Part shown: piece by piece, positions 1 to 64,000 of the stretch
Numbering within the stretch: the stretch's first letter is position 1
Layout: the number at the start of each line of letters is the position of its first letter
Source: an uncultured Rhodopila sp.
GTDB lineage: Bacteria; Pseudomonadota; Alphaproteobacteria; Acetobacterales; Acetobacteraceae
NCBI RefSeq assembly: GCF_903915725.1
Contig: NZ_CAIWTY010000092.1
Location: 62,001-126,000 of the forward strand
Reading direction: 5' to 3'
DNA length: 64,000 nt
Notes under the pieces: model-generated
Databases searched by the model: none
What the model saw: only the letters and a program-made list of their open reading frames with translations
Told to the model about the DNA's origin: nothing
Program-made: the position numbers and the translations under genes

Positions 1-476
1 GCTTCGCCGAGGGCAGCAAACTGGCCGTGGCCGGTGCCCTGCTGGCCTCGATCAACACCGCGACGGAATATGGCTTCGGCTCGGTCATCGCCGCGCTGCC
101 CGGGTTCATCGCCATCCGGGATGCGCTGACGGCGATCCCCAACCCGCTGATCAACGAGGCGATCAGCGTTACCACCCTGGCCGGGATCACCGGCTCCGCC
201 TCCGGCGGCATGTCGATCGCGCTGGCGGCGATGTCGGGGCAGTTCATCGCCGCCGCCAACGCAGCCGGGATACCGCTGGATGTGCTGCACCGGGTGGCTG
301 CGATGGCCTCCGGCGGCATGGACACGCTGCCGCATAACGGCGCGGTGATCACCTTGCTGGCGGTCACCGGGTTGACTCACCGGACGTCGTACAAGGACAT
401 TTTCGCGCTGACCTGCATCAAGACGTCCGCGGTCTTTGTCGTGATCGCAGTCTACTACCTGACCGGCATCGTATAG
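1..476 (+). CDS. GntP-family permease, C-terminal part (5' end outside window)
   Basis: The reading frame is open from the left edge, so the first ATG/GTG inside the window is not the real start; about 158 C-terminal residues are present. The segment is hydrophobic, with Gly/Ala-rich helices and a conserved-looking stretch around [17 protein letters not shown] near residue 100 of the visible part, typical of GntP/gluconate and 3-hydroxybutyrate permeases in the inner membrane. It ends 13 bp before a CoA-transferase gene, so the two are probably cotranscribed and handle uptake and activation of a hydroxy or keto acid. The substrate (hydroxybutyrate rather than gluconate) is inferred only from that neighbour. 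Confidence 0.75.
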
Positions 477-489
477 GCGGACATGCACC

Positions 490-2520
490 ATGCCCCATCA
501 CGCGGTCCACCCGTTCCTGCAATCGCTGCGGACCGCGCATAGCGGCAAGGTCGTCCCGGCACGCGACGCGGTCCGCCTTATCGGCGACGGCGACACCGTG
601 GCGACCGGCGGCTTCATCGGCACCGGCTTCGCCGAGGGCATCGCCGTGGCGCTGGAAGAACTCTACCTCGACGAAGACGAATCGCATTTCCGCTCGCACG
701 GCAAGCCGCGCAACCTGACCCTGGTCTATGCCGCCGGGCAGGGCGACGGGAAGCACCGCGGGCTGAACCATTTCGGCCATGAGGGCCTGGTGCGCCGGGT
801 CATCGGTGGCCACTGGGGCCTCGCACCGAAATTGCAGGCGCTGGCCATCGCCAACAAGATCGAGGGCTACAACCTGCCGCAGGGCGTGATCACCCACCTG
901 TTTCGCGACATCGCCGCGCATCGCCCGGCGCACCTGACCACCGTCGGCCTCGGCACCTTCGTCGATCCGCGCAACGGCGGCGGCAAGATCAACAGTTGCA
1001 CCACCGAGGATTTGGTCGAGCTGATCACCATCCACGGGCAGGAGGCGCTGCTCTACAAGTGCTTCCCGATCGATGTCGGCATTATCCGCGGCACCACGGC
1101 GGACACGCTCGGCAACATCACCATGGAGCGCGAGGCACTGACGCTTGAGGCGCTGGCCATCGCCATGGCGGCGCATAACTCCGGCGGCGTGGTGATCGCC
1201 CAGGTCGAGCGGCTGGCCGAAGCCGGCAGCCTGCATCCGCGGCAGGTGAAGATCCCCGGCATCATGGTCGATTGCGTCGTGGTGGCGGAGAAGCCCGAGC
1301 ATCACGGCCAGACTTTCGTCACCGTCTACAACCCGGCCTATACGGGCGAGACCCGCGCCCCGATGGGCTCGCTGCCGCCGATGCCAATGAGCGAGCGCAA
1401 GATCATCGCCCGCCGCGCCGCGCTGGAACTGGCGCCGAACAGCGTGGTCAACCTCGGCATCGGCATGCCGGAGGGCGTCGCCGCGGTGGCCAATGAGGAG
1501 CATGTCATCGACCTGATCACCCTGACCACCGAACCCGGCTCCATCGGCGGCGTGCCGGCGGGCGGGCTGGATTTCGGCGCCGCGGTGAACAACCAGGCGG
1601 TAATCGATCAGCCCTACCAGTTCGACTTCTACGACGGCGGCGGGCTCGACCTGGCCTTCCTCGGATTGGCCGAAACCGATGCCGCTGGCAACGTCAACGT
1701 CAGCAAGTTCGGGCCGAAGCTGGCCGGGGCAGGGGGGTTCATCAACATCAGCCAGAACGCCAAGAAGGTGGTGTTCGTCGGCACCTTCGAAGCCGGCGGC
1801 CATAAGCCGGCGATCGAGGACGGCAAGCTGGTGCTGCGCGGCCACGGCACCGGCTACAAGTTCGTGCAGGAGGTCGAGCACCGCACCTTCAGCGGCACCT
1901 ACGCCGCGCAGCGCGGCCATCCGGTGCTATATATCACCGAACGCTGCGTCTTCCGGCTGACGCCGGAGGGGCTGGAATTGACGGAAATCGCCCCCGGCGT
2001 GGACCTGGAGAAGGACATCCTGGCGCGGATGCAGTTCAAGCCCGTGATGCACGAAGAACCGCGACTGATGGACGAGCGGTTGTTTCGAGCGGATCCGATC
2101 GGGTTGCGGGAACTCTTGCTGGGGATTCCGCTGGAGCAGCGCTTCTCCTACGATGCCGCCGAAGAGCTGTTCTTCGTCAACTTCGAGGGGCTGTCGATCC
2201 GCGACGCGGCGGAGATCGCGCAGATCCGCCATCTGGTGGCGGAACGGCTGCTGCCGCTCGGGCACAAGGTCTATGCGATCGTCAACTATGACCGGTTCAG
2301 TATTCTGCCGGAACTTCTCGACGCCTATACGGCGATGGTGCAGGACCTGACAGATCGTTTCTACTCGCGGGTGACCCGCTACACCACCAGCGGGTTCCTG
2401 AAGATCAAGCTGGGTGACGCGCTGAGCCGCCGGCAACTCGCGCCGCATATCTACCTGTCGGCGGAGGAGGCGCGGGCGCATCTGGCGGAGAAGCAGGGGG
2501 TCTCCGGTCCGAAGATATAA
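490..2520 (+). CDS. Acyl-CoA:acetate/3-ketoacid CoA-transferase (YdiF/propionate CoA-transferase-like), long form
   Basis: Family I CoA-transferase carrying both half-domains in one chain. The first (about residues 20-290) has the glycine-rich [11 protein letters not shown] stretch. The second (about 300-520) has [14 protein letters not shown], in which Glu348 sits where the family forms its glutamyl-CoA thioester. At 676 residues it is about 150 longer than E. coli YdiF. The extra C-terminal part (about 525-670, with [19 protein letters not shown]) looks like a separate alpha/beta domain rather than read-through. It moves CoA between short-chain acyl groups and, next to a GntP permease, fits ketone-body or hydroxyacid catabolism. 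Start ATG at 490; an ATG at 483 is out of frame. Confidence 0.85.
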
Positions 2521-2588
2521 CATATTGATAAATTCTCGCTCTGATACCAACCGCCGTTGACTTTGACCGGGCGGCAGGTCGCCGGTAT

Positions 2589-2655
2589 CGTCATGGCGGG
2601 CGCAGGCCCGCCATCCACGCCTTTGTTTACACAGAAAAAAGGCGTGGATACCCAG
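2589..2655 (+). repeat. Dispersed composite palindromic repeat, copy 1 (partial)
   Basis: The segment begins cgtcatggcggg, folds as gcgggc/gcccgc, continues into ccacgcct, and returns as aggcgtggat. The same order of elements is found at 31819-31900 and, inverted, at 55146-55229. In this copy the last hairpin (atgccgac...gtcggcat in the others) is lost. It lies between the CoA-transferase and the next small gene, in otherwise noncoding DNA. Confidence 0.75.
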
Positions 2656-2796
2656 CGGCGGCGCAGGCGGTGCTGGCAACCTGGAGCCAGTGAGTCCCGG
2701 CGCGGTGCTGGGTGCCCCAACCACCACTGCCTTGCCGTATCGCTCTGCTCGGGGCATGAAGGCGCGCTTCGAATACTGTACTGGGAGAAACACCGA

Positions 2797-3186
2797 ATGA
2801 AGTACAAGCTTTTGTTATTCATCGCCGCGCTGGCGATCAGCCCCGGGTTTGCCTACGCTGACGATCACGTCGCCGGTCAATGGCAAGCCGATCTCGGCCA
2901 TGGCGTGATCATCAACATGGATGTGCTGGCGGACGGACATTGGACCAGTGAGACGATCCAGGATAACAAAGTGGTTGCCGAATACGCTGGCACTTATAAG
3001 CTAACGCCACGCGATGATACCCACGGCAGAATAGTTCTTACACCGTATAAATCGCATGTGATCAGCGGAAACCATCATCAAGCGAAGGTTGAACACGATA
3101 ACTATGTGATCAGCGAGGGTGGCAAGGTGGCAACCTTTACCTCGGGTAAGGACAAATTGGTTTTCCACAATACGACCGCCGAATAG
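2797..3186 (+). CDS. Small exported protein of unknown function
   Basis: 129 residues. A Sec signal peptide is clear: MKYKLLLF, a hydrophobic core, and a likely cut after AYA-D near residue 22. The mature part has no motif I recognise; it reads like a compact beta-sandwich (GQWQADLGHG near its start, YKLTPRDD near the middle), so a lipocalin-like or DUF-type periplasmic protein is possible. The frame is open further upstream to 2557, but that stretch is the dispersed repeat; a GGGAG site lies 10 bp before this ATG. The next gene follows after 9 bp, so the two are likely one transcript. Confidence 0.7.
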   Translation: MKYKLLLFIAALAISPGFAYADDHVAGQWQADLGHGVIINMDVLADGHWTSETIQDNKVVAEYAGTYKLTPRDDTHGRIVLTPYKSHVISGNHHQAKVEHDNYVISEGGKVATFTSGKDKLVFHNTTAE

Positions 3187-3195
3187 GAGTCCCAC

Positions 3196-3474
3196 ATGCG
3201 AAAATTACTGTTTGCGGGCGTGATGCTGGTCGGCTTCGGAGCCGCCAGCCCGTCGGCTCATGCCATCGGCTGCTTGTCCGGAGCCGCAGCGGGCGCACTG
3301 GCGGGTCATTACGCTGGCCACGGGTTTTTGGGCATGGTCGGCGGCTGCATCGCCGGTCATCAGTGGCACAAGCACCAGGTGACCCAGCAAGGACTCCAGA
3401 ACACGACGACGTATGATGCCCAGCGTAAGGCCGCCGATCCAAACTATAAAAGCCCGTGGGGCCAACAACAATAA
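3196..3474 (+). CDS. Small exported glycine-zipper protein
   Basis: 92 residues with a signal peptide (MRKLLFAGVMLVGFG, cut near AHA-I) followed by a Gly/Ala-rich segment (SGAAAGALAGHYAGHG...GGCIAGH, residues about 29-54). This segment has the small-residue spacing of glycine-zipper membrane peptides. The polar tail (about 57-92) is rich in Gln, Asn and His. It shares a transcript with the small exported gene just upstream and is followed at once by a strong hairpin. Function unknown; an outer-membrane or envelope role is a guess. Confidence 0.65.
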   Translation: MRKLLFAGVMLVGFGAASPSAHAIGCLSGAAAGALAGHYAGHGFLGMVGGCIAGHQWHKHQVTQQGLQNTTTYDAQRKAADPNYKSPWGQQQ

Positions 3475-3479
3475 TCAGC

Positions 3480-3508
3480 AATGGCGCGCTTATCGTGAGC
3501 GCGCCATT
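3480..3508 (+). terminator. Hairpin terminator after the two small exported genes
   Basis: Perfect 11-bp inverted repeat aatggcgcgct / agcgcgccatt around a 7-nt loop, 6 bp past the stop codon at 3474. There is no long T-run, only ttc, so termination strength is uncertain. Confidence 0.7.
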
Positions 3509-3580
3509 TCACATCATATCCGGCGTCACCACCAAGCTGGCAACTTGGACCCGGAGAAGCAGGGGCGCTGAGACGCAGCG

Positions 3581-3757
3581 CTACCGGACGCCCATCCTGG
3601 TCAGATAAGCGTCCATCAGCGGTCCCCAGATTGGGGAACCGCCGGACCCGAAGAACAAGGTGTGCCCGTCCTTGCTGAACGGGGGCAGGGGATGAAACTC
3701 CGCCCGTCCGCCCGAGCCGGTGAACGCGTCATACATCCGCTGCGCCAGGCCCGAGGG
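3581..3757 (-). pseudogene. C-terminal remnant of a dienelactone-hydrolase-like alpha/beta hydrolase
   Basis: On the minus strand, codons from about 3745 to the TAG at 3581-3583 read AQRMYDAFTGSGGRAEF, then HPLPPFSKDGHTLFFGSG, then SPIWGPLMDAYL. This is the pattern of the C-terminal 50-60 residues of dienelactone-hydrolase-like proteins, including the late His. In-frame stops lie just upstream (TGA at 3758-3760) and no N-terminal domain is found, because ilvD occupies the adjacent DNA. It is best read as the tail of a gene lost by deletion. Confidence 0.5.
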
Positions 3758-3791
3758 TCAGGATCACCAGGCCGATGGGCCAGACGCGCAT

Positions 3792-5648
3792 CTACCGGCG
3801 GCGCAGCGCATTCACGTCCCGCACGGCGCCGCGGGCAGCGCTGGTGGCCATCGCCGCATAGGCGCGCAACGCGGAGGACACCTGCCGCTGGCGCGTTTCG
3901 GCTGGCTGCCACGCGGCATCGCCCTTGGCTTCCATGGCCGCCCGGCGCGCTGCCAATACGGCGTCCGGCACGTCCAGGACGATCGAGCGCGCGGGGATGT
4001 CGATCCGGATGATGTCGCCCTCCTCGATCAGCCCGATGGCGCCGCCTTCCGCGGCTTCCGGAGAGCAGTGGCCGATGCACAGGCCGGACGACCCGCCGGA
4101 GAAGCGGCCGTCGGTGATCAGGGCGCAGACTTTGCCCAACCCCTTGGATTTCAGGTAGCTGGTCGGATACAGCATCTCCTGCATCCCCGGTCCGCCGCGC
4201 GGGCCTTCGTAGCGCACCAGCACGATGTCGCCCGGCTTCACGCCGCCGCCCAGGATGCCATCCACCGCTGCGTCCTGGCTTTCGAACACCCGCGCCGGGC
4301 CGGAGAAGGTCAGGATGCTGGCGTCCACCCCGGCGGTTTTGACGATGCAGCCTTCCTCGGCGATGTTGCCGTACAGCACGGCGAGGCCGCCATCCTTCGA
4401 GAACGCGTGCGCGACGTCGCGGATCACGCCCTTCTCGCGGTCGTCGTCCACCGCGTCCCAGCGGGCCGACTGGCTGAACGCTTCCGTCGTCGGCACGCCG
4501 CCGGGGGCGGCCCGGTAGAACCTCCGCACCGCGTCGTCCCTGGTGCGGCGGACATCCCAACGCTCCAGCGCCTCGGCCAGGGTTTCGGCATGCACCGTCG
4601 GGACCGAGGCGTCGATCAGCCCGACACGCTCCAGTTCGCCGAGGATCGCGAATATCCCGCCGGCGTGGTGCACGTCTTCCACATGCACGTCGGGGACGGA
4701 CGGCGCGACCTTGCACAGCACCGGCACGCGGCGGGACAGCCGATCGATGTCGAGCATGGTGAAGGGGACGTTGCCCTCGTTTGCGGCAGCCAGCAGATGC
4801 AGCACGGTGTTGGTCGAGCCGCCCATGGAGATGTCCAGCGTCATGGCATTCTCGAACGCGGCGAAGGTGGCGATGCTGCGCGGCAGGACGGTGGCGTCAT
4901 CGGTTTCGTAGTGGCGGCGGGTGATCTCGACGATCTTGCGTCCGGCCTCCAGGAACAGGTCCCGGCGGTCCGCGTGGGTGGCGACGACGGTGCCGTTGCC
5001 GGGCAGGCCGAGGCCGAGCGCCTCGATCAGGCAGTTCATCGAGTTGGCGGTGAACATGCCGGAACACGAGCCGCAGGTCGGACAGGAGGACCGCTCCATC
5101 GCCTCGACCTCGGCGTCGGTGTTGGTGTCGTCGGCCGCGGCGATCATGGCGTCGATCAGGTCGACGGAGCGGGTCTTGCCCTTGTGAAGGACCTTGCCGG
5201 CCTCCATCGGGCCGCCTGAGACAAAGACGGCGGGGATGTTGAGGCGCATCGCGGCCATCAGCATGCCGGGGGTGATCTTGTCGCAGTTGGAGATGCAGAC
5301 CATGGCGTCGGCGCAGTGGGCGTTGACCATGTATTCGACGCTGTCGGCGATGAGTTCCCGCGAGGGCAGGCTGTACAGCATGCCGTCATGGCCCATGGCG
5401 ATGCCGTCATCGATGGCGATGGTGTCGAATTCCTTGGCGACGCCGCCGGCCTTCTCGATCTCGCGGGCGACGAGCTGGCCGAGGTCCTTCAGGTGCACAT
5501 GCCCCGGCACGAACTGGGTGAAGCTGTTGACCACGGCGATGATGGGCTTGCCGAAATCGCCGTCCTTCATCCCCGTCGCGCGCCACAGGCCGCGGGCGCC
5601 GGCCATGTTGCGGCCGTGGGTGGTGGTGCGGGAGCGATAGGCCGGCAT
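3792..5648 (-). CDS. ilvD: Dihydroxy-acid dehydratase
   Basis: Dehydrates 2,3-dihydroxy-isovalerate and -methylvalerate to the 2-keto acids in valine, leucine and isoleucine synthesis; cytoplasmic Fe-S enzyme. 618 residues, the usual length for the E. coli-type enzyme. Cluster-region cysteines are visible: Cys118 and Cys122 in [12 protein letters not shown], and Cys189/192/195 in [21 protein letters not shown] start with the conserved [22 protein letters not shown] opening. It stands alone, with no other branched-chain genes nearby. Downstream lies only the hydrolase remnant. Confidence 0.97.
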
Positions 5649-5813
5649 GAGTGTGTCCTTGACGTTTGGGGGCGTGGCCGCCCCGGGTGGCGGGATGTCT
5701 AGCGCGGGCGGGGCGGATAGGCCAGTGAGACGGAGCCTGGAGGCGCTATGCCGGTTCGGCCCGGCTTTGTGGTACGGTGGCGATCAGAACCAGGGCGGCA
5801 GTGGGAACCGGTG

Positions 5814-6014
5814 ATGCCCGATACGCACTCGTTACTGATGAAAATCCAGGCTTTGTCGTCCGAGCGACAGAGCGAGGTGGAAGATTTCTTCGATTTCCGC
5901 GCCGCAAAAATGCGCCGCCAGGCCGCGTGGGACCGCTTGTTGTCGATTGCACCGGCGCTGGAGGCCGCGGACGCGGCGCCGCGGTCGGAGGAGGATGTCT
6001 TTGGCCCAAGGTGA
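5814..6014 (+). CDS. Small DUF2281-like putative antitoxin
   Basis: 66 residues from the ATG at 5814 (the frame is open upstream, but that part looks noncoding). The SLLMKIQALSSERQSEVEDF opening is the helical pattern of DUF2281/VapB-like antitoxins (a ...LPPERQxEVxDFIxFL-type motif), followed by a charged tail ending SEEDVFGPR. Its 3' end overlaps the next small gene by 20 bp, a typical toxin-antitoxin arrangement, but that partner looks like another antitoxin rather than a toxin. Assignment is by short motif only. Confidence 0.5.
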   Translation: MPDTHSLLMKIQALSSERQSEVEDFFDFRAAKMRRQAAWDRLLSIAPALEAADAAPRSEEDVFGPR

Positions 6015-6198
6015 GATTGAATCGGACCCCGCTCTTCGACCGTTTCTCGCGCTTCTGGCGCGTGACATTGAAAGCCATCCGGAGACGCTTGTCGCGCTGA
6101 CCCGGCCTTTGATCGAGCGCATCCAGGCCTTGACCGCCGGGATCACCGTCGATCCGGATGATCCCATTGAAGGCGATGTTGGATTATATAGGCCGTGA
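5995..6198 (+). CDS. PrlF-like antitoxin, C-terminal half only
   Basis: 67 residues. PALRPFLALLARDIESHPE and then LVAL...LTAGITVDPDDPIEGD align by eye with the C-terminal half of E. coli PrlF (SohA), the antitoxin of YhaV (there NAFLRFLDADIQNNPQK ... VAGMDVNIDDEIGDD). The N-terminal AbrB/SpoVT DNA-binding half is absent; its place is taken by an unrelated overlapping gene. A GTGA overlap leads into a YhaV-like start that is cut short after 15 residues. Probably a broken locus or a recombined antitoxin. Confidence 0.5.
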   Translation: MSLAQGEIESDPALRPFLALLARDIESHPETLVALTRPLIERIQALTAGITVDPDDPIEGDVGLYRP

Positions 6199-6242
6199 CC
6201 CAGTATTACGGCTGGACGTTGCTTAGACAATTTGATCCCTGA
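6195..6242 (+). pseudogene. YhaV-like toxin stub (first 15 codons)
   Basis: A GTG at 6195 overlaps the TGA of the PrlF-like gene and reads VTQYYGWTLLRQFDP, then TGA at 6240-6242. The YGWTLL core matches the VNGWxLxxHPxF opening of YhaV ribonuclease toxins, and position and coupling are as expected for a prlF-yhaV pair. All the rest of the toxin is missing and an oppositely oriented gene begins 6 bp later. Short match, so moderate to low confidence. Confidence 0.35.
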
Positions 6243-6248
6243 CGCCGA

Positions 6249-6839
6249 TCAGCGTCGAGATTTGCCGCCCGCGCCTCGAAGCTGCGCGCGAAGCCGTTCT
6301 CGTGTTGTGGCGTCCTTGCTCGCTGCGCGTTGACGCTCGATGTTACGGCCTTTGGCGGCGGCCTGGTCGAGGATATAGTCACTCGATTGAATCAGCCCCA
6401 CACCCTCAAGCTCACGTAAAAAATCGCCGGTGCTGATCAGACTTGCCCGCTCATCGACAATCGCGCGCCGTTTCGCGACATCGCTGTCCTCGAACAGAAG
6501 CAGCGCTTCCGCGGTGGGATTGAGGCGAAGGAAACGCTCCAGAGTTTCGATGGCCGACTGCTCGCCCAGACCGCGAGCGGAGCGGCCTTCTTCGAGACGG
6601 CGTTGCTGGTCGATGCCGATGTCAGTCGGCACGATCCTGACTGCCTCGAGATGAGCGTTGATCCATTCGACGATCTGTTCGGCGCCCGGCGCGCCGTGAA
6701 CCCGGGTGGCTTCGACGTAGACCGCGTCGGGAATGCTCACAGGCAATCCGGGTCTGAGCAAGACGTCGAGGCTATCCGCAAGCACCAATGTGAACAGCGG
6801 CGAGGTGTCGGTAACGATAAGGCTGAACGTCTCGCTCAA
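6249..6839 (-). CDS. PIN-like toxin candidate
   Basis: 196 residues from a TTG that overlaps the TGA of the upstream small gene (TTGA); the longer frame to 7001 is only a shadow of that gene. It opens LIVTDTSPLFTLVLADSLDVL, with the early Asp and Ser of PIN-domain nucleases. IPDAVYVEATR (second acidic site), GEQSAIE and the later ALLLFEDSDVAKRRA fit the other acidic positions of the fold. A helical tail rich in Arg/Lys (about 145-196) is longer than usual for VapC. Together with its partner it forms a likely type II toxin-antitoxin pair; cleavage target unknown. Confidence 0.6.
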   Translation of the reverse strand: MSETFSLIVTDTSPLFTLVLADSLDVLLRPGLPVSIPDAVYVEATRVHGAPGAEQIVEWINAHLEAVRIVPTDIGIDQQRRLEEGRSARGLGEQSAIETLERFLRLNPTAEALLLFEDSDVAKRRAIVDERASLISTGDFLRELEGVGLIQSSDYILDQAAAKGRNIERQRAASKDATTRERLRAQLRGAGGKSRR

Positions 6840-7057
6840 CGCTGCGCCTGCAGGGCCCGGCGGATGATGGCCCGGCCACGCTCGCGCGCCTCCACATTCG
6901 GCCCCTCCATAGGCGCCATCGGCGGGCGGAGGCCCAGTTCGCCAAGCGCCCCGAGCACCTGAACGTAGTCCTCGAACCCGCGCTCCCGCAGCGTGTGCCA
7001 AGTGATGTCCCCGGCTGCGTATTGGCGAATAAGCGCGTCCCTTTCGCAGACTTCCAT
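6836..7057 (-). CDS. Putative antitoxin partner of the PIN-like protein
   Basis: 73 residues, ATG start, translationally coupled to the PIN-like gene by a 4-bp overlap. Predicted mostly helical: RDALIRQYAAGDITWHTLRE looks like a small DNA- or protein-binding helix set, then a Pro-rich linker and a basic helix. I do not recognise a named family. Being first in the pair and shorter than its partner suggests the antitoxin role. Confidence 0.5.
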   Translation of the reverse strand: MEVCERDALIRQYAAGDITWHTLRERGFEDYVQVLGALGELGLRPPMAPMEGPNVEARERGRAIIRRALQAQR

Positions 7058-7095
7058 ATCTCAGTTCCTTAATTCAGCTGAGCTTACCACCTCAG

Positions 7096-7338
7096 TCAGC
7101 GCTTGCGCATCTCTTCTTCAATCTTGGTCAGGCGCTGACTGAGGGTAAGATTTCCCGGCAAGCCGTACACGACATGCCCGCGCACGGTATCAGTCTCTTG
7201 CCGGATGGCTGACATCTTATCGAGGATATCGTCGAGCTTGGTGTTCAGTTGCTCCCTGAGCGGTTCCTGCTCAGCTTCCAATTTAGCCTGCCCCGCCTCC
7301 AGGCGGGCCAGCGCGGATCGTATCGAATCGTCAGACAT
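7096..7338 (-). CDS. Short coiled-coil protein
   Basis: 80 residues. Residues 1-55 are a heptad-rich helix (SALARLEAGQAKLEAEQ ... LNTKLDDILDKMSAIRQE), followed by a short tail (VYGLPGNLTLSQRLTKIEEE). Function unknown. It resembles in style the 66-residue protein at 8264-8464 and the larger coiled-coil protein at 51992-52528. A role as structural or toxin-associated adaptor is speculation. Confidence 0.5.
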   Translation of the reverse strand: MSDDSIRSALARLEAGQAKLEAEQEPLREQLNTKLDDILDKMSAIRQETDTVRGHVVYGLPGNLTLSQRLTKIEEEMRKR

Positions 7339-7665
7339 CGCTTAGCCCCCTGCCAATATCCGCGCCCACCGGCCATGCCGCCATGGGCGAAGGCCGCTTA
7401 TCTCGCAGTCAACCGCCGCCGAAATGACAAAAGGCGGCCGCCCAGTAATCCGGACGACGGCCTTCGGATCCATCGGACGAAGTGCCGCGGATCTCGCTGT
7501 ACGAGCATCCAAGCGTCTTTGCCCTGCCGGTGAGAGAGAGTCTACCGATCCCGCATCATGCCGGGGCGGCAGGCGCCCGATAGCCGAGGGAGGACGCGCC
7601 GATCCAAAGTCTGGCCGTCCGCGAAGGTGACCACCGCCGCTCGCCGTCCTTGCCGATTCTCACGG
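7339..7665. other. Intergenic region, nothing recognised
   Basis: 327 bp between the coiled-coil gene and the UPF0114 gene. Open frames here are short and Arg-rich, as expected from GC-rich noncoding DNA. No terminator with a T-run and no RNA gene was seen. Confidence 0.5.
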
Positions 7666-8163
7666 TCAGTGCTTGTCAGCGCCAATCCGATCCGAAATCG
7701 CCAGGATCAGTCCGGAAAACACGAACATCATGTGAATGCCGACCAGCCAGGCCACATCCACTTTGTTGTAAGCTTCAATATTCATGAACGCTTCCAGCAC
7801 CTGGATCGCCGAGATCGCCACGATCGAGGTAATCAGCTTCATTTTCAAATCGGCGAAATCGACCTTGCCCATCCAGGCCGGCCGCTCCTCCTTCGTATCC
7901 GTCTCGATACGGGATATGAAGTTCTCATAGCCCGCCAGGATCACCATCAGCAGCAAATTGCCGGTCAGTGCGATGTCCACCAGCTTCAGGCTGACCACAA
8001 TCGTCGCATCCAGGTCGAGCGCGATGAACTCCGGAAACAGCGAGACCAGCTTCTGCATGAACTTGAACGCCAGCAGCGCCAGCGCGACGACCAGGCCGAG
8101 GTAGAACGGCAGCAGCAGCCAGCGGCTGGCGAACAACAGGCGATGCAGAAAGCGCTCGATCAT
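7666..8163 (-). CDS. UPF0114 (YqhA-type) membrane protein
   Basis: 165 residues. The opening MIERFLHRLLFASRWLLLPFYLGL, KLVDIALTGNLLLMVILAGYENF and a late helix with WLVGIHMMFVFSGLILA are the UPF0114 family pattern; four membrane segments are visible. The role of the family is not established. The ATG at 8163 was chosen because family members begin MERxL; the longer frame adds 13 unlikely residues. Transcribed alone. Confidence 0.85.
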   Translation of the reverse strand: MIERFLHRLLFASRWLLLPFYLGLVVALALLAFKFMQKLVSLFPEFIALDLDATIVVSLKLVDIALTGNLLLMVILAGYENFISRIETDTKEERPAWMGKVDFADLKMKLITSIVAISAIQVLEAFMNIEAYNKVDVAWLVGIHMMFVFSGLILAISDRIGADKH

Positions 8164-8263
8164 AAGGCGTAACGCCCCCGGGTTCCGGCCGGTGGACACC
8201 ATATGCTCGGCACCGCGCGGGACGGACCCCTCAGACGGTTGTTCGCCTCAGCGTCGCGAACCG

Positions 8264-8464
8264 TCATACCGGCGCGCCGGCGATGTCCAGACGCGCCTTG
8301 ATCCGCTGAACATCGCCGCCGATACGATCGGCCCGGCGGGACAGCGAAGCGTAGCCACCTTCCAGGAAGCCCAGCCGCTCTTTCACTTCAATGACGTCAG
8401 TCCTGATCTGACTGATATCGCCGCGCATGGCACGTAGCAGTTTCAAAACAAGGCTGTCAGACAT
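8264..8464 (-). CDS. Short coiled-coil protein
   Basis: 66 residues, ATG start. MSDSLVLKLLRAMRGDIS opens a continuous heptad helix (QIRTDVIEVKERLGFLEG, then RRADRIGGDVQRIKARLD). Probably an oligomerising helix. Unrelated to its neighbours as far as can be seen; function unknown. Confidence 0.5.
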   Translation of the reverse strand: MSDSLVLKLLRAMRGDISQIRTDVIEVKERLGFLEGGYASLSRRADRIGGDVQRIKARLDIAGAPV

Positions 8465-8559
8465 TCGTCACCCGCAAACCGTTGGCGCACAACCTGTAGA
8501 AGATCGTTATGACTAGCCCGGTTCGGCGCGCCTGATCAAGGCGTCCGTGGCAAAGCTGT

Positions 8560-9708
8560 TCAGGCGGCCGACAGCCGCCCGCTTCCTTCCGCCGTCAGGT
8601 GCGCCACCCGCCCCCCGGCGACCACCGCCACGGCCCGGCACGTGCCCGGATCGACCACCACCAGATCGGCTCGCTTCCCCGCCCCGATCACCCCCCGATC
8701 GGTCAGCCCCGCCGCCCGCGCCGGGTTCTCCGCGATCAGCGCCCAGGCGCGCGGCAGGTCCAGCACGCCCCGCTCCGCCAGCACAAACGCCGCCCGCAGC
8801 ATCGCCGGGTAGTAGTAATCCGAGGTCAGCACGGAACATACGCCGGCCTCCGCCATCGCCGCGGCGGAGGCCCAGCCGAGGTGCGACCCGCCGCGCACCA
8901 CGTTCGGGCAGCCCATCGCGACGAAGTCCCCCGCCGCGACGGCCGCGTGGGCAACCTCCTCGGCGATCGGGAACTCGCAGATGCGGGCGCCGCGGGCGCG
9001 AAATCCGTCGCGCGCGGCGATACTGTGGTCGTCGTGGCTCGCCATCGGCAAACCGGCCGCGCGGGCCGCGGCGCCGATACGGTCCAACCCATCGGGAACC
9101 GCATGGGCGCGGGAGGCAACGTCGTCGACCATCGCCTGGAATGCCTCCATCTTCATCCCCGCCCGGCCGCTGTACTTGGCGCCTTCCACCGGGTCCTTAA
9201 GCTTGCGGACGATCGACGGGGTGTGGTCGTTGAACGCCACCAGGTGCACGTGCCCGGCCTCGATCGCGGCGACGGCGGTATCCAGCGCATCGAGGTTGTA
9301 TGCCTCCCACCGCAAATGCACCCGCATGTCGCAGGTCCACGCATGCGCGAACAACGCCGCAATCATCGCGTGCCAGGCGTCCAGGCTGCGCAGCCCCGGC
9401 TCCCACGACAAGGTCACGCCATGAAACGCCGTGGTGATGCCGTTCGCCAGCAACTGCGATTCCGTGTCCCGCAGTGCCAGATCGACCGGAAAATTCACCC
9501 CCGGCCGAGGCTGGATCTGCCGCTCGAAGGCATCGCCGTGCAAATCGACGATCCCCGGCAGCACCAGCAGCCCGGACGCATCGAACCGAGCGCCATTGCT
9601 GCCATCGCCGATGCGATCGATCACGCCGTCCCGGACCGCCACATCGGTCTGTTGCAGGCCGCCCGAGGCGAGCAGCACCGTCCCGCCGCTGATGCTGAAA
9701 TTGCGCAT
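8560..9708 (-). CDS. Divergent PhnM paralogue (amidohydrolase)
   Basis: 382 residues, same length and layout as PhnM, the enzyme that removes pyrophosphate from ribose-methylphosphonate triphosphate. Metal-site signatures are present: VDLHGDAFERQIQPRP (about 55-69), the VAFNDHTP stretch near 155-165, MASHDDHS, NVVRGGSHLGWASA and a late SDYYYPAML. Clearly paralogous to the canonical phnM at 15878 but different over most of its length. It is the second gene after phnF (11 bp gap) and reads away from phnG-J. It may act on a different phosphonate-derived sugar phosphate, or be a duplicate. Confidence 0.8.
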   Translation of the reverse strand: MRNFSISGGTVLLASGGLQQTDVAVRDGVIDRIGDGSNGARFDASGLLVLPGIVDLHGDAFERQIQPRPGVNFPVDLALRDTESQLLANGITTAFHGVTLSWEPGLRSLDAWHAMIAALFAHAWTCDMRVHLRWEAYNLDALDTAVAAIEAGHVHLVAFNDHTPSIVRKLKDPVEGAKYSGRAGMKMEAFQAMVDDVASRAHAVPDGLDRIGAAARAAGLPMASHDDHSIAARDGFRARGARICEFPIAEEVAHAAVAAGDFVAMGCPNVVRGGSHLGWASAAAMAEAGVCSVLTSDYYYPAMLRAAFVLAERGVLDLPRAWALIAENPARAAGLTDRGVIGAGKRADLVVVDPGTCRAVAVVAGGRVAHLTAEGSGRLSAA

Positions 9709-9719
9709 TCATACAACCT

Positions 9720-10475
9720 TCATGGCTCGAATACGATCTGCACCCGCGGCGTTGGGTAACACCCGACGGCAAACTCGATAATCGCGCCGGCGCGGTCGAC
9801 ATTGATGTTCTCTGTGACAAGCAGCGGCCGGCCGCGCGCCATCCGTAACAGATCCGCCTCGGTCTGCGTCGGCAGGCGGGCGGTCACCCGGGTTTGCAGG
9901 CGCAGATAGTCCTCCACCCCGACAGCGCGCAACGCGTCGGTGATGCGCGGGGCTGCCTGCAGGGCCGCCAGCATCCCCTTCAGTCGCGGAGAAAAATAAT
10001 GCCGCGTCAGGCTGACGGGCCGATCGTCGGCGAGGCCCAGACGCTCGAGCATCACCACCTTGCTGCCGCCGCGCACGCCTAGCCCGGAGGCAACACGCGG
10101 GTCGGCTGCGATCTCCCGCAACTGGCGGACCAGGCCGGACGGCTCCTTGTTGTGTTTACGAATCCACTCGGAGAACCGGGTCCGCGCTTCGACCGTGTAA
10201 TCCAGCACGTCCTCGGCGACGAAGCTGCCGCGGCCCTGCTCGACCCGCACCAGCCCATCGCGGGTCAGCTCCTCGAGCGCGCGACGGACGGTGTGCCGGT
10301 TGACGCCGAACCGCGCCGACAACTCCGCCTCCGTCGGCAGGCGCCCGCCCGGCTGGTGTACGCCGGAGGCGATGTCGCGTTGCAGCGCACCGGCGATCTG
10401 CCGCCACAGCGCCACCCCGTCCTGGCGATCGACCGGATGGGTGGCGGGATCGTCCATCTCGGCGGTCGGGTTCAT
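9720..10475 (-). CDS. phnF: PhnF-type GntR/HutC transcriptional regulator
   Basis: 251 residues. N-terminal winged helix (about 20-85) with GRLPTEAELSARFGVNRHTVRRALEELTR split over the classic GntR helices; C-terminal UTRA ligand domain (about 100-245, LGLADDRPVSLTRHYFSP and NINVDRAGAIIEFAVG). It presumably represses phnG-onward until a phosphonate intermediate binds. ATG at 10475 chosen over a TTG at 10490. It diverges from phnG, with a good palindrome in the 92-bp gap. Confidence 0.9.
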   Translation of the reverse strand: MNPTAEMDDPATHPVDRQDGVALWRQIAGALQRDIASGVHQPGGRLPTEAELSARFGVNRHTVRRALEELTRDGLVRVEQGRGSFVAEDVLDYTVEARTRFSEWIRKHNKEPSGLVRQLREIAADPRVASGLGVRGGSKVVMLERLGLADDRPVSLTRHYFSPRLKGMLAALQAAPRITDALRAVGVEDYLRLQTRVTARLPTQTEADLLRMARGRPLLVTENINVDRAGAIIEFAVGCYPTPRVQIVFEP

Positions 10476-10535
10476 CGTTCTTTCATCCAATCCGGGTGCC
10501 GTTAGTGGTTGACGATAGAGGGTGCCGCCTCTAGC

Positions 10536-10553
10536 TGTCTAGATGTCTAAACA
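10536..10553. promoter_or_regulatory. Candidate PhnF operator
   Basis: Inverted repeat TGTCTAGA-TG-TCTAAACA: 8-bp arms, 7 of 8 positions complementary, 2-bp spacer. It lies 15 bp before the phnG start and in the divergent phnF-phnG gap. The size and symmetry fit a GntR dimer site; its position would block transcription of phnG-J. Binding by PhnF is inferred from position. Confidence 0.55.
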
Positions 10554-10567
10554 ACATTCAGGCGCCC

Positions 10568-11026
10568 ATGACCGACCGCGTCCCTGTTGAGACCCGCCGA
10601 CAGCGTTGGATGGCCATTCTTGCCCGCGCTCCGGCCGAGGGTCTGATGACTTTGCTCAACGAAGCGGGCGGCGCGCCGGAGTACACCGTGCTGCGCGGAC
10701 CGGAAGGCGGCCTGGTGATGGTGCGCGGACGTGCCGGCGGTGGCGGCGCTCCGTTCAACCTTGGCGAAATGACGGTTACCCGCTGCACCGTTCGGCTCGA
10801 CTCCGGACTGGTCGGGCACGCCTACGTCGCCGGCCGCGAACCACGCCGGGCCGAGTTGGCCGCGCTGGTGGATGCGCTGATGCAGGACCCGGAGCGGGCG
10901 GAGACGGTGGAAGCCCGGGTCATCGCGCCGCTGGAGGCATGCCAGGCGGCGAGACGGACCGAGCGCGCCGGCAAGGCCGCTTCCACCCGGGTGCAGTTCT
11001 TCGCCATGCAGACGATGCGGACATGA
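10568..11026 (+). CDS. phnG: C-P lyase subunit PhnG
   Basis: 152 residues, usual family length. RRQRWMAILARAPAEGL at the start, FNLGEMTVTRCTVRL in the middle and GHAYVAGRE after it are PhnG signatures. Part of the PhnGHIJ core complex that couples methylphosphonate to ATP ribose and cleaves the C-P bond. First gene of the operon; its TGA overlaps the phnH ATG (ATGA). Confidence 0.95.
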   Translation: MTDRVPVETRRQRWMAILARAPAEGLMTLLNEAGGAPEYTVLRGPEGGLVMVRGRAGGGGAPFNLGEMTVTRCTVRLDSGLVGHAYVAGREPRRAELAALVDALMQDPERAETVEARVIAPLEACQAARRTERAGKAASTRVQFFAMQTMRT

Positions 11027-11607
11027 TGAGCGCATTGACGCCGGGCTTTGCCGAACCCGTAAGTGGCGCACAAGCCTGCTTCCGTCTGGTGTTGGATGCG
11101 ATGGCGCGGCCGGGACAGGTTCATGCCCTCGGCGGCGTGGCAGCGCCCGCTCCGCTGTGCGATGCGGCGGCGGCTGTCGTGCTGACGCTGTTGGATCACG
11201 AAACGCCGCTCTGGCTTGATCCGGAGGCGGAAGCCGCCAAGGCCTGGATCGCGTTCCATACCGGCGCACCCATCACCGTCGATCCGGCCAGGTCGATGTT
11301 CGCCCTGGCGCTGTCTCAGAGCGTCATGGAGAGTTGGCATGGCCTCCCCCCCGGGACGGACGAAGCGCCCGAAACGTCGGCTACCGTCATTCTCCAGGTG
11401 GTCTCTCTAACCACCGGGACGGATTTCGTGCTGGAAGGACCGGGGATGCGCGCGCCCGAAACCCTGACCGTCGATGGCCTGCCGCCGGACTTCGCCGCGA
11501 TCTGGCGGCGCAATCACGCGCAGTATCCGCGCGGCATCGACCTGATCCTGTGCGCCGGCAACCAGATCGCCGCTCTGCCGCGCAGCGTCGCCGTGCGAAA
11601 GGGTTGA
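11023..11607 (+). CDS. phnH: C-P lyase subunit PhnH
   Basis: 194 residues. MSALTPGFAEPVSGAQACFR, MARPGQ, LLDHETPLWL and FHTGAP are family landmarks, and the C-terminal part contains PRGIDLILCAGNQIAALPRS. PhnH dimerises and binds inside the PhnGHIJ complex. Start ATG at 11023 overlaps the phnG stop; an adjacent ATG at 11026 is equally possible. Followed by phnI after 3 bp. Confidence 0.94.
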   Translation: MMSALTPGFAEPVSGAQACFRLVLDAMARPGQVHALGGVAAPAPLCDAAAAVVLTLLDHETPLWLDPEAEAAKAWIAFHTGAPITVDPARSMFALALSQSVMESWHGLPPGTDEAPETSATVILQVVSLTTGTDFVLEGPGMRAPETLTVDGLPPDFAAIWRRNHAQYPRGIDLILCAGNQIAALPRSVAVRKG

Positions 11608-11610
11608 GCC

Positions 11611-12678
11611 ATGGCCTATGTCGCGGTCAAGGGCGGCGAACAGGCCATCGATGCCGCCCATGCCTGGCTGGCGGAGGAGCGCCGCGGCGACACCTCCAGT
11701 CCGGCGTTGTCCGTCGCGCAGATCCAGGACCAGCTCGGCCGCTCGGTTGACCGCGTCATGGCCGAGGGATCGCTTTATGATCGCCAACTTGCGGCGCTGG
11801 CGATCAAGCAGGCACAGGGCGACCTCATCGAGGCCGCATTCCTGTTGCGCGCCTATCGCACCACGCTGCCGCGCTTCGCCCATTCGAAGCCGGTCGAGAC
11901 GGCCGCGATGACGATAGAGCGGCGGATTTCAGCGATTTTCAAGGACCTTCCCGGCGGCCAGGTGCTGGGGCCGACCTATGATTATACGCATAGGCTGCTG
12001 GATTTCGGGCTGCTGGAGGATGAGGCGCCGCCCTCCGGCGCACTTACCGCGGAGGCCGATGCGGCGGCGATGCCGCGGGTTCCGGATATCCTCGGACAGG
12101 AGGGTTTGCTGGAACCGGACCTGGCATCCGATCGCGAGCCGGGTGACCTGACGCGCGAACCGCTATCCTTCCCAGCCGAACGGGACGTCCGGTTGCAGGC
12201 ATTGGCGCGTGGCGACGAAGGGTTCGTGCTCGGCATGGGCTACTCGACGCAGCGCGGCTACGGCAGCTCGCATCCGTTTGCCGGGGAAATCCGCATGGGC
12301 GAGGTGTCGGTCGAGATCGAACCGGCGGAGCTCGGGTTCGCCATCGATATCGGCGACCTGGTGCTGACGGAATGCCAGATGGTCACCCGCTTCAAAGGCT
12401 CGAAGACGGTGCCGCCGCAGTTCACCCGCGGCTACGGGCTGGTGTTCGGCTTCGGCGAGCGCAAGGCAATGGCGATGGCCCTGGTCGATCGCGCCATGCG
12501 CGCGGAGGAACTGGGCGAGGACGTGACCGCTCCGGCGCAGGACGTGGAATTCGTGCTGTACCATTCCGACAACATCGAGGCGACCGGCTTCGTCGAGCAT
12601 CTGAAGCTGCCGCACTACGTCGATTTTCAGAGCGAACTGCAGAACGTAAGGCGGATGCGGGCGGAGGCCGAGGCATGA
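11611..12678 (+). CDS. phnI: C-P lyase subunit PhnI
   Basis: 355 residues, standard length. MAYVAVKGGEQAIDAAHAWL, FLLRAYRTTLPRF and the C-terminal EFVLYHSDNIEATGFVEHLK are strongly conserved PhnI features. PhnI carries nucleosidase activity and with PhnG/H/L forms the ribose-phosphonate. It overlaps phnJ by 4 bp, so it is translationally coupled. Confidence 0.96.
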   Translation: MAYVAVKGGEQAIDAAHAWLAEERRGDTSSPALSVAQIQDQLGRSVDRVMAEGSLYDRQLAALAIKQAQGDLIEAAFLLRAYRTTLPRFAHSKPVETAAMTIERRISAIFKDLPGGQVLGPTYDYTHRLLDFGLLEDEAPPSGALTAEADAAAMPRVPDILGQEGLLEPDLASDREPGDLTREPLSFPAERDVRLQALARGDEGFVLGMGYSTQRGYGSSHPFAGEIRMGEVSVEIEPAELGFAIDIGDLVLTECQMVTRFKGSKTVPPQFTRGYGLVFGFGERKAMAMALVDRAMRAEELGEDVTAPAQDVEFVLYHSDNIEATGFVEHLKLPHYVDFQSELQNVRRMRAEAEA

Positions 12679-13541
12679 AAGGCTACAACTTCGCCTATCT
12701 GGACGAGCAGACGAAACGGATGATCCGCCGCGCGCTGCTGAAGGCGGTGGCGATTCCCGGGCATCAGGTGCCGTTCGGCTCACGCGAGATGCCGCTGCCG
12801 TATGGCTGGGGCACCGGTGGAATTCAGGTGACGGCGGCAATCCTGGGCGCCGACGATGTGCTGAAAGTGATCGACCAGGGGGCGGACGACACGACGAACG
12901 CGGTGTCGATCCGGCGCTTCTTCGCCCGCACCGCCGGGGTGCGGACGACGACGGCAACCGCGGAGGCGACGGTGCTCCAGACGCGGCATCGCATTCCCGA
13001 GAAGACGCTGCGCGAGGACCAGATCATCGTCTACCAGGTGCCGCAGCCGGAACCGCTGTGGCGGCTGGAGCCGAGCCGGGTGGAGACGACGCGGATGCAC
13101 GGCCTTGCGGATTACGGGCTGATGCATGTAAAGCTGTACGAGGACATCGCCCGTTACGGCCAAATATCCATCGCCTACGATTACCCGGTGATGGTGAACG
13201 AGCGTTACCTGATGTCTCCCAGTCCGATCCCGGCGTTCGACAATCCGAAGATGGACATGATGCCGGCGTTGCAATTGTTCGGTGCGGGGCGGGAGAAGCG
13301 GATCTACGCGATCCCCCCCTGGACGCGCGTGCGGTCGCTGGATTTCGACGATCATCCGTTCCGGCCGATCAACGCTGCGCATCCGTGCGGGTTGTGCGGC
13401 GCTACGGACGCCTATCTGGATGAGGTGGTGACGGACGATCGCGGCGGCAGGCTGTTCGTTTGCTCCGATACGGATCATTGCGCCGATCGGCGTGCCGCGG
13501 GGCATGTCGGGGCGCAGGGGTTGCGGGAGGCGGCGGAATGA
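12675..13541 (+). CDS. phnJ: C-P lyase radical-SAM subunit PhnJ
   Basis: 288 residues. The catalytic subunit that breaks the carbon-phosphorus bond of ribose-1-phosphonate-5-phosphate with a 4Fe-4S cluster and SAM. Four cysteines are in the known arrangement: Cys238 and Cys241 (PCGLC), Cys263 (FVC) and Cys269 (DTDHC), each offset by three from E. coli Cys241/244/266/272; the last corresponds to the thiyl-radical cysteine. MKGYNFAYLDEQTKRMIRRA start. The compact overlapping block phnG-H-I-J ends here. Confidence 0.97.
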   Translation: MKGYNFAYLDEQTKRMIRRALLKAVAIPGHQVPFGSREMPLPYGWGTGGIQVTAAILGADDVLKVIDQGADDTTNAVSIRRFFARTAGVRTTTATAEATVLQTRHRIPEKTLREDQIIVYQVPQPEPLWRLEPSRVETTRMHGLADYGLMHVKLYEDIARYGQISIAYDYPVMVNERYLMSPSPIPAFDNPKMDMMPALQLFGAGREKRIYAIPPWTRVRSLDFDDHPFRPINAAHPCGLCGATDAYLDEVVTDDRGGRLFVCSDTDHCADRRAAGHVGAQGLREAAE

Positions 13542-14031
13542 TAGTGCAGCGGCACAGCGGGGCGCTCACGCGGCAACGGTCATGCGCGGCACAACGGCCA
13601 ATCCCCGTGGCAACAAAAAGCAAGCAATATGCAGCACGGATTTCGCCGATTAGGTCACGGATTTCATCGAGGCGATCGCGGCCGCATGAGGCGCGCTGGC
13701 CCGCGGTCGCGCGGTCCCACCGAGGGCGGTTCATCGTTCGATGCAATGCGTGCCTTAATCCCTGTAATTCGTGTTACGTCTTGCTTCGCGTCCAACCCCC
13801 GAGTGGCCGGGTAATGAGACTCCGGTTGCGATTCCAGATCGATAGCCGCCGCCCGGCATGGCCTGGCGCACTGCCCATGGCCCATCGGCGTAGCAGAGGA
13901 AGACGAAGAACTACAAAAACCCCAACAAGCGCAAGTATTGCGCTTCATGCACCAGGACCACGCTTCCAACATCCCCGGCAGTTGGCCTCCGAGCGCGCCG
14001 ATCGGCGGCCGTCATGACCACCGCTGGCCTT
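13542..14031 (+). other. Long spacer inside the phn operon
   Basis: About 490 bp separate phnJ from phnK; in most C-P lyase operons these two are adjacent or overlap. No gene is recognised. One plus-strand frame is open from 13818 and reads ...VAEEDEELQKPQQAQVLRF..., without a convincing start or known family. Two GCCGATCGGC palindromes flank the region (13482 and 13997). It may hold a second promoter, or be the scar of a lost gene. Confidence 0.45.
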
Positions 14032-14808
14032 ATGACCGACCCGACCCTCCTTTCCGGCCGCGGCTTGAATCTGTTGTTCGGCGCCATTCCGGCCCTGGCG
14101 GACGTAAACGTCGATCTATGGCCCGGCGAGATGCTGGCGATTGTCGGCGAATCCGGCTCCGGCAAGACCACTCTGCTGAATGTGCTGTCGGGCCGACTCA
14201 CACCCGACAGCGGCGAGGTCCGGTATCGTGATCCGGATGAACGCCTGCTCGACGTGCACGCGATGCCCGCCCCGGCGTTGCGAACCTTGCACCGCTCCGA
14301 CTGGGGGTTCGTGCATCAGGACCCGCGGCAGAACCTGCGCATGAACGTCAGCGCCGGCGGCAATGTCGGCGAGCGCCTGATGGCACGGGGTTCCCGGCAC
14401 TATGGCGATATTCGCGCCACCGCCCTGGACTGGCTCGCCCAGGTCGAGATCGACGCCGATCGGCTGGACGATCTGCCGAGGACGTTCTCGGGTGGGATGT
14501 TGCAACGGCTGCAGATCGCCCGCACGCTGGTGACGCATCCGCGGCTGGTCTTCATGGATGAGCCGACCGGCGGATTGGATGTTTCTGTGCAGGCACGATT
14601 GCTTGATCTGATCCGGTCGCTGGTGGCGCGGCTGCGCATCGCGGTGGTGCTGGTGACGCACGACATTGCGGTGGCGCGACTGCTGGCGCACCGCATCGCG
14701 GTGATGCAGCGCGGGCGGATCGTCGAGACCGGACTGACCGATCAGGTGCTGGACGATCCGCGGCATCCCTACACCCAGTTGCTCGTCAGTTCAGTCTTGA
14801 ATGCATGA
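14032..14808 (+). CDS. phnK: C-P lyase ABC-type ATPase PhnK
   Basis: 258 residues. Walker A GESGSGKTT, signature TFSGGMLQRLQIARTL, Walker B VFMDEPTGGLD and the H-loop VLVTHDIA. The LWPGEMLAIVGESGSGKT context separates PhnK from PhnL. It binds PhnJ in the C-P lyase complex, where ATP turnover supports the reaction rather than transport. The ATG at 14032 matches the E. coli start better than the in-frame ATG at 14014. Confidence 0.93.
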   Translation: MTDPTLLSGRGLNLLFGAIPALADVNVDLWPGEMLAIVGESGSGKTTLLNVLSGRLTPDSGEVRYRDPDERLLDVHAMPAPALRTLHRSDWGFVHQDPRQNLRMNVSAGGNVGERLMARGSRHYGDIRATALDWLAQVEIDADRLDDLPRTFSGGMLQRLQIARTLVTHPRLVFMDEPTGGLDVSVQARLLDLIRSLVARLRIAVVLVTHDIAVARLLAHRIAVMQRGRIVETGLTDQVLDDPRHPYTQLLVSSVLNA

Positions 14809-14863
14809 GTATGCAGTTAGAACAAGGGCTTGCGGTAGAAAGATGGGGTGTGGTAAACCGAGT

Positions 14864-14891
14864 CCCGGAAGGCGTGGTAACGCCCTCCGGG
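14864..14891 (+). terminator. Stem-loop between phnK and phnL
   Basis: cccggaaggcgt / acgccctccggg: 12-bp arms with one mismatch and a 4-nt loop (ggta), 56 bp after the phnK stop. No T-run follows, so it may be an attenuating or mRNA-processing hairpin rather than a full terminator. Confidence 0.45.
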
Positions 14892-14906
14892 CCCCGGTGT
14901 AGGTCA

Positions 14907-14940
14907 GAAGCGGATCTTGATTTGCAGCTCGATCCGCTTC
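14907..14940 (+). other. Second stem-loop between phnK and phnL
   Basis: Perfect 10-bp arms gaagcggatc / gatccgcttc with a 14-nt loop, followed by a pyrimidine run (ttccccc). It sits 15 bp past the first hairpin. Together they could stop or stabilise the phnG-K message before phnL. Confidence 0.4.
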
Positions 14941-15182
14941 TTCCCCCACCGGATGATCAATATGACCTTTAGCGTCACATTTTCTCTCCGATGGCGGCGT
15001 TGTCCCGGCAACAGCGCAACATGCTCCATTTACACCAGTCCAAGCCGCGACCGCGATGACGCGGTTTCGTTCTTCAGAACTCGTCAGGCGGCTGCGAAAG
15101 TACATCTGCGTGCAAGACTTTGCTTTGACTGCCTGACGAGACGCCAAAAAGGTGAATACTTGGTTAATGGGATGCGATTTTC

Positions 15183-15881
15183 ATGACCGTCATGCTGCGC
15201 ACGTCCGGCCTGGCAAAAAGCTTCACCCTGCACCTGCGCGGCGGCCTGCAAATGTCCGTGCTGTCCGGGGTCGATCTCGAGGTCCGCGCCGGGGAGTGCG
15301 TGGTCCTGTCCGGACCGTCCGGAGCCGGCAAATCCACCCTGCTGCGCAGCCTGTACGGCAACTACCGCGCCGACGGCGGCGCCATCCTGGTGCGGCATCG
15401 CGGCGCCATGATTGATATCGCCACCGCCGAACCGCGCGCCATCCTGGCGGTCCGGCATGAGACTCTCGGCTATGTCAGCCAGTTCCTGCGCGTAGTCCCG
15501 CGTGTCGCCGCGCTCGACGTAGTGGCGGAACAGCTTCTGGCGCGTGGCGTCGATGCCGCGGCAGCGGCCGAGCGGGCGCGTGCGCTGCTGCTGGACCTTG
15601 CCATCCCGGCCCGCCTGCATGCCATCCCGCCGGTCACCTTCTCCGGCGGCGAGCAGCAGCGGGTGAACCTGGCGCGCGGCTTCATCGCAGCTCAGCCAAT
15701 CCTGCTGCTGGACGAACCCACAGCTTCTTTGGATGCGGATAACCGTCAGGTCGTGATACACATGATCCGGGACGCGAAGGATCGCGGCGCGGCGATCGTG
15801 GCCATCTGCCACGACCCCGACGTCCGCGACGCCATAGCCGATCGGCTTTTTGTGATGACACCTTACCGGGATGCTACATGA
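15183..15881 (+). CDS. phnL: C-P lyase ABC-type ATPase PhnL
   Basis: 232 residues. Walker A SGPSGAGKSTLL, signature TFSGGEQQRVNLARG, Walker B ILLLDEPTASLD. FTLHLRGGLQMSVLSGV near the start is the family opening. PhnL joins PhnG, H and I to replace adenine of ATP with the phosphonate. Its stop overlaps the phnM start (ATGA), so phnL and phnM are coupled. Confidence 0.94.
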   Translation: MTVMLRTSGLAKSFTLHLRGGLQMSVLSGVDLEVRAGECVVLSGPSGAGKSTLLRSLYGNYRADGGAILVRHRGAMIDIATAEPRAILAVRHETLGYVSQFLRVVPRVAALDVVAEQLLARGVDAAAAAERARALLLDLAIPARLHAIPPVTFSGGEQQRVNLARGFIAAQPILLLDEPTASLDADNRQVVIHMIRDAKDRGAAIVAICHDPDVRDAIADRLFVMTPYRDAT

Positions 15882-17020
15882 CGCCGGAGACGATACTCAC
15901 CAACGCGATCCTGGTTCTGCCCGATGAAACGCTGCATGGCACGATCCTGGTGCGAGGCCAGGCGATCGTGGACGTCCAGCAGGGACGATCTCAGCTCCCG
16001 GGCGCGCTCGATTGCGGCGGCGACTATCTGATCCCGGGTGTCGTCGATGTGCACACTGACAATTTGGAACGTCAGGTGCAACCGCGCACCATGGCGCGCT
16101 GGCCGTCGCGCTCGGCCATGGTGGCGCACGATGCGCAATGCGCCGCGGCCGGCGTCACCACGGTGCTGGACGCGCTGTGCCTGGGTGACCTCGGCTTCGA
16201 CAAGGAGCGTATCCAGACCTTCCGCGACGGCGTGACCGACCTGGACGCGCTGACCGAGGCGGGCCTGCTGAAATCCGATCACTTTCTGCATCTGCGCTGC
16301 GAGGTGCCGGCCACGGACATGCTCGAACTGTTGGACCCGGTGGCCGAACATCCGCTGGTCCGCATGATCAGTCTGATGGACCACAGCCCGGGCGTCGGGC
16401 AGTACGCCAATATCGATTTCTACCGCAAACTGCGCCGGCGGGAGGGCGGCCTCGACGAGGCGACGATCGAGCGCAAGATCCTGGAGATGCAGGCGCATCG
16501 CGTCCGCTGGCGCGACCCGAACCGGCGGGCTTTGCTCGATCGGGTGCGCGGGACCTCAATCGCCCTGGCCAGCCACGACGACCGGACCGAGGAGGAGGTC
16601 GCTGAGAACGCGGCGGACGGGATTCTTATCAGCGAGTTTCCGGTGACAATGGAGGCAGCCCTGGCCGCCAAACGGGCCGGTATCAAGGTGATCGCAGGCG
16701 CGCCCAACATCGTCCGCGGCGGCTCGCATTCCGGCAACGTCTCGGCAATGGATCTGGTTCGTGCCGGGGCGGTGGATGCGTTCGCCTCCGACTATGTGCC
16801 GCCCAGCCTGATCGAGGCGGCCTTCCAATGCGCCCGGGAGGAGCAGGTCAGCCTGTCCGCCGCCGTGGCGATGATCTCCGACCATCCCGCCCGCATGTCC
16901 GGCCTGCCCGACCGCGGTCGGCTGGACCCCGGGTTGCGCGCCGATGTGGTGCGCGTGCGGCTGCACGGGACGCTGCCGATTGTGCGGCAGGTCTGGCGCA
17001 GCGGGGAGCGCGTGATCTGA
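15878..17020 (+). CDS. phnM: Ribose-methylphosphonate triphosphate diphosphatase PhnM
   Basis: 380 residues. Cytoplasmic amidohydrolase that releases pyrophosphate to give the 5-phosphate substrate of PhnJ. VVDVHTDNLERQVQPR (about 50-65), SLMDHSPG, SIALASHDDRT, NIVRGGSHSGNVSA and DAFASDYVPPSL mark the metal and substrate sites. This is the canonical copy; a divergent one lies at 8560-9708. Followed after 1 bp by the DUF1045 gene. Confidence 0.96.
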   Translation: MTPETILTNAILVLPDETLHGTILVRGQAIVDVQQGRSQLPGALDCGGDYLIPGVVDVHTDNLERQVQPRTMARWPSRSAMVAHDAQCAAAGVTTVLDALCLGDLGFDKERIQTFRDGVTDLDALTEAGLLKSDHFLHLRCEVPATDMLELLDPVAEHPLVRMISLMDHSPGVGQYANIDFYRKLRRREGGLDEATIERKILEMQAHRVRWRDPNRRALLDRVRGTSIALASHDDRTEEEVAENAADGILISEFPVTMEAALAAKRAGIKVIAGAPNIVRGGSHSGNVSAMDLVRAGAVDAFASDYVPPSLIEAAFQCAREEQVSLSAAVAMISDHPARMSGLPDRGRLDPGLRADVVRVRLHGTLPIVRQVWRSGERVI

Positions 17021-17021
17021 C

Positions 17022-17696
17022 ATGGCACGGGTGGCGATCTATTACGCTCCGGCGGATGACGACCCGCTGACCACGCTTGCCGGGCACTGGCTGGGCCGCA
17101 ACCCGGCGACCAGCGCCCCGATGGTTCAGCCGGCGCTGTTCGGGATCGATGAAGTCACCGCCGAACCCCGCCGCTACGGGTTTCACGCCACCCTGAAGCC
17201 GCCTATGCGGCTGGCGGAGGGGCGGAGTTGGACGGAACTGATGACCGCCGTCCGCGCCGTGGCCGCCGCGATCGCGCCGTTCGACTTGCCGCGCCTGGCC
17301 GTGTACGACCTGCACGGGTTTCTGGCGTTGCGCGAAACCGAGCCTTGCCCGGCGTTGCAGGCCCTGGCGGATGCCTGTGTCGAACGGCTCGATGCGTTCC
17401 GCTCACCGCCCTCCGAGGCGGAACTGGCCGCGCGCCGGGGGGCGCGGTTATCGCCGGAGCAGGAGGCGATGCTGGCGCGCTGGGGCTATCCCTACGTGTT
17501 CGAGACATGGTTCTTCCACATGACTCTGACCCGGCGCCTGTCGCAGCAGGAGAAAGAGGCGTTCCTGCCGGCGGCCGAGGCCTATTTCGCCCCGGTGCTG
17601 GAAATGCCGCGGCGGGTGGCCGATCTGTGCATCTTCACCCAGGCCGGTCCGGATGCGTCCTTCAATATCGCGGAGCGCGTGCGTCTGCGGGGATAG
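17022..17696 (+). CDS. DUF1045 2H-type phosphoesterase, phosphonate-operon protein
   Basis: 224 residues. Two H-x-T-x motifs, GFHATLKPP (about 48-56) and FFHMTLTRR (about 166-174), define a 2H phosphoesterase fold. DUF1045 proteins are commonly found in phn operons. Since C-P cleavage yields 5-phosphoribosyl 1,2-cyclic phosphate and no phnP is present here, this protein could open that cyclic phosphate; this is an inference, since 2H enzymes often act on cyclic phosphates. It sits 1 bp after phnM, last in the operon. Confidence 0.88.
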   Translation: MARVAIYYAPADDDPLTTLAGHWLGRNPATSAPMVQPALFGIDEVTAEPRRYGFHATLKPPMRLAEGRSWTELMTAVRAVAAAIAPFDLPRLAVYDLHGFLALRETEPCPALQALADACVERLDAFRSPPSEAELAARRGARLSPEQEAMLARWGYPYVFETWFFHMTLTRRLSQQEKEAFLPAAEAYFAPVLEMPRRVADLCIFTQAGPDASFNIAERVRLRG

Positions 17697-17936
17697 CGTG
17701 GCTTCCGTTCGCCCACGGATTTTCCCTGCAGGTCATGGAATACGGCAGCAGCCGATCCTGGTTGGACAGGGCGCGCAGGAGCCGTGTAACGATCCCGGCG
17801 GAGCCACGGTTGGGGGCAGGTCGAGCAACTCGTCCGTGGCATCCCGTCGATGGATCCACTCACATTGCACAATATGTCGTTTATCAATATGGTTGGGCCA
17901 GAATGGCCCGGCGGCCACCGGCACAGGAGTTTGCAC

Positions 17937-18131
17937 ATGACCACCAATATCGGACGCTTCGACCGTAACGCCCGGGCCAGCATCGGGCTGCTGCTGATCG
18001 CCGCCGCGCTGTTCGGCTTCATCGGCGTGTGGGGATTTGCCGGCGTCATCGCCGTGGCCACCGCCTTGACCGGCAACTGCCCGGCCTATCAGTATTTCCG
18101 CTACAGCACCTGTCCCGCCGCGAACGGCTGA
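17937..18131 (+). CDS. DUF2892 (YgaP-C-terminal-like) small membrane protein
   Basis: 64 residues. MTTNIGRFDRNARASIGLLL, two hydrophobic helices, then TGNCPAYQYFRYSTC. The pattern NIGxxDRxxR...G...TGxCPxY is DUF2892, as in the membrane part of YgaP. An AGGAG site precedes the ATG at 17937. Function unknown; relatives are often linked to thiol or sulfur chemistry. Confidence 0.8.
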   Translation: MTTNIGRFDRNARASIGLLLIAAALFGFIGVWGFAGVIAVATALTGNCPAYQYFRYSTCPAANG

Positions 18132-18398
18132 TTCAGCGTGGACACCGGGATCGGGCGCTCGACAAGAGAACGATGGAGCTGATCGCTTTGCGTCCTGGCG
18201 ATCAGTCGTGATCGCCGCAATGAATACCCCGCTGATTGGTCAGGCTACCTTGCGTGTGGCTTTATGTGCCCGGCGGGGGACTTGGTCAGGCCGCCGGCAA
18301 CTCCCATTCGTCGTACAGGCTCGTATCGCTATGGTGTTGATTCTCTTTGGGCAAGGGCTGGCTACAAGCTGCCGAACCCGGTTTCGCACGCCGTCCGG

Positions 18399-18896
18399 TT
18401 ACCCCGGCAGGGTGATTGGCTTGTAATCGCCCTGCTCCCGGACCACCAGGCATCCCGCGACCATATCGTGCAGCGCTTGTTTCTTGCGCGTCCAACCCGC
18501 CATCATGAAGCCAACAAGCAGAATCGAAGCTGACAGGATTTTCGCGAAATACCGGCCGGTGGCGCGCCCGAATCCGATTCGTCCACCGGTCTCGTCAACC
18601 ACCCGGATGCCCAGCAACCGCTTCCCGGGAGTCCCGCGCATTGACGAGCTTTCGAACATCGCAAAGTAAAGCCAATTCCAGACGAGGCCAGCGATGCCGC
18701 CAACCACCTGGACCGAATCAACGTCTGCCCCGCCGGCTCCCATTTGAAAGCCTATGACGCCGCCGATGATCATACCGCAAATACTGGCAATGATGCTGTC
18801 GACAAGCGCAGCAACGAAGCGCCACCAAAAACCAGCATATCGGTAAGTGGCACTGATAAGGTCGTATTCAGACGTCACCGCCAGATCTCCAACCAC
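18399..18896 (-). CDS. RDD-family membrane protein
   Basis: About 165 residues. YAGFWWRFVAALVDSII carries the R...D opening of RDD proteins, MRGTPGKRLLGIRVVDETGG the central motif, and KKQALHDMVAGCLVV the late D. Three membrane helices. A role in ion or solute transport is reported for some members but not assignable here. The first codon is GTG at 18896; a GTG 18 bp downstream with a TGGAG site is an alternative start. Confidence 0.85.
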   Translation of the reverse strand: MVGDLAVTSEYDLISATYRYAGFWWRFVAALVDSIIASICGMIIGGVIGFQMGAGGADVDSVQVVGGIAGLVWNWLYFAMFESSSMRGTPGKRLLGIRVVDETGGRIGFGRATGRYFAKILSASILLVGFMMAGWTRKKQALHDMVAGCLVVREQGDYKPITLPG

Positions 18897-19073
18897 GCCA
18901 TGTCTATAACGTTATAATCACGTATATGATCTATCACAGCAGATTGTTTTGTGTTCGTCAAGCCGGTCTACAGAACCATTTGTTCGCCCCGATCGCCTTG
19001 GCTGACCCGGCCCGGACCTGTCACGCGGCCGCTGCGGTCCTATGTTCCATAAACACCGACAAAGGACCCGATC

Positions 19074-21107
19074 ATGGCCGAAGCGGCGAACCTGTTGGGG
19101 CGGGAAACTTCCCCTTATCTCCTCCAGCATGCCGGCAACCCGGTGCACTGGCGCCCGTGGGGCCGCGCCGCTCTCGACGAAGCGAAGGCAGCCAACAAGC
19201 CGATCATGGTGTCGATCGGCTATGCGGCGTGCCACTGGTGCCATGTCATGGCGCATGAGTCCTTTGAGGATCCGGAGACCGCCGCGCTGATGAACCGCCT
19301 GTTCGTCAACATCAAGATCGACCGTGAGGAGCGTCCGGACATCGACCGGATCTACATGTCGGCGCTGCAGGCTCTGGGCGAGCAGGGCGGCTGGCCGCTG
19401 ACCATGTTCACCACGCCCGACGGTACGCCGTTCTGGGGCGGCACCTATTTCCCGCCGGAGCCGCGCTGGGGCCGCCCGTCGTTCCGCCAGGTGCTCGAGG
19501 GCGTCGCCAACGCCTTTCACACCGGTGCCGAGGCGGTCCTTCAGAATACCAAGGCGTTGACGCAGCTGCTGGAGCGCGAGGCGGCTGCGTCCGTGGGCGA
19601 CCTGCCCGGACCGGGGCAGTTGGACGCTGTCGCGAACGCCTACTTGCGCATGACCGACCCGGCGCAGGGGGGACTGAAAGGCGCGCCGAAATTCCCCCAT
19701 CCGCCGATATACCGTTTCCTGTGGCAGAACGCCTTCCGCACCGGCGACCCGGCAGCTTTGGACGCGTTGCACCTGATGCTGGAGCGGATGTCGCAAGGCG
19801 GCATCTACGACCACCTCGGCGGCGGCTACGCCCGCTATTCTACCGACGAAATCTGGCTGGTGCCGCATTTCGAGAAGATGCTGTACGACAACGCCCAGCT
19901 CCTGGAACTGCTGACGCTGGCCCACGCCCACCGGCCGAACCTGCTCTATGCGGCGCGCGCCGCCGAGACTGTCGGCTGGATGATGCGCGACATGACCGCG
20001 CAGTGCGTCGATGGCAAGGCCGCTTTCGCCGCGTCGGAGGACGCCGACAGCGAAGGCGAGGAGGGCCGCTTCTATGTCTGGACCGAAGCCGAGGCCGATG
20101 CGCTGCTCGGCCCGGAAGCACCCGCCTTCAAGCGCGCCTATGACGTGACGCAAGGCGGCAACTGGGAGGGGCACACCATTCTGCGCCGCGTCACCCCTCC
20201 CGGCACCGCGGACGAGGAGGCCGCATTGGCCCGTGCGCGCGAGGTGCTGTTCCGGGCGCGGGCGAAGCGGGTTCGCCCCGCCCGGGACGACAAGGTGCTG
20301 GCGGATTGGAACGGCCTCGCCATCGCCGCCCTGGCCCGGGCCTCGGCCGTGTTCGCGCAGCCCGGCTGGCTGGATCGTGCGCGCGAGGCGTTCGGCTTTA
20401 TCCTGGCCAACATGACCGACCTGCGCGGCGGCGTCGCGCATGCGTGGCGGCTTGGCAGGGTGACCGCGGCCGGGATGATCGACGACCAGGCCGCCATGGC
20501 CCGCGCCGCTCTGGCGTTGCACGCGGCCACCGGCGACGAGTCCTATATCGCCATTGCGATCCGGCTGGCGGATGCCGCGCGGGACGCGTTCGCGGACCTG
20601 GATGGCGGGTTCTACACCACCGCAGCCGACGCCGCCGACGTGCCCGTGATCCGGCCCCGCACGGCCGTTGACGACGCGACTCCGGCCGGCAGCGCCATAA
20701 TGGCGGAGGTTCTGGCGCGGCTGTACCACCTGATCGGCGATCCGGCCTGGCGTGCCCGGGCGGAGGCTGTTTTGACCGCGTTCTCCGGCCAGCCAGATCA
20801 GCTTTCGGCCATGCCGACGCTGCTGGGGGCGGCGGATCTGCTGGAGGAGGGCGCCTGCATCGTCGTCGCTGGAGACGCGTCGGATGGGCGCGAGCAGGCG
20901 CTGGTTGCGGCGGCGCTGCGATCACCCGATCCCGCCGTGACGGTCACCCGCGCTATCGATGCCGGCACGCTGCCGGAAGGCCACCCGGCGCATGGGAAGG
21001 CGTCCGGCCCGGACGGTCCGGTCGCCTATGTGTGCCGGCGCAATGTCTGCGGCCTGCCCATCGGCGGGCCCGATGCCTTGGCCGAGGCCGTCCTCACGCG
21101 AGCTTGA
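19074..21107 (+). CDS. DUF255 / YyaL-type thioredoxin-domain protein
   Basis: 677 residues. An N-terminal thioredoxin-like domain (about 1-165) with [19 protein letters not shown], then [18 protein letters not shown], whose CHWC is the redox-site pair, and GGWPLTMF. The rest is an (alpha/alpha)6-barrel-like region similar to N-acylglucosamine epimerases, including [15 protein letters not shown] and [14 protein letters not shown]. Full length for the family. Function is not established; cytoplasmic, no signal peptide. Confidence 0.93.
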
Positions 21108-21197
21108 GCCCCCGCGGCTTTGTGTTTCCGCGTCGAACCTTTTCATGCACATCTGCCGTCGCCAGTGGCGCATCACCCGTAAGCCGGAGACGACAGG

Positions 21198-23099
21198 ATG
21201 GACACCAACCCCCGCGGCGGCGCCCGCACCGAATCATCGCCGGCCGATCGGCCGGTGACCGCGGCAGGGGCGTTGGGGGCGCTGGGGATTGTGTATGGGG
21301 ATTTGGGAACCAGCCCGCTCTACACCTACCAGACCATCGTCGGTTCCGTCGGAGGTCATCCCTCGGCCGAGGACGCGCTGGGCCTGCTCTCGCTGGTGGT
21401 CTGGTCGCTAATCGTCGTGGTGTCGATCAAGTATGCCGTTTTCGTCATGCGGGCCGACAATCACGGCGAAGGCGGCATACTCGCGCTGATGGCGTTGGTG
21501 ACGAAGCACGCCGGCGGCGCCGCCGGAGCCCTGATCGCCGCGGGACTATTCGGGGCGGCACTGATCTACGGCGACGGAATCATCACGCCGGCGATCTCCG
21601 TGCTGAGCGCGCTGGAGGGTGTCAACGTCGTCACCGACGTGCTCAAGCCCTATATCCTGCCGGCCGCGCTGGTGGTTCTGGTGACTTTGTTCTGGGCGCA
21701 GATGCGTGGCACGGCCAGCATCGGCCGCATCTTCGGCCCGGTCATGCTGCTGTGGTTCGCCGTAATCGCCGCGCTCGGGCTGTATGGCGTGATGCGGCGG
21801 CCGGATGTCGTGCTGGCGGCCAATCCGCTGCGCGCCATCGGCTTTGCGGTGGCGCATGGCTGGCAGACCTTCTTCGTTCTCGGCGGCGTGTTCCTGGCGC
21901 TGACCGGCGGCGAGGCGATGTATGCCGACATGGGCCATCTCGGACGCAAGCCGATCAGGGTGTCGTGGTTCTGCGTCGTGCTGCCGGCGCTGCTGCTGTG
22001 CTATGCCGGGCAGACGGCGCTGCTGCTGGAGAACCCCGGACTGGACGGCAATCCGTTCTTCCGGCTTTCGCCCGGCTGGGCGGTGGTGCCGCTTGTGGTT
22101 CTGGCGACGTTTGCCACCATCATCGCCAGCCAGGCGATCATCACCGGTGCGTTTTCACTGACCCGTCAAGCTATGCAGCTTGGCTGGTTCCCGGGCCTGA
22201 ACATCCGGCAGACCTCGGACGAAGAATACGGTCAGATCTACGTGCCGGTGGTGAACTGGACGATGATGGTCTGCACGCTGATCCTGACCTTCAGCTTCGG
22301 CAGTTCAGACGCGCTGGCGGGCGCCTATGGCACGGCGGTTTCGACGACCATGCTGCTGACCACGGCACTGCTGTTCAACGCGATGCGCGATATCTGGCGC
22401 TGGCCCGTCCTGGTCGCGCTGCCGCTGGCGGCCGTGTTTCTGCTGATCGATCTGGCGTTCTTCGGCGCCAACCTGCTGAAGATCCGGGAGGGCGGCTGGA
22501 TTCCGCTGGCGCTGGGCGGGCTGATCTTCCTGGTGATGACGACCTGGCACCGAGGCATCCTCGCTATCCAGCAATCCCTGGTGCAGAAGCCGGAATCCAA
22601 TGCCGCATTCCTGGCGCTTCTGCGCAGCGGCAAGGTAGCCCGCGTGCCGGGAACGGCGGTGTTCTGCAGCCGCAGCGACAGCGCCATCCCGGCGGTGCTG
22701 GTCCGCCATGTCAAGCAGATCAAGGCTGTGCAGGAGACGGTGGTGAGCCTGACGGTTCGCTTCGAGCAATACCCGCGCGTGCCGCTGTCGCGGCGGGCGG
22801 AGGTGGAGCAGATGGCGGAGGGGTTCTGGCACATCACGCTGCGCTTCGGCTTCACCGAGATACCGAATGTCGCCACTGCTCTGGCCTGCGCCAAGGACCA
22901 GGGCTGCCCGTTGAACCTGGACGATGCGGTTTATTTCGCCGCGCATGACGACGTGGTGCGACGGGCGGAGCCGCCCCGGCTGGCCGGTTGGCGGCGTATG
23001 CTGTTCGCGGTGATGTATCGCAATGCGGTGCGCACGCCGGATCGCTTCGATCTGCCGCCGGATCAGTTTCTTGAGGTGGGGCGGCAGATCGCGTTGTAG
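21198..23099 (+). CDS. kup: Kup-type low-affinity potassium uptake protein
   Basis: 633 residues. GALGIVYGDLGTSPLYTYQ at 28-46 is the KUP signature; ALTGGEAMYADMGHLG and the NPFFRLSP and QAIITGAFSLTRQAMQLG stretches are also typical. About 12 membrane helices occupy residues 20-465, followed by a C-terminal cytoplasmic part (about 470-633). Proton-coupled K+ uptake at the inner membrane. Single gene, 90 bp after the DUF255 gene. Confidence 0.96.
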   Translation: MDTNPRGGARTESSPADRPVTAAGALGALGIVYGDLGTSPLYTYQTIVGSVGGHPSAEDALGLLSLVVWSLIVVVSIKYAVFVMRADNHGEGGILALMALVTKHAGGAAGALIAAGLFGAALIYGDGIITPAISVLSALEGVNVVTDVLKPYILPAALVVLVTLFWAQMRGTASIGRIFGPVMLLWFAVIAALGLYGVMRRPDVVLAANPLRAIGFAVAHGWQTFFVLGGVFLALTGGEAMYADMGHLGRKPIRVSWFCVVLPALLLCYAGQTALLLENPGLDGNPFFRLSPGWAVVPLVVLATFATIIASQAIITGAFSLTRQAMQLGWFPGLNIRQTSDEEYGQIYVPVVNWTMMVCTLILTFSFGSSDALAGAYGTAVSTTMLLTTALLFNAMRDIWRWPVLVALPLAAVFLLIDLAFFGANLLKIREGGWIPLALGGLIFLVMTTWHRGILAIQQSLVQKPESNAAFLALLRSGKVARVPGTAVFCSRSDSAIPAVLVRHVKQIKAVQETVVSLTVRFEQYPRVPLSRRAEVEQMAEGFWHITLRFGFTEIPNVATALACAKDQGCPLNLDDAVYFAAHDDVVRRAEPPRLAGWRRMLFAVMYRNAVRTPDRFDLPPDQFLEVGRQIAL

Positions 23100-23425
23100 G
23101 CGCTGCTTGATGCGGAATCTCATGCGATGAAGAAGATAGCAGACTCATTGGACGATCTGGCCCGTATCAAAGTTGCGGCGGCAGCGTCTGAGCGTGCGCG
23201 GTTGCCGCGACTGGAGCGCGAACTGCGGACTCGGGTTCCCGCCGGCTTTTGCGCCGCCGACCGGCTTACCCGCGACGAGGTTCATAAGCGCGACGCCTGA
23301 CAGTGGCAGTCGATCAGCCGTTCCGCTGACCGGACCGCGACGGGCTCTTCAAACACCCGCTAGCCGGTCGAACCAGCGGCGATGTGCGGCACTACTCCCG
23401 AACGCTTATCGGCCAGGGAGTTTGC
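23100..23425. other. Intergenic region
   Basis: 326 bp between kup and a very small membrane-protein gene. A 57-codon frame (23127-23300) is open but has no ribosome site or recognisable content, so it is not called. No terminator with a T-run was seen. Confidence 0.4.
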
Positions 23426-23569
23426 ATGCATCCGCTTTCAGGTCTGGTCCTTGTTACTTTTGTGTTAGTCGTCGCGTTTCTTGTCTGGAATCTTTTGTCC
23501 GTCAAGAAGAACCAGAAGACCGGAGGCGATACCACGGACATCGGCGGGGCCAACGATCCGTTGTCGTAA
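23426..23569 (+). CDS. 47-residue single-span membrane protein
   Basis: MHPLSGLVLVTFVLVVAFLVWNLL is one membrane helix; the tail (KKNQKTGGDTTDIGGANDP) is polar. A GGGAG site lies 6 bp before the ATG. The longer frame from 23384 adds 14 residues without a ribosome site. Function unknown; it looks like other tiny membrane proteins that regulate larger ones. Confidence 0.5.
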   Translation: MHPLSGLVLVTFVLVVAFLVWNLLSVKKNQKTGGDTTDIGGANDPLS

Positions 23570-23593
23570 GACTGTGCCGCGGTGCCCGTGGCT

Positions 23594-24643
23594 TCAGCCC
23601 GGGCTTCGCGCCGCACCCCTCGTCTCTGGCGCCCGCACCGTCCCGTCCGCCCGCAAATACTCCGGGCCGATCGGCACCTTGCCGAGGCCGCCGGGGATAT
23701 CCAGCACGTAAGTCGGCCATGCCAACCCGGTCACCCTGCCGCGCAAAGAATCAACCAGTGCCCGGCCTTCCTCTATCGGCACGTGAAACCGCGCCGTGCC
23801 CGGTGCGGCATCCAACTGGTGCAGGTAATATGGCTTCATCCGGTGCGCGATCATCGCACGGAACAACGCCTCCAGCGCCTCGGCGCTATCGTTGACACCG
23901 CGCAACAGCACCGACTGCCCGAGCGCCGGAATCCCGAGCGCACGCACCCGCCGCAACGCAGCGCCCGCCGCCGGAGTAAATTCGCGCGCATGATTCGCAT
24001 GCACCACCAGCCACATCGACCGATCCGTCTCCATCGCCGCCGCCAGGGCCTCCGTCAGACGTTCCGGATCGGCCACCGGAACGCGCGAGTGGATGCGGAT
24101 CGTCCGGACATGCGGCATCCCCGACAGCGTGCCGATGATGTCCGCCAAGCGCCGCGGCGACAGCATCAGCGGATCGCCGCCGGTCAGGATGATTTCCGTC
24201 ACCGCGGGATGGTCCGAGAACCACACATAGGCCGCCTGCAACTCCGCGTCAGTCAGCACGCCGCCATCCGGGCCGACATGTTCCCGCCGGAAGCAGAACC
24301 GGCAATACACCGGGCACACCAGCAACGGCTTCAATAGTGCCCGATCAGCGTAACGATGAACCACACCCTTGACGGGCGAAAGCGCATCGTCGCCGATCGG
24401 ATCGAGGCTTTCGTGAGGCAAAACGATCAATTCAGCGGGGTCCGGAATGAACTGCCGGGCGATGGGGTCGTCCGGAGTCCGGATCAACGCCCGCATCGCG
24501 GAAGACACCGCAACCGCATAGCGCGCCTCGGTCGCGGCCACAGCCGGCAGGGCATCGGGCTGGATAAGGCCCGCCGCCAGCAGCGCCTCCGCGCTCCGCA
24601 GAGTCGGGTTGTCATCGTCGTCGGCAGCGTGCATCGGTCCCAT
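23594..24643 (-). CDS. Radical-SAM lysine 2,3-aminomutase-like enzyme (EpmB/KamA family)
   Basis: About 349 residues. Radical-SAM cysteines in CPVYCRFCFRR; LTGGDPLMLSPRRLADI and GIPALGQSVLLRGVND are KamA-family motifs; the C-terminal AWPTYVLDIPGG also fits. It lacks the long C-terminal extension of clostridial aminomutases, so an EpmB-like role (beta-lysine for elongation factor P) is plausible. No epmA or efp is nearby to support it. The ATG at 24643 is chosen; the longest frame begins at a TTG. Confidence 0.85.
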   Translation of the reverse strand: MGPMHAADDDDNPTLRSAEALLAAGLIQPDALPAVAATEARYAVAVSSAMRALIRTPDDPIARQFIPDPAELIVLPHESLDPIGDDALSPVKGVVHRYADRALLKPLLVCPVYCRFCFRREHVGPDGGVLTDAELQAAYVWFSDHPAVTEIILTGGDPLMLSPRRLADIIGTLSGMPHVRTIRIHSRVPVADPERLTEALAAAMETDRSMWLVVHANHAREFTPAAGAALRRVRALGIPALGQSVLLRGVNDSAEALEALFRAMIAHRMKPYYLHQLDAAPGTARFHVPIEEGRALVDSLRGRVTGLAWPTYVLDIPGGLGKVPIGPEYLRADGTVRAPETRGAARSPG

Positions 24644-24741
24644 CGCCGCCGCTTTGGCGACCCGCACCGGCCCTGTCAACCTTGCCCGCAAGCCCGCCCG
24701 CGCCTAGCGTTTCGCGCGTCCAAACCACCAGGAGACGAACC

Positions 24742-25158
24742 ATGGTCGATGTCCCCAATCGCCCCGAATACCAAAGCGAGCTGTTCAAGAAAGGTCTCGA
24801 AGTCCGCCGCGAGGTGCTCGGCCGCGACTACGTGGACGCCTCCCTGGCCCGCGCCGACGATTTCAACGCAGCCTTCCAGCAGATGACCACCGAAATCGCC
24901 TGGGGCATGTGCTGGACCCGCCCCGGCATCGACCGCAAAACCCGCAGCATGATCAACCTGACCATGCTCTCCGCGCTGAACCGCGGCGCCGAACTGCGCC
25001 TGCACCTGAAAGCCGCCCTCACCAACGGCGTCACCCGCGACGAAATCAAAGAAATCCTCATGCAGGTCGGCGCTTATTGCGGCATCCCCGCCTGCCTGGA
25101 GGCATTCAAGATCGCCACCGAAGTGTTCAAGGAAATCGACTCGGCGAAGGGGTCGTAA
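24742..25158 (+). CDS. Carboxymuconolactone decarboxylase family protein
   Basis: 138 residues. WGMCWTRPGIDRKTRSMINL and LHLKAALTNGVTRDEIKEIL, then HAYCG-type QVGAYCGIPACLEAF, match PcaC/CMD enzymes, all-alpha proteins. Cys, Glu and His positions of the active site appear kept. Start ATG at 24742, with AGGAG 11 bp before it. With the dehydrogenase gene 3 bp downstream it forms a small catabolic unit, perhaps for an aromatic or lactone intermediate. Confidence 0.88.
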   Translation: MVDVPNRPEYQSELFKKGLEVRREVLGRDYVDASLARADDFNAAFQQMTTEIAWGMCWTRPGIDRKTRSMINLTMLSALNRGAELRLHLKAALTNGVTRDEIKEILMQVGAYCGIPACLEAFKIATEVFKEIDSAKGS

Positions 25159-25161
25159 CGC

Positions 25162-26064
25162 ATGACCGGGTCAGTCGGCTTCGTCGGCGTCGGCAACATG
25201 GGCTGGCCGATGGCCGCCTGCCTCGTGAAGGCGGGCTTCACCGTCAAAGTCAACGATTCCCGCCGCGAAACCGCTGATAATTTCGTCCAGCAAGTCGGCG
25301 GCACCGCCCCCGACAGCCTGCGGCAACTCGCGGAGGGCTCGGACGTCATCGTCACGATGCTGCCGACAAGCGTCATCGTCGAACGGGTGCTGGCCGCAGG
25401 CGACGACAACCTGCTCTCCGGCCTGAAGCCGGACACCATCATCATTGAAATGAGCTCCGGCGTGCCGTCGGTTACGCAACGTCTGGCCGAGCAGGTGACC
25501 GCGCTGGGCGGAACGCTGATCGACGCACCCGTATCCGGCGGTGTGCCGCGGGCGAAAACCGGGCAGCTCGCCATCATGGTGGGCGGCGATACAGAAACGA
25601 TCGACAAGGCCATGCCGGTGCTCGCCGCCATGGGCACCTCCGTGCTGCGGACCGGAGCCGTCGGCTCCGGCCAGGCCATGAAGGCGCTGAATAACCTCGT
25701 CAGCACCGGCGGATTCCTCATCGGCATCGAAGCCCTGCTGATCGGGCAGCGTTTCGGCCTCGATCCGGGAGTGATGACCGACGTGCTGAACGCCGCGACG
25801 GGCATGAACAATTCGACGCAGAAAAAATTCAGACAGTTTGTGCTGTCGCGCAAATTCGACGCCGGATTCACCATGGGGCTCTTGGCGAAGGATTTGTCGA
25901 TCGCCCTGCAGGTCGGACGGGAAACCGCGACCGCGGCACCGCTGTCGGCTCTGGTGAACGAAATGATCGTCTCGGCGCAAGCGAAGTTCGGGCCTGATGC
26001 GGATCATACTGAAATGGCGAGGCTGTGTGAGCTGCTGGTCGGCACCGAACTGGGGGTTGGCTGA
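25162..26064 (+). CDS. Beta-hydroxyacid dehydrogenase (3-hydroxyisobutyrate dehydrogenase family)
   Basis: 300 residues. An NAD(P)-binding GFVGVGNMGWPMA at 5-17, the substrate loop DAPVSGGVPRAKTGQLAIM, and the catalytic Lys in GSGQAMKALNN. Family members oxidise 3-hydroxyisobutyrate or reduce tartronate semialdehyde; substrate not decided. Follows the CMD-family gene by 3 bp and shares one base with the next start (ATG at 26064 overlapping TGA). Confidence 0.9.
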   Translation: MTGSVGFVGVGNMGWPMAACLVKAGFTVKVNDSRRETADNFVQQVGGTAPDSLRQLAEGSDVIVTMLPTSVIVERVLAAGDDNLLSGLKPDTIIIEMSSGVPSVTQRLAEQVTALGGTLIDAPVSGGVPRAKTGQLAIMVGGDTETIDKAMPVLAAMGTSVLRTGAVGSGQAMKALNNLVSTGGFLIGIEALLIGQRFGLDPGVMTDVLNAATGMNNSTQKKFRQFVLSRKFDAGFTMGLLAKDLSIALQVGRETATAAPLSALVNEMIVSAQAKFGPDADHTEMARLCELLVGTELGVG

Positions 26065-26819
26065 TGTTTCGTTGGCTGTTACTCGGTTTTTTCACCTTCG
26101 TTTCGGGTGGAGCACAAGCCGATCCGTCGGCTTTATGGAAGATTGTGGATGGGCAATGCGTGCCACATGAGGAGGAGACGCATAATCCGGCGCCTTGTTC
26201 CGCAGTCGATCTGGCGCAGGGAGTGGACAAGGGAACCGCGGTGTTGAAGGACATCGTCGGGATCGCGCAGTTCTTGCTGTTACCGACGGCCCGCATCGGC
26301 GGCATCGAAGACCCCGCCGTGCTGGCGCCCGGGGCCACGAACTACTGGGAGGCCGCGTGGCAGGCGCGGCATTTCGTGGATGAACGTTTGCATACGGCAT
26401 TGCCGCGCGAGGATGTTTCGCTGGCTATCAATTCGCTTTACGGGCGCACGCAGGATGAGTTGCATATCCATATCGATTGCATCCGCCCCGACGTGCGCGA
26501 CGCTCTCACCGCCAACCTCGACAAAATCGGTGATCGCTGGGCGCCGTTTCCGGTGCCGCTGGCCGGCCATAATTACCGCGCGATCCGTGTCATTGGGGAC
26601 AATCTGGACTCGGTCAATCCATTTTTGATACTTGCGGACAGCGATCCCCGGATACGTGCGGACATGGGGATGCACACGCTGGTGGTTGCCGGCGAAACGT
26701 TCCCCGGAGGGTCTCGCGGATTCGTTCTGCTGGACGATCAAGCCGATCTGCTAGCCGGCAATCGTGCCTCGGGAGAGCAATTGCAGGATCACAGTTGCGC
26801 CGTGGCCGAGAAGCGATGA
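26064..26819 (+). CDS. cdh: CDP-diacylglycerol pyrophosphatase
   Basis: 251 residues with a signal peptide or N-terminal anchor (MFRWLLLGFFTFVSGGAQA). NSLYGRTQDELHIHIDCI carries the HIT-like HxHxxC histidines; ARIGGIEDP and NYWEAAWQAR are Cdh landmarks. It splits CDP-diacylglycerol to phosphatidate and CMP at the inner membrane. It overlaps the dehydrogenase stop by one base; whether the link is functional is unclear. Confidence 0.9.
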   Translation: MFRWLLLGFFTFVSGGAQADPSALWKIVDGQCVPHEEETHNPAPCSAVDLAQGVDKGTAVLKDIVGIAQFLLLPTARIGGIEDPAVLAPGATNYWEAAWQARHFVDERLHTALPREDVSLAINSLYGRTQDELHIHIDCIRPDVRDALTANLDKIGDRWAPFPVPLAGHNYRAIRVIGDNLDSVNPFLILADSDPRIRADMGMHTLVVAGETFPGGSRGFVLLDDQADLLAGNRASGEQLQDHSCAVAEKR

Positions 26820-26885
26820 TCTATTCAGTCGCCGCGCCGCGCAGTTGATCAGGGCTGCGGGCATCGGCGCACGAAAGGCAGGCGC

Positions 26886-27737
26886 ATGATCGTTCCGAAG
26901 CAAGCACAATCCACGGCCGCCGTTGCGGCGCATTACGACGAACTCGACAGTTTCTATCGCGAGATCTGGGGCGAGCATGTGCATCACGGCTACTGGGCGA
27001 CCGGGCGGGAGACGCCCGGCGAAGCCGCCGAGGCGCTGGTCGGGCACCTGGCCCGGCAACTGCGGCTTGAGGCGGGGCAGAGCGTGTGCGACATCGGCTG
27101 CGGCTATGGCGCGACGGCACAATTGTTGGCGGAACAGCACGGCGTGTCGGTGACGGCGGTGACCGTGTCGCCGGCGCAGGCGCGGATCGCCGGCGCGCGC
27201 GTGGTATCGCGGGGCAGCCTGTCGGTCCGGCTGATGGATTGGCTCGGCAACGGCTTCGCCGCGGAAAGTTTCGATCGCGTCTACTCGGTCGAGAGTTCCG
27301 AGCACATGCCCGACAAGCAGCTTTTCTTTGACGAGGCATTCCGCACGCTGAAACCCGGAGGATTGCTGGGGATCTGCGCCTGGCTGGCTTGTGATCGTCC
27401 GCGGGCGTGGGAGGTTCGCCATCTGCTGGAGCCGATATGCCGCGAGGGACGGCTGCCGGGCATGGGGGATGAGGCGGATTACCGGCGTTTCGCTGACACG
27501 GCGGGGTTCCGGGTCATCGGCGTGGAGGACCTCAGCGACCAGGTTCGCCGCACATGGTCGATCTGCGTGCGGCGGGTGCTGTCGAAGCTGTTCACGGACC
27601 CGCGGTATCTGCGTTTCCTACTGGACGGCACGGCGACGGACCGAATTTTTGCGTTGACGATGCTACGGATCATGATCGCGTACCGGACGCGATCGATGCG
27701 GTATTGTCTGCTGGTTTTTCAGCGCGACGGAGCTTGA
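26886..27737 (+). CDS. SAM-dependent methyltransferase (tocopherol/sarcosine methyltransferase-like)
   Basis: 283 residues. AAVAAHYDELDSFYREIWGE and HHGYW are the openings of the gamma-tocopherol/MPBQ methyltransferase group; VCDIGCGYGATAQLLA is motif I, EHMPDKQLFFDE and LKPGGLLGICAWL later motifs. Cytoplasmic. Acceptor unknown: quinone, carotenoid or a small amine are options. Confidence 0.85.
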   Translation: MIVPKQAQSTAAVAAHYDELDSFYREIWGEHVHHGYWATGRETPGEAAEALVGHLARQLRLEAGQSVCDIGCGYGATAQLLAEQHGVSVTAVTVSPAQARIAGARVVSRGSLSVRLMDWLGNGFAAESFDRVYSVESSEHMPDKQLFFDEAFRTLKPGGLLGICAWLACDRPRAWEVRHLLEPICREGRLPGMGDEADYRRFADTAGFRVIGVEDLSDQVRRTWSICVRRVLSKLFTDPRYLRFLLDGTATDRIFALTMLRIMIAYRTRSMRYCLLVFQRDGA

Positions 27738-27800
27738 GCCGCGGACGAAACGGCACGTCGTCCTTAGCGTGTTGGCTGAGCACGGTCATCGCACCGGGTC

Positions 27801-27823
27801 ATGGCCGGATTTTTTCCGGCCAT
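27801..27823. repeat. Palindromic intergenic hairpin
   Basis: atggccgga-ttttt-tccggccat, perfect 9-bp arms, in the gap after the methyltransferase. It is related to the hairpin at 57558-57596 (atggccggat...atccggc), so it is likely one copy of a dispersed repeat. It could also end convergent transcripts. Confidence 0.6.
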
Positions 27824-27950
27824 CCGGCGCTTGCGGCGCTGGCCCGGGCAACACCCGTGGATGACCGTCGCAGCGTCGGCCACGGCGGTGAGCCAAAAGG
27901 CCCTCACGGGCCTTATGCAGAAGCATTCTCATATGACGGCAGACATCCTG

Positions 27951-28308
27951 CTAACAGCGATAGCGTTGAGGTTCCCGAATGGCCGCTGTTCGCGATTCTG
28001 CCAGCGCGTCCAACACCTGGGTGCGGGACCAATGAGGATACTTTCGTTTTGCCTGTGCCGCCAGGCGGAGGAAGTCACTTTCCGACATCCTGGTATTTGC
28101 ACCGAACAATTTTTTCTTCAATGGTGCCTCAATCGTCGGACAGATCAGTAAGCCCCACGCTGCCCCCCCCGGCAGCACCCAAAAGCGTCTGGCCCCCAGC
28201 CAGAGAACCGAATGTAGCACCGGTTGCAGTGGTGCCTAATACGCAGAGGGCGTATGCATAATGCCTCTTGTCCTGTTCAGTCAGAACTGCGAAGTCGTCA
28301 GCCGGCAT
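27951..28308 (-). pseudogene. Small glycine-rich membrane-protein gene split by a G8 tract
   Basis: An AGGAG site 7 bp before ATG 28308 starts MPADDFAVLTEQDKRHYAYA, followed by a Gly/Ala-rich hydrophobic stretch that reaches a run of eight G (plus-strand C8, 28163-28170). In the present sequence the frame then ends at TGA 28129-28131. With seven G it would run on as GGAAWGLLICPTIEAPLKKK and finish at 27951, giving about 118 residues with a basic, helical C-terminal part (SDFLRLAAQAKRKYPHW). Either a sequencing/assembly error, a phase-variable gene, or a recent frameshift. No family recognised. Confidence 0.6.
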
Positions 28309-28399
28309 GGTTGCACTCCTTGGAGTCAAAGCTATTCAGGCCATGTATCGTTGAAGTGAGATTAGCAATCTGCGTGGAGCGGGTCCATCCGTCCTTCCC

Positions 28400-28431
28400 A
28401 AAAAAATCGGCGCCGGACGGCTTTCGGCACC
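28400..28431 (-). terminator. Intrinsic terminator downstream of pdeM
   Basis: On the minus strand: GGTGCCG, 9-nt loop, CGGCGCC, GA, then T7. 7-bp stem with one G-T pair. It lies about 110 bp past the pdeM stop and separates the lhr-pdeM transcript from the split gene below. Confidence 0.8.
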
Positions 28432-28542
28432 GCTGGCCGAATGGGCGCGTCAGCCTGCCGATGCAAGCTGCACCGCTTCAATCAGTTCGATAGGTTGAGT
28501 GGCCACGAGCTAAGTCATCCCGCCGATCGGCGAAGCCGCCGA

Positions 28543-29232
28543 CTACCCCACCCGCAGCGCACTCCCCCGCCCGATCTCGAAGCTGAACAACCGGTCCTTG
28601 CCCAACAGAAATACCCTGCCGCCGCGCGGGAACAGCCGGTTGATCGCCGGGTCCCGCACATCCAGGCCGCCGGTGTAAGCCCCGAACGCCGGCATCATCA
28701 GACGCCGCCCGTCGAACACGAAGCACGGGCGGCTGAGATTGCCGGCACGCGCCGGGATCATGGCCTTGGGGTGATGATGCCCCACCACCTCGCCGGCATC
28801 CGCGCCGAAAACAGCCTCGTGCCGAAACGTCATCGGGCCGGCCGCGAAACTGTCCACCCAGTCGCCGCCCAAACCCGACGGCGCTACCCGGTCATGATTG
28901 CCCAGCACCCAGACGAACCGGTGCGCCACCGTCATCGCGTTCAGCCGTTGCTGTTCCGTCGCCGGCAGCCGGGTGCAGCCGTCATTGTCATGAAACGAGT
29001 CGCCCAGCGCCACGACAATCTCCGGTGACCAGCGGCGTAAAAGTAACGTAAGACGATCGATTGTTGCGTGCGTGTCCCAGGGCGGCAGCAGCATGCCGCG
29101 GCGGGCGAAGGACGATCCTTTCTCGAGATGCAGATCCGAAACGGCCAGCAGCCGCATCTCCGGCCAGTACAATCCCCCCATCGGATCCAGCATCAGCCGC
29201 GCTCCGGCCAGGTGTATCGGCGCGGCGGTCAC
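28543..29232 (-). CDS. pdeM: Ligase-associated DNA repair phosphoesterase PdeM
   Basis: 229 residues, GTG start overlapping the lhr stop (GTGA). Calcineurin-like metal motifs: VSDLHLEKG (DxH), ALGDSFHDND (GDxxHD), VLGNHDR (GNHD) and VVGHHHPKA (GHxH). Known as the metallo-phosphoesterase partner of Lhr-type helicases in bacterial DNA damage response sets. The usual ATP-dependent ligase and exonuclease genes are not in this window. Confidence 0.9.
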   Translation of the reverse strand: MTAAPIHLAGARLMLDPMGGLYWPEMRLLAVSDLHLEKGSSFARRGMLLPPWDTHATIDRLTLLLRRWSPEIVVALGDSFHDNDGCTRLPATEQQRLNAMTVAHRFVWVLGNHDRVAPSGLGGDWVDSFAAGPMTFRHEAVFGADAGEVVGHHHPKAMIPARAGNLSRPCFVFDGRRLMMPAFGAYTGGLDVRDPAINRLFPRGGRVFLLGKDRLFSFEIGRGSALRVG

Positions 29233-31748
29233 GAAAACAGGTCCGTCTGGGCTGCACGCTTGCGTGGCAGTAACGTCTTCTGCGCGCCGGTGGAGTGGCG
29301 CACCATGTTCGCCCGATGCACCGCCGGCACCCGCGGCGGTTCGGCTTCCCCGACCGCTTCGGCGATGATCGCCTCGGCCTCGGCCAACAGCGCGTCCTGG
29401 TCCGTGTCCGTGCGCACGCTTTCGCGGCCGATCTCCAGCAGGACGGGGACGGCGAGGGGGGAGACACGCGACAGAACCATATGCAAGATATGCCCTTTCA
29501 CCCGCGCCAGCATCCCGGCGATGCGGCCGATATCGGTCAACCCGCCGGCAGCATCAGCCCTCGTTGCCCGCAGCAGGATGTGGTCCGGCTGGTGGCGGCG
29601 CAGCACGTCATAGATCAGGTCGCTGTTGATCGTCACCTGCCGGCGGTTCTTTTCCGCTCCCGGCACGTTGCGCTGGATCAGCCCGGCGATCACCGCGACA
29701 TTGCGGAACGTCCGCTTCAGCATTGAACTGTCGGCCATCCACGCCTCCAGGTCGTCGCCGAGCATGTCCTGGTCGAACAGCGCCGCCACGTCGCGCGGCT
29801 GGTTGGCGGACCACACGCCCAGCACATAGTCGGTGGCGACGAAGCCCAGCGGCGCGAACCCGGCCCGCTCCATCCGTTTGGTCACCAGCATGCCGATGGT
29901 CTGGTGCGCGTTGCGGCCCTCGAAGCAATACGCCACCAGATACCAGCGGTCGCCGCGCGGAAACGTCTCGATCAGCAGGTCGTTGCGGCCGGGCAGGCGG
30001 GAGACGCCGCGTTGCAGCCGCAGCCAGTCGCGGACCTGCTCGGGGAACAACTCCCAGCAGTCCGGGTTCTGCAACATGCCGCGCACCCGATCGGCGAGGT
30101 TGGTGGTCAGCGGCAGGCGCCCGCCCGCGTAGGCGGGGACCATCGGGTCGCCGGAGCCGCCCTCCATGCACTCGCAGGCGGTGTCGCGGATGCGGATGAA
30201 GCGCAGCAGGCGGCCGGCGAACATGAAGGTATCGCCGGGGCGCAGCATGTTGACGAAGTATTCTTCTATTTCGCCCAAAGTCGGGCCGAAGCCGCGCTTG
30301 CCGGTCAGTTTCACTTTCAGCACCGGCGCTTCGACGATGGTGCCGATGTTCATGCGCAGCGTGACGGCGGTGCGGGCGTTGCGCACATGCATGCGGCCCT
30401 CGCTGTCGCGGAACAGTTTTTTCCATTGGTCGTAGGCCGCCAGCGCGTAGCCGCCATGCTCCACGAAGCCCAACACATCGTCGAAATCAGCGCGGGGCAG
30501 GGCGGTGTAGGGGGCGGCTGTCGTTACTTCGGCGTAGACGTCGTCCGGCAGGAACGGCGCACTGCACGCCAGGCACAGCAGATGCTGCGCCAGCACATCC
30601 AGGCCGCCGGGGCGGGGCGGATCGCCGTCCAGTTCGCGGGCGGCGACACCGAGGATGGCGGCCTCGCATTCCAGCACTTCGAAACGATTGGCCGGGACCA
30701 GGATGGCCTGCGAGGCTTCGTCCATGCGGTGGTTAGCGCGGCCGACTCGTTGCAGCAGCCGCGACACGCCTTTCGGGGCGCCGACCTGGATGACCTGATC
30801 GACTCCGCCCCAGTCGATCCCGAGATCCAACGACGATGTCGCGACAACCGCGCGCAGGCTGCCCGCGGCCATCGCGGCTTCGACCTTGCGGCGTTGTTCG
30901 ACTTCCAATGAACCGTGGTGCAGGCCGATGGGCAGCATCGGATCGTTCAGCTTCCACAGCGCCTGGAACATCAGTTCGGCCTGGGCGCGGGTGTTGACGA
31001 AGACGATGGTCATGCCGGCGGCGCGGATGCGCTGCATCACCTGCGGCGCCGCCTCCAGGCCCATATGGCCGGACCAGGACAGCCGGCCCTCCGGAAGGGT
31101 GATGGAGATGTGCGGCGGCGCGCCGTCGGCGACCTCGATGCGGCGGGACGCTCCGGTATAGGCCTGGATCGCGTCCGGATGGGCCACGGTGGCGGACAGG
31201 CCGACGCGGCGCGCGGCCGGGGCGAGGGAACGCAGGCGGGAGACCCCCAGCGCCAACTGGTCACCGCGCTTGGTTCCGGCGAGGGCGTGCACCTCGTCCA
31301 TGACGATGCATTGCAGGGTGTTGAAGAACACCGGCGCGTCGGGCAGCGACAGCAGGACGGCGAGGCTTTCGGGCGTTGTAAGAAGGATCTGCGGCGGGGT
31401 CGCGCGCTGGCGGGCGCGGCGGTTTGCCGGCGTGTCGCCGGTGCGGGCCTCGACGCCGATCGGCAGGCCCATGTCCTGCACCGGGCGGGTCAGGTTGCGG
31501 GCGATGTCGGTGGCGAGCGCCTTCAACGGGCTGATGTAGATCGTGTGCAGGCCCGGGCGGGGGTTGGCGGCGAGGTCGATCAGACTGGGCAGGAAGCCGG
31601 CGAGGGTCTTGCCCCCCCCGGTGGGCGCGATCAGCAGGACGCTTTCGTTGGCCCGGGCGGCGTCGAGCATAGCCATCTGGTGCAGGCGCGGGGACCAGCC
31701 TTGGGAGGTGAACCAGGCGGTGAATGGTTCCGGTAATGTTCCTGGCAT
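29229..31748 (-). CDS. Ligase-associated DEXH-box helicase (Lhr-core)
   Basis: 839 residues. RecA-1: Walker A APTGGGKTLAGFLP (about 40-53), DEVH box VMDEVHALAGTKRG; RecA-2: VVATSSLDLGIDWGGVDQVIQ and QRVGRANHR. A winged helix and the Lhr-core C-terminal domain follow. 3'-5' ssDNA-dependent translocase/helicase for DNA repair. The ATG at 31748 is chosen; the frame continues upstream into the dispersed repeat. Translationally coupled to pdeM. Confidence 0.93.
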   Translation of the reverse strand: MPGTLPEPFTAWFTSQGWSPRLHQMAMLDAARANESVLLIAPTGGGKTLAGFLPSLIDLAANPRPGLHTIYISPLKALATDIARNLTRPVQDMGLPIGVEARTGDTPANRRARQRATPPQILLTTPESLAVLLSLPDAPVFFNTLQCIVMDEVHALAGTKRGDQLALGVSRLRSLAPAARRVGLSATVAHPDAIQAYTGASRRIEVADGAPPHISITLPEGRLSWSGHMGLEAAPQVMQRIRAAGMTIVFVNTRAQAELMFQALWKLNDPMLPIGLHHGSLEVEQRRKVEAAMAAGSLRAVVATSSLDLGIDWGGVDQVIQVGAPKGVSRLLQRVGRANHRMDEASQAILVPANRFEVLECEAAILGVAARELDGDPPRPGGLDVLAQHLLCLACSAPFLPDDVYAEVTTAAPYTALPRADFDDVLGFVEHGGYALAAYDQWKKLFRDSEGRMHVRNARTAVTLRMNIGTIVEAPVLKVKLTGKRGFGPTLGEIEEYFVNMLRPGDTFMFAGRLLRFIRIRDTACECMEGGSGDPMVPAYAGGRLPLTTNLADRVRGMLQNPDCWELFPEQVRDWLRLQRGVSRLPGRNDLLIETFPRGDRWYLVAYCFEGRNAHQTIGMLVTKRMERAGFAPLGFVATDYVLGVWSANQPRDVAALFDQDMLGDDLEAWMADSSMLKRTFRNVAVIAGLIQRNVPGAEKNRRQVTINSDLIYDVLRRHQPDHILLRATRADAAGGLTDIGRIAGMLARVKGHILHMVLSRVSPLAVPVLLEIGRESVRTDTDQDALLAEAEAIIAEAVGEAEPPRVPAVHRANMVRHSTGAQKTLLPRKRAAQTDLFS

Positions 31749-31818
31749 CGGCACACATAAGCATGGCGGGGAGGCGGGCGACAATCCATCTTTGGAGGCT
31801 GCGCACGCGTGCCCGCAC

Positions 31819-31900
31819 CGTCATGGTGGCCGAAGGGCCACCATCCACGCCTGTGTTTGCGCCGGCACAGGGGTGGATGCCGACCTCCGTCGGCACGACG
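31819..31900 (+). repeat. Dispersed composite palindromic repeat, copy 2
   Basis: cgtcatggtggccg...ccaccatccacgcct, a central loop, then ggggtggatgccgacctccgtcggcacgacg read in short blocks: three nested inverted repeats. It lies between lhr and the CoA-transferase gene. Same architecture as 55146-55229 (inverted) and 2589-2655. Confidence 0.75.
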
Positions 31901-31946
31901 AGGGGGCGGGGCCAGGGATTTGGTCCCCGGCAGCAACCGATTGATA

Positions 31947-33143
31947 TCAGACGATCGCGTCAGCCCGCAGCGCGGCGATCTCAGCCTCACCATATCCGAT
32001 ATCCGCCAGCACGGCGTCGGTGTCCGCACCTACCGCCGGGGCGGCGCTGTCCAGCCTGCCGCCGCCATGCGCCATCTGGAAGCCGGACCCCATCAGCCGC
32101 AGCGGACCGTATGGACTCTCCACCGTCTGCATGACGCCCCGGGCCACCACCTGCGGATGATCGATGATATCCTCCACCTTCCAGATCGAGCCGCATGGCG
32201 CGCCGGCATCGTTCAGCCGGCGTTCCCAGGTGCGCGCATCCTCCGCCGCCAGCGCCGTCTCGATAATCTCCCGCAACGCCGCCGCGTTCTCCTCGCGCAC
32301 ATACCAGTCGCCGAAGCGCGGATCATCCAGCACATCCGCCCGGCCCAGCGTCGTCATCAGTGCGCTGAACTGCTTTTCGTCGTTCACCGCCAGCAGCAGG
32401 AAGCTGTCCCTGGCGTGGAACAGGTTGGCGGTGACCTTGCGGCTGACCGCCTGATTGCCCGACTGAGCCTGCCGATGCCCGGCAACCGTGTAGTCCGCCA
32501 CCTGAGTCGTCAGGAACGCCAGGCTCGCCTCCAGCATCGACACATCGATGAACTGCCCCCGCCCGGTATGCGTGCGCTGGAACAATGCCGACGAGATCGC
32601 GAACGCTCCCGTCGCCCCGGATAATATATCGCACACCGCGAAGCCCGCCCGCGTCGGCCCCATTTCCGCATGCCCGGTGATCGCCATGATCCCGGACATC
32701 GCCTGTATCTTGCCGTCGTACCCGGCCTCGCCGCGAGACGGGCCGGTCTGCCCGAAGCCGGAGATGGCGCAGTAGATCAGCTTCGGATTGACCGCAGACA
32801 GCGCCGCATAGCCCAGCCCGAGGCGATCCATCACCCCCGGACGGAAATTCTCCATCACCACATCGGCGTTCGCCGCCAGCTTCAGCACGATCTCCCGCGC
32901 CGCCGGCTTTTGCAGATCCAGCGTGAGGCTTTTCTTGTTGCCGTTCACCGCCAGGAACGGCGGCGCCATGTTGCGGTCGGTCCATTCGCGCGACAGCGGC
33001 GTGCGGCGCATGTCCTCGCCGCCGCGCCGCTCGATCTTGATCACCTCGGCGCCGAGCAGCGCCAACTGGAAGCTGGCATAGGGGCCGGCCAGCACCTGGG
33101 TGAAGTCCAGGATGCGGACGCCGGAGAACGGTCGGCCGGTCAT
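31947..33143 (-). CDS. CaiB/BaiF family (class III) CoA-transferase
   Basis: 398 residues. VRILDFTQVLAGPYASFQLA opening, GAEVIKIE, NGNKKSLTLDLQ, ENFRPGVMDRLGLGY, and the catalytic Asp172 in FAVCDILSGATG. Moves CoA between a dicarboxylic or hydroxy acid and an acyl-CoA; substrate unknown. Its start overlaps the stop of the GrdB-like gene (ATGA), so the two are translated together. Confidence 0.92.
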   Translation of the reverse strand: MTGRPFSGVRILDFTQVLAGPYASFQLALLGAEVIKIERRGGEDMRRTPLSREWTDRNMAPPFLAVNGNKKSLTLDLQKPAAREIVLKLAANADVVMENFRPGVMDRLGLGYAALSAVNPKLIYCAISGFGQTGPSRGEAGYDGKIQAMSGIMAITGHAEMGPTRAGFAVCDILSGATGAFAISSALFQRTHTGRGQFIDVSMLEASLAFLTTQVADYTVAGHRQAQSGNQAVSRKVTANLFHARDSFLLLAVNDEKQFSALMTTLGRADVLDDPRFGDWYVREENAAALREIIETALAAEDARTWERRLNDAGAPCGSIWKVEDIIDHPQVVARGVMQTVESPYGPLRLMGSGFQMAHGGGRLDSAAPAVGADTDAVLADIGYGEAEIAALRADAIV

Positions 33144-34078
33144 GCCGCCTGCACCGGGCGGTTCGGCCGGGCGAGTTCCTTTTGACGATCGAACTCCTCG
33201 CGCCGGCGGCGGAGTTCGTCCTCGCCGATTTGCTCCAGGTTCAGGTAATCCAGCTTCCAGCCTCCATCCTCGGTCCAGCGCAGCGGCGACTGCATGGTGG
33301 TCTGCGGCCCGGGCGCGGACTCCAGCAGCCGGAGCGCCAATTCCAACGTCCGGTCCTGGGAGGCGACATCGTGCGGCTTGCCCGCGCTGTTGCCGAGCGG
33401 GAAGTCGCTGAACAGGAAGCGCGGCGCGGCGGCGTGCTCGACGATGTCCTTGGCGCAGCCCATGACCACGGTGGGGATGCCGTTCGCCTCGATATGGCGG
33501 GCCACCAGGGTGCTGGTCTGGTGGCAGACCGGGCAGTTCGGGACGATCAGGACCGCGTCGGCGCCGTCTTCGCGCAGCCGCGCCAGGATCTCCGGCGCGT
33601 CGGTCTCCACCGTGACGCGGTGGCTGCGGTTGGTGGGCGCGCCATGGAAGCGCGGCGCGACGGAACCGATGTGTCCCGCCGCCGCGGCGCGGCGCAATGC
33701 TGGCAGCGGGAACCAGGTATTGCTGTCGGTGGCCGTGGTGTGGGTGCGGTCGTAGCCGATATGGGAGATCCGCAGGTCGTGTTCGGCCGCCGTGTCGCCG
33801 GAATACACCGTGTAGAATTTGGCGCTGCCGTTATACGCCGCGCCCGGCCCCTGGTCGCCCTTGTCCGGCTGGAACGGCGCCGCCGTGGTGACGATCGCGA
33901 TCCTGCTGTCCTTCAGCGGCTTCGCCAGCGGTGTAAACGGTGCGCCTACGTAATGCGCCCAGCGGTACGGCGTCGTGTAGCCGATGGCGGCGTAATACTC
34001 CCGCGTCCGCCGCATATACGGTATCGGCGCGTGGTAGTCGGGCGCGAAGCCCGGGAGGGCGTCGAGGGTTTGGTCCAT
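33140..34078 (-). CDS. Glycine/sarcosine/betaine reductase component B (GrdB)-like protein
   Basis: 312 residues. GFAPDYHAPIPYMRRTREYY opening; IAIVTTAAPF, SHIGYDRTHTTATDSNTWFP and VVMGCAKDIVEHAA are GrdB/PrdB-family motifs. The active-site region reads IVPNCPVCHQTS, with two cysteines and no in-frame TGA, so no selenocysteine is used here. The ATG at 34078 is chosen; the frame is open further upstream only because it shadows yihY. In aerobes this family is usually paired with CaiB/BaiF genes; reaction unknown. Confidence 0.8.
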   Translation of the reverse strand: MDQTLDALPGFAPDYHAPIPYMRRTREYYAAIGYTTPYRWAHYVGAPFTPLAKPLKDSRIAIVTTAAPFQPDKGDQGPGAAYNGSAKFYTVYSGDTAAEHDLRISHIGYDRTHTTATDSNTWFPLPALRRAAAAGHIGSVAPRFHGAPTNRSHRVTVETDAPEILARLREDGADAVLIVPNCPVCHQTSTLVARHIEANGIPTVVMGCAKDIVEHAAAPRFLFSDFPLGNSAGKPHDVASQDRTLELALRLLESAPGPQTTMQSPLRWTEDGGWKLDYLNLEQIGEDELRRRREEFDRQKELARPNRPVQAA

Positions 34079-34210
34079 AGGCCGTGTCTCCAGCGTGTTA
34101 ACCGAAGTCGTCGCACGACGGAACCGATGGCCGCAAGGTCTGCGCCTGGCTCGGCAACCAAACCAAACGCCACCCCGCAACGTTGACACCGGCAACATAC
34201 GGGGACCCGC

Positions 34211-35077
34211 ATGCTGAGACACCTGTGGACAGCGACCCGGCGCAGCGCCGAGGCGTTCATTGACAACGGCGACCTCAGCCGGGGCGCCGCCATCGCGTTT
34301 TACGCCATCACCTCCATCGGCCCGGTGCTGCTGATCATCGTCGCCGTCGCCGGCCTGTTCTTCGGCGAGGACGCGGCCCGCGGCGCGCTGATGGGCAAGC
34401 TGCACGACGCAATGGGCGAGCAGGCCGCCGGCTTCCTGCAAACCGCCATCGGCAGCGCGTCGAACCACCACTCCGGCCTGCTCGCCAGCATCATCGGCGT
34501 GGTGTCCCTGATCGTCACCGCCAGCGGCGTGTTCGGCGAGATGCAGACGGCGCTGAATGCGATCTGGCGCACCAAGCCGGAGGGCGACTCCGTCACGCGG
34601 CTGATCAAGGCCCGGCTGACCAGCCTGACCCTGGTGGTGACTCTCGGCTTCATGCTGCTGGTGTCGCTGGTCGTCGGCGCCGCCATCGCCGCTGTCGGCC
34701 AGGTGCTGAACGGCATCATGCCGTTCACCGAGGTACTGCTGCACCTGCTGAACTTCGCCGTGTCGCTGGCGCTGCTGGGGGCGATCTTCATGGCGGTCTA
34801 CAAGATCCTGCCGGACACGCATCTGCGCTGGAGCGACACCATCGTCGGCGCGCTGGTCACCGCGCTGCTGATCACCATCGGCAAGATGGCAATCGGGATC
34901 TATCTTGGCACCAGCGCCATCGCCTCCAGCTTCGGCGCGGCGGGGTCGGTTTTGGCATCGCTACTGTGGGTCTACTACTCGGCGCAGATTTTCCTCTACG
35001 GCGCCGAGTTCACCAGGGCCTATTCCGATATCCGTGCCGCAAAAGCAGTCCCCGTGGAGCCTGTCGAGGCGCGATAG
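34211..35077 (+). CDS. YihY/BrkB-family inner-membrane protein
   Basis: 288 residues, six or so membrane helices. FIDNGDLSRGAAIAFYAITS, ASGVFGEMQTALNAIW and LPDTHLRWSDTIVGALVTALL are family motifs (formerly annotated RNase BN in error). Function unclear; envelope or transport role suggested. Divergent from the GrdB-like gene, with a 132-bp shared promoter gap. Confidence 0.92.
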   Translation: MLRHLWTATRRSAEAFIDNGDLSRGAAIAFYAITSIGPVLLIIVAVAGLFFGEDAARGALMGKLHDAMGEQAAGFLQTAIGSASNHHSGLLASIIGVVSLIVTASGVFGEMQTALNAIWRTKPEGDSVTRLIKARLTSLTLVVTLGFMLLVSLVVGAAIAAVGQVLNGIMPFTEVLLHLLNFAVSLALLGAIFMAVYKILPDTHLRWSDTIVGALVTALLITIGKMAIGIYLGTSAIASSFGAAGSVLASLLWVYYSAQIFLYGAEFTRAYSDIRAAKAVPVEPVEAR

Positions 35078-35085
35078 AAGCCGGT

Positions 35086-36300
35086 TCAATGATGCAGCAG
35101 CACCGGCATATCGGCCGCGGCGAGAACCTCCCGCGTTGCGCCGCCGAGGACGAACTCCGCCAGCCTGCCATGGGAATATGCGCCCATCACCAGCAAATCG
35201 GCGCCCGTCCGGTGCGCCCGGGCGATCAGCGCCTCGCCGACGGGCAGGCCCCCGGCATCGAACCGCTCGACCTCCGCCGCGATCCCTGACTGCCGCAGGA
35301 TGGCGGGGAGGTCGTCCGGCTCCGTCTCGCCGCCGCCGGTCTCGATCAGCACGCTGACCCGTTCGGCCTGCGCCAGCAGGGGAAGCGCCGCCTCGACCGC
35401 CCGGTTGGCGGCAGCGCAGGGTTTCCAGGCGATGGCAACCCTGCGCCCGAGCGAAGCCGGGACCGCGGCGGGCACCAGTAACGTCGTCAACCGGGACACA
35501 AACAGTGCGGTGTGGATGGCGTGCTGCGCCTCGGCCCGATGTCGCTCCGCCCCCTGCCCAATAACAACGAGATCAGCCTTGCCGGCTTCCGCGGCAATCA
35601 CCTGCGCGGTCTCGCCGGTGAGCTCCCGCCACTCACGCACGCCGCCGTCCGAACGCCAGGCGTCGAACAGGCCCCGCAGCTCCGCCGACAACCGCCCGGC
35701 CTCCCCGTCGATCTCCTGCCGGCGCGTCTCGGTCATGATCTCCTCCGTCGGCATAAAGCCTTCCAGGGCATCGTGGCGCACGTGCAGGACCTCGATCCGG
35801 GCGTTGCCCAGCCGCCCGGCCAGCAGCGCCGCGGCGGCCAGAACCGGGCGCGCGGTATCCGCCCGGTCGAGGATGGCCAGGATCGAATGGGAGTTGGCGG
35901 AGGCCTCCGTTTGCAGCAAGCCAACCCAACCCGCGGCGAGGTGGCCGAGCGTCACCGACAGCAGGCAGAGGGTCACCGACAGCACCACATTGCCCATCGC
36001 CGGCAGCCAACTGCCGTCGCGCGCCAGCGACAGCGTCTGAAGGCTGAACGACGAGAACGTGGTGAAGCCGCCGCAAATGCCGACCATGACGAAGATGCGG
36101 AGGTTCGGGTGGGCCGGGAGAGGGCCTTCCGGTGCCGTCAAAGCGCCGAAGCAGCCGATGATGAAACTGCCGATGACGTTGATGGCGATGGTGCCCCAGG
36201 GGAAGCTGTCACCCCAGAGCCGGCTGGCCAGCAGCCCGAACCCGTAGCGGCCGACGCCGCCGAGCGCGCTGCCGAGCGCCACGCAAAGATAGGCGATCAC
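35086..36300 (-). CDS. FluC/CrcB fluoride channel fused to a tandem universal-stress protein
   Basis: 404 residues. Residues 1-128 are a complete FluC subunit of four helices: GRYGFG near 17, GTIAINVIGSFIIG (about 36-49, with the pore Asn) and GICGGFTTFSSFS (about 73-85, with the Phe-box). Residues about 138-404 are two UspA-like domains, the last ending DLLVMGAYSHGRLAEFVLGG, the ATP-binding G-x9-G(S/T)-type loop. FluC alone is about 125 residues, so this is a genuine fusion on the inner-membrane face. GTG start coupled to a 21-codon ORF; a fluoride riboswitch lies upstream. Confidence 0.92.
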   Translation of the reverse strand: MIAYLCVALGSALGGVGRYGFGLLASRLWGDSFPWGTIAINVIGSFIIGCFGALTAPEGPLPAHPNLRIFVMVGICGGFTTFSSFSLQTLSLARDGSWLPAMGNVVLSVTLCLLSVTLGHLAAGWVGLLQTEASANSHSILAILDRADTARPVLAAAALLAGRLGNARIEVLHVRHDALEGFMPTEEIMTETRRQEIDGEAGRLSAELRGLFDAWRSDGGVREWRELTGETAQVIAAEAGKADLVVIGQGAERHRAEAQHAIHTALFVSRLTTLLVPAAVPASLGRRVAIAWKPCAAANRAVEAALPLLAQAERVSVLIETGGGETEPDDLPAILRQSGIAAEVERFDAGGLPVGEALIARAHRTGADLLVMGAYSHGRLAEFVLGGATREVLAAADMPVLLHH

Positions 36301-36362
36301 GCCAGACCACTCCGGCGGCCGGGTGCGGGGATCGGTATTGTGTCTGTCCGGCCGGTGTCCAT
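36297..36362 (-). CDS. Short upstream ORF coupled to the FluC-Usp gene
   Basis: 21 codons (MDTGRTDTIPIPAPGRRSGL, then Ala) with an AAGGAG site 5 bp before ATG 36362. The TGA overlaps the GTG of fluC-usp (GTGA), while that GTG has no ribosome site of its own. It looks like a coupling ORF that loads ribosomes for the transporter rather than a functional peptide. Confidence 0.5.
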   Translation of the reverse strand: MDTGRTDTIPIPAPGRRSGLA

Positions 36363-36424
36363 ACCGTCTCCTTCGCTCACCCTATGCGGCGCGCGAAAGA
36401 GCACGGCCTCGCTGTCGACTTCGG

Positions 36425-36502
36425 ACAGAGTCCTACCGCGGCATCTCTCGCACGGTAGGAGTCATCAGCCCTTGCGGGCGGTTCAGGGGGGACTCCATCC
36501 CC
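36425..36502 (-). ncRNA. Fluoride riboswitch (crcB motif)
   Basis: Minus-strand RNA: GGGGATGGAGTCCCCC, CTGAACCGCCC, GCAA, GGGCTGATGACTCCTACCG in order. This is the crcB-motif consensus: GATGG and the TGATG...CTCCTACC blocks plus AACCGCC. The 3' CTCCTACCG pairs with CGGTAGGA 14 nt later, giving an expression-platform hairpin without a T-run. It lies about 60 nt upstream of the short ORF and 125 nt upstream of the fluC-usp start, so fluoride should switch on this operon. Confidence 0.88.
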
Positions 36503-36578
36503 AGCGCGATATATTGATAGTCATAGGCAGCGCGTTGGGCAAGCGGCAGGCGAGGCCGTGACGATTACGCCAACGGCT

Positions 36579-36800
36579 TTAGTCGGCCTTCGCGGACGGC
36601 GCGGCGGAAGCACTGCGCGGGCCGATCGTTGCGGGCGCCTGTGCCGACGGCACGTGCTTCGCCGCCAGGGCCTGTGCTCGCTGGTTCGCGGCCCAGCCCG
36701 AACCATAGACCGGAGCCTGAGCGCCCGCGGTGCCCTGCGCGAAAGCGGCTCCCGCACCCAGGGTCAAAGTGGCAACCGCGGCGAGGATCATGACTTTCAT
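36579..36800 (-). CDS. Small exported Ala-rich protein
   Basis: 73 residues. Signal peptide MKVMILAAVATLTLGAGAAF, cut after AFA-Q, then a Gln/Ala/Pro-rich mature part of about 50 residues (VYGSGWAANQRAQALAAKH). No family recognised. The ATG at 36800 has GGAGAACTGCC before it; the longer frame is not needed. Confidence 0.55.
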   Translation of the reverse strand: MKVMILAAVATLTLGAGAAFAQGTAGAQAPVYGSGWAANQRAQALAAKHVPSAQAPATIGPRSASAAPSAKAD

Positions 36801-37062
36801 GGCAGTTCTCCATCGGCCGGGGGACATCTCCGGCAGTCCGAAACATTACATGGGTCCATACACGACGTGGGACTATGTGTATTTTCCGCATTGGATATAT
36901 GCGCCATGCGGTGAAAGCGCTTCAGCAACAAGCTGGCGGCCGGACGCCCTGAGAACCGCCTCCATCTGCGATCCGCATCGCCAAGTATGTCTATATAACG
37001 CAACAGGATACGGGTTAATCCGGCGATGAGAGTTCTTACGCGGATTGAAGAACTTCCGCTTA

Positions 37063-37542
37063 TCAGCCTGCGTCCTGCCGCCGGACCCGCACCGGATTGA
37101 CCGGCCGCATCGTCATCACGACCTCATTGTTCTGGTTCAAAACCTCCAGGAACGAATGGATCAATCCCCGGTCCGGTTTAGAGCGAGAACGGCGCGCCTC
37201 GGTCACCGTGGCCCGCAGCGTCAGCGTGTCGCCGGGACGCACCGGCAGGATCCAGCGCAGCTCATCGATACCCGGAGACGGCAGCCCGTTATGCGGCAGG
37301 AAGTTGTCCACCACGAGGCGCATGATCAGCGCGACGGTATGCCACCCGCTGGCGATGACGCCTCCGAAAGGTCCCTCGGCGGCGAGGACCCGGTCCACAT
37401 GCATGGCCTGCGGGTCGTAAGCCTCCGCGAAGCGAATGATCTCGTCCTCGGTCACCCTGGTCGAGCCGCACACATATGTCGCGCCGACGGTGAAATCCTC
37501 GAAACACCGCTCGGTTGGGAGGGTGGAAAATGCGTCCGCCAT
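37063..37542 (-). CDS. MaoC-family dehydratase (hot-dog fold)
   Basis: 159 residues. RVTEDEIIRFAEAYDPQAMHVD carries the catalytic Asp and His of R-specific enoyl-CoA hydratases (the D-x4-H pair) and FGGVIASGWHTVALIMRL follows. RPGDTLTLRATVTEARRS closes the fold. Hydrates an acyl-CoA; substrate unknown. The ATG at 37542 is used (the longer frame starts at a TTG inside the presumed operator). Divergent from the regulator gene. Confidence 0.88.
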   Translation of the reverse strand: MADAFSTLPTERCFEDFTVGATYVCGSTRVTEDEIIRFAEAYDPQAMHVDRVLAAEGPFGGVIASGWHTVALIMRLVVDNFLPHNGLPSPGIDELRWILPVRPGDTLTLRATVTEARRSRSKPDRGLIHSFLEVLNQNNEVVMTMRPVNPVRVRRQDAG

Positions 37543-37577
37543 GAATCCTGCCGCCTGGTTGCCGGTTTCTCGGCTAA

Positions 37578-37595
37578 CATGCGATATAATGCATG
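37578..37595. promoter_or_regulatory. Candidate operator between MaoC and the regulator gene
   Basis: CATGC-N8-GCATG inverted repeat with an AT-rich centre (gatataat) midway between the two divergent starts. It contains the TGCA core reported for BzdR/BoxR-type sites. A tataat inside could be the -10 box of the regulator gene. Confidence 0.45.
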
Positions 37596-37626
37596 ACAAT
37601 CAATGCCCCGAATCGGGTTGGACGCG

Positions 37627-38406
37627 ATGAGTCAGTCCGCCGAGGATCAAGCCTTCTTGCATGCCCTCGGGCAAAGGCTGCGGCTGCTGCGGGCGCGCCG
37701 CGGAATGACCCGGCGCATCCTATCGGTCCAGTCCGGGGTGTCGGAGCGATACATCTCCGCCGTCGAAGCCGGTACCGGCAACGGCTCGATCCTGCTGCTG
37801 CGGGCGCTGGCTGCCGCTCTGCACATCGACCTGCGGGCGTTGCTGGAGGAAGAAACCGAGCAGCCCCGCCCACCGGCCGAACGGGACCCCGGCTATCGCG
37901 GCCGCATTGCCCTGATCGGCCTGCGCGGGGCCGGAAAGTCCACGCTCGGCCGCCTGCTGGCGCCGCGGCTCGGTGTGCCATTCCTCGAACTTGACCGGGA
38001 AATCGAGGCCGAGGCGGGGATGGGCCTGGGCGAGATCATGGAACTGCACGGCCAGGCGGGTTTCCGCCGGCTGGAACGCGGCGTGCTGGAGCGGCTCATC
38101 GGCAGCCATAAGCACGCCGTGCTCGCCGCGGGCGGCGGCATCGTCGCGGAGACCCGGACCTTCGCCCGCCTGCTGGAGGCATGCCTGACCGTCTGGGTGA
38201 AAGCCTCGCCCGAGGAGCACATGCGGCGGGTGATCGAGCAGGGCGACCTGCGGCCGATGCGCGACAACCGCGGCTCGATGGGGGACCTGCGGTCGATCCT
38301 GGCCAGCCGGGAGGCGCTTTACGCCTTGGCCGACATTCAACTGGAGACGACGCGCCGGGACGTGCCGGCGGCGCTGGCGGAACTGGTCTCGGCTGTCGGC
38401 GGCTGA
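37627..38406 (+). CDS. BoxR/BzdR-type regulator: XRE helix-turn-helix fused to a shikimate-kinase-like domain
   Basis: 259 residues. N-terminal XRE domain (about 10-75: LGQRLRLLRARRGMTRRILS, then SERYISAVEAG) and a C-terminal shikimate-kinase-like domain (about 95-255) with Walker A LIGLRGAGKSTLGRLLA and the LAAGGGIV loop. This layout defines BzdR/BoxR, which sense benzoyl-CoA. No benzoate genes are in the window; the divergent MaoC gene is the evident partner. Its 3' end overlaps the GT9 gene by 70 bp, tail to tail. Confidence 0.88.
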   Translation: MSQSAEDQAFLHALGQRLRLLRARRGMTRRILSVQSGVSERYISAVEAGTGNGSILLLRALAAALHIDLRALLEEETEQPRPPAERDPGYRGRIALIGLRGAGKSTLGRLLAPRLGVPFLELDREIEAEAGMGLGEIMELHGQAGFRRLERGVLERLIGSHKHAVLAAGGGIVAETRTFARLLEACLTVWVKASPEEHMRRVIEQGDLRPMRDNRGSMGDLRSILASREALYALADIQLETTRRDVPAALAELVSAVGG

Positions 38407-39263
38407 TCGAGCAGCGCGCGTGCGGCGGCGACGGCCCGGTCCACGCTGATCGCCGGCATCGTGTCCGCCACCACGGCGACGGCCCGGCGCCCCACCGGCC
38501 CATAGGTTGCCGCGTCCGTCGGCCCGAACAGTCCCACCGTCGGCGCGCCGGCGGCGGCGGACAGATGCATCAGGCCGGAATCGTTGCCGATGAACAGGCT
38601 TGCCCGTTCCAGGCAGGCGGCCACCTCCGGCAGGCTGAGGCGGCCCACCAGATCGATCGAGTCCGGCAACGCAGCCATCAACGGCGCTGCCATCGCCCGC
38701 TCGGTTTCCCCCGGGCCGCCGAGCACGACCGCCCGCGTGCCCGGTCCGGCCATGCGATGGAAGAATGCCGCGAACCGCTCCGCCGGCCAGACCTTCGGCA
38801 GCCAGTTTGCCGTCGGCGCCAGGGCGATCACCGGCCCGTCGCCCAATATCTCCCCGACCCGCTGCCGATCGGCTGACGAGGTCCAGACGACGGGGGAGGG
38901 CGGGGTCGAGAGTTTGAGCATCGCCGCAAGCTCCGCGATCTTCGGGCCGGCGGTGCGGCGGAAGATCGCGCGGCGGCGCGTCGGGATCAGCCAGGACAAC
39001 GCCGAACCGCGGATGTCGACGACGAGGTCCCAAAGATGCGGCAGGGTCGCCGCCCATAGCGGCAGCCAGTGCCGGCTGCCGCGCCGCTTGCGCAGCACGA
39101 TGGTCCGCTCGCGGTTGGGCATGCGGGCGAACACGCCTTCGGCGACCGGGCCGCAGACCACGGTGATCCGGGCGTCCGGGTATGTGCGGATCAGGTGGTC
39201 GAGCAGTCCGGTAGACAGCACCGCATCGCCCAGCCGGTTGGAGGTGACGAACAGGATTTTCAT
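38337..39263 (-). CDS. Glycosyltransferase family 9 (heptosyltransferase-like)
   Basis: 308 residues. MKILFVTSNRLGDAVLSTGL opening, APTANWLPKVWPAERFA in the donor domain, FIGNDSGLMHLSAAAG (GNDSG...HL) and GLFGPTDA. Adds a heptose or similar sugar in lipopolysaccharide core assembly at the inner membrane face. The last 24 residues lie in the convergent overlap with the regulator gene. A second GT9 is at 54118-55089. Confidence 0.9.
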   Translation of the reverse strand: MKILFVTSNRLGDAVLSTGLLDHLIRTYPDARITVVCGPVAEGVFARMPNRERTIVLRKRRGSRHWLPLWAATLPHLWDLVVDIRGSALSWLIPTRRRAIFRRTAGPKIAELAAMLKLSTPPSPVVWTSSADRQRVGEILGDGPVIALAPTANWLPKVWPAERFAAFFHRMAGPGTRAVVLGGPGETERAMAAPLMAALPDSIDLVGRLSLPEVAACLERASLFIGNDSGLMHLSAAAGAPTVGLFGPTDAATYGPVGRRAVAVVADTMPAISVDRAVAAARALLDQPPTAETSSASAAGTSRRVVSS

Positions 39264-39546
39264 TCTGCCGCTGCATTAGCAGCATCGGACCGATCCGTTA
39301 ATCACCCGCGCGGTGTCAGGTCCTGAAGCCCTGCCGCGCCAGCAGCTTCCAGGCGTTGTCCTGCTTTCCTCCTGATTCTTATTTGACGGAATTCCGGACG
39401 CCGGCGGATGCTGGAGCCAATGCCGGCTGGCTGAAAAAACACGGGACCGACTGAACGCCGCGGCACGGGACCGGCGCTTGGCCGAATCCCGGCGCCCGTG
39501 CCATCGTTCCCGGTAAGCCACACCCATCGCAGCGGGAGCCACCGGG

Positions 39547-40968
39547 ATGATCACCAAACGCCAACTGCTTGCAGGTGCCGCGCTGGCGGCCTCCGCGGGC
39601 TTGCCGGTTCGTTCCGCCGTCAGCCGCCCCGGCTTGATCGCCGCCAAGGATATCGCGGAGGCCGGCTTGATCTATGGTTTGCCAATCGTGATGAACTACG
39701 CGGTCATGTACGACTTCGCGATCGACAAGAACTCCGGCCAGTACAAGGCGCCGTTTAACGTCCTCAGCAACGAATCCGGCGTCTTTACCTACAAGGACAC
39801 CGCGGTCATCACGCCAAACAGCGACACGCCGTATTCGTTCGTGCTGTTGGACCTGCGCGCCGAACCGCAGGTGATCTCGGTCCCGGCGATCGAGCGGCAG
39901 CGCTATTACTCGGTGCAGTTTTGCGATTCCAACACCTACAATTTCGGCTATATCGGCACCCGCGCCACCGGCACCGAGGCCGGAGACTACCTGGTGGCCG
40001 GTCCGGACTGGAATGGCGCCACGCCTTCGGGCGTCAGGCAGGCCTTCCGCTCCAGCACCCAGTTCGCCTCGGCGATCTTCCGCACCCAGCTTTTCGACCC
40101 TGCGGACATCGACAACGTCAAAAAGGTGCAGGCCGGCTACCGGTCGCAGGCGTTATCGGCCTACCTGAAGCAGCCGGCTCCGCCGCCCGCGCCGGAGCTC
40201 GCGTTTCCGAAGATCACCAAGGATCTCGCGAAGAAGAATTTCTTCGAGTACCTAGACTTTGCACTGCAATACGCGCCCGCCGCGCCGAACGAAACCGAGA
40301 TCCGCGCGCAGCTTGCCAGCATCGGCGTCGGCCCGGGCAAAACGTTCAACTTCAAGGACCTGCCGCTGAAGCAGAAGCTGGAAATCGCCGTCGGCATGAA
40401 GCAGGGGCAGAGGAAGGTAGATGCCGCCGTGGCCAGGGCCGGCACCATGGTGAATGGCTGGAACATCAGCGGACTGTTCGGTGATAGCGCGCATTACAAC
40501 GGCGACTGGCTGTCGCGCGCCGCCGCCGCGCAGGGCGGCATCTACGGCAACAGCCCCGCGGAGGCGATGTATCCGTTCGGCCGCAGCGATGTCACCGGCA
40601 AGGCGCTGGACGGTCGGAACACCTACACCATTACCTTCCCGGCGAATGGGCTTCCGCCGGTCAACGCCTTCTGGTCGGTCACGATGTACGACGGCAAGAC
40701 GCAGTTGCTGGTGAAAAACCCGATCGACCGGTACTTGATCAACTCGCCGATGCTGCCGAACATGAAGCGGAACGCCGACGGCTCGCTGACGCTTTACATC
40801 AGCAACAAGTCTCCAGGCACCAATCGCGAGTCGAACTGGCTGCCGGCGCCGGCCGGCCCGATCTACCTGGTGATGCGGCTGTATTGGCCGAAGGAGAACC
40901 CACCCTCCATCCTGCCGCCCGGCCAAGGCACGTGGCGGCCGCCCGGCGTGGTGCCGGCGGCGCACTGA
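39547..40968 (+). CDS. DUF1254/DUF1214 exported protein
   Basis: 473 residues. N-terminal signal (MITKRQLLAGAALAASAGLP), DUF1254 in the first half (AITPNSDTPYSFVLLDLRAEP-type pattern, split VITPNSDTPYSF) and DUF1214 in the second (NAFWSVTMYDGKTQLLVKNP, RYLINSPM). Periplasmic, function not established. The AGCGGGAG-type site precedes the ATG. Part of a neighbourhood of exported proteins with DUF4239, HAD, DUF992 and arylsulfatase genes on the other strand. Confidence 0.9.
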   Translation: MITKRQLLAGAALAASAGLPVRSAVSRPGLIAAKDIAEAGLIYGLPIVMNYAVMYDFAIDKNSGQYKAPFNVLSNESGVFTYKDTAVITPNSDTPYSFVLLDLRAEPQVISVPAIERQRYYSVQFCDSNTYNFGYIGTRATGTEAGDYLVAGPDWNGATPSGVRQAFRSSTQFASAIFRTQLFDPADIDNVKKVQAGYRSQALSAYLKQPAPPPAPELAFPKITKDLAKKNFFEYLDFALQYAPAAPNETEIRAQLASIGVGPGKTFNFKDLPLKQKLEIAVGMKQGQRKVDAAVARAGTMVNGWNISGLFGDSAHYNGDWLSRAAAAQGGIYGNSPAEAMYPFGRSDVTGKALDGRNTYTITFPANGLPPVNAFWSVTMYDGKTQLLVKNPIDRYLINSPMLPNMKRNADGSLTLYISNKSPGTNRESNWLPAPAGPIYLVMRLYWPKENPPSILPPGQGTWRPPGVVPAAH

Positions 40969-40977
40969 CGCGGAGCG

Positions 40978-41754
40978 CTACCGCGGGATGCCGTTGGCGG
41001 CGTCGATCAGCGGCTGAACCGGCACCTGGATCAGCCCGCGGCTCGGCCGATCGAGATCTGTTACGAGGACGATCAACATTCCGACGGTCGCGGCCATCAC
41101 CAGCGTGGGAAAAAAGCGGCGGGTCCCGGTAATGCCGGCGTTGTAGCCGGCGAACCCCAGGGCCACCAGCCCAACGCCCGCCAGCGTGAACACAACCGCT
41201 GCGGGAATATGGTAGCGCAGAGCGGTCAGCCGCCGCTCGTGGATATTGTTCATTTCGTTCAGCGACGCGACGAAGCGGTAGACCGGCAGCGATTGCGGCT
41301 CCGCCGCGCTGACCGTCACCGCCTGCTGCCAAAGCTTCGTCTGCAGCTCCAATGATCGGCTGATGTCCCGATCCAGCTTATCAGGGTCGAAGGGAATGCC
41401 CAGCCCGGCCCGGACCACCGTATACTCCCGCAGCAGGCCGAGGATCGGCTCGCGGTTCGGCGCCGGCAGCATCAGGGCGAAGTTCGCGGTGCTGCCGATG
41501 GCGTTGGCTTCCTCCAGCACATTGGTGCGGCGCACGTCGTAGCGCGACAGCGCGATGGAGAAGTTGAACGCCAGCAGCAGCGCGAGCAGGCCGAGCGCCG
41601 CCCCGGTCAGCGTGCCGAGATCGGGATGCTCGGGATCGGTTCGGCGTGTCCGCCAGCCGATCTGGTGGCCAAGCTCGGTGGCGGCGGCCATCAGCAGGAT
41701 GACCACGGGGTAGAGGATCCCCATGTCGAGATCATACAGGCTTTCGAGAATCAC
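40978..41754 (-). CDS. DUF4239 (bestrophin-like) membrane protein
   Basis: 258 residues. Two N-terminal helices (LYPVVILLMAAATELGHQI, TGAALGLLALLLAFNFSIAL), the conserved RYDVRRTNVLEEANAIGST stretch, and two C-terminal helices. DUF4239 is distantly related to bestrophin channels; function open. The GTG at 41754 has GGGGGAGG 8 bp before it; the longest frame starts at a TTG and the next ATG (41724) has no ribosome site. Stop faces the DUF1254 stop 9 bp away. Confidence 0.8.
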   Translation of the reverse strand: MILESLYDLDMGILYPVVILLMAAATELGHQIGWRTRRTDPEHPDLGTLTGAALGLLALLLAFNFSIALSRYDVRRTNVLEEANAIGSTANFALMLPAPNREPILGLLREYTVVRAGLGIPFDPDKLDRDISRSLELQTKLWQQAVTVSAAEPQSLPVYRFVASLNEMNNIHERRLTALRYHIPAAVVFTLAGVGLVALGFAGYNAGITGTRRFFPTLVMAATVGMLIVLVTDLDRPSRGLIQVPVQPLIDAANGIPR

Positions 41755-42056
41755 CGAGCTTCCTCCCCCGAATCCGAACCGCAACGAGACTGCGCCGGTT
41801 CAGCGTATTCCGGTAGGGGTGGTTGTTCTCTCGGGTTTTCGCTGGCGAGCCGTCGCGAAACCAACCGCGGGGCGAAATGCTCGGTCAGCACTGGACCGAG
41901 GGCGCCGACTTCCGCGAGGAAGTCGGCGAGGGGATGCTGCGGGCCGAAGAAGCCGAGCACATGCGGTCCGACGATGACGCCGCCGAGCAACAATCCGACG
42001 ACCTCCGGCACGTGGATTCGCCGGCAGAGGGACGGGATGGTCTGTATTGGCCGGTA
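41751..42056 (-). pseudogene. N-terminal fragment of a CPA2/Kef-type cation:proton antiporter
   Basis: Reads PIQTIPSLCRRIHVPEVVG, then LLLGGVIVGPHVLGFF, then HPLADFLAEVGAL, the first helices of CPA2/KefB-type antiporters. After about 50 residues the match stops and a polar tail leads to the stop, so the other ten or so helices are gone. No start of its own: at 42043-42056 it is joined to a lipoprotein N terminus in another frame. Confidence 0.6.
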
Positions 42057-42171
42057 CCAGCGTGAAACCGGGAGCGGCCAAAAGGTCCTCCTTCTGCTGG
42101 ACCTGAGCGGCGCAGGCTGCTACGGCGAAGCTGGTGGCCAGGAGCAGAAATCCTGATCGGATCCGGATCAT
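42043..42171 (-). pseudogene. N-terminal fragment of a small lipoprotein
   Basis: MIRIRSGFLLLATSFAVAAC ends in a lipobox Cys20, followed by AAQVQQKEDLLAAPGFTLVP, the start of a common alphaproteobacterial lipoprotein of about 100 residues. The remaining part (PANTPE..., LPPHKF-type) is missing; after residue 43 the sequence is that of the antiporter fragment. A deletion appears to have fused two gene ends. Confidence 0.5.
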
Positions 42172-42267
42172 TGCTCTTTCCTTGCTCGTGTTTCAATCAG
42201 ATGCCGCAGGCAATGGCATTCCACGGCTGTGTGCAAGGGCATGCATCCTGTACTCGCCCTTCCCGGC

Positions 42268-43314
42268 TTACGTCTCGGTGGCAAAGATCCGCTTCCAGTC
42301 GTTTTTCATGCTGATGACCGGCCAGCCGCTTTTTGTTGCTTCATCGTAGAGCGCCTGCGTGAACGTGCCCACCTTGGTATCCGGCAATCCCTTCGCCGGA
42401 CCGTAGGCGAACTCCCGCTTATCGTCGTCGTGCAGCACCAGCATCGACAGCCGTGCTCCGGGGCCGGCCTTGGTATACTCCAGCATCTGCTGGTCGCCGG
42501 TGGAGTTGCCGAAAGCAGCGGTGGCGCGCTTGCCGATGAAGGTGTCAATGCCGACGGCCTTGCCGCCGTAGTTGTCGTCGAAGAACAGCTTAGGCAGGCG
42601 AAGAAGCTCACCCTTGCCATCCTTGACTTCGTACTTTTCTACCAGGCTGGAGCCGATGACGTTCTGCGTCGGGATGCCATAGACCTTCTGGGAATAGGCC
42701 CGCACGAAGTCCTGGCCGCCGCCGGTGACGATATACGTCGAAAACTGATTGGCGCGCAGATAGTCCAGCACTTCGATCATCGGCTGGTAGACCAACTCGG
42801 TGAACGGGCGCTTGAAGCGCGGATGTTTCGCCGTGGCGATCCACTTGGTGGCGATGTCCAGGAATTGCGCCTGGCTCATGCCGGCATGGGTGACGAACAC
42901 GATCTCCGCCCAGTCGCGCTCGGAGAAATGCGCCAGCGCCGGCAGATCGTTGGCCAGCACGGCCTTGAACGGCTCGTGGGACTTCCATTCCGGATGTTTC
43001 GGCGCCATCTCATGGACGCGTTCCAGGGCGAAAAATGCCTGAGTATAGAGCGGATGCTCGACCCACAGCGTGCCATCCTGGTCGAAGGTGGCGATGCGGT
43101 CTTCCGGCGGCACGAAGTTCGCGCTCGCCCGGTCGGTCGTTGTCTTGACAAAATCGAGGATCGCCTGCTTTGCCGGACCGTCATTCCATGACCGTATAGT
43201 ATCAATTTGCGCGCGCGCCGGTGCGGGGCGCAGCAGGACGGGCAGGGCCGGCATGGCCGCCAGAACCCCCAGCATGAATCGCCGGCTGGCAACGACGGAA
43301 TCGGCAGCAGACAT
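42268..43314 (-). CDS. Exported HAD-family hydrolase
   Basis: 348 residues with an N-terminal signal (VASRRFMLGVLAAMPALPVL, cut near ARA-Q). HAD motif I IATFDQDGTLW, motif II STYIVTGGG, motif III around the Lys of PKLFFDDNYGGKAVGI and motif IV AFGNSTGDQQML. Periplasmic phosphatase by location, substrate unknown. AAGGGGA precedes the ATG. Same strand as the DUF992 and arylsulfatase genes above it. Confidence 0.88.
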   Translation of the reverse strand: MSAADSVVASRRFMLGVLAAMPALPVLLRPAPARAQIDTIRSWNDGPAKQAILDFVKTTTDRASANFVPPEDRIATFDQDGTLWVEHPLYTQAFFALERVHEMAPKHPEWKSHEPFKAVLANDLPALAHFSERDWAEIVFVTHAGMSQAQFLDIATKWIATAKHPRFKRPFTELVYQPMIEVLDYLRANQFSTYIVTGGGQDFVRAYSQKVYGIPTQNVIGSSLVEKYEVKDGKGELLRLPKLFFDDNYGGKAVGIDTFIGKRATAAFGNSTGDQQMLEYTKAGPGARLSMLVLHDDDKREFAYGPAKGLPDTKVGTFTQALYDEATKSGWPVISMKNDWKRIFATET

Positions 43315-43369
43315 GATCGTTCCCCTTTCAGCCGATCGGCGGGCGGCCCTCGCGAGCCGCCCGGGCGAC

Positions 43370-43855
43370 CTAGTGCGTATACTTCAGAGAAATGGCGGCA
43401 ATGCCGGCCGCCACGTTGATGCCCTTGTCGCCCTCGACGCTAAGCGGCTGCAGCGAGATCGCCTTTGTCGAGCCGCCAATCAGCACGTTTGCGCTGCCGC
43501 CGACACCAGCCGCTGCGCCGGCCGTAACGCCACCGTAATCGCCGGTCAGCGCGCCGGGCTTGAGGTCCGTGGTCGGCGCAAGCACCGCCCAGGCCAGCAC
43601 GCCGCCCTTAAGGTAGCCGATATCGACGCCGAACTTCGAAATCTTACCCACGTACTTCACGGGCACAGAGCCGGATCCGGCCGAATACGAGCAGTGCAGA
43701 TCGCGGGACGAGCCGAAGATGAAGCCCCAGCCGCTGGCCACCTGGCAGGTCAGCAGGCCCGCCTTGACGGAGGCATCCGCGGCATGCGCCGGTGCCTGGA
43801 GCGCGAGCGCACCGAGCGCGAGGCCGGCCACGGCGAGAGCAGATTTTCTAAACAT
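43370..43855 (-). CDS. DUF992 exported protein
   Basis: 161 residues. Signal MFRKSALAVAGLALGALAL, cut after AHA-A. KAGLLTCQVASGWGFIFGS and DLHCSYSAG hold the two DUF992 cysteines; DIGYLKGGVLAWAVLAP follows. A Gly-rich second half resembles YSC84-type proteins. Function unknown, periplasmic. AGGAG lies 9 bp before the ATG. Confidence 0.88.
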   Translation of the reverse strand: MFRKSALAVAGLALGALALQAPAHAADASVKAGLLTCQVASGWGFIFGSSRDLHCSYSAGSGSVPVKYVGKISKFGVDIGYLKGGVLAWAVLAPTTDLKPGALTGDYGGVTAGAAAGVGGSANVLIGGSTKAISLQPLSVEGDKGINVAAGIAAISLKYTH

Positions 43856-43969
43856 ATACAGATACTCCTGTTGTAACTCAGCGCGGCCGTCTTAACGGCG
43901 GCTCAAGCGCCGATCGTGACGGGCGACCCGCCGGGCCGCCCGCGCCGTCATATCACACCGCGTCCGATT

Positions 43970-45703
43970 CTAATCGCTCGGGTGGGTGCCGGCCTTGAGC
44001 ATCTCCTCGACCTGAACCAGGTTCCAGGTCGCGGGCGACTGCATCGGCGGGAACTGCTTGAAGGATTCCAGTTCCTTCAGCCACAGCAACTGGCCGATGG
44101 GCAGCATGTTCCAGTCGTACAGGAAGGCGGTCGATGGCGAGGCGAGCGAGCCACCCAGACCCAGCGCCGACTTCATGCTTTCTCCCACCGCCTGTTCGAA
44201 CGGATCACGCTTGATGTTCTGCACCAGGGTGAAATGGAACGGTACCAGCGGCAGAATCCAGCCCTCGGCACCGGGCTGCGACATGTTGTAGTACATCTTC
44301 CAGTTCTTGTAGCGCACCGCGGACGGCGTCGATCCGGAGAAGTAGAAAAACACGTCGCGCGCCGATTCCTTCGACTTGCCTTCCAGATAGTCGCGCTGGT
44401 CGAAACCATCGAGCGTCGTCTTGACGATGCCCGGATAGCTGCCGGCCTCGATCTGCTTCTTCAGGTCGTCGCCCTTCGGTCCCCCGGCGATATCAACCAG
44501 CGTCGGCAGCCAGTCGAGTGCGGCATACAGCTTGTCCTTGACGGTGCCGGGCTTGATATGGCCGGGCCAGCGGACAACCTGCGGAACGCGATAGCCGCCT
44601 TCCCAGGCCTCACCCTTTTGTCCCTTGAACGGCGTGACGCCGCCATCGGGGAAGGTGATCTGCTCGGCGCCGTTATCGGTGGTGAAGACGATGATCGTAT
44701 TGTCGATCTGGCCGATATCCTCAAGCTTCTTCAGGACATAGCCGATATTGTCGTCCAACTGCTTCATGCCGGCTTCGTTGGCGCCCCAGTCCTTGCCGCC
44801 CTTGGTGCCGATCATGTCGTTGTATTTGTCGGACAGCACGGTGGTGACGTGCATGCGGGCCGGGTTGTACCAGACGAAGAAGGGCTTGTTGGTCTTCTTG
44901 GGGTCGTTGCGGTCAAGGAAGTCGATGACCTTGGCCGAAATTTCCTCGTCCACCGTCTTCGACCGCTCCAGCGTCAGCGGACCCTCATCCTTGCAGCTTT
45001 GGTTTGCCGCCGTTCCGTCGGACGACTTGCACCAGATCACCGGGCGAGGCGGCGTCATGCAGGTGGCTTTTTCCGGGTCCAAAGCGCCCGGAACCTCGGG
45101 CAGCCCCGGGATCGGCGTGTTCTTGCACGGCGGAACGATCGCCTGCACCAGCGGGCTGCTGTTGATGTCGGGGAAGCTCACCTGCTGCATCGCATCCAGG
45201 TGGTACAGATAGCCCCAATATTCCTCGAAGCCGTGCGCCGTCGGCAGCGACTCGGTATGGTCGCCAAGGTGGTTCTTGCCGAACTCCCCGGTGCTGTAGC
45301 CGAGGTCATGCAGGAATTTCGCGAGCGCGGGGGTTCCCGGGCGCAGATAGGACGGACTGCCGGGCAATTGTGGGGGGATCATGCCCGTGCGCAGCGGATA
45401 CATGCCGGTAAAGAACGCGTTGCGGCCGGAGGTGCAGCTTTGCATCCCGACATAGTCCATGAAGATCGCGCCTTCCTGGCCGATGCGGTCGATGTTGGGC
45501 GTTTCCCCGACCATCAGGCCGCGATGGTAGATGCTCGGCTGCATGAAGCCGATGTCATCGCCCATGATGAACAGGATATTCGGCTTCTGGTCGGAGGCCG
45601 GCGCCTGGGCGCGGGCATCGGGGGCGAGCATTGGCAGTGCCGCGAGCGACATCGCGGCCGTAACCGCGCCGGCGATTCGCGAGCGTTTTGTGCGGGCAGT
45701 CAT
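43970..45703 (-). CDS. Arylsulfatase (type I sulfatase)
   Basis: 577 residues. Signal peptide near 1-32 (IAGAVTAAMSLAALPMLAP). Metal site IMGDDIGFMQPS; sulfatase signature MQSCTSGRNAFFTGMYPLRTG, cited in parts, with CTSGR where many members have C-x-P-S-R: the Cys for formylglycine and the Arg are kept. FTTDNGAEQITFPDGG and KGEAWEGGYRVPQVVRWPG are later motifs. Periplasmic release of sulfate from aryl or alkyl esters. No formylglycine-generating enzyme gene is seen nearby. AAGGAGG precedes the ATG. Confidence 0.92.
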   Translation of the reverse strand: MTARTKRSRIAGAVTAAMSLAALPMLAPDARAQAPASDQKPNILFIMGDDIGFMQPSIYHRGLMVGETPNIDRIGQEGAIFMDYVGMQSCTSGRNAFFTGMYPLRTGMIPPQLPGSPSYLRPGTPALAKFLHDLGYSTGEFGKNHLGDHTESLPTAHGFEEYWGYLYHLDAMQQVSFPDINSSPLVQAIVPPCKNTPIPGLPEVPGALDPEKATCMTPPRPVIWCKSSDGTAANQSCKDEGPLTLERSKTVDEEISAKVIDFLDRNDPKKTNKPFFVWYNPARMHVTTVLSDKYNDMIGTKGGKDWGANEAGMKQLDDNIGYVLKKLEDIGQIDNTIIVFTTDNGAEQITFPDGGVTPFKGQKGEAWEGGYRVPQVVRWPGHIKPGTVKDKLYAALDWLPTLVDIAGGPKGDDLKKQIEAGSYPGIVKTTLDGFDQRDYLEGKSKESARDVFFYFSGSTPSAVRYKNWKMYYNMSQPGAEGWILPLVPFHFTLVQNIKRDPFEQAVGESMKSALGLGGSLASPSTAFLYDWNMLPIGQLLWLKELESFKQFPPMQSPATWNLVQVEEMLKAGTHPSD

Positions 45704-45869
45704 TCCATCCCTCCTTGAAATCCTGGTTCAGCAAGGGATGCCGCCTCTGCGCCGGGACGGGCCGGGCAGTGGCGGCCCCATGCATTGCCGGCCAGTAATA
45801 TTGAGTCAGTCGGCGGGCTATGCAGTTTGGGAATCCGCAAAGGGTTTTGTCGTAATCACGAAACCGTGA

Positions 45870-46766
45870 TCACGATTTTGCTGAACGCTGGGCAGTATGC
45901 GCCCGAGCCTCGTTGAGGCATCCCGCATGCCCGGGCAGCGCCGCGGCACAAGCGGGTTGGCTGTCCAAGCTTCGCAGAGCGGGGCGCCGAAGCCTGATGT
46001 ATTGCTGAGCCGTGGCGCCAAGGCAGGCCTTGCAAACATCACGAAACCGCCGCTCCGCCACGCCGAGCCGGTCGCAGACCTCTCCGACACCGAGACTCCG
46101 GCGCGGATCGGCCGTCAGTAATGCCTCGAAGCGGACCATGATCTCGGCCGCACACCGCATGGCATCGGTCTCGGGACGCGGTTCGCTTCGGGTAAGGCAG
46201 GCCGCCAGGGCGCACGCCAGTTCCTCGCCCATTGCCCGGACCACCTCCGGGTGGCCAAGAATGTGCGGCCGTGTCTCGGCCAGGCGCGCTGCCTCTCGAT
46301 GCATGCGCAGCAGGCGCTTTCGGTCCGGGGGCAATGGCCGCAAGATCGTGCCCCGCTCCGGGATCTCCAGCGCGCGGCCGGTTTCCGTCACGCCCAGACC
46401 GGCCAGGGCCGAGGCCGATAGGGCGATCATGCCCCATTGGCAGCGCCCGAGGGTGCGCTGGTGCAGGCGTTCTTCGCGGCCGTGCAAAACGATCTCACCC
46501 GGCTCCAGCGTCAGGCCGCCCCAGACGAGCGAGGGAGCCGAATCCAGGGAAAAAGATATGAACGCCCGATCAGGACGCACGGCGACGTAGCCGACGCGCG
46601 GCAAGTTTTCGGTTGCGTTGAGCAGATGAAGCTGACGCAACCGCGTCCGCGTCGCGCGGGCGGTGAAGGCTCCGGGAGCCAAAACCGCAAAAGCGGCCAG
46701 GATGTCGCTCAGGTCCGTTTGGTAGTCTTCGGCATCGGTAGAACTGCTGGTCGAGCTACCCGGCAT
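45870..46766 (-). CDS. AraC-type regulator with degraded C-terminal helix-turn-helix
   Basis: 298 residues. The ligand domain (about 15-205) is intact in style and the first AraC helix-turn-helix is good (GVGEVCDRLGVAERRFRDVC). The second should resemble HGFWELGRFAVAYRALFGES of the next gene but reads HAGCLNEARAHTAQRSAKS and stops about 15 residues early. So DNA binding is probably damaged. Paralogue of the gene 100 bp upstream; lies between it and the arylsulfatase gene. Confidence 0.7.
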   Translation of the reverse strand: MPGSSTSSSTDAEDYQTDLSDILAAFAVLAPGAFTARATRTRLRQLHLLNATENLPRVGYVAVRPDRAFISFSLDSAPSLVWGGLTLEPGEIVLHGREERLHQRTLGRCQWGMIALSASALAGLGVTETGRALEIPERGTILRPLPPDRKRLLRMHREAARLAETRPHILGHPEVVRAMGEELACALAACLTRSEPRPETDAMRCAAEIMVRFEALLTADPRRSLGVGEVCDRLGVAERRFRDVCKACLGATAQQYIRLRRPALRSLDSQPACAAALPGHAGCLNEARAHTAQRSAKS

Positions 46767-46865
46767 GCGCCGCGCCTCCCCGCATCGCTCAAATGAGCGA
46801 AACTTTTCCGGGCTAGGAATGACCCGCCCTGGAGATCGCATTTCATCGTGCCGTGATGCGGGTGG

Positions 46866-47864
46866 CTATGCGAATTGCGCCTGAAGCGAAAAATTCGCCA
46901 AGGCCGCGGCATCGCCGCCTGAACCCGGGGGCGTCCGCAACGTCGCGGACGGGCTCTCTCCGAACAATGCCCGATAGGCCACGGCAAACCGCCCAAGCTC
47001 CCAAAACCCGTGCGCGGTTGCAACCTCCGTAACCGTCGTCGCGGCCGCATCGGCCATCAAGAGTCCGCGGCGCGCCAGATGCATCTGACGCAAACGCAAG
47101 TAATGGTATGGGCCCATTCCCAACGCCTTGTTGCAGCAGGCGCTCAGCAGCCGCCTCGAAACGCCGATCCGGCGGCACATTTCGGTCAGGTGAACGACCC
47201 GATCCGGCCCTTCTTCCAGGATGGCGAAGAATTTCTTCATGACAGTGGCGTGACCGGCATTCGCGGGGACAGCCAAACTGCTGTCAGGGCCAATGCAGTC
47301 GACAAGGGCGCCGATCAGCGCCTGCTCCAGGCCGCGGGCCGCTTCCGGACAGGCGATCACCCGGGGCGCATGTTCGGCCAGATCACCGGCCGCGGCATGC
47401 AGGCTTTGCAGTCTTTGGATCGCCGCCGGCGCGGGAATGCAATGCAACGGCTCCCGCGGCGGCGTTAAGTCGCAGCCGGCCATGGTGGCGCCCAGGTCCT
47501 GCATGTCGCCGATCGGCAGCGACATCGACGCGAACTGCGACGGACCGAGGGATCGGAGGAACGCGCTGTATCGCTCGGGGTGCCGCATGACCGAGCCGGG
47601 AGGAGTCTCCGCGCCATCCACCAACATGGCGGGCCCTGCATGGGTCTCGAACATAAAGAAGGCGCGTCCGGGGATGTGGTCGAAATGCGCAATCCGCGGG
47701 AGGGTTTCGGAATAGCGCTGCATCCATAGCCGGTGCAGATCGACCCGGATGAGTTTTGCCTCGAAGAGACCGGGCTTCGTGACGGTGACTTCGGCCTTGG
47801 TCCCGCGGACGAAGGCTCCGTACTTGTCCGGATCGGAGAACCGGAGGACCGCGCTTCCTGGCAT
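46866..47864 (-). CDS. AraC-family transcriptional regulator
   Basis: 332 residues. C-terminal AraC domain with both helix-turn-helix units: LTEMCRRIGVSRRLLSACC and TVTEVATAHGFWELGRFAVA, then YRALFGESPSATLR. N-terminal sensor (about 1-210) of the type seen in OruR/ripA-like and similar regulators. Likely controls the arylsulfatase group downstream; effector unknown. ATG at 47864; its upstream DNA is unusually AT-rich (47955-48010), suiting a promoter. Confidence 0.85.
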   Translation of the reverse strand: MPGSAVLRFSDPDKYGAFVRGTKAEVTVTKPGLFEAKLIRVDLHRLWMQRYSETLPRIAHFDHIPGRAFFMFETHAGPAMLVDGAETPPGSVMRHPERYSAFLRSLGPSQFASMSLPIGDMQDLGATMAGCDLTPPREPLHCIPAPAAIQRLQSLHAAAGDLAEHAPRVIACPEAARGLEQALIGALVDCIGPDSSLAVPANAGHATVMKKFFAILEEGPDRVVHLTEMCRRIGVSRRLLSACCNKALGMGPYHYLRLRQMHLARRGLLMADAAATTVTEVATAHGFWELGRFAVAYRALFGESPSATLRTPPGSGGDAAALANFSLQAQFA

Positions 47865-48362
47865 GAATCAACCCCCGTGCGCCTTTGCGGCCTGATGCGT
47901 CTATGGGGGGTGGCGGTTGTCCAGCCATTGATGCAGATCAAATTCGCGGCGGGTTGATTTATACTGAAATTCTGCGTCATTTCATATTAATATCGCTGTA
48001 TTGTGGAATTGCATTGGCTGGCTTGCTAGTTGTATCTACAATCGCGCCAAGGTCTTTGCGTGGCCGGATATCGCCGCGACGCCGTTCATATGTTAGACCC
48101 CGGTCGCGGGCGACAAAGCCGCGGACCTTGTCGTCGGGCGCTACAGTCTGAAAAACCCACTTCGGACCGGACCGGCGTCTTCAGCGAGATGCCAACATCT
48201 CCTTCCGGCGGAAGCTCCCACCGGAGTCAACCAAGCCGACGAATTTTGCCTAAGAAATCGACCCCCGGTTGTTCCAGCGGGAACAATCCGGGGGTCGGAA
48301 GCGTCAGCATCGCACGGACGGCCGTGGCGCCGAAGGGCGATGTCCGCCGCTCGGTTCGTTTC
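47865..48362. other. Intergenic region with AT-rich patch
   Basis: 498 bp, no supported gene. 47955-48010 is markedly richer in A+T than the surroundings (ttgatttatactg, ttcatattaatatcg), a probable promoter zone for the AraC gene. The right end holds the terminator of the next gene. A plus-strand frame here is a shadow. Confidence 0.5.
48259..48297 (-). terminator. Hairpin downstream of the exported-protein gene
   Basis: cgacccccggttgttcc / gggaacaatccgggggtcg, about 17 bp with one bulge and a 3-nt loop. On the minus strand it is 66 bp past the stop at 48363 and followed by ATTTCTT. Strong stem, modest T-run. Confidence 0.65.
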
Positions 48363-48785
48363 CTAGTTGCCGCCCATTCCGCCTACGACACGCGGAATCG
48401 AGAGGGTGATTCCGTCGCACTTGGTCCCGGCGCCATCAATGGACAAATTGACGTAATCGCCTCGGGTCGACCCGCTAACCATGACCTTTCCGGTCGCCCC
48501 CGGTACCATCTGAGGGTCGAGGTCCAATTGGAAGGTTCCGTTCTTGTTAAATTCCCCTTCCAGACTGGCCATGTGGTGGGTCCGCGACGAGGCGACGAAG
48601 CCGGTCAGCTTGTTGTCCGCCTCCTTGATGATGTGCCAGTCGAGCGCCGGGCAGCCACCGACAGCGGCTTTGGTGTGAAAGGCGTAGAGCGTGCCGCTGT
48701 CCTGTTGAGCCAAAGCCGGGCTGAATGCCGCGGCCGCCGCGAGAGCTATCGCGGCCAAGCGAACGTCCACGATGGTTGATTTCAT
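48363..48785 (-). CDS. Exported protein of unknown function
   Basis: 140 residues. Signal peptide VDVRLAAIALAAAAAFSPAL, cut after ALA-Q. Mature part begins QQDSGTLYAFHTKAAVGGC; two cysteines (GGCPALDW, GTKCDG) could form a disulfide; ends in VVGGMGGN. A GGGAG site precedes the ATG at 48785; the longer frame is not used. No domain recognised. Confidence 0.65.
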   Translation of the reverse strand: MKSTIVDVRLAAIALAAAAAFSPALAQQDSGTLYAFHTKAAVGGCPALDWHIIKEADNKLTGFVASSRTHHMASLEGEFNKNGTFQLDLDPQMVPGATGKVMVSGSTRGDYVNLSIDGAGTKCDGITLSIPRVVGGMGGN

Positions 48786-48990
48786 CGACTTGTCACTCCC
48801 TTTTTTGGGCAGCACATTGCTGCGCCGGTCTGTTGCCAATAGTCCACGCGGACGGACTTGCCTATGCAGAAGCGGCAAGTATTAGGCCTCAGGCGATCAC
48901 TACGGAGCGATGAAATGGTTGACGTTGTCGCGGTTCCGCCGCGGGGCGCCGGACAGGACACCTCGCGGCGGATCGACCATCTGAGCGCCT

Positions 48991-49011
48991 CGTCCGGCGC
49001 CAGGCCGGACG
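48991..49011. terminator. Hairpin at the 3' end of the OmpA-lipoprotein gene
   Basis: cgtccggc-gccag-gccggacg: perfect 8-bp stem, 5-nt loop, 10 bp past the minus-strand stop. No T-run, so it may stabilise the message end or act with Rho. Confidence 0.45.
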
Positions 49012-49020
49012 CGGGGCGGC

Positions 49021-49593
49021 TCAGCCGCCGTTGGCCAGAGTCAGTTCCACGCGGCGGTTTGCCGCACGGCCCTTTGCGGTTTTGTTCGAGGCAACCGGGC
49101 TGGCATCGCCGTAGCCATGCGCTTCAACCAGGTCGGCCTTCAGGCCCTGCGACACCAGGAAGTCGGCGACGCTCTGCGCGCGCTTCTGCGACAGGTCCAG
49201 ATTTGTGGTCACGCCCTTCTTCTTCAGCTCCGGGCCGATCGGCGCATCGTCGGTGTAGCCGTTGACCAGGATCTTGTTGGTCTGCGTCGGCGCCAGCTTC
49301 GCTGCCAGCTTGGAGATGACCGACTTGCCCTGCGGCCGGATTTCCCAACTGCCGGGGGCGAACAGCAGGTCGCTGTTGACGGTGTACTTGACCGCGCCCT
49401 GCAAGCGGCTCAGCGCCGCCTTCTCCGAGGCGACCTGATCCGTCAGCGAGGCGTTCTGCTGCTGGAGCTGCTGGTTCTGCGCCTGAAGGTCGTCATACTT
49501 GCTCTGCGAGACGCATCCCGTGAGGCCCATGACCGACAGCAGCGACCCGGCGATGACATAGCGTTTGATTGAATACACAGGTGAACTCCCCAT
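49021..49593 (-). CDS. OmpA-family lipoprotein
   Basis: 190 residues. Lipobox VMGLTGC near residue 26 marks it as a lipoprotein. A coiled coil follows (YDDLQAQNQQLQQQNASLTD), then an OmpA C-terminal peptidoglycan-binding domain (about 75-188: VNGYTDDAPIG, LDLSQKRAQSVADFLVSQGL, VEAHGYGDASPV, GRAANRRVEL). Links the outer membrane to the wall. The ATG at 49593 is used rather than the longer frame. Related to YiaD/Pal-type proteins. Confidence 0.9.
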   Translation of the reverse strand: MGSSPVYSIKRYVIAGSLLSVMGLTGCVSQSKYDDLQAQNQQLQQQNASLTDQVASEKAALSRLQGAVKYTVNSDLLFAPGSWEIRPQGKSVISKLAAKLAPTQTNKILVNGYTDDAPIGPELKKKGVTTNLDLSQKRAQSVADFLVSQGLKADLVEAHGYGDASPVASNKTAKGRAANRRVELTLANGG

Positions 49594-49750
49594 TTTGCCT
49601 TCCGCCGGACAAGAATGTTTGGGATGGTAACAGATGGCGGACGGCCGCCTTATGAGTCGTCCGTCCACAACTGTCTATGCAGATTTGGCGTATGCGGCGA
49701 ACAAACGATGACCGCCGGTGGTTAATTTGTTCGTACGTTGTCCCCCTGTC

Positions 49751-50398
49751 TCAATATGGGTACGGATAGGGTGGCGGGTATCCGTAGGGCGGATATCCAT
49801 ACGGCGGGTAATGCGGGGCTGCAGCCGCGCCATACCAATAGGCCCGCCGGGCGCTGCGCCGGGCGACGCCGGCGAAGGACAACGGCGTCCACGGCATGCC
49901 GATGATGTCGATGAACACCGAGGCCGGCCCGTCGGCCCCCGAAAGGTTCCCCTCCAGCACCCTGACTGTAAAGCTCAGCCGATCGGCTTCGAGTTGTGGT
50001 TTGGTGAGTTCGACGACCAGGTCCTGGTTGGCGGTGCCATCCTTACTCAGCACCGAAACGGTGGCGTTGGGCGGGTCCTTGGTGAAGCTGCCGCCGGCGG
50101 CCCATTCCTCCAGCACATCCCGGGTCAGCAAATGGCCCGCCGCGCGCACCGGCCGATCGGCGAAGATGATGGAGTTGGTGCTGACGCCGGTGAGAGTGAG
50201 GGTATCGCCCTGAAGCGCCGCACCGCGGGCGTTCAACACGATCAGCGACGGCACCATGTCAACCTTGACGGAAGATGGCCGCGACGGCGGCGCGTTCGTT
50301 GCGGCTGGCGGCGGCGCGGGCTGGGCGCAGGCCAATCCGGCCAGGCAACACAGCGCAACTGCGCCGAGAAGGCGGAGCGGGGTACGATCGGGTCTCAT
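49751..50398 (-). CDS. Exported protein with a Pro-Tyr-Gly-rich tail
   Basis: 215 residues. Signal LRLLGAVALCCLAGLACA, a Pro/Ala linker, a domain of about 110 residues (VDMVPSLIVLNARGAALQGD, PASVFIDIIGMPWTP) and an aromatic tail of PPYGY repeats. The domain is widespread in alphaproteobacteria without a known role, as far as I can tell. ATG at 50398 precedes the signal peptide. The repeat DNA (tacggatagggtggcgggta style) is low-complexity. Confidence 0.65.
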   Translation of the reverse strand: MRPDRTPLRLLGAVALCCLAGLACAQPAPPPAATNAPPSRPSSVKVDMVPSLIVLNARGAALQGDTLTLTGVSTNSIIFADRPVRAAGHLLTRDVLEEWAAGGSFTKDPPNATVSVLSKDGTANQDLVVELTKPQLEADRLSFTVRVLEGNLSGADGPASVFIDIIGMPWTPLSFAGVARRSARRAYWYGAAAAPHYPPYGYPPYGYPPPYPYPY

Positions 50399-50456
50399 GC
50401 GATGGCTGTCCTTGCCGCGGATGGTGGCGCACCGTGGCTCGCCCGCGCCGGTCCGT

Positions 50457-50765
50457 CTATGCGGATTTGGCATGCTGGGCGCTCAACAGAATCGGCTCCG
50501 GCGGGATGCGATCGACCCGGCGGATCAGGATGCGGGTAAGCTGGTCGATGCAACTGATTGCCGTGCCGGGATCGTTGACGGCCGGGGAAATCTCCCGCAG
50601 CGCGATATCGACGATGTGGATGACGCCAAACTCGACATCCTGCAGCAAGGTGCGCATCGGGCCGATTCGGCTTCGTACTCGCTGCGTGGCGGCTTCCTGG
50701 AGCGGCCGCTGGCTTCCGGCCGGCGAGGCTGCCGGCGGGTCGGGTTTCAAACCGGCGGCGATCAT
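50457..50765 (-). pseudogene. C-terminal fragment of a DUF2254 membrane protein
   Basis: 102 codons. RRIGPMRTLLQDVEFG-like text (RIGPMRTLLQDVEFGVIHIV), then IALREISPAVNDPGTAISC and IDQLTRIL, is the conserved late part of DUF2254 proteins, which normally have four membrane helices first. Those are missing; the fragment begins with an ATG that overlaps the pstS stop. It could be translated as a soluble piece, but looks like a deletion remnant. Confidence 0.55.
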
Positions 50766-51841
50766 TGAAGGATCGGCTTGCCGTCCGGCCCTTTCACGCT
50801 GGCCTTCCATGTCTGGCGCACGGCGTCCTGCACCTCCGGCGGCAACGGAATGTAGTCCATCTCCTCCGCCGTTTTGCCGCCGTTTGTGTAGGCCCAATCG
50901 AAGAACTTCACGACGTTGGCGCTGGCCGCCGCGTCGCGAGGGTTCTCCGGCAACAGCACGAACGTGGCCGCGGCCATCGGCCAGCTTCGGTCGCCGCCCT
51001 GGTCGATCAGATTGATGGCGAAGTTGGTGGCGTTCTTCCAGTCCGCGCTCGCCGCGGCGGCCGAGAACGCCTCGCGGTTCGGCGTAACGAACTGGCCGGC
51101 CTTGTTGCGCAGTTGTGCCGTTATCAGATGGTTCTGCGTGGCATACGCACTGCCGGTATAACCGATGGCGCCGGTGATGCTGCTGACGGTCAATCCGGCG
51201 TTGGAATTGCTTCTGGCACCGGCGCCGGCCGGCCAGTGCACGCTTGTTCCGGTACCAACATGCTGTCGCCAAGCCGCGTCGGAGGCGGACAGGTAAGAGG
51301 TAAAAACGAAATTCGTGCCGGATGTGCCGGCGCGGAAGATCGGAACGATCGCCAGGCCGGGCAGCTTCAGGTCCCGGTTGACCTCGGCGATGCGGGGGTC
51401 GTTCCACCAGGCGATCTTCCCGAGATAGATGCCGGCGATGAGTTCGCCCGTCAGTTTGAGTTGGTTGGCCTGGAGTCCGGGTATATTGACGATCATGACA
51501 ACGGCGCCAATGACCGTCGGAAACTGCAGCAGGTGGCCCGATTGCAGTTGTGCCGCCGCTATCGGCTCATCGGAGGCGCCGAAATCGACGGTTCGGTTCA
51601 GGGCCTGGGTGGCTCCGGTTCCGGAGCTGAACGCCTGGTAGTTCAGGCGGATGCCGATGGCGGCTTCGGCTGCGTGACCCCAGGCGTCGTAGAGCGGCGC
51701 CGGCAGGGTTGCTCCCGCGCCGGTGATCTGCTGCGCCCGCGCGGCCAGGGGCAGGGCGGCCAGGGCGAGGGCCAGGACGGCGATGAGGCACCGCACGGGC
51801 TGGCGGCGGCGGGAAAAGGAATGGCCTGATATGCAAGACAT
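50762..51841 (-). CDS. pstS: Phosphate-binding protein PstS
   Basis: 359 residues. Signal (LIAVLALALAALPLAARA), GAGATLPAPLYDAWGHA, the phosphate loop SSGTGATQAL and DFGASDEPI, then IFRAGTSGTNFVFTSYLS and GAIGYTGSAYA. Periplasmic phosphate receptor of the Pst ABC importer. No pstCAB or phoU next to it: a lone copy, coupled by 4 bp to the DUF2254 fragment. It could serve a transporter elsewhere, or sense phosphate. Confidence 0.92.
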   Translation of the reverse strand: MSCISGHSFSRRRQPVRCLIAVLALALAALPLAARAQQITGAGATLPAPLYDAWGHAAEAAIGIRLNYQAFSSGTGATQALNRTVDFGASDEPIAAAQLQSGHLLQFPTVIGAVVMIVNIPGLQANQLKLTGELIAGIYLGKIAWWNDPRIAEVNRDLKLPGLAIVPIFRAGTSGTNFVFTSYLSASDAAWRQHVGTGTSVHWPAGAGARSNSNAGLTVSSITGAIGYTGSAYATQNHLITAQLRNKAGQFVTPNREAFSAAAASADWKNATNFAINLIDQGGDRSWPMAAATFVLLPENPRDAAASANVVKFFDWAYTNGGKTAEEMDYIPLPPEVQDAVRQTWKASVKGPDGKPILQ

Positions 51842-51991
51842 CTATCCAGACACCTCGACGCAACTCGGGGGATTCGGGTTGCCGATATGAACCATACAGC
51901 GCCCGGGGAAATCCGGATACCAGAGCTGTTACGGCGCCGGCCGCTCCGCGGACGGGGTGGCGGTCGCGCTGGGAAAGACTGAGGTCGAGGT

Positions 51992-52528
51992 CTATGCGGT
52001 TCCCCCTTTGATCGCTCCAACGTCCGTTTCCAGCCGCATGATCCTGCGTTGCATCGCCCGAATCGTGTCGCTTAACTCGCGCACGTCCTCGACCGCGGTG
52101 CGGGCAAGCCGTTCCACGCGATCCGTGGCGCCGAAGTTGACCACGACATCGTCGCGCGTTCGCTCGAGCGTCTCCTGGACCCGATCGATCCGCTCCATGA
52201 TGTCGGCCCGGGTTTTTGCCAAGCCGGTTTCCAGCCGATCGACCCGTCCATCGAGCCGATCATAACGGCCGTCGAGCTGTTCAACACGGCCATCCAACAC
52301 CTCTATGCGTCGGTCTAATTGATCGAACCGGCGGTCCACCTGCTCGAACCGGGCATCCACCTGCTCGAACCGGGCATCCACCTGCTCGAACCGGCGGTCC
52401 ACCTGCTCGAACCGGGCATCCACCTGCTCGAACCGGAGGTCCAGCCGGTCCACCTTTCCGTCGATCAGCTCAATCTTGCCGTCCAGCCGCTCCAATGCGG
52501 CCAGGATCAGCCCAGTTTCTTCAGCCAT
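51992..52528 (-). CDS. Coiled-coil protein with heptad tandem repeats
   Basis: 178 residues. Almost wholly helical: MAEETGLILAALERLDGKIE, then heptads of the form FEQVD(A/R)R repeated about five times (residues about 30-65), then D-R-L-type heptads to the end (MQRRIMRLETDV). No membrane segment or signal. It resembles the short coiled-coil proteins at 7096 and 8264 but is much longer. Function unknown; a structural or signalling rod is possible. Confidence 0.6.
   Translation of the reverse strand: MAEETGLILAALERLDGKIELIDGKVDRLDLRFEQVDARFEQVDRRFEQVDARFEQVDARFEQVDRRFDQLDRRIEVLDGRVEQLDGRYDRLDGRVDRLETGLAKTRADIMERIDRVQETLERTRDDVVVNFGATDRVERLARTAVEDVRELSDTIRAMQRRIMRLETDVGAIKGGTA
52335..52439 (+). 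repeat. Five tandem copies of a 21-bp unit inside the coiled-coil gene
   Basis: Units of tccacctgctcgaaccgg plus 3 bases (gca or cgg/agg) at 52335, 52356, 52377, 52398 and 52419. Each encodes one heptad. The units are nearly identical, so copy number could vary by slippage, altering rod length without loss of frame. Confidence 0.85.
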
Positions 52529-52729
52529 CCGGTCCACTCCTGCCGCCGAACCCGCGGCGCGGTCACGTCTCCATGCGAGCCGTAGAGCACCCCCTCGCCA
52601 AGTTATAACGCGCGAGCCGCAAGAACAAAAAACACAAAATTCGGGCGCCCGCGCGCTTGTCATTGCGGCGGACGAAGCGAAGCCGCCCTTCCGCGAGACG
52701 TCGCCACGCTCCGGGCACCAGTACGGCCG

Positions 52730-54118
52730 CTACGCTGCCGCCAAACGGCTGAAACTTACGCAAGACGCCACCACCGCCATCCCGGCCGCGACCGACAACG
52801 CCACCGTCGGCCCGTGCGCCCCCGGGAACGCCGTGAACACCAGCGCCACCAGCGCCGCCCCCATCGACTGCCCCAACAGCCGCGCCGTCGCCTGCATCCC
52901 GCTCGCCCCGCCCGTGCGCGCCGGCGGTGCCGACATGATGATCGCCCGGTTGTTCGGCGTATTGAAGAATCCGAACCCCAGCCCGCACAGCGTCATCCGC
53001 CAGATGATATCGATCGTCGCCGGATGGTCCGGCAGCAGGCTCATGGCCGCCAGCCCGGCCGCCATCACCGCCATCCCGCAGCCGCCCAGCAGCCCCGCCG
53101 GGTACTTGTCTGCCAGCCGCCCGGCGAACGGTGCGATCACCGCCACCACCAGCGGCTGCGGGGTCATCATCAATCCGGTCATTACCTGATCCATTCCCAG
53201 TCCTCGCTGGAACAGAAACGGCATCGAGACAAGTCCGATCGACTGCGCAATGAACGAGCTGACCGAACTCGCCACCGACAGCGCGAACAGCGGAATCCGG
53301 AACAGATCCACCGGCAGCATCGGCGCGGTCAGCCCGAGCTGGCGCACCACCAGCACGAACCCGGTCAGCGCCGCGACAACCAGTTCTACAGCGACATGAA
53401 CCCAGGATTCGCCATGCCCCAGCTCGGACACGCCGAACAGCAGCGTGCCGAACGAAACCGCCTGCAGCGCCGCGCTGGTCAGATCGAAATGCACCCCCGA
53501 CAGCGGCGTGTCCGGTAGTGCCCGCAGCGCGATAAACGCCCCCAGCAGCCCGAGTGGCACGTTCACCGCGAATAGCCAAGGCCACGGTGCCACCGACAGG
53601 ATCGCCGCCGCCACTGTCGGCCCCAGCGCCGAGGCGATGGACCCCACCGTCGCGTTCAGGCCCACGCCCCGGCCGATCCAGCGGCGCGGGTAAATGAAGC
53701 GGATGAGCGCGCTGTTGACGCTCATGATTCCCGCCGCGCCGAACCCCTGCAGCATTCGCGCCAGGATCAGCGTCGTCAGCGACGACGACATCGCGCAGGC
53801 CAGGGAGGCGACGGTGAACAGCGCCAGACCCGCCTGGTAGATACGCTTGTAGCCATAGATCTCGCCCAGCGACGACAGCGGCAGCAGCGAGATCGTTACT
53901 GCAAGCTGATAAGCGTTCACCACCCAGATCGAATTCGCCGGCGAGCTGTTCACCTCGCGCGCGATCGTCGGCAGCGCGACATTGGCGATGCCGCCGTCCA
54001 GCACCGCCAGAGTCAGCCCCAAAGCGATGGTCAGGATCGCCCACACCCGCTGCGGCATCGGCACGCCGTCGGTGGCAGGTGCCAGCGCCGGATTGCCTGG
54101 GAGGACGATGTCCGGCAT
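52730..54118 (-). CDS. MFS transporter, DHA2-type drug:proton antiporter
   Basis: 462 residues, about 14 membrane helices. LAVLDGGIANVALPTIAREV is the DHA2 motif in helix 1; GEIYGYKR is the loop A motif, ARMLQGFGAAGIMSVN and ALGPTVAAAI (motif C-like) follow. Export of toxic compounds; substrate unknown. Its ATG overlaps the TGA of the GT9 gene, so both are on one transcript. Confidence 0.92.
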   Translation of the reverse strand: MPDIVLPGNPALAPATDGVPMPQRVWAILTIALGLTLAVLDGGIANVALPTIAREVNSSPANSIWVVNAYQLAVTISLLPLSSLGEIYGYKRIYQAGLALFTVASLACAMSSSLTTLILARMLQGFGAAGIMSVNSALIRFIYPRRWIGRGVGLNATVGSIASALGPTVAAAILSVAPWPWLFAVNVPLGLLGAFIALRALPDTPLSGVHFDLTSAALQAVSFGTLLFGVSELGHGESWVHVAVELVVAALTGFVLVVRQLGLTAPMLPVDLFRIPLFALSVASSVSSFIAQSIGLVSMPFLFQRGLGMDQVMTGLMMTPQPLVVAVIAPFAGRLADKYPAGLLGGCGMAVMAAGLAAMSLLPDHPATIDIIWRMTLCGLGFGFFNTPNNRAIIMSAPPARTGGASGMQATARLLGQSMGAALVALVFTAFPGAHGPTVALSVAAGMAVVASCVSFSRLAAA

Positions 54119-55089
54119 CAGGCCACCACCGGCTGCGGCAGGCTCTCCAAGACCGTCTCTACCGTCAGATCTGCCAGATCCGGGCGTCGCAGTTCCCGCG
54201 TCCAGCGTCCCACCGGCGCGCAGTGGGACGGATCGGAATCCCTGGAAAACAAAGTGATCGAAGGACAGCCCGCCGTGGCGATCAGATGCATCGGCCCGGT
54301 GTCGTTGCCGATGGCGAAGCGCGCCGCACGCGCCAGCTCGGCCACGTCGCCGAAGCTGGTTCGCCCGATCAGGTCGATCGCGCCGGGGATCTCCGCCGCC
54401 AAGCCAGCCTCCGCCTTGGCCCCCAGGACCACCGGCGCAATCCCTTTGGCCGCCAGCCGATCGGCCAGCGCGCGGTAATGGGCGGTTGGCCAGCGCTTGG
54501 CGAGGCGGTCAGGCGAACTGCCGGGAACCAGCAGCGCTACATCTCGCGGCAACGCGAACCGGGCGATATCGCCGCGCATCCACGACAGATCCGGCGGCGG
54601 GAATACGGTAATCCCCGCCTGTCGCAACTGTCCCTGCTGGCGCGCCGCGTCATGCAGCACGTTGCGCCGCGGGTCCCGGTCGGGCAAGGAACAGCCGAAC
54701 GCGATGCCCGACCACTCGGGCCGGTGCTTGGCCGGGAACAGCCCGAAATACCAGGATGAGCGCTTCGAGGTTTGCAGATCATAGACCCGATCGAACCCGC
54801 CTGCCGCCAGCATGCGCCCGAGCCGCCGCGCCGCCGAAAGGTCCCACCATGCCGGATGCGGATCGATCAGCACATCGTCGAAATACGGAAACCCGCGCAA
54901 CCAGTCGGCGTAAGCGGCGCTTGTCAGCACGCTGATCCTGGCCCCCGCATGGTGCTCGCGGATGGCGCGAAAGGCCGCCATCGAGAGGACAATGTTGCCG
55001 AAGGCCCCGAGCTTGACGATCAGGATGTTCGGCCGCGGCGTTTCCGCCGCCGACGGGTTGGCTGCTTCAGTCTGTTCACGCCGAACCAT
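54118..55089 (-). CDS. Glycosyltransferase family 9 (LPS heptosyltransferase-like)
   Basis: 323 residues. ILIVKLGAFGNIVLSMAAFR opening, PGSSPDRLAKRWP in the donor site, AIGNDTGPMHLIATAG and ITLFS. Same family as 38337-39263. The ATG at 55089 has GGAG 5 bp before it; the longer frame runs into the dispersed repeat, whose translation (DADLRRHD) is not real protein. Followed by the MFS gene and preceded by a methyltransferase and a ligase: a surface-polysaccharide set. Confidence 0.88.
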   Translation of the reverse strand: MVRREQTEAANPSAAETPRPNILIVKLGAFGNIVLSMAAFRAIREHHAGARISVLTSAAYADWLRGFPYFDDVLIDPHPAWWDLSAARRLGRMLAAGGFDRVYDLQTSKRSSWYFGLFPAKHRPEWSGIAFGCSLPDRDPRRNVLHDAARQQGQLRQAGITVFPPPDLSWMRGDIARFALPRDVALLVPGSSPDRLAKRWPTAHYRALADRLAAKGIAPVVLGAKAEAGLAAEIPGAIDLIGRTSFGDVAELARAARFAIGNDTGPMHLIATAGCPSITLFSRDSDPSHCAPVGRWTRELRRPDLADLTVETVLESLPQPVVA

Positions 55090-55145
55090 AAATCTCCGTA
55101 TCATATCCGTCGGCGGTGACTGCGACCCACCGGCCGTGCCGGATC

Positions 55146-55229
55146 CGTCATGCCGACGAAGGTCGGCATCCACGCGTTTTGCCTTTTCCAGACAAAGGCG
55201 TGGATGGCGGGCCTGCGCCCGCCATGACG
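55146..55229 (-). repeat. Dispersed composite palindromic repeat, copy 3 (inverted)
   Basis: Read on the minus strand: cgtcatggcgggcgcaggcc, cgccatccacgccttt, loop, gcgtggatgccgac, cttcgtcggcatgacg. All three nested hairpins are intact here. It closely matches 2589-2655 in its first half and 31819-31900 throughout. Confidence 0.8.
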
Positions 55230-55252
55230 GTAGTGGCGGCTACGCCGCAGCG

Positions 55253-56038
55253 TCAATCTCCTGGCCGCCTCGCCACATACAGCCACTCCATCGGCAGCAG
55301 GCCGAAGCGTACCTCCTGGTCCTGCGGCAACCGGAAGGTCTCGATCCGGAACCCCGCCTCCTCCAGCCGCTGGGCGAAATCGAGACCGTAGTAGCGGCGG
55401 TGGTCAGGGGCGTTGAAATGCGCCGCCCGCGCAACCGGATCGGTTATCGCCGGATTCTCATACGTCTCCTGCCGGGTCGGATTGATCGGCGCCGTCAGCA
55501 GCGCCATCCCGCCCGGCTTCAGCACCCGGAACAGCTCCCGCATCGCCAGCCGATCGGCGTCGATATGTTCGAGGACGTGGTTGGCGATGACGACGTCGTA
55601 GGTCTCGGCGGCCATCGGCAGCTTGGTGATATCGACCTGGTGCGTCACCCCGCGTTGCAGCAGATCGGCCGTCTCATACCCGGGATTGGCCCGCAACGCG
55701 CGGCGTAGCGCCTTCTCGGGCGCGAAATGCAGGATGCGCTTGCCCGCCAGCCGGTTCACACCGCCGGCGGTCACCCACAGCCACAACAGGCGATGCCTCT
55801 CCCGGCTGCCGCATTGGGCGCAGCGCGCATCCCACCGAGGCGGGTGACCAACGCCGATCATAATGCCGATATGGCCGCAGATCGGACACTCGCGGGGCAG
55901 CTTGCCATCGGCAAACTGCGCGCGGTCATGCAGCCATGCCGTGACGATCCGTCGCCGTACGGTCCACGTGACCCGGCGCTTGCGATCTCGATCGTCAAGC
56001 GAGGTTACAGGCGAAATCAGTTCCTGGCCGCCTTCCAC
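55253..56038 (-). CDS. SAM-dependent methyltransferase with zinc ribbon
   Basis: 261 residues, GTG start. A CPICG...CAQCGSRERHRLLWL zinc ribbon (about 50-85) precedes a class I methyltransferase fold: ILHFAPEKALR, YDVVIANHVLEHIDADRLAM, VLKPGGMALLTAPI. Related proteins methylate sugars or lipids in polysaccharide clusters. Lies between the GT9 gene and the O-antigen ligase. Confidence 0.85.
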   Translation of the reverse strand: MEGGQELISPVTSLDDRDRKRRVTWTVRRRIVTAWLHDRAQFADGKLPRECPICGHIGIMIGVGHPPRWDARCAQCGSRERHRLLWLWVTAGGVNRLAGKRILHFAPEKALRRALRANPGYETADLLQRGVTHQVDITKLPMAAETYDVVIANHVLEHIDADRLAMRELFRVLKPGGMALLTAPINPTRQETYENPAITDPVARAAHFNAPDHRRYYGLDFAQRLEEAGFRIETFRLPQDQEVRFGLLPMEWLYVARRPGD

Positions 56039-56121
56039 CGTTTCCCCCGCCTGCGCTCTCCCCGGCGAAAAAATGCCCGGAATGCCACCTACCTAGGCCC
56101 AACCGAAACGACGCGCAATAT

Positions 56122-57414
56122 TCACCCTTCCTCACCCGCGTGATGAGCCTCGGCGAGGCCCCAGCCGACCATCAGGAAAAACCACCCCGCGTTCGGCACG
56201 GTGAACAGCGATGTCGTGGAGGCTATCGGCCACATCGCCGCGCAAACGATGACCAGCAGCGCCGCCTGACGGTCGTTTGCCAAATAGCCCGCTCCGCGGC
56301 GGATATACCGAACCCAGGTTACCACCAGCACGCCGAACAACACCGTGCCCGGCAGCCCGCAACTCGTCGCGATTTGCAGCCAGTAATTATGCGGGTGAAT
56401 CGTGCAGCCCTCGATACCGGCGGGGTTGCTGACCGGAAGCCACGACAGGCCGGTCAGGTAGGCGGGATCCATGCAGAAATTGCGGTAGCCGTCCCAGCCA
56501 AGGCCGAACCACGGATGCGCCTGGATCATCGTCACCGCCCGCGCGAAGATCAGGCCATACGGCGACGCCCAGAAATGCTCCATCTGGTAGGTGAAGAACA
56601 CCACGAGCTTGACTGAAGTCGGCGGCGAAACCACCGGCAGCAGCGCCAGCAGACCGATGCCGGCGCCGATGGTCAGCAGCACGGGGAGACGAGCCTGGCG
56701 AAACAGCAGGGCGCTGACGCATAGACCGAGCGTCATCAGCAAAGCCGGCATGCGCTGGCCGATCAGGATCATCGTCAAAGCTGCGATGACCAGCACGGCC
56801 ACCCCGAAAAGCCGCCCGAGCCGGTCCGGCCGCTTCAGCAACGCGAAGCAGACGGGCAGGAATGCCGGAAAGAACACCCAAAGAAACGTGGGTCCGGCAA
56901 CCGGCCCGCGGAACGGTCCCGTCAACGCGCCATCGATCCAGCGCGGATAGCCGAAAATGTTCAGGCCCAGGGCGTATTGCTGCCAACACTCCAGCAGAAT
57001 CCACAGCGCAGCCGCGAGGATGACGTACCAGAGCCACCTGCGGACCCTGGGATCCTTCAACACCCAGCTCTCCAGCGCCGGTACCAGGAGGAAAAACCGG
57101 ACCGAGGCCAGCGCCTGCTCCAGCGGCGGAACGGCTGCTCCCAGCAGCGTGCACAACAGCATCCAGCCCCAGAACCACAGCGCCAGCCGGGTCCAGGGCG
57201 TGCGCAGCCAGCTCAAGTCCCGGCAGGCCGCGCGGCTGACGAGAAACAGAATGACGATCGCGCACAGCACCGCGTCGCCGATGGCGCGGGCATAGAGCAG
57301 CGCAACGGGCAGCAGCAGGACGGCACCCGTCGCCGCCGACATAAGCCACCTAGGGCCGCCGGCCGTACCCGGCGCCTGAAAGTTGCGATCGGTTGTCCGT
57401 GTCGAAGCCGGCAT
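56122..57414 (-). CDS. O-antigen ligase (Wzy_C/WaaL) family membrane protein
   Basis: 430 residues, about 10-12 membrane helices. The Wzy_C loop near residues 300-375 carries RAVTMIQAHPWFGLGWDGYR and IHPHNYWLQIATSCGLPG, with the conserved Arg and H-x2-N/Y pattern. Joins O-antigen to lipid A core at the periplasmic face. The ATG at 57414 with GGAG is used; the longer frame covers the palindromic repeat (VIAGFDPAIT translation). Confidence 0.88.
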   Translation of the reverse strand: MPASTRTTDRNFQAPGTAGGPRWLMSAATGAVLLLPVALLYARAIGDAVLCAIVILFLVSRAACRDLSWLRTPWTRLALWFWGWMLLCTLLGAAVPPLEQALASVRFFLLVPALESWVLKDPRVRRWLWYVILAAALWILLECWQQYALGLNIFGYPRWIDGALTGPFRGPVAGPTFLWVFFPAFLPVCFALLKRPDRLGRLFGVAVLVIAALTMILIGQRMPALLMTLGLCVSALLFRQARLPVLLTIGAGIGLLALLPVVSPPTSVKLVVFFTYQMEHFWASPYGLIFARAVTMIQAHPWFGLGWDGYRNFCMDPAYLTGLSWLPVSNPAGIEGCTIHPHNYWLQIATSCGLPGTVLFGVLVVTWVRYIRRGAGYLANDRQAALLVIVCAAMWPIASTTSLFTVPNAGWFFLMVGWGLAEAHHAGEEG

Positions 57415-57557
57415 CGGGTGGAAATCTCCAGGTGTCTTGTCCCGGCCGGACGACGGGCGCTGACCGCGGCGGGCGGGTGATAAACCGGCTTCGCGGTATT
57501 CGCCAGCCGTGGCCCCCGTGCCGCTCGCCCGCGGCTGATGGAGTCGCTTGCGGCGAA

Positions 57558-57596
57558 CGCGTGTGATGGCCGGATCAAATCCGGCGATCACACGCG
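57558..57596. repeat. Palindromic intergenic hairpin
   Basis: cgcgtgtgatggccggat-caa-atccggcgatcacacgcg: 18-bp arms with one mismatch. It lies between the phytochrome 3' end and the ligase 5' end and shares the ggccggat core with the hairpin at 27801. Translated in frame it gives the FDPAIT text often seen at the start of over-extended alphaproteobacterial gene models. Confidence 0.75.
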
Positions 57597-57621
57597 AAAA
57601 AGCCGGCATAATCGCGGACCG

Positions 57622-60210
57622 TCAGGCCCCGCCGGCCGTGCGGCTGAGCAGCAGATCGCGCAAGTGGTCCTCCACGTCGGTGATCTGGAATGGTTTCTTC
57701 AGAACAAGGACGTCCGCGAGGTCTCGCGGCAACTCCGCGGCGCTGCCGTATCCGGTGCTGAAAGAGAACGGAATTCCGCGTTTGCGGAGCATCCTGGCAA
57801 CGTCCCACGACATCTCGCCGTCGAGGTTGATGTCGAGCAACGCCGCATCGATCTTTTCGTTGCGCGCCAGCGCCAATGCCGCCGGCACGCGCGCCGCCGG
57901 ACCGACAACGTCCCAGCTTTGGTCTTCGAGAATCTGTTCAAGCAGGGCGGAGATCAGATAGGCGTCCTCGACGATCAATATCCTCGGCCGATCCGAATTA
58001 GGAACGTTCTGGGGATCGGTGGGCGGCCCTGAGGAGGCAGCGTGCACCGGCGATTGCGGATCGGCGCCGACGACCGATGCCGCGGGCAGAATGATATCGC
58101 ACTGGACCCCGCTATCCAGGAAATGAATAGCCGAGCGGCCGCCGGTTTCCATGGCCAACGCCTGCTCGATCAGCCGCGACCCGAACCCGCGCTGCTGCGG
58201 CGCGGTCACCGCCGGTCCGCCGGACTCGGTCCAGTGCATGTCGATCTCGCCGTTTGCCGCAATGCACCAGTCCAGGCTCACCAGGCCATGCGCCGTGGAT
58301 AATGCCCCATATTTGGCGGCGTTGGTGGCGAGTTCATGGATCGCCAGCGACAGCGCCATCGCCGCTTTCGGCGTCAGCACCAGGCTCGGCCCGGTCAGCG
58401 TGACCGGGGCGTCATCCTGCCCGTACTGGTCGAGTTCCTCGCCCAACAGGACGTTGATCTCGACGCCGTTCCAGTGGCTGCGCGTCAGCAGGCTGTGCGA
58501 CTGCGCCATCGAGCGGATACGTCGCTCCAATCTTGTAACGAAGTCCGCCATCGACGTTGCCGATCGGCTGGTTTGCACAACCAGCGACTGGATGACGCCG
58601 AGTGTGTTCTTTACCCGGTGATCGAGCTCGGCGATCAGCAGCTTTTCGTGCTCGCGCACGCGCTGCCGTTCGACCGCCGCGGCCTCGATGCGCCGCAGTA
58701 CGACCTCGAGCAGCGCGACGCGCAGATCGAGCGCTGCGTCACGCTCGGATGCCGACCACGGCCGCGACCGGCCGCGCACCGTCTGTTTCCAGGCATCGAA
58801 GGACGACCGCGGACTCAACCGGTCGCCGTTTGGTCCCGGTATGACAGGCTTGGCGGGGTCGCCGCCCCAGGTGACGGTGTGAACAAGCTCCACCCGGAAC
58901 CACAGGATGAACCGGCGTGGCTCACGCGACACCAGGATCGCCAGCAGGCCGGAGGCGGTTTCGCAGTACCACCGGGCGGCAGGATAGATTTCGCCAAGCC
59001 GATCGGTGGCGAAAACCGGGTCTTCGCCATCCATCGTTCGACTCAGCCAGTCGATCAGGGCCGCCAGGTCTTCCGGCGGCGGGGTGCGGCCGAACGAAAC
59101 CTCACCGCTCGCATCCTCGAACAGGCAGATCCCGTCGGCCTGAATGTAATCCAGCAGTTCGGACGAACGTCTGGCAATCCCTGGTGCATAATCGTCCTCA
59201 ACAGCGAGATGCAGCACCATCCGCTGCAAAACGTCGCGGCTTCTGAGTCGCTCCTCGAACAGTTCGCGCCGATCCTGCACATCGAGTTGGAGCGAAAGCA
59301 TGGAGCCGAACAACTCGCACACTGCCCGCAGGTGGCGCGGCAGCCGGAGCGGACTGCCATGATGGCAGGCGATCAGTCCCCACAACCTGCCTTCCTGGAT
59401 GATCGAAACCGACATCGACGCGTCGACGCCCATGTTGCGCAGATACTCGCGGTGTATCGGGGACACGTCGCGCAGCGTGGCGAAGCTCATGTCGAGCGGC
59501 TCGCCGGTCAGCGGGTTCTTGGCCGGCACCAGCCGCGCCGGCTCGTAATCGACCTGCGCGATCAGTCGCAGCGGGCTTTTCAGGTAGAGTGCCCGGGCCT
59601 GCCGGGGAATGTCCGATTCCGGGTAGCGCAGGCCAAGGAAGGACACCATGTCGTCCCGCTTGCTTTCGGCAATGACCTCGCCGGACTCGTCTTCCAGGAA
59701 GCGATACACCATCACCCGGTCATAGCCGGTGATCCGTCGCACCCGTTCGGCCGCGGCCTGGCAGACCGCCACCACGGACGGCTCGCGATCCAGCCCCTCC
59801 AGCATGCCGTGAACCGCCAGCAGCGGGTCGGTTGCGAAGCGGTCAGCCGGGTTCGCCGCCTCGAACTCCAGCACCAGCACCCCGCCGGATCGGTGAGCGC
59901 TCGCATCCACCGGCCGATCGGCTGCGACGCGCAGGGCGGGGTCGAGCAGGTAGCGGGGCCGGACCAGGCCGGGTTCGGCGCCGAGGGCGCGCAGCAATTC
60001 GATTTGATCGGGGCGAAGCAGGGTGTCCATGCCCCGGCCGGGCAGCCCGGCGAGCGGCTGTCCCAGCAGGGCTTCGGTGTCGCCGGCGGCCTGAAGCACG
60101 GCGAGGGTGTCACAGTGCAGCACCAGCATCGCCCCATGCGGCAGGATTGCCCCGGGAAGATGGATCAGCTCGCGTTCGCAATTGGTGAGATCGACCGGGA
60201 ACTGGCTCAT
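57622..60210 (-). CDS. bphP: Bacteriophytochrome hybrid kinase: PAS-GAF-PHY-HWE kinase-receiver
   Basis: 862 residues. Biliverdin-binding Cys11 in DLTNCERELIHLPG; PAS (about 15-110); GAF with YPESDIPRQARALYL (about 195-210); PHY tongue with PRSSFDAWKQ; kinase phospho-acceptor ELDHRVKNTLGVIQSL of the HWE type; IHELATNAAKYGALS N-box; C-terminal receiver (about 745-860) with VEDAY, the Asp of LLDINLDGE and the Lys of LKKPF. Red/far-red photoreceptor. ATG at 60210; an ATG at 60237 is an alternative. One base after bphO. Confidence 0.95.
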   Translation of the reverse strand: MSQFPVDLTNCERELIHLPGAILPHGAMLVLHCDTLAVLQAAGDTEALLGQPLAGLPGRGMDTLLRPDQIELLRALGAEPGLVRPRYLLDPALRVAADRPVDASAHRSGGVLVLEFEAANPADRFATDPLLAVHGMLEGLDREPSVVAVCQAAAERVRRITGYDRVMVYRFLEDESGEVIAESKRDDMVSFLGLRYPESDIPRQARALYLKSPLRLIAQVDYEPARLVPAKNPLTGEPLDMSFATLRDVSPIHREYLRNMGVDASMSVSIIQEGRLWGLIACHHGSPLRLPRHLRAVCELFGSMLSLQLDVQDRRELFEERLRSRDVLQRMVLHLAVEDDYAPGIARRSSELLDYIQADGICLFEDASGEVSFGRTPPPEDLAALIDWLSRTMDGEDPVFATDRLGEIYPAARWYCETASGLLAILVSREPRRFILWFRVELVHTVTWGGDPAKPVIPGPNGDRLSPRSSFDAWKQTVRGRSRPWSASERDAALDLRVALLEVVLRRIEAAAVERQRVREHEKLLIAELDHRVKNTLGVIQSLVVQTSRSATSMADFVTRLERRIRSMAQSHSLLTRSHWNGVEINVLLGEELDQYGQDDAPVTLTGPSLVLTPKAAMALSLAIHELATNAAKYGALSTAHGLVSLDWCIAANGEIDMHWTESGGPAVTAPQQRGFGSRLIEQALAMETGGRSAIHFLDSGVQCDIILPAASVVGADPQSPVHAASSGPPTDPQNVPNSDRPRILIVEDAYLISALLEQILEDQSWDVVGPAARVPAALALARNEKIDAALLDINLDGEMSWDVARMLRKRGIPFSFSTGYGSAAELPRDLADVLVLKKPFQITDVEDHLRDLLLSRTAGGA

Positions 60211-60211
60211 A

Positions 60212-60832
60212 TCAAGGTCCGGAATTTGCCCCGGCATTCCAGTCGACCCAGTCTTCGAACGCGGCGAAGGTCTCGATCGCCGCGGCAATCATTTCGGCAC
60301 GGGCGGCGGGATCCTCCCCCGCGATATCCAGCGCATCGGCGAAGGCGCGCCAGGCTTTGCCGGTATCCGCATCGCGGCCGCTGAAGAAGCATCGGCCCGC
60401 GCGCTCGCCGTGGCCGAACAGGTGATCGAGACGCTTGGAGAGCTCGCGGCCACCAAGCGTGGAGCCCTCGACGACATACTGGGCGCCCAGTCTGCGGTGC
60501 GGCGTATCGAGTCGGGGCAGGGACGGGCAGAGCGGAAGCGCCGCGATTGCCTGCTCCTGTAGGCCGAGCGTGCGCATATCGGCTGCCAGCCAGAGACTGC
60601 GTTCCGGAGCGATCCCGGCGGCGGCTTCGAACGGCACATGGAAACCGTAGAGGCGGCTGAGAAGCGTGCGATAGGTCGCAAGATCGATGGTCCCGGCCTG
60701 CACGGTGCCGAGGACCGGGTGTATGTGCAGCCGCGCATGGACTGCCTGCGTCGCCTCTCGCAGCGCATGGCGAGCTGTCGGCCGCGCAGACGGGGCCGAG
60801 AGGTCAGTGGCAACTGGTTCAGCGATAGTCAT
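60212..60832 (-). CDS. bphO: Biliverdin-forming heme oxygenase
   Basis: 206 residues. ALREATQAVHARLHIHPVLG holds the proximal heme His; LLSRLYGFHVPFEAA, GAQYVVEGSTLGGRELSKRL (distal helix Gly-rich) and WRAFADAL are BphO motifs. Opens heme to biliverdin IXalpha, the chromophore of the phytochrome encoded 1 bp downstream. First gene of the pair. Confidence 0.94.
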   Translation of the reverse strand: MTIAEPVATDLSAPSARPTARHALREATQAVHARLHIHPVLGTVQAGTIDLATYRTLLSRLYGFHVPFEAAAGIAPERSLWLAADMRTLGLQEQAIAALPLCPSLPRLDTPHRRLGAQYVVEGSTLGGRELSKRLDHLFGHGERAGRCFFSGRDADTGKAWRAFADALDIAGEDPAARAEMIAAAIETFAAFEDWVDWNAGANSGP

Positions 60833-61209
60833 CAGGAGGCGGGTCCCGTCAGGTTAGACTGAATGTCAGCCGGCCTCCGCCGGTGGCGCAGGTTACAGGA
60901 CTCCGTAGTCGCTGTCTTATCGCTGAAACGCAATCTCCGCGGGTGAGTAACAGAAACCGGCAAAGTCTGTTATGCGTTTGGCGAGGGCGCTGCGATAGCG
61001 TTATGCATGGCGGGAAGTCCCGCCGCGGCGATCACGATGATCGGGGTCGGCATCACAAGTATCGGCATTCGGTACGAAATCGGAAAGGTTTCGTTCTCCC
61101 CTCGCCATGGGTTTCAACCGGGTCAGCTTCGCCCCGCGCGCCGCGACAGGTGGCCCGGGCAAGCCGGGCGACGGCGAAAGCGGGATTGCCGGGCTTCATT
61201 TCGCGCTGC
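60833..61209. other. Intergenic region upstream of bphO
   Basis: 377 bp between bphO and the hydroquinone-reductase gene, which reads toward the same side. It should hold the bphO promoter. Small palindromes are present (gcccgggcaagccgggc at 61156-61172). A plus-strand frame covering the region is a shadow. No TGT-N12-ACA (PpsR-type) site was spotted. Confidence 0.4.
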
Positions 61210-62205
61210 TCAGAACACGATCAGCGTATCAACCCCCCGCTCCCGGTCAGGCGGCGCCTGGAAATCGATCGCCGGCCCCAACGGCACGATGCCGGTGGGA
61301 TTGATCCGCCGGTGGCTCATGTAATAATGCCGCTTGATGTGCCCCAAATCGACCGTCGCGGCGACACCGGGAAGTTGGAAGATGTCACGGGTGTAGGCCC
61401 AGAGATGCCGGTAATCGACGATCCGCCGGATGTTGCACTTGAAGTGCCCATGATAGACCGCATCGAACCGTACCAGGGTGGTGAACAGCCGGATATCCGC
61501 CTCGGTCAGCCTGTCGCCGCAAAGAAACCGGGACTGCGACAGGCGGTTCTCCAGCCAGTCCAGCGTCTCGAACAGCGGTGCCACCGCCGCTTCGTACGCC
61601 GCCTGTGTCGTAGCGAACCCGCATTTGTAGACGCCGTTGTTCAGGGTGCCGTACACCCGCAAATTGACCGCATCGATTTCTTCCCGCAACGCCGCCGGAT
61701 AGAAATCGCCCGGCCGCGCGCCCACCTGATCGAAGGCGGTGCCAAGCATCCTGATGATATCGCCGGATTCGTTGTTGACGATCGCCTGCGTGTGCTTGTC
61801 CCACAAGATCGGCACCGTCGCCCGACCGCTATACTGCTCGTCGGCGCAACTGTACAACTCATGCAGGTAGCGGCTGTTGTAGACAGTGTCCGGGATCACG
61901 CCGTCCCCGGCCTTGAAGGTCCAGCCCTGTTCGGCCATCAACCAGTGGGTCACCGAAATCGGAATGATCTCCTCCAGCCCTTTCAGCGCCCGCACGATCA
62001 GCGTGCGGTGGGCCCAGGGGCAGGCGAGCGATACATACAGATGGTAGCGTCCTGGCACCGCCCGGAAGCCGTCCTGTCCGGTAGGCCCCGGCCGCCCGTC
62101 CGGCGTGACCCAGTCGCGGAAGGCGCTGTCCTTGCGCTCGAAATGCCCGTCCTTGGCTGGTTCAGGCTCCTGCTCCTGCCACTCGCCGTTGATCAGCAAT
62201 CCCAT
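61210..62205 (-). CDS. Glutathionyl-hydroquinone reductase (Xi-class GST, YqjG-like)
   Basis: 331 residues. SLACPWAHRTLIVRALKGLE carries the catalytic Cys of the CPWA motif; NNESGDIIRML and a C-terminal all-alpha domain (TEADIRLFTTLVRFDAVY) follow. Family length is 310-330. Uses glutathione to reduce glutathionyl-hydroquinones in the cytoplasm. ATG start; followed 30 bp upstream in the same direction by the DUF1194 gene. Confidence 0.93.
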   Translation of the reverse strand: MGLLINGEWQEQEPEPAKDGHFERKDSAFRDWVTPDGRPGPTGQDGFRAVPGRYHLYVSLACPWAHRTLIVRALKGLEEIIPISVTHWLMAEQGWTFKAGDGVIPDTVYNSRYLHELYSCADEQYSGRATVPILWDKHTQAIVNNESGDIIRMLGTAFDQVGARPGDFYPAALREEIDAVNLRVYGTLNNGVYKCGFATTQAAYEAAVAPLFETLDWLENRLSQSRFLCGDRLTEADIRLFTTLVRFDAVYHGHFKCNIRRIVDYRHLWAYTRDIFQLPGVAATVDLGHIKRHYYMSHRRINPTGIVPLGPAIDFQAPPDRERGVDTLIVF

Positions 62206-62235
62206 CGCTGCGCTCCCCGGGTCATGGTTTGGGGA

Positions 62236-62979
62236 TCATGGTTTGGCGGCGAAGCTCGCCGCGGCCGGGCCGGAGGCGATCTCATCCACCAGCTTGCGGG
62301 TCATGGCTTCGCCGAAACTGGCGAAGTCATGCACCTCCAGCACGAAGCTGCCGGGGCCGCCGGTCACGTTCTCCCGGTAGTAGTTGGCGAGGCCCCCCGG
62401 CGGCTGCACATGCGCGAAAGTCCACGACACCGGATGCTCGTTAATGATCGCCAGGCCGTTGATGGTGATGCCGGCCTTGACCGCGTCGTCGCGCGCATCG
62501 GCGGCGTCCCGCCCGGCATTGTTGGTGCCGTCGCCGCACACGTCGATGACCCGCCGCGCCGCGTTCAATCCGGTCTCGGCGAGAAGCTGAGCCCCCTGGT
62601 CGATGCCGGCGCTGATCGCGGTGCGGCCCCAGAACGAGCGTGGCTGGGTCGCCAGCCGCCGGGCAAACGCCTCGGCCGATTCACGGTCCTTGATCACCAT
62701 CCACTCCGATACCGTGCGGACCTCGAAGCTGCTGGCGAACTCAACATAGGCCACGGCGATCTTGCCGGCCGGGCCGCCCTGGATCGCCTCCAGCACTTTC
62801 GGGTTGCTGAAGGCGCTGGCGTAGCCGTCTTTTTCCAGCTTGAACTCGGTATCGTCGATGCTGCGCGAAACGTCAGTTACCAACACCAGCGCGACATCCA
62901 CGTCCTCCGCCAGTGCAGGTGTGTTCGGCAGCAACGGCAGCACGCAGGCAAGTAGCGGGACGACCACGAACCGGCGCAT
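62236..62979 (-). CDS. DUF1194 exported protein (von Willebrand A-like)
   Basis: 247 residues. Signal MRRFVVVPLLACVLPLLPNT, cut after ALA-E. LVLVTDVSRSIDDTEFKLEK has the D-x-S-x-S metal site of VWA domains; RVIDVCGDGTNNAG and NPVSWTF-like text (EHPVSWTFAH) are DUF1194. The ATG at 62979 has GGAGG 9 bp before it; the GTG at 62988 lies too close. Periplasmic, binding partner unknown. Confidence 0.88.
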   Translation of the reverse strand: MRRFVVVPLLACVLPLLPNTPALAEDVDVALVLVTDVSRSIDDTEFKLEKDGYASAFSNPKVLEAIQGGPAGKIAVAYVEFASSFEVRTVSEWMVIKDRESAEAFARRLATQPRSFWGRTAISAGIDQGAQLLAETGLNAARRVIDVCGDGTNNAGRDAADARDDAVKAGITINGLAIINEHPVSWTFAHVQPPGGLANYYRENVTGGPGSFVLEVHDFASFGEAMTRKLVDEIASGPAAASFAAKP

Positions 62980-63073
62980 CGGCAACACCCTCCAGTGTGC
63001 GATCTGACGCCCCGGAACGTCATTTCGTCAAAGAAAATCGCGGGCGGCCTTCCCTGCGATCTGTTGGGGCGAT

Positions 63074-63724
63074 CTATTGACTGGCCCAGACGATGCGGTG
63101 GATCCAGGCCACATCGGTCAAATCGAAGCTGTAGTCCCGATGCTCGGGGTTCAAGCTTTTCAGGTCCACACGACGCGCGGAGCGGCGGGCCAGTTCCTTG
63201 GCCATAACCTCCCCGGCCATGGTGCGGACAACGACGCGGTCGCCGCGGCGTATTGGTGCCGACGGCGAGACGATCACCTGGTCGCCGTCGCGGAACACTG
63301 GCTCCATCGAGTCGCCACTGATCTCCAGCGCATAGGCATTGGGATCGGCGATTTCCGGCAGGCTGACCTCATCCCAGCCGCCGCCGACGGGGTAGCCGCC
63401 GTCGTCGAAAAACCCCTCGCCGCCGGCCTGCGCAAGACCGATCAGCGGGATGCGGCGGGCGATGCCGCGGGTACTGGCGGCGCTGGCCAGGGCCCGTGCG
63501 CCGGACACCAGCGCGGTAAAGCTTTCCAGTGAGGCGCCGGTCGCGTCCAGGACCTTGGCCACGCTTTCGGTGCTCGGCCAACGGTTGCGGCCGTCCGGCA
63601 TGCGCCGCTTGGACGGGTTGAAGGTCGTGGCGTCGAGGCCGGACCGCTTCGCCAGGCCCGAGGCGGACAAACCGTTCTCAGCAGCCAGCGTGTCGATCGC
63701 ACGCCAGACATCCTCATGTTTCAT
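63074..63724 (-). CDS. XRE/S24-type repressor (LexA/CI-like)
   Basis: 216 residues. N-terminal helix-turn-helix (about 1-70; NGLSASGLAKRSGLDATTFN, SKRR). C-terminal S24 peptidase-like domain (about 115-215) with the Ser in EISGDSMEPVFRDGD and the Lys in EVMAKELARR, the self-cleaving dyad. Likely a stress- or phage-type repressor controlling the divergent gene at the window edge and itself. Confidence 0.9.
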   Translation of the reverse strand: MKHEDVWRAIDTLAAENGLSASGLAKRSGLDATTFNPSKRRMPDGRNRWPSTESVAKVLDATGASLESFTALVSGARALASAASTRGIARRIPLIGLAQAGGEGFFDDGGYPVGGGWDEVSLPEIADPNAYALEISGDSMEPVFRDGDQVIVSPSAPIRRGDRVVVRTMAGEVMAKELARRSARRVDLKSLNPEHRDYSFDLTDVAWIHRIVWASQ

Positions 63725-63780
63725 CGAGCGGCTCCGGTGGTTCGCCGGCGCGTCGGCCGGTGGCGAATCGCTGATAGATC

Positions 63781-63794
63781 ATTCCTTTAGGAAT
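63781..63794. promoter_or_regulatory. Short perfect dyad near the repressor start
   Basis: attcct-tt-aggaat, 6-bp perfect arms, 57 bp upstream of the repressor ATG in an AT-richer zone. May be an operator or part of a promoter. Confidence 0.35.
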
Positions 63795-63842
63795 TGCTAC
63801 CGGAGGCTCTAGGAAAATCAACCATTTTTTCTTGCAATCGTA

Positions 63843-63859
63843 TGCAACCTGTGGTTACA
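63843..63859. promoter_or_regulatory. Candidate repressor operator in the divergent gap
   Basis: TGCAACC-TGT-GGTTACA: 7-bp arms with one mismatch. It lies between the S24 repressor start (63724) and the divergent ATG (63907), as operators of CI-like proteins do. Binding is inferred from position. Confidence 0.5.
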
Positions 63860-63906
63860 TGAGACGATACGTCACCCCGTGATTTCACATTTTTGGGAAA
63901 ACCGTA

Positions 63907-64000
63907 ATGCCGCTCGCACTTCGTCAGGCCACCGTCGCCTTTTCCGCGCAGACCTGCGCCTCGCCGCAGTGCCGGCCGTTTGCCAGCGCGGAGGATGCAT
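63907..64000 (+). CDS. Start of an unidentified gene (3' end outside window)
   Basis: 31 codons from ATG 63907 (MPLALRQATVAFSAQT, then CASPQCRPFASAEDA) run open to the edge, with a GGGAAAA stretch before them. Divergent from the repressor across a dyad operator, so it may be the first gene of a repressed operon, perhaps prophage. Too short to identify; a Cys-x4-Cys pair is visible. Confidence 0.4.
   Translation, partial: MPLALRQATVAFSAQTCASPQCRPFASAEDA

Follow-up and report, generated by a model that had tools for sequence, protein, structure and literature searches.

A FluC-type fluoride channel subunit fused to a tandem universal stress protein in an uncultured Rhodopila sp. and other Acetobacteraceae

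Fluoride channels of the FluC (CrcB) family are described as active in the form of antiparallel dimers, constructs forced into the parallel arrangement having minimal activity, and the evidence for the antiparallel dimer comes mostly from crosslinking, engineered fusions and structures (PMC3755343, as far as the excerpt available to us goes). A pore role has been assigned to the TM3 residues F82, S83 and F85, and the E88Q variant of Fluc-Bpe still conducts, with one-fifth of the current (PMC8315801, available in part). About 15% of the Flucs are under riboswitch control according to the accessible section of a review (PMC11139923). In Enterobacter cloacae FRM a universal stress protein (Usp) gene is part of the fluoride riboswitch operon ppaC-uspA-eno-gpmA-crcB; uspA is up 120-fold with fluoride, and resistance survives the deletion of uspA, crcB or both (all from the portion of PMC5533749 at hand). 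Both domains, the riboswitch and the operon link between FluC and Usp are already known; the fusion of the two is a new variant, and no description of it was found in the titles and abstract openings of the open-licence PMC papers listed. Here we present a FluC-Usp-Usp fusion gene and its surroundings in the window, i.e., the whole stretch of 64,000 nucleotides analyzed (uncultured Rhodopila sp., contig NZ_CAIWTY010000092.1, positions 62,001 to 126,000), together with a comparison with related loci.

By curated models spanning the whole domain of four transmembrane helices the fusion protein (Table 1) is a member of the FluC/CrcB family, and by its family model it is also a universal stress protein. 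Regarding Pfam, CRCB (PF02537) matched residues 5-119 (E 4.2e-28, 98.1 bits, cut-off 32.9) and Usp (PF00582) matched in two stretches (E 1.3e-13, 52.2 bits, cut-off 24); regarding NCBIfam, PRK14206 yielded 157.6 bits (cut-off 140) and TIGR00494 85.5 bits (cut-off 80.45). Among solved structures, those closest to the channel part are of Flucs (5a40, 5a43 and others), and the profile of the Usp part matches the structures 4wny, 3loq (a tandem Usp), 1mjh and 1wjg. The family matches and the uninterrupted frame bear out the first-pass annotation of this DNA, which had read one GTG-started frame joining a complete FluC/CrcB subunit to two Usp domains; the three FluC motifs that it quoted are all present in the frame.

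Table 1. Features of the fusion locus (positions are those of the window)
Feature	Positions	Strand	Description and evidence
FluC-Usp-Usp fusion gene	35086..36300	-	GTG start, 404 aa plus stop, no internal stop
FluC/CrcB subunit, residues 1-125	35926..36300	-	Pfam CRCB, NCBIfam TIGR00494 and PRK14206, above cut-offs
FluC TM3 pore motif GICGGFTTFSSFSLQT, residues 74-89	36034..36081	-	F82, S83 and F85 kept; Gln 88 replaces the usual Glu
Linker, residues 126-138	35887..35925	-	Poorly conserved (alignments)
Fossil Usp start	35893..35908	-	SD-like GGAGG at 35904-35908; AAC at 35893-35895, where G006:C12/G024:C184 and G034 have ATG
First Usp-type domain, residues ~139-278	35467..35886	-	No recognisable nucleotide loop (Pfam Usp, alignments)
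Second Usp-type domain, residues ~285-404	35089..35448	-	Nucleotide loop half kept (Pfam Usp, best stretch 336-402; 1mjh alignment)
Leader, 148 nt between aptamer and start codon	36301..36448	-	Strongly structured, possibly an expression platform; SD-like GGAG just ahead of the start codon
Fluoride riboswitch aptamer RF01734	36449..36511	-	cmscan 60.1 bits (gathering score 34), E 3.5e-14, full model 1-64

Comparison with related loci confirmed that the fusion in the window is real and not an assembly artefact. The protein of another genome of the genus (G006), 88% identical, is likewise encoded by one open frame, and the dN/dS ratios between the window and this nearest copy are 0.067 for FluC, 0.17 for the first and 0.24 for the second Usp domain, so that a one-off assembly slip does not account for the locus. 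Judged from these ratios, all three domains are under purifying selection; those obtained with a distant relative (L006), 0.6-0.96 in the three domains, are near saturation and little informative. Between the window and its nearest relative the linker is 54% identical, compared with 97% for the FluC part. A stop codon between the two parts, which the first-pass annotation had named as the sign against a fusion, is absent from the window and does occur, once and in frame, in three relatives (L151 in G192, L152 in G169 and L162 in G305). That a sequencing or assembly error erased such a stop between two genes gains some plausibility from these three relatives, but its probability is close to negligible: the open fusion is found in independent assemblies, with 88, 80, 73 and 60% identity to the window protein, and also on a complete plasmid of Lichenicola cladoniae, the window has lost the Usp start codon as well, and the domains appear to be under selection between the window and the nearest copy.

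We searched 299 Acetobacteraceae genomes with a profile built from six fusions, scoring up to six candidates per genome, and counted an open frame running from FluC into Usp sequence as a fusion; the counts are lower bounds. Fusions were present in at least 19 of the 299 sampled genomes, whole or nearly whole in 13 (G000, which is the window's genome, G034, G232, G236, G113, G130, G272, G187, G303, G331, G142, G188 and G235) and with an incomplete or degenerate tail, or one truncated by the end of the contig, in six (G201, G097, G081, G078, G033 and G104). Four more genomes of the window's own genus (G002, G006, G024 and G029) carry it as well. In one locus (L153, G232:C162) the frame breaks within the second Usp domain, which represents either decay or an assembly error. 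In the cultured Lichenicola cladoniae (G303) the fusion lies on the circular, complete plasmid NZ_CP053712.1; this protein of 409 aa, accession WP_171835217.1, is labelled only CrcB by RefSeq, and its neighbors are dynamin, Usp and Na+/H+ antiporter genes. Two contigs (G006:C12 and G024:C184) encode an identical fusion protein in the same gene order, due either to shared mobile DNA or to cross-binning of metagenome assemblies, and each of the two genomes also carries a second, different fusion. Among 385 genomes of the class and 398 of the phylum, the only fused frame found was the window's own (E <= 1e-50, up to four candidates per genome; divergent fusions may be missed), and FluC and Usp were adjacent in two genomes (G647 and G908). 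Of the 1054 plasmid records with a match, three have at least 80% of the protein covered at a single place; it is fused in one record and encoded by separate genes in the other two.

In the window's genome, which is 99.18% complete, no frame other than the fused one matches PF02537, and every PF02537 match is fused in 20 of the 23 genomes with a fusion. Sixteen of these genomes are at least 90% complete. The PF02537 search yielded no unfused FluC in 13 of them (G000, G006, G024, G029, G033, G303, G113, G272, G187, G235, G097, G081 and G104), in which the channel must therefore consist of tailed chains; the other three (G034, G142 and G078) have unfused copies beside the fusion that could pair with the fused FluC. 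Without the genomes whose tails are short or degenerate, the proportion in which every FluC is fused is nine of 11. Contamination amounts to 7% in G024 and 5% in G303.

Judged by their gene arrangements, the relatives display every stage from adjacent genes to fusion. FluC and Usp are adjacent genes in different frames in L102, L137-L141, L013 and L016; they share a frame with a single stop between them in the three loci named above; L083/L084 (G006:C12/G024:C184) and L098 (G034) are fusions that retain the Usp start codon; and the window and L094 are fusions that have lost it. No in-frame ATG, GTG or TTG with an SD-like site was found at the junction in the window. Since the Usp domains appear to be under selection and this junction offers no usable internal start, the comparison implies that Usp is translated as part of the fusion.

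The FluC tree (75 rows, only 122 columns, many forks unresolved) separates a group of 6 fused rows, to which the window belongs, from a larger group of 19 fused rows; it requires three label changes, the third of which is an unfused row (L166) within the larger group. A single origin of the fusion, with all fused rows held together, was rejected on the FluC tree (AU p 0.000438, 25 of 75 rows held together) and on a quick Usp tree (AU p 0.0146, 17 of 63 rows). These rejections indicate that the fusion arose at least twice independently from a FluC-Usp gene pair travelling together. FluC with a degenerate or shortened Usp tail was observed in L097 (G033), L134 (G081), L135 (G078), L136 (G104) and L165 (G097); the first four form one starred branch of the FluC tree, which suggests that the tail can become dispensable.

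Upstream of the fusion gene, on the same strand, lies a fluoride riboswitch of which the first-pass annotation made no mention. It belongs to RF01734 by a covariance score above the gathering threshold (Table 1) and is the only match to this model in the window's genome. The stretch 36290-36515 (minus strand) folds with -102.9 kcal/mol (z -3.2, none of 200 shuffles being as stable); a consensus scan for terminator-like sites detected none in the leader, its single site overlapping the start codon and being at chance level. Regarding the 25 fused rows of the FluC tree, 16 are preceded on their own strand by a riboswitch, at a short distance in 15 cases and at 1.07 kb, beyond an intervening gene, in one, and nine have none at the gathering score; regarding adjacent but separate FluC-Usp rows, 3 of 11 have one. 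In the relatives set of 59 genomes, a fluoride riboswitch of any kind is present in 6 of 7 genomes with the fusion versus 4 of 52 without it (Fisher p 3e-5, uncorrected for relatedness). The stress sensing that had been proposed for the fusion is thereby supported at the level of expression only.

Other fluoride riboswitches in the relatives precede genes for Na+/H+ exchangers, CLC-DUF190, MutS-like, dynamin-like and NADH-dehydrogenase-like proteins and glutamine synthetase. In L083 (G006:C12) a riboswitch at 12179-12240 lies about 370 nt before a glutamine synthetase gene (12613-14094), as it does in L084 (G024:C184); this gene is followed in both loci by two Usp genes, a second riboswitch and a Na+/H+ exchanger. 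We know of no precedent for glutamine synthetase as a fluoride-regulated gene. L088 shows the run riboswitch-Na+/H+ exchanger-Usp-Usp, and L085 an enolase gene after the fusion. In L095 (G005:C137) a CLC-type protein with a C-terminal DUF190 domain (5948-7810) has a riboswitch ahead of it, and L087 (G029:C142) contains three fluoride riboswitches within less than 1 kb (5153-5218, 5315-5374 and 6012-6071), around dynamin-like and MutS-like genes.

The stretch GICGGFTTFSSFSLQ agrees with the TM3 motif GxxGGxTTFSTFxxE apart from two conservative replacements, of T by S84 and of E by Q88, the latter residue being common to 74 of the 75 FluC rows of the tree set. Selective fluoride conduction is predicted for the fused channel, a prediction with which the retained pore residues are compatible.

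The first-pass annotation had asked whether a large tail on each chain fixes the topology or must be accommodated on both membrane faces; this question stands, and it is sharpened by the lone PF02537 match in the genome. The K/R loop bias (Lys and Arg in the termini and loop 2 minus those in loops 1 and 3, a crude measure) is -1 in the window. It averages 1.16 (range -1 to 3, with three rows at +3) in the 25 fused FluCs, 1.00 in 11 adjacent and 1.46 in 39 other unfused ones; the mean is thus slightly positive in the fused and the unfused groups, and the 25 fused and 39 unfused FluCs did not differ (Mann-Whitney p 0.33). Values of 0 for E. coli CrcB and 6-7 for true antiparallel pairs are on record (PMC3962082, from the part available). 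Opposite biases were not seen in genomes with two fused FluCs (G303 +1/+2, G006 -1/-1, G024 -1/+1). Assignment to the paired, heterodimeric FluCs (twins) was rejected on account of the single PF02537 match in the genome and the lack of clearly opposite biases in the two-fusion genomes. A fifth membrane helix serving as inversion linker was likewise rejected, as no hydrophobic segment was detected in the linkers of 15 fusions by a crude scan that also misses TM1; in five of the 15, the window not among them, a hydrophobic stretch above the threshold lies well within the Usp part (259-320), and its place is not shared between the fusions. The loop charge balance is compatible with an antiparallel dual-topology dimer, and the charges, which show only that there is no obvious re-bias, give no sign that the tail re-sets the topology. 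E. coli CrcB with large C-terminal reporters is said to have shown both orientations, which would make tails on two faces physically plausible.

It is rather improbable that the tail fixes a C-in topology and that the channel is a parallel or higher-order assembly or has another partner. A large folded cytosolic C-terminal domain could bias insertion, and one of the fused groups (group B) carries an additional arginine in loop 2 and, in many cases, one or two after TM4; however, the same group gains an arginine in loop 3 too, the charge bias is that of unfused FluCs, the linker contains no extra helix, no other FluC was found in the 13 of 16 genomes, and parallel-forced FluC is nearly inactive (PMC3755343, excerpt). 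Of the two options offered by the first-pass annotation, a topology fixed by the tail is unsupported by the loop charges, and tails on both faces are for this reason the better reading.

The explanation that we favor, at odds slightly better than even, is a fluoride-induced FluC in which each subunit carries a covalent tandem Usp and which would assemble as an antiparallel dimer with one tail per face. It builds on features read from the sequence itself, namely the fluoride riboswitch, a FluC that is complete and retains its pore residues, the uninterrupted frame, selection acting on every domain and the lack of a second PF02537 match in the genome. Fluoride would bind the riboswitch and turn the gene on, the chain would insert in both orientations, as singleton FluCs do, and two opposite chains would form the channel through which fluoride leaks out; each channel would therefore display one tandem Usp on its cytosolic side and another on its periplasmic side. 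The tail in the cytosol would act as a flexibly linked stress-protein accessory, one-to-one with the channel and probably not a gate, i.e., as the partner that related bacteria encode as a separate gene of the operon. Counting against this explanation are the nine of 25 fused loci without riboswitch and the unfused FluC in three of 16 genomes; two-face display in particular would be costly, as it places a domain of 270 residues in the periplasm, where it might misfold. Somewhat short of even odds is the fuller proposal that the same 270-residue domain occurs on both faces, one Usp cytosolic and one exported, that this arrangement evolved at least twice, and that the tandem Usp is a self-contained pseudo-dimer because the two tails of one channel never meet.

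The two-face problem would disappear if the fusion were cut in the linker, free FluC dimers and free Usp then doing the work and the fusion setting only a one-to-one dose. We consider this unlikely, at about one chance in five. The linker, short and variable, is conserved less than any other stretch, and relatives encode FluC and Usp as adjacent separate genes, but no conserved cleavage motif was visible by eye in the linkers of 15 fusions, cleavage would be needed on both faces, and neither the window nor G006:C63 retains the internal Usp start, so that a second route to free Usp was not kept.

ATP-binding Usp proteins of the MJ0577 type carry the loop motif G-2X-G-9X-G(S/T). In the alignment of the second domain with MJ0577 (1mjh), G373 and G386 match, S376 replaces the second glycine and G387 sits at the S/T position; with two of four signature positions kept, assignment to this type was rejected, and no nucleotide loop was seen in alignments of the first domain. 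The intact nucleotide loop that the first-pass annotation had reported for the second domain is thus only half there, and the ATP sensing coupled to export that it had proposed finds no support in either domain. That the cytosolic tail is a nucleotide-responsive gate which opens or plugs the channel, making this a regulated FluC, is accordingly quite improbable. Usp folds elsewhere bind ATP, cAMP or c-di-AMP, as reported in sources available in part, and the tail would be near one pore mouth, but FluC channels are described as constitutively open (PMC3755343, excerpt), the loop is incomplete or absent, the gap between the HMM matches varies from 24 to 81 nt (8 to 27 residues) with no conserved motif, and tails degenerate where FluC is kept. 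A tethered accessory seems a better description of the tail than a precise gate, because linkers vary and tails degrade or shrink (G033, G097, G081, G078 and G104) while FluC is kept, and also because relatives have separate adjacent FluC and Usp genes and a Usp belongs to the E. cloacae fluoride operon.

Should the fuller proposal of the same domain on both faces hold true, this FluC would be the first to have a soluble domain, and a stress protein would be tolerated or used on the wrong side of the membrane. The value of the locus lies in a natural test of dual topology and not in a new system: a large natural C-terminal domain on the sole kind of FluC in 13 of 16 near-complete genomes makes the test a clean one, and its three outcomes (tails on two faces, a cut chain or a broken topology rule) are each informative and separable by standard topology assays. 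In addition, the tree catches the fusion one stop codon away from its unfused relatives, and Usp proteins, vague in function, are tied to one defined stress, fluoride.

Compared with known bacterial FluC/CrcB proteins (Fluc-Bpe, Ec2), the window shares the fold family by sequence and the length of the channel part, keeps F82/S83/F85, T37 (= T39) and N41 (= N43), and has similarly balanced loop charges; it differs by Gln 88 and Asn 104, both known natural variants (PMC8315801, part available), and, while known prokaryotic Flucs are described as having 120-130 residues and short termini (PMC3755343, excerpt), it adds a tail of 280 residues. The eukaryotic FEX proteins and the engineered La1-La2 likewise consist of FluC domains fused to other sequence, but they join two FluC domains, the active ones via an inverting membrane helix, whereas the window joins a soluble domain and has no inversion helix. 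Usp fusions of the KdpD type place a Usp within a membrane protein that faces ion stress, as in the window, although KdpD is a sensor kinase and not a dual-topology channel like FluC (from sources available in part). The separate crcB and usp genes of E. cloacae FRM, Pantoea R4' and Methylocella (crcB-usp-eno) combine the same two families under the same stress, with a riboswitch in E. cloacae; there they encode two proteins, whereas the window encodes one.
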